Shown one piece after another: positions 1 through 5,681 of a stretch of 5,681 bases of DNA (positions within the stretch are counted from its first letter, which is position 1; every line of letters begins with the position of its first letter). Below the pieces are notes generated by a model. That model worked only from the letters and a program-made list of their open reading frames with translations, was not told where the DNA came from and searched no databases. This DNA comes from Planctomycetota bacterium (GTDB lineage Bacteria > Planctomycetota > Phycisphaerae > WQYP01): the NCBI GenBank assembly GCA_021805585.1, contig JAJZEY010000554.1:1-5681 (forward strand), in the 5' to 3' direction. A program made the translations under genes and the position numbers.

Positions 1-623
1 CTGGCGGTTAATCCGCCCAATGCCGTGTAAACCAATACCACAGCCGCCGATACCCAGACGCTCGGACCAAAATGCCAACCCAGAAAGTCCTGCAGAACCA
101 CGGCCATGGCATACATGCTTATGCCGGAAATTGCAGGCGTGAAAACGGCAAATGTGAACGCATTTATAAAGCGGGAACCTTCATTATAGCGGCGTTTTAG
201 GAATTCCGGCACGCTGCGCACCTTGCTGCCATAAAAGAAGGGCATCATGGCAATACCCATGAAGACCATGGCGGGAATAGCGCCAATCCAATAGTAATTG
301 GCGGTCATCATGCCATATTCGTAACCCTGCTGGCTCATGCCCATCACTTCCAGTGCGCCTAAGTTGGCGGATATGAAGGCCAGGCCGGTGATCCAGGCGG
401 GAATGCCGCGACCGGACAGAAAGAAATCTTCGCTGGTTTTGGTGCCCCGCCCGGTCACAATGCCTATGCCTACCACAAACAGCAGATAGATAACCAGAAT
501 AGCGATATCCACTGGTTGCAGATGGATAAGCGCACCGTTGGAATGCACAACCTTGCCCGCCGCGGCATTAACCGCCGGCAAAGTTGAAGCGACAGCGCCA
601 AGCATGTTACTGATGAACATCAT
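1..623 (-). CDS. Sodium:solute symporter (SSS/SGLT family), N-terminal 207 residues, cut by left window edge
   Basis: This gene encodes a membrane transporter of the SSS family, which couples sodium entry to uptake of a sugar, sugar acid, amino acid or similar solute. Translation from 623 gives 207 residues with no stop before the edge; family members are usually about 500-600 residues, so over half is missing. Hydrophobic segments are visible near residues 38-56, 76-94, 108-129, 152-178 and 186-203. Family marks are GRGIPAW (71-77), FISANLGALEVMG (83-95), KVRSVPEFLKRRYN (134-147) and the tail YTALGGLTA (199-207), which fits the end of the classical SSS signature. Residues 1-36 form an extra N-terminal segment, as in SGLT-type proteins. 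ATG 623 is chosen because GGAG lies 8 nt upstream; a second ATG follows at once. The gene diverges from the RnfC-like gene. The family is certain; the substrate cannot be told. Confidence 0.93.
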   Translation of the reverse strand, partial: MMFISNMLGAVASTLPAVNAAAGKVVHSNGALIHLQPVDIAILVIYLLFVVGIGIVTGRGTKTSEDFFLSGRGIPAWITGLAFISANLGALEVMGMSQQGYEYGMMTANYYWIGAIPAMVFMGIAMMPFFYGSKVRSVPEFLKRRYNEGSRFINAFTFAVFTPAISGISMYAMAVVLQDFLGWHFGPSVWVSAAVVLVYTALGGLTA

Positions 624-653
624 TTCGTTTACTCCAGCCACGGATTTAACAAC

Positions 654-680
654 TAAAACGCCGAAAACACCGAAAACGCC
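654..680. repeat. Three tandem 9-bp repeats in the symporter leader
   Basis: On the plus strand the units are TAAAACGCC, GAAAACACC and GAAAACGCC, head to tail with no gaps and differing at two positions. On the transcribed strand they read GGCGTTTTC, GGTGTTTTC, GGCGTTTTA. They lie 31 nt upstream of ATG 623, within the proposed 5' leader. They could be protein- or RNA-binding sites, or simple slippage repeats. Confidence 0.7.
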
Positions 681-738
681 TGCAATTCCGGCCAGCTCGC
701 TATAGAAAGGCGGAAACAGCCGGCCGGGCTGTTCGTCG

Positions 739-758
739 GTTAGCGTGCTATGTTAGCA
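739..758. promoter_or_regulatory. Operator-like cluster of TAGC repeats over the symporter -10
   Basis: GTTAGC occurs twice 13 bp apart (739-744 and 752-757). The same bases form two inverted repeats: TAGC-GT-GCTA (741-750) and TGCTA-TGT-TAGCA (746-758). The cluster covers the proposed minus-strand -10 and the likely transcription start, where a repressor would act. No regulator is identified, and short symmetric words arise easily by chance. Confidence 0.3.
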
Positions 759-777
759 AACTGCCTGCGGGCGTCAA
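750..777 (-). promoter_or_regulatory. Sigma-70-like promoter for the symporter gene
   Basis: Read on the minus strand, TTGACG (777-772, five of six matches to the -35 consensus) is followed after 16 nt by TAACAT (755-750, four of six to the -10 consensus). Transcription would start near 743, giving a leader of about 120 nt before ATG 623. The -10 lies inside a cluster of TAGC/GCTA repeats. The call rests on sequence match only. Confidence 0.4.
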
Positions 778-1024
778 TACGCCACAATATCTCCCACGCA
801 TCATTATGGTGCGGATAAATTTTACAGGGGACCGTCCATCAGGCCTGTCGCAGCCGGAATGGCGTGCCGAGGAAATCTATTCAATGCGGCAACGTGCGGC
901 TTATCCCTGCATATCCAGACAACCAGTGTCCGGGCGCACGGGGCACTGCACGGCCTGTCGGAAAAAGAAATGGTACAACCGCTCATATATGGCATAGCCG
1001 GAAGAACGCACGCCTCAACCAAAG
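778..1024. other. Divergent intergenic stretch with no recognised feature
   Basis: These roughly 250 bp lie between the two divergent promoters. Short ORFs exist on both strands (62-69 codons), but they overlap one another, lack ribosome-binding sites and show no family resemblance. I see no tRNA, strong hairpin with T-run, or repeat array. It may hold further regulatory sites or the remains of a lost gene; nothing here can be named. Confidence 0.5.
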
Positions 1025-1053
1025 CGGACAAATGACCGCCGTGGCGGTATAAA
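1025..1053 (+). promoter_or_regulatory. Sigma-70-like promoter for the rnfC/rnfD-like operon, with a palindrome in its spacer
   Basis: CGGACA (1025-1030, four of six to TTGACA) is followed after exactly 17 nt by TATAAA (1048-1053, five of six to TATAAT). A start near 1060 would leave a leader of about 25 nt before ATG 1085. The spacer carries an inverted repeat, ACCGCC-GT-GGCGGT (1035-1048), whose right arm shares its last base with the -10. Such a position is typical of repressor or MerR-type operators. The palindrome is seen directly; its role is inferred. Confidence 0.45.
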
Positions 1054-1084
1054 TGTATCCGACTTAGCTTTTGTGTGAGATGTC

Positions 1085-2176
1085 ATGGGATTATTCGGTT
1101 TTAATGCGTCACGAATGGCCGGAGGCCTGTATTTTGGGCCGCCGGCGTGGCGCGTTCAAGCCTGGCCCAGCCTTCCGGCTTTTCCGGCGGATTCACGCAT
1201 TTCCGCCCGGCCTGTCCCGGAAGATCGCCCCGCTCTGGGCCGATTCCTTACCACTGTCTGCCCGGACGAAACGTCGCATTGGATGCCCGGCTTGCGCCAA
1301 TCCATTGAACAACTCGGCGACCGGCCCTGCAGGCGATTGGTGTTGAATTTGCTGGCCGAACAGCCGGAATCTCAATTAAATGCGGGGCTGACACTTTTTG
1401 CCATGAAGGAACTGGCCACCGGTCTGGCACTTATCGCGGCCTGTCTAAAACCGCAACAGGTGATTATTGCGGTCAATCGGCATGAAAAAGCAATGGTGCG
1501 AACCTGGCGTAACGAAGCGGCGGAAAAATCCTATCGCCTTGCACCACTGCTGGACCGTTACCCGCAGGTGCATCCGCTGCTATTGCTGCGGACCCTCTGT
1601 TCATCACATTTTTATGCCAATGAATCGCCGCTGGATCACGGGGTGATCTGCCTTGATGCGGTAACCTGTTGGGCTATCGGATGCGCGCTGATTAACGGTT
1701 CCGGACCTGGCGTGCGTCCAGTGGAAATTTTTTCCGACGGTGCCGAACCGGGAATCGTCTATGTCAAACCAGGAGAAAATATTGGGACAATTCTGGATGG
1801 TGCCGGTATCCAATGGCGGGGGCGCGACTGCATTGCCGATGGAATGCTGACCGGACAGCAGGTGGATCCGGAAATTGAGCGGACAAACTGGGCCACAAGC
1901 TCCCTTAGCGTGCGCGACCTGCCCGCTGTGGAATTAGAATGCGATTGCATCCGCTGCGGCTGGTGTGTAAGCGTCTGCCCGGTCGGCCTCAATCCGCTGG
2001 CGCTGATTGGCCAGTTGCGACTGGATTATCCGCCGATCAGTGAACAGGAAGCGACGGCTTGCGTGCAATGTGGACTGTGCAGTTATGTGTGCCCTTCACG
2101 TTTACCGCTTTCCAGTGGAATCAATTTGCTAAACGCACGAACCCATGCATTGGCCGGCAAACCGGAGCGGTCCTGA
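1085..2176 (+). CDS. Divergent, shortened RnfC-like iron-sulfur protein
   Basis: RnfC is the peripheral subunit of the Rnf membrane complex; canonical forms take electrons from NADH through FMN to two 4Fe-4S clusters. In this 363-residue protein the cluster motifs are intact: CIRCGWCVSVCP (Cys288, 291, 294, 298) and CVQCGLCSYVCPSRLPL (Cys326, 329, 332, 336). The middle region aligns by eye with RnfC: LDAVTCWAIGCAL (190-202) matches the NVGTAYAV segment, and KPGENIGTIL (228-237) follows. Only the trace MAGGLYFGPP (11-20) remains of the N-terminal GGIHPP motif. The roughly 90-residue barrel region and glycine-rich GAGFPT loop are absent, and NAAECEPYI is replaced by NLLAEQPES (88-96). ATG 1085 has only a weak GAG upstream, and ATG 1115 is an alternative start. 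The stop overlaps the RnfD-like start. The family call is strong, but canonical NADH/FMN activity is doubtful. Confidence 0.82.
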   Translation: MGLFGFNASRMAGGLYFGPPAWRVQAWPSLPAFPADSRISARPVPEDRPALGRFLTTVCPDETSHWMPGLRQSIEQLGDRPCRRLVLNLLAEQPESQLNAGLTLFAMKELATGLALIAACLKPQQVIIAVNRHEKAMVRTWRNEAAEKSYRLAPLLDRYPQVHPLLLLRTLCSSHFYANESPLDHGVICLDAVTCWAIGCALINGSGPGVRPVEIFSDGAEPGIVYVKPGENIGTILDGAGIQWRGRDCIADGMLTGQQVDPEIERTNWATSSLSVRDLPAVELECDCIRCGWCVSVCPVGLNPLALIGQLRLDYPPISEQEATACVQCGLCSYVCPSRLPLSSGINLLNARTHALAGKPERS

Positions 2177-3357
2177 TGATTCGGTCAGATACAGATACGC
2201 CGGCAACGGCTGCGCCAGTCCGGGAATCCGCCTCGTCCGCGCCTTATTTATTCTGGCCGGTCGCCAGGCGCGAATTTTATCAGTCCATTGCTTATTCCGC
2301 ATTGCTGCCATTGGCGTGGGGGCTGGCGGTTTTTGGATTTCGTGCGGCTTGGGTGATTGCGGCTTATTTCTTCGGCGCCGCGCTGACATATTTAATCCTG
2401 CGAAAGCTGTTCCAGCAGCGACTTAAACTGACCTTTCATCAAACACTCGCCGGCGCTTTTCTGGCGGCCGCTTTGGCTTACCCGCTGTTACCGTGGTACG
2501 TCGCGGCCGGGGCGGGCGTATTCATGACCGCGCTGCTCTGGTTGACCGGGCCTGTCCGCCGCGAGGGGATACATTTAAGTATTCTGGCCGCGCTGCTGGT
2601 GATGTTTATTTTTCCCACACCGGGCCATTGGCCGCTCCTGATGCGGAATCGACTGTTTTGGGGCGATGCGAGCCATTCACGACTGGAACGTGTTTACGCC
2701 TGGCCCACCGCGGGCGGATTTGTTCGAGCGGACGCGGTGCGGCTTCAGCCACCGGCCGTTGCCATCAGCTACCTTTACAAGCGAATCGCCCCGCACCCCG
2801 TAAGTCCGGCGTCCAGCCGTGCCATGCGGGTGGCCTTTGCCATGAACCTGCCATCGCCTGGCGCACTGGTGCTTGGAGGGGTCAGCGGCTGGACGGGGAC
2901 GGTGGGAATCCTGGCGATTTTTCTGGCCGGGCTATACCTGTCGTACCGGCACATATTGCGCCCGGATTCATGGGCGATTTTTCTCGCGGCTGTGTTGCTT
3001 GGACTGGTTTTTTGCCCGCTTTCACCCTATGTGTTTCACCATAATTTTTGGCAAAGCCTGGGCGGTATCTGGTATCTTCCTCCGGAACGCGCCATCGCAT
3101 TGCTGACTTATGAATTGTGCAGCTCGGACTTTATTTTCGCGTCTGTGTTTATTCTCGCGCTGCCTGGCACCCTGCCTATTGAACCAGCTGCCCGTCGAAT
3201 TTTCCTGCTTGTCGCGGGGCTGGCAGCCGCGTTCATTCATCGGCTGGATGTGCCGCTGCCCCCGGCCACGACCGTTCTGTTGGTTATGCAATCTTTAAGT
3301 CCATCCATGGATATGCTCCTGCATAAACGCACGTGGGCATTGCGCCGGGGAAATTAA
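2176..3357 (+). CDS. Divergent RnfD-like integral membrane protein without the covalent-FMN motif
   Basis: RnfD (NqrB family) is a polytopic inner-membrane subunit that normally carries FMN bound to Thr in a D-A-x-[ST]-[SG]-A-T-P motif. This 393-residue protein shows hydrophobic helices near residues 36-54, 57-76, 89-104, 106-124, 132-147, 241-257, 264-281, 306-330, 341-355 and 361-374. The best RnfD marks are VSGWTGTVGILAIFLAGLYL (236-255) and the C-terminal LLVMQSLSPSMD (368-379), matching the family's MNALTPLID end. At the expected flavin site it reads DAVRLQPP (186-193), with no Thr, and the NPAxxGRAFL segment is unrecognisable. The start at 2176 is preferred because GGAG lies 8 nt upstream and TGATG joins it to the RnfC-like gene; a longer in-frame ORF begins at 2059 inside that gene. 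It probably anchors the RnfC-like protein to the membrane. Membrane topology is secure; family is fairly secure; function is unknown. Confidence 0.75.
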   Translation: MIRSDTDTPATAAPVRESASSAPYLFWPVARREFYQSIAYSALLPLAWGLAVFGFRAAWVIAAYFFGAALTYLILRKLFQQRLKLTFHQTLAGAFLAAALAYPLLPWYVAAGAGVFMTALLWLTGPVRREGIHLSILAALLVMFIFPTPGHWPLLMRNRLFWGDASHSRLERVYAWPTAGGFVRADAVRLQPPAVAISYLYKRIAPHPVSPASSRAMRVAFAMNLPSPGALVLGGVSGWTGTVGILAIFLAGLYLSYRHILRPDSWAIFLAAVLLGLVFCPLSPYVFHHNFWQSLGGIWYLPPERAIALLTYELCSSDFIFASVFILALPGTLPIEPAARRIFLLVAGLAAAFIHRLDVPLPPATTVLLVMQSLSPSMDMLLHKRTWALRRGN

Positions 3358-3379
3358 GCGATTATTTCCGTGCTTGCCG

Positions 3380-3415
3380 CGGCGGGTGGTGGCTAAAAAC
3401 GGGGCTTGCCCGCCG
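3380..3415. repeat. Inverted repeat overlapping the nfu -35
   Basis: CGGCGGG (3380-3386) and CCCGCCG (3409-3415) are perfect complements separated by 22 nt. The right arm overlaps the last three bases of the proposed -35 hexamer of the Nfu gene. No T-run follows, so it is not an intrinsic terminator for the upstream operon. It may be an operator or chance pairing in GC-rich DNA. Confidence 0.35.
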
Positions 3416-3434
3416 TTGCCGCTGATTCTATACT
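3406..3434 (+). promoter_or_regulatory. Sigma-70-like promoter for the Nfu gene
   Basis: TTGCCC (3406-3411) is followed after 17 nt by TATACT (3429-3434, five of six to consensus). Transcription would start near 3441, leaving a leader of only about 9 nt that begins with the AGAGG ribosome-binding site. The first nine bases, TTGCCCGCC, recur exactly at the -35 of the fur-like promoter (5402-5410). The Nfu gene can thus be expressed apart from the operon upstream, though read-through is also possible. Confidence 0.5.
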
Positions 3435-3449
3435 GATTTCAGAGGTTTT

Positions 3450-3731
3450 ATGGTCGAAAGTCGAACGTTGCCCCTGGTTCAGTCCAGCCCGGAAGTGCCG
3501 CTCTGGGAGCGCGTACAGGCTGTCTTGGACGCGCTGCGCCCGTTAATTCAATGGGATGGAGGAGATATTGATCTTGTGGATGTCAGCACCGCGGGAGTCG
3601 TAAAAGTTCGCTTTCGCGGAGCATGCGTTGGCTGTCCAAGCTCGGATGCCACACTCCGACTCGGAATTGAAAAAAGTCTGCGGGAGAAAGTTCCCGAAAT
3701 TACGCAGGTTATTCCAGTGGAGGATGCCTGA
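3450..3731 (+). CDS. NifU C-terminal-domain (Nfu) iron-sulfur cluster scaffold/carrier
   Basis: Nfu proteins bind a 4Fe-4S cluster, usually between two subunits, and deliver it to target enzymes in the cytoplasm. The 93-residue product is a single Nfu domain: helix 17-34 (LWERVQAVLDALRPLIQW), the DGGDIDLVDV strand region (36-45), and the diagnostic GACVGCPSSDATLRLGIE (57-74) with ligands Cys59 and Cys62. These are followed by the usual LREKVPEITQVIPV end. It lacks the N-terminal NfuA A-type or NifU IscU domain, so it is a stand-alone carrier. ATG 3450 has AGAGG 4 nt upstream, closer than usual. The gene lies 92 bp after the RnfD-like gene, on the same strand but with its own promoter. It could supply clusters to the eight-cysteine RnfC-like protein; that link is inferred from position only. 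Confidence 0.93.
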   Translation: MVESRTLPLVQSSPEVPLWERVQAVLDALRPLIQWDGGDIDLVDVSTAGVVKVRFRGACVGCPSSDATLRLGIEKSLREKVPEITQVIPVEDA

Positions 3732-3867
3732 TAATTCCGAAAAGCAGACATCGGCCGATGGAGTGGCCGCGCGGTGCGCTGTTGCGGACCCAACCATAAC
3801 TAAAATGGGTGTGCCAATAAATCGAGCGTCAGGCCATTTTGGATTGCATGAAGTGGCCTTGGCGTAA
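3724..3867 (+). CDS. Doubtful 47-residue ORF overlapping the nfu stop
   Basis: ATGCCTGA joins this ORF's start to the Nfu stop (8-nt overlap), which resembles translational coupling. GGAGG (3719-3723) touches the ATG directly, which is too close for a normal ribosome-binding site. The product is polar, begins MPDNSEKQ, has no membrane segment and resembles no family I know. The reading frame continues upstream inside the Nfu gene, so the ORF may be a chance extension. It ends where the next small ORF begins. Confidence 0.15.
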   Translation: MPDNSEKQTSADGVAARCAVADPTITKMGVPINRASGHFGLHEVALA

Positions 3868-3979
3868 AAAAAATGCGGGCCGTGAAGACGAAAAGCCGCA
3901 CCACGCCAGAAAAATTGGCAGACCCACCAAAATAGCGGAAATGACTGCGGACTTGTGGCGGAAAATCAATCCCTTATAG
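3848..3979 (+). CDS. Doubtful 43-residue basic ORF
   Basis: The predicted peptide begins MKWPWRKK and contains RKIGRPTK (21-28) and MTADLWRKINPL (32-43). It has twelve Lys/Arg against five acidic residues and three Trp, a composition seen in some real small proteins. Only GGA, 4 nt before the ATG, could serve as a ribosome-binding site. The start overlaps the preceding 47-codon ORF by 20 nt, and the stop lies inside the proposed aminotransferase -10. I recognise no family. Conservation in relatives would decide it. Confidence 0.22.
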   Translation: MKWPWRKKNAGREDEKPHHARKIGRPTKIAEMTADLWRKINPL

Positions 3980-3980
3980 T
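3953..3980 (+). promoter_or_regulatory. Sigma-70-like promoter for the aminotransferase gene
   Basis: TTGTGG (3953-3958, three of six) is followed after 16 nt by TATAGT (3975-3980, five of six). A start near 3987 would give a leader of about 75 nt containing the hairpin at 3996-4031. The good -10 and the long gap after the Nfu gene support independent transcription; the -35 is weak. Confidence 0.4.
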
Positions 3981-3995
3981 GTCCAACGGCTTTGT

Positions 3996-4031
3996 GGTGA
4001 ATCCATCGGCTATGTGCATGAGCCATTCACC
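3996..4031 (+). promoter_or_regulatory. Bulged hairpin in the aminotransferase 5' leader
   Basis: GGTGAAT (3996-4002) pairs with ATTCACC (4025-4031), and GGCT (4008-4011) pairs with AGCC (4021-4024). The 3' arm is continuous and the 5' arm has a five-base bulge (CCATC). The result is 11 Watson-Crick pairs around the loop ATGTGCATG. It lies in the proposed leader, 30 nt before ATG 4062, and ends 18 nt before GGAG. It matches no riboswitch class I recognise. It could regulate translation, bind a protein or be incidental. Confidence 0.45.
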
Positions 4032-4061
4032 CGAAGATAAATTTTGCATGGAGTTTCCCTG

Positions 4062-5201
4062 ATGAATCGTATGCGTCTTTTTACCCCCGGTCCCACCAGT
4101 GTTCCGGAAGAAGTTCTTCTGGAAATGGCCAAGCCGGTCTTCCATCATCGCACACAGGATTACAAAAACCTGTTTGCCTCCGTCAACAAATTGCTCGGCC
4201 AGGTTTTCCTGACCGCCAATCCCGTGGTCACTATTGCCGGCAGCGGCACTGCGGCCTACGAATGTGCCATGATCAACACTATTCCGCAGGGGGGCAAGGT
4301 CCTGTGCCTTTCCAACGGCAAATTTGCGGAACGCTGGGTTACAATCGCCAAACGGAACAAGTGCGAAATTGTGGAACTAAAAGCCGAATATGGCCACGCT
4401 GTTGGGCCCGAAAAAGTCGCCGAAGCGCTGGCCGCACATAAGTTCGATGCCGTAACGCTTTGCCACAGCGAAACCAGCACCTGCACCGTCAACGATTTGC
4501 AGGCCATTGCCGCACTCGTGCGCAAAACCGATGCGATTCTGATTGTGGATGGCATTACCAGCGTGGGCGCGATTCCCGTTAAACCCGATGAATGGGGCGT
4601 CGATATTCTGGTAACCGGTTCCCAGAAAGCGATGATGCTTCCGCCGGGCCTCGGCTTCCTGAGTGTGTCGGAAAAGGCAAGAAAGAAATCGGAAACCGTT
4701 CAGCAGCCCAATTTGTATTTAAGTCTTTCGCATTATCTAAAAAGTCTGGCGGAAAATGATGTGCCCTGGACGCCCGCCGTGACGCTGGTGCGCGGCCTGA
4801 ACACATCTCTTACCATGATCACCCAGGAAGGTATGGAAAACGTCTGGAAGCGGACCTCCGCATTCGCGCGCGCCACACGGGCCGCAGCTGTGGCCATGGG
4901 GCTTAAAGTGTTTTCCAGCAATCCGGTGGATTCGGTTACGGGTATTCATTATCCCGCCGGCTTTGATGACAAAACGTTCCGCGGTGCCCTGCGCAAGCAG
5001 TTCAATATTCATATTGCCGCCGGACAGGGTTCCATGCAGGGTCAGATTTTCCGTTTAAGCCACATGGGATATGTGGACGCATTTGACACGCTTGGCGTTA
5101 TCAGCGCCTTGGAAATTGTGCTTCAACAGCAGGGGCATAAGTTCACCTTTGGCGCGGGTGTCGCCGCAGCGCATCAGGAGCTTGCCAAACTGCACATGTA
5201 A
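4062..5201 (+). CDS. Class V aminotransferase, alanine/serine-glyoxylate (or serine-pyruvate) type
   Basis: This PLP enzyme moves an amino group between a small amino acid (alanine or serine) and an oxo acid such as glyoxylate or pyruvate in the cytoplasm. The 379-residue length suits the family and the fold appears complete. Marks in order are LFTPGPTSVPEEV (6-18), FHHRTQDY (27-34), GSGTAAYE (60-67) for the PLP phosphate, Asp163 in VDGITSVGA (162-170) for the pyridine nitrogen, the Schiff-base Lys189 in TGSQKAMMLPPG (185-196), and Arg331 in IFRLSHMGY (329-337), the likely substrate-carboxylate anchor. ATG 4062 has GGAG 8 nt upstream; a TTG at 4044 would add six residues but would place the ribosome-binding site inside the gene. 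The gene has its own promoter and leader hairpin and ends before a strong terminator, so it is probably monocistronic. The exact amino donor and acceptor cannot be fixed; roles in glyoxylate handling or serine/glycine metabolism are both possible. Confidence 0.93.
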   Translation: MNRMRLFTPGPTSVPEEVLLEMAKPVFHHRTQDYKNLFASVNKLLGQVFLTANPVVTIAGSGTAAYECAMINTIPQGGKVLCLSNGKFAERWVTIAKRNKCEIVELKAEYGHAVGPEKVAEALAAHKFDAVTLCHSETSTCTVNDLQAIAALVRKTDAILIVDGITSVGAIPVKPDEWGVDILVTGSQKAMMLPPGLGFLSVSEKARKKSETVQQPNLYLSLSHYLKSLAENDVPWTPAVTLVRGLNTSLTMITQEGMENVWKRTSAFARATRAAAVAMGLKVFSSNPVDSVTGIHYPAGFDDKTFRGALRKQFNIHIAAGQGSMQGQIFRLSHMGYVDAFDTLGVISALEIVLQQQGHKFTFGAGVAAAHQELAKLHM

Positions 5202-5272
5202 GTTTAGCCGAATCTGCGGGTCGGTTGCGGCATTGTGCCCGCCCCGCCCGCCTGTGGAAATTCAAGACTATT

Positions 5273-5308
5273 GCGGCGGCGATGCGAATCGCCGCCGCTT
5301 TTTTTTTT
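5273..5308 (+). terminator. Strong intrinsic terminator after the aminotransferase gene
   Basis: GCGGCGGCGAT (5273-5283) and ATCGCCGCCGC (5288-5298) form a perfect 11-bp stem closed by the GNRA-type tetraloop GCGA (5284-5287). Ten consecutive T follow (5299-5308). The stem starts 72 nt after the aminotransferase stop. This is the clearest transcription boundary in the window and separates the aminotransferase from the fur-like gene. Confidence 0.95.
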
Positions 5309-5401
5309 CAGGGCAGCCCATGCGCCGCTGATTCCGCCGGAAAATGGGGACGCTTCGGGCTGTTGGCTCTGGCCTGACGCGCTCAATTTTGAATAAACCG
5401 T

Positions 5402-5430
5402 TTGCCCGCCCGCCGCGTCGCGGGCATAAT
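5402..5430 (+). promoter_or_regulatory. Sigma-70-like promoter for the fur-like gene, with inverted repeat in the spacer
   Basis: TTGCCC (5402-5407) is followed after 17 nt by CATAAT (5425-5430, five of six). The start would fall near 5437, only about two bases before ATG 5439, so the message may be leaderless or nearly so. GCCCGC (5408-5413) and GCGGGC (5420-5425) form an inverted repeat with a 6-nt gap between the two hexamers. This may be an operator, possibly autoregulatory. It does not resemble the AT-rich classical Fur box. Confidence 0.5.
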
Positions 5431-5438
5431 CAGGCGGC

Positions 5439-5681
5439 ATGGAATCCGCACAGGAAATTTTTCAGACCTTTCTTCGCGCACGGCACCATAAATTTACGCC
5501 GGAACGGCGGGTGATTCTTGAAGCGGTTCAGCAGTTTCGCCGCCCGTTTGAAGCCGAGGAACTGCTTCTGCAATTGCGGCAAAGCGATCATCGCGCCAGC
5601 AAAGCCACGGTCTATCGCACGCTCAAGCATTTGGTTGAATCAGGCCTTTTGAACCAGGTTTTTTTTGGGGACAGAAACCAC
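5439..5681 (+). CDS. Fur-family metal-dependent regulator, N-terminal 81 residues, cut by right window edge
   Basis: Fur-family proteins (Fur, Zur, PerR) are dimeric repressors that sense iron, zinc or peroxide. The visible part is the winged-helix DNA-binding domain: KFTPERRVILEAV (18-30), FEAEELLLQLR (37-47), recognition helix SKATVYRTLKHL (54-65) and LVESGLL (65-71). FFGDRNH (75-81) then runs into the edge just where the family's HYE metal-site segment is expected. About 60 residues of the dimerisation and metal-binding domain are missing, so the sub-family cannot be decided. The position before FEAEEL, normally a metal-site His (GHFxAEEL), is Pro36 here. ATG 5439 is the only sensible start; AGGCGG just before it is a poor ribosome-binding site, in keeping with a near-leaderless transcript. 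A role in iron control of the nearby Fe-S genes is only a guess. Confidence 0.92.
   Translation, partial: MESAQEIFQTFLRARHHKFTPERRVILEAVQQFRRPFEAEELLLQLRQSDHRASKATVYRTLKHLVESGLLNQVFFGDRNH

What the first reader, a model, noticed from the sequence alone, without database searches (positions are those of the whole stretch)
1085..3357. Stand-alone RnfC/RnfD-like pair with both flavin sites lost: a possible stripped-down electron conduit
The two genes are coupled by TGATG and flanked by unrelated genes, with no RnfA, B, E or G beside them. The RnfC-like protein keeps all eight 4Fe-4S cysteines but lacks the NADH/FMN-binding elements. The RnfD-like protein keeps its membrane helices but lacks the flavinylated Thr. 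Parallel loss in both subunits, with open reading frames and intact clusters, points to a derived system using another electron donor and acceptor rather than to decay. What it exchanges electrons with is unknown.
Basis: partly seen in the sequence, partly recalled or inferred. Interest (0 to 1): 0.7.

Follow-up and report, generated by a model that had tools for sequence, protein, structure and literature searches.

The report
Flavin-stripped RnfC–RnfD redox pair
A two-gene remnant of a well-known bacterial electron pump appears to have lost its flavin-binding sites yet is kept intact in many planctomycete genomes, and in one branch it sits beside a lipid-anchored haemoglobin, which suggests a simple, not yet described wire for moving electrons out of the cell's interior.

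Summary
Observation confirmed and extended. Window 1085-3357 encodes an RnfC-like and an RnfD-like protein overlapping by TGATG. All eight 4Fe-4S cysteines remain; the RnfC GGAGFPT loop, the RnfC_N domain and the RnfD flavinylation motif are gone. It is not decay: 62 such RnfDs were read (window plus 61 of 150 class genomes), with dN/dS 0.05-0.20 in 12 pairs. The loop is in 29 of 30 canonical and 0 of 56 stand-alone RnfC; the RnfD motif is in 29 of 29 canonical and 1 of 62 stand-alone.

In the window's own clade (21 of the 150 genomes) the riboflavin-ligand positions are replaced too, and none of the 21 matches RnfA/E, FMN_bind or ApbE.

Unpredicted link: a lipoprotein group-1 truncated haemoglobin is in 17 of these 21 genomes and, at E below 1e-45, in 0 of the other 129; it lies directly upstream of C-D in 13.

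Best reading: an Rnf-derived Fe-S/membrane conduit passing electrons from the cytosol to a periplasmic haem protein. The route through D is unknown, and the window itself has no globin gene alongside. Its own genome was not available.

The parts
1085..2176 (+). RnfC-like protein (363 aa, P0001): weak match to the 51K FMN-binding domain (below cut-off) and C-terminal 2x[4Fe-4S]; no RnfC_N match and no glycine-rich FMN/NADH loop
1274..1294 (+). residues 64-70 (SHWMPGL) aligned with the GGAGFPT loop of canonical RnfC
1946..2092 (+). eight Fe-S cysteines, two CxxCxxCxxxC motifs
2174..2178 (+). TGATG stop/start overlap coupling the two genes
2176..3357 (+). RnfD-like membrane protein (393 aa from the ATG; P0002 numbering is one higher), PF03116
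2437..2439 (+). His89 of P0002; most close relatives have His one residue later (alignment column 106), where canonical RnfD has Ser, four columns from the riboflavin-binding Thr
2572..2574 (+). His134 of P0002, at the position of the riboflavin-binding Asn (A. woodii N123, V. cholerae NqrB N203)
   Evidence: ligands as described in PMC11889175 and PMC10643135
2749..2751 (+). Pro193 of P0002, at the position of the FMN-acceptor Thr of RnfD
3160..3162 (+). Leu330 of P0002, at the position of the riboflavin-binding Asp (NqrB D346)

Best explanation
The pair is a derived, two-subunit piece of the Rnf output arm. The RnfC-like protein sits on the cytoplasmic face and, having lost its FMN and NADH site, takes or gives single electrons at its two [4Fe-4S] clusters (partner probably a ferredoxin-type protein). 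The RnfD-like protein is the membrane part, and its extracytoplasmic loops have been rebuilt as a docking face for an external partner. In the window's clade the partner is most likely a lipoprotein group-1 truncated haemoglobin anchored in the periplasm, kept reduced for O2 or NO chemistry. SHOWN: gene structure, predicted folds, kept cysteines, lost motifs, conservation, purifying selection, no match to RnfA/E, FMN_bind or ApbE in 21 relatives' genomes, and co-occurrence and adjacency of the globin gene. INFERRED: donor, direction, acceptor, and what carries electrons through D. In this clade the riboflavin ligands are replaced and His appears at or near the pocket, so a haem or a quinone is possible.
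For: C and D genes are neighbours in 22 of 22 close-family loci and in 56 of 62 stand-alone loci. Presence or loss of the two flavin motifs goes together across 91 RnfD (L031 dropped) and 86 RnfC sequences, with L042 the one RnfD exception. Canonical RnfD form one side of a branch with 100% SH-aLRT (quick tree). 0 of 21 close genomes match RnfA/E, FMN_bind or ApbE, against 56, 62 and 79 of 150 overall. Lipoprotein trHb in 17 of 21 close genomes and 0 of 129 others at E below 1e-45 (Fisher p 5.5e-19, kinship not corrected for), directly upstream on the same strand in 13 although the outer neighbours differ. Lipobox found in the 15 globins not cut at the front; one His, taken from memory to be the proximal one, is invariant in 11 of 11. 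The segment that aligns with the VII-VIII loop, extracellular in C. tetanomorphum RnfD (PMC9588780 passages), is longer here, with near-invariant FWQS and GGxW in the close family.
Against: The window has no globin gene beside C-D; in its nearest relative G001 the globin is on another contig, and in G041 and G115 it is also elsewhere. None of the 40 deeper loci ('mid' and 'div') has a globin match beside the pair. G055 and G068 show no such globin. The close family is one clade, so co-occurrence is partly inherited together. No donor gene is linked. Column 106, His in most relatives, is Gln in the window and L001. In 5 of 20 'div' loci no RnfC-like gene is beside D. 9 of 20 'div' and 11 of 20 'mid' genomes do have ApbE, so absence of flavinylation holds for the close clade only. 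No complex was modelled.
Confidence: 0.4

Rival explanations
1. The pair is an Fe-S protein (ferredoxin):quinone oxidoreductase. Electrons pass from the RnfC-like clusters to a quinone held by the RnfD-like subunit, as NqrB passes electrons from riboflavin to ubiquinone; no periplasmic acceptor is needed.
For: NqrB binds ubiquinone near its cytoplasmic face about 11.6 A from riboflavin (PMC10643135 passages). The close family has His at a riboflavin-ligand position. Neighbours vary across the class, which fits a general membrane acceptor.
Against: Does not explain the trHb-C-D order in 13 of 21 genomes. The quinone site of NqrB was not tested for conservation here.
Confidence: 0.27
2. Non-covalent flavins are still bound at altered sites, so the pair is an ordinary flavin/Fe-S conduit that merely lacks the covalent FMN.
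For: The 'mid' relatives keep Asp/Glu (20 of 20) and Thr (18 of 20) at two riboflavin-ligand positions. P0001 keeps a sub-threshold Complex1_51K match. Nqr/Rnf-like complexes lack the Thr but keep an apparent non-covalent flavin site (PMC11334425 section 9).
Against: In the window's clade the four side-chain ligand positions are changed: Thr162 kept in 0 of 22 (Ser in 4), Asn200 in 0 of 22, Asn203 in 2 of 22, Asp346 in 0 of 22. The GGAGFPT loop is absent in 56 of 56 stand-alone RnfC.
Confidence: 0.15
3. The RnfD-like protein has become a channel or transporter (its fold is related to Amt/Rh and urea channels) and the RnfC-like protein an Fe-S regulatory or sensing subunit.
Confidence: 0.13
4. 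Decaying remnant of an rnf operon.
For: Missing subunits and motifs; in 5 of 20 'div' loci D has no RnfC-like neighbour.
Against: dN/dS 0.05-0.20 in 12 pairs for both genes; open frames in 61 of 150 class genomes; conserved new residues.
Confidence: 0.03

Closest known systems
RnfABCDGE ferredoxin:NAD+ oxidoreductase (output arm RnfC-RnfD; C. tetanomorphum 7zc6, A. vinelandii 8ahx, A. woodii 9eri)
   Same: Same two predicted folds, same gene order C-D as in the canonical loci read here, same two [4Fe-4S] motifs.
   Different: No A, B, E or G beside it; no A/E or FMN_bind match in 21 relatives' genomes; FMN loop of C, FMN Thr of D and riboflavin ligands of D lost; RnfC_N domain lost.
Nqr/Rnf-like two-subunit complexes (PMC8238504, PMC11334425)
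   Same: RnfD-like membrane subunit without the flavinylated Thr, proposed one-way export of electrons.
   Different: There the cytosolic module is a fused PF00175 NAD-binding domain and the partner a flavinylated RnfG/NqrC-like protein, found within flavinylation gene clusters; here the cytosolic module is a separate Fe-S RnfC-like protein, and neither FMN_bind nor ApbE was found in the 21 genomes.
Na+-NQR (NqrA/NqrB)
   Same: NqrB fold; NqrA is an RnfC homologue without cofactor (PMC12174285 passages).
   Different: Here the RnfC-like subunit keeps both Fe-S motifs, and no NqrC-F genes are beside it.
Group 1 truncated haemoglobins (HbN, cyanoglobin)
   Same: PF01152; nearest solved chains are group-1 trHb.
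   Different: N-terminal lipobox, so probably exported and lipid-anchored, and genetically linked to C-D.

Membership tests
Rnf complex | six subunits RnfABCDGE encoded together | tested here: not met
   No A, B, E or G in the window. In 21 relatives: PF02508 0 of 21, PF04205 0 of 21. The window's genome is not held. RnfB was not searched genome-wide.
Rnf complex | RnfC FMN/NADH site (GGAGFPT loop) | tested here: not met
   0 of 56 stand-alone RnfC, against 29 of 30 canonical, the other truncated
Rnf complex | RnfC with two [4Fe-4S] clusters | tested here: met
   all eight Cys in 56 of 56; clusters themselves not shown
Rnf complex | covalent FMN at Thr of RnfD | tested here: not met
   Pro193 in the window; no Ser/Thr at that column in 58 of 62 stand-alone RnfD; exceptions L001, L042, L104, L116, of which only L042 has a motif-like string; ApbE 0 of 21 close genomes
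Rnf complex | riboflavin site of RnfD | tested here: not met
   side-chain ligand positions replaced in the close clade; partly kept in the 'mid' clade; binding itself not measured
Rnf complex | RnfC and RnfD folds | tested here: met
Rnf complex | ferredoxin:NAD+ activity with ion pumping | not testable with these tools
   biochemistry needed
Nqr/Rnf-like complex | RnfD-like domain fused to PF00175 | tested here: not met
   P0002 matches PF03116 alone
Nqr/Rnf-like complex | flavinylated RnfG-like partner in the gene cluster | tested here: not met
   none in the window; FMN_bind 0 of 21 close genomes
Nqr/Rnf-like complex | RnfD-like subunit lacks the flavinylated Thr | tested here: met
Group 1 truncated haemoglobin (the linked gene in relatives) | Bac_globin domain with proximal His | tested here: met
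   PF01152 5.9e-14 and 1.2e-13, cut-off passed; invariant His in 11 of 11 (its role as proximal His is recalled)

The most novel reading that the evidence does not exclude
A flavin-free transmembrane electron conduit made of an Fe-S RnfC-like subunit and an RnfD-like subunit whose riboflavin pocket has been rebuilt around histidines (for haem or quinone), which reduces a periplasmic lipoprotein haemoglobin: an Rnf derivative with no flavin at all, in bacteria that have given up protein flavinylation.
Probability: 0.3. Interest if true: 0.8.

Novelty: new variant of a known kind. Interest (0 to 1): 0.62.

Why it matters
In Rnf and Nqr the flavins are regarded as both the wire and part of the coupling device. 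A widespread, selected pair that keeps the scaffold and the Fe-S clusters but loses the flavin sites, in a clade where no flavin transferase ApbE was found, would show that the scaffold can be rewired, and offers a natural experiment on what the flavins are for. The globin link would also give an exported truncated haemoglobin a physiological electron source. I know of none described, but the literature check is thin: no paper, and only the top 12 of 96 and of 607 papers listed, not read.

Tried and rejected
Decay was rejected by dN/dS and conservation. A functional link to the NFU/NifU neighbour of the window was not pursued: among the loci clustered it is shared only with L001. Links to QueE/QueD (L103, L105, L106) and to a PpiC lipoprotein (6 of 20 'mid' loci) were seen but are not general. 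Plasmid origin: no match. The first regex [ST]G[ASC][ST] failed on canonical RnfD and was replaced after reading sequences. The first attempt to place the riboflavin Asp column failed because row L003 was trimmed; repeated with L005, where 5 of 29 canonical rows are cut short of that column. The careful tree did not finish; the quick tree is quoted. Rows dropped: L031 (RnfD counts and tree) and, in the conservation table, also L018. My own gene caller missed some genes under longer antisense frames (for instance the globin of L064, seen), so neighbour counts are low estimates. Phylum sample: 246 genomes, 78 with a match, only the best 30 loci (30 genomes) read. The flavin-less form was seen in G001, G054 and G061, all also in the class sample. 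Of the other 27 RnfD, 26 show a recognisable acceptor motif (one shifted by the alignment) and L154 was not resolved; 15 of these 27 loci hold a readable RnfC loop and all 15 keep it, 10 are cut before it and 2 show no RnfC. Missing RnfC neighbours: 6 of 62 stand-alone loci, L081 at a contig start, L084, L087, L088, L092 and L097 without any match even at full sensitivity. A heterodimer was not predicted, because only the window's or loci's own chains are accepted. Papers: PMC11334425 section 9 was read whole, plus passages; PMC9588780, PMC11889175, PMC10643135, PMC12174285, PMC4014512 and PMC8238504 passages only; others only in listings. Searches for prior reports; nothing in the listings or passages that I saw describes this pair, but subscription papers are not held and most listed papers were not opened.

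Full report
What is there. The window carries two overlapping genes on the + strand, 1085-2176 and 2176-3357. The first product matches RnfC models below their cut-offs (TIGR01945, 1.2e-29) and has two CxxCxxCxxxC motifs; the second matches PF03116 above cut-off (4.5e-14). Left is a Na+/solute symporter on the - strand; right are an NFU/NifU-domain protein, a class V aminotransferase and the start of a Fur-family regulator. The few relatives that bear an organism name are Phycisphaerae or kin. The window's own genome is not held, so genome-wide statements rest on relatives.

A class-wide family. PF03116 was sought in 150 genomes of the class of G001, the genome of the named relative L001: 113 have a match. 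I read the match of 61 genomes, chosen from the weaker and middle-scoring ones, plus the window, and 30 canonical loci; other matches were not read. The 62 stand-alone RnfD-like proteins fall in sets that I call close (22 rows, including the window), div (20) and mid (20). In canonical rows the acceptor reads [ST]x[AGP][ST]: 29 of 29 (30 less L031). In stand-alone rows one of 62 (L042) has such a string; four of 62 (L001, L042, L104, L116) have Ser or Thr at that column. The GGAxFP[TAS] loop of RnfC is in 29 of 30 canonical rows (L018 is truncated) and 0 of 56 stand-alone rows; eight cysteines are kept in 56 of 56. An RnfC-like gene lies beside D in 56 of 62 loci; L081 begins at a contig end, and L084, L087, L088, L092 and L097 have none in the stretch fetched. 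The RnfC_N domain is still matched in three stand-alone RnfC (L100, L106, L114) but not in P0001, L073, L085 or L098, the seven tested. On the quick tree canonical rows form one side of a branch with 100% SH-aLRT, and so do the 22 close rows. In a phylum sample of 246 genomes I read the best 30 loci only; the flavin-less form appeared in G001, G054 and G061, members of the class sample. Thus it seems confined to this class, with the caveat that 48 weaker-scoring genomes of that sample were not read and nothing outside the phylum was searched by genome.

A third flavin site. Published structures name the riboflavin contacts of RnfD/NqrB: side chains of NqrB Thr162, Asn200, Asn203, Asp346 (PMC10643135 legend) and A. 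woodii Asn123 and Asp249 (PMC11889175 passage). Profile alignment to solved RnfD puts a conserved His of this family on A. woodii Asn123. In the 22 close rows the four positions are C/Y/G/S, Q/E/H/P, H (20) or N (2), and L/M/F; in canonical rows T (27 of 29), N (29), N (29) and D (24 of the 24 not cut). Four columns before Thr162 the canonical Ser (29 of 29) is His in 20 of 22 close, 20 of 20 mid and 11 of 20 div rows; in the window and L001 it is Gln, with His89 beside it in the window. The mid rows keep Asp/Glu (20 of 20) and Thr (18 of 20), so their riboflavin may remain. So flavin loss looks stepwise and, by sequence, complete in the window's clade.

Whole-genome absence. The 21 close-family genomes (E<1e-98) each have exactly one PF03116 match, no PF02508 RnfA/E (56 of 150 do), no PF04205 FMN_bind (62 of 150 do) and no PF02424 ApbE (79 of 150 do). 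These are drafts and their completeness is not told. Outside the close set this does not hold throughout: PF02508 in 1 of 20 div (G011) and 12 of 20 mid genomes, FMN_bind in 5 of 20 div and 12 of 20 mid, ApbE in 9 of 20 div and 11 of 20 mid. In the mid clade the pair therefore often coexists with a full Rnf.

Selection. Nei-Gojobori dN/dS for 12 pairs is 0.08-0.18 for C and 0.05-0.20 for D (the window-L001 pair is saturated at synonymous sites).

Neighbours. Beyond C-D no gene is constant. But 11 of 20 close loci have the same called gene directly upstream of C, and coordinates from genome searches raise this to 13 of 21 genomes. Its product is a group-1 truncated haemoglobin (PF01152; nearest solved chains are group-1 trHb) with a lipobox ending in Cys and an invariant His taken to be the proximal one. 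A profile of it hits 17 of 150 class genomes at E below 1e-45 (weakest 2.6e-49), all 17 in the close family; the next best genome is 3.2e-23. G001, G041 and G115 carry it elsewhere, G074 on another, cut contig; G121 has a contig-edge fragment (5.4e-12); G145 has its C-D pair at a contig end; G055 and G068 show none. Fisher's exact test on 17/21 against 0/129 gives 5.5e-19, but the close rows are one clade, so independence is not met; the stronger point is that the trHb-C-D order is kept while the genes around it differ. In the window no open frame of that size lies on the + strand between the symporter and C, and in the 40 div and mid genomes no globin match lies beside the pair.

How it may work. 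In Rnf, electrons reach RnfC through RnfG, the FMN and then riboflavin of RnfD, and the Fe-S clusters (PMC9588780 and PMC11889175 passages). Removing the RnfC FMN removes the two-electron NAD site and leaves Fe-S clusters open to one-electron partners; removing the D flavins and RnfG removes the known extracytoplasmic route. The stand-alone RnfD has a longer segment where the extracellular VII-VIII loop should be, with near-invariant FWQS and GGxW in the close family. My reading is a conduit from a cytosolic ferredoxin-type donor to an extracytoplasmic acceptor, the lipoprotein globin in the window's clade. What bridges the membrane is open: haem, quinone or an unrecognised flavin.

Known relatives. 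The nearest described idea is the Nqr/Rnf-like complex, an RnfD-like protein without the Thr but fused to PF00175 and paired with a flavinylated RnfG-like protein (PMC11334425 section 9; PMC8238504 passages). The present pair lacks both latter features. It should be called an Rnf-derived RnfC-RnfD pair, not an Rnf complex.

Noticed in passing
L103, L105, L106 (downstream of D): QueD (L103, L105, L106) and QueE (L105, L106) genes, named by reading their sequences, lie near the flavin-less C-D pair in three 'mid' loci.
   Followed up: no
L102, L104, L106, L107, L110, L113: A PpiC/SurA-type peptidyl-prolyl isomerase is encoded upstream of C-D in six 'mid' loci; only the L102 copy was scanned against Pfam.
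   Followed up: partly
L003-L032: Canonical RnfD of this class mostly have TQATP or TAATP-like strings rather than SGAT at the FMN-acceptor site.
   Followed up: yes
window 3450-3731: Short NFU-type NifU-domain protein directly after D, shared at this place only with L001 among the loci clustered.
   Followed up: partly
21 close-family genomes: No ApbE match in any of them, suggesting that the clade has abandoned ApbE-dependent protein flavinylation altogether.
   Followed up: partly
L084, L087, L088, L092, L097: Flavin-less RnfD-like genes with no RnfC-like gene beside them; where their partner lies, if any, was not sought.
   Followed up: partly
L063-L077, L121-L123 (trHb genes): The lipoprotein globins seem to lack the Tyr that HbN has at B10 (position recalled and judged by eye, not computed), so their ligand chemistry may differ.
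   Followed up: no
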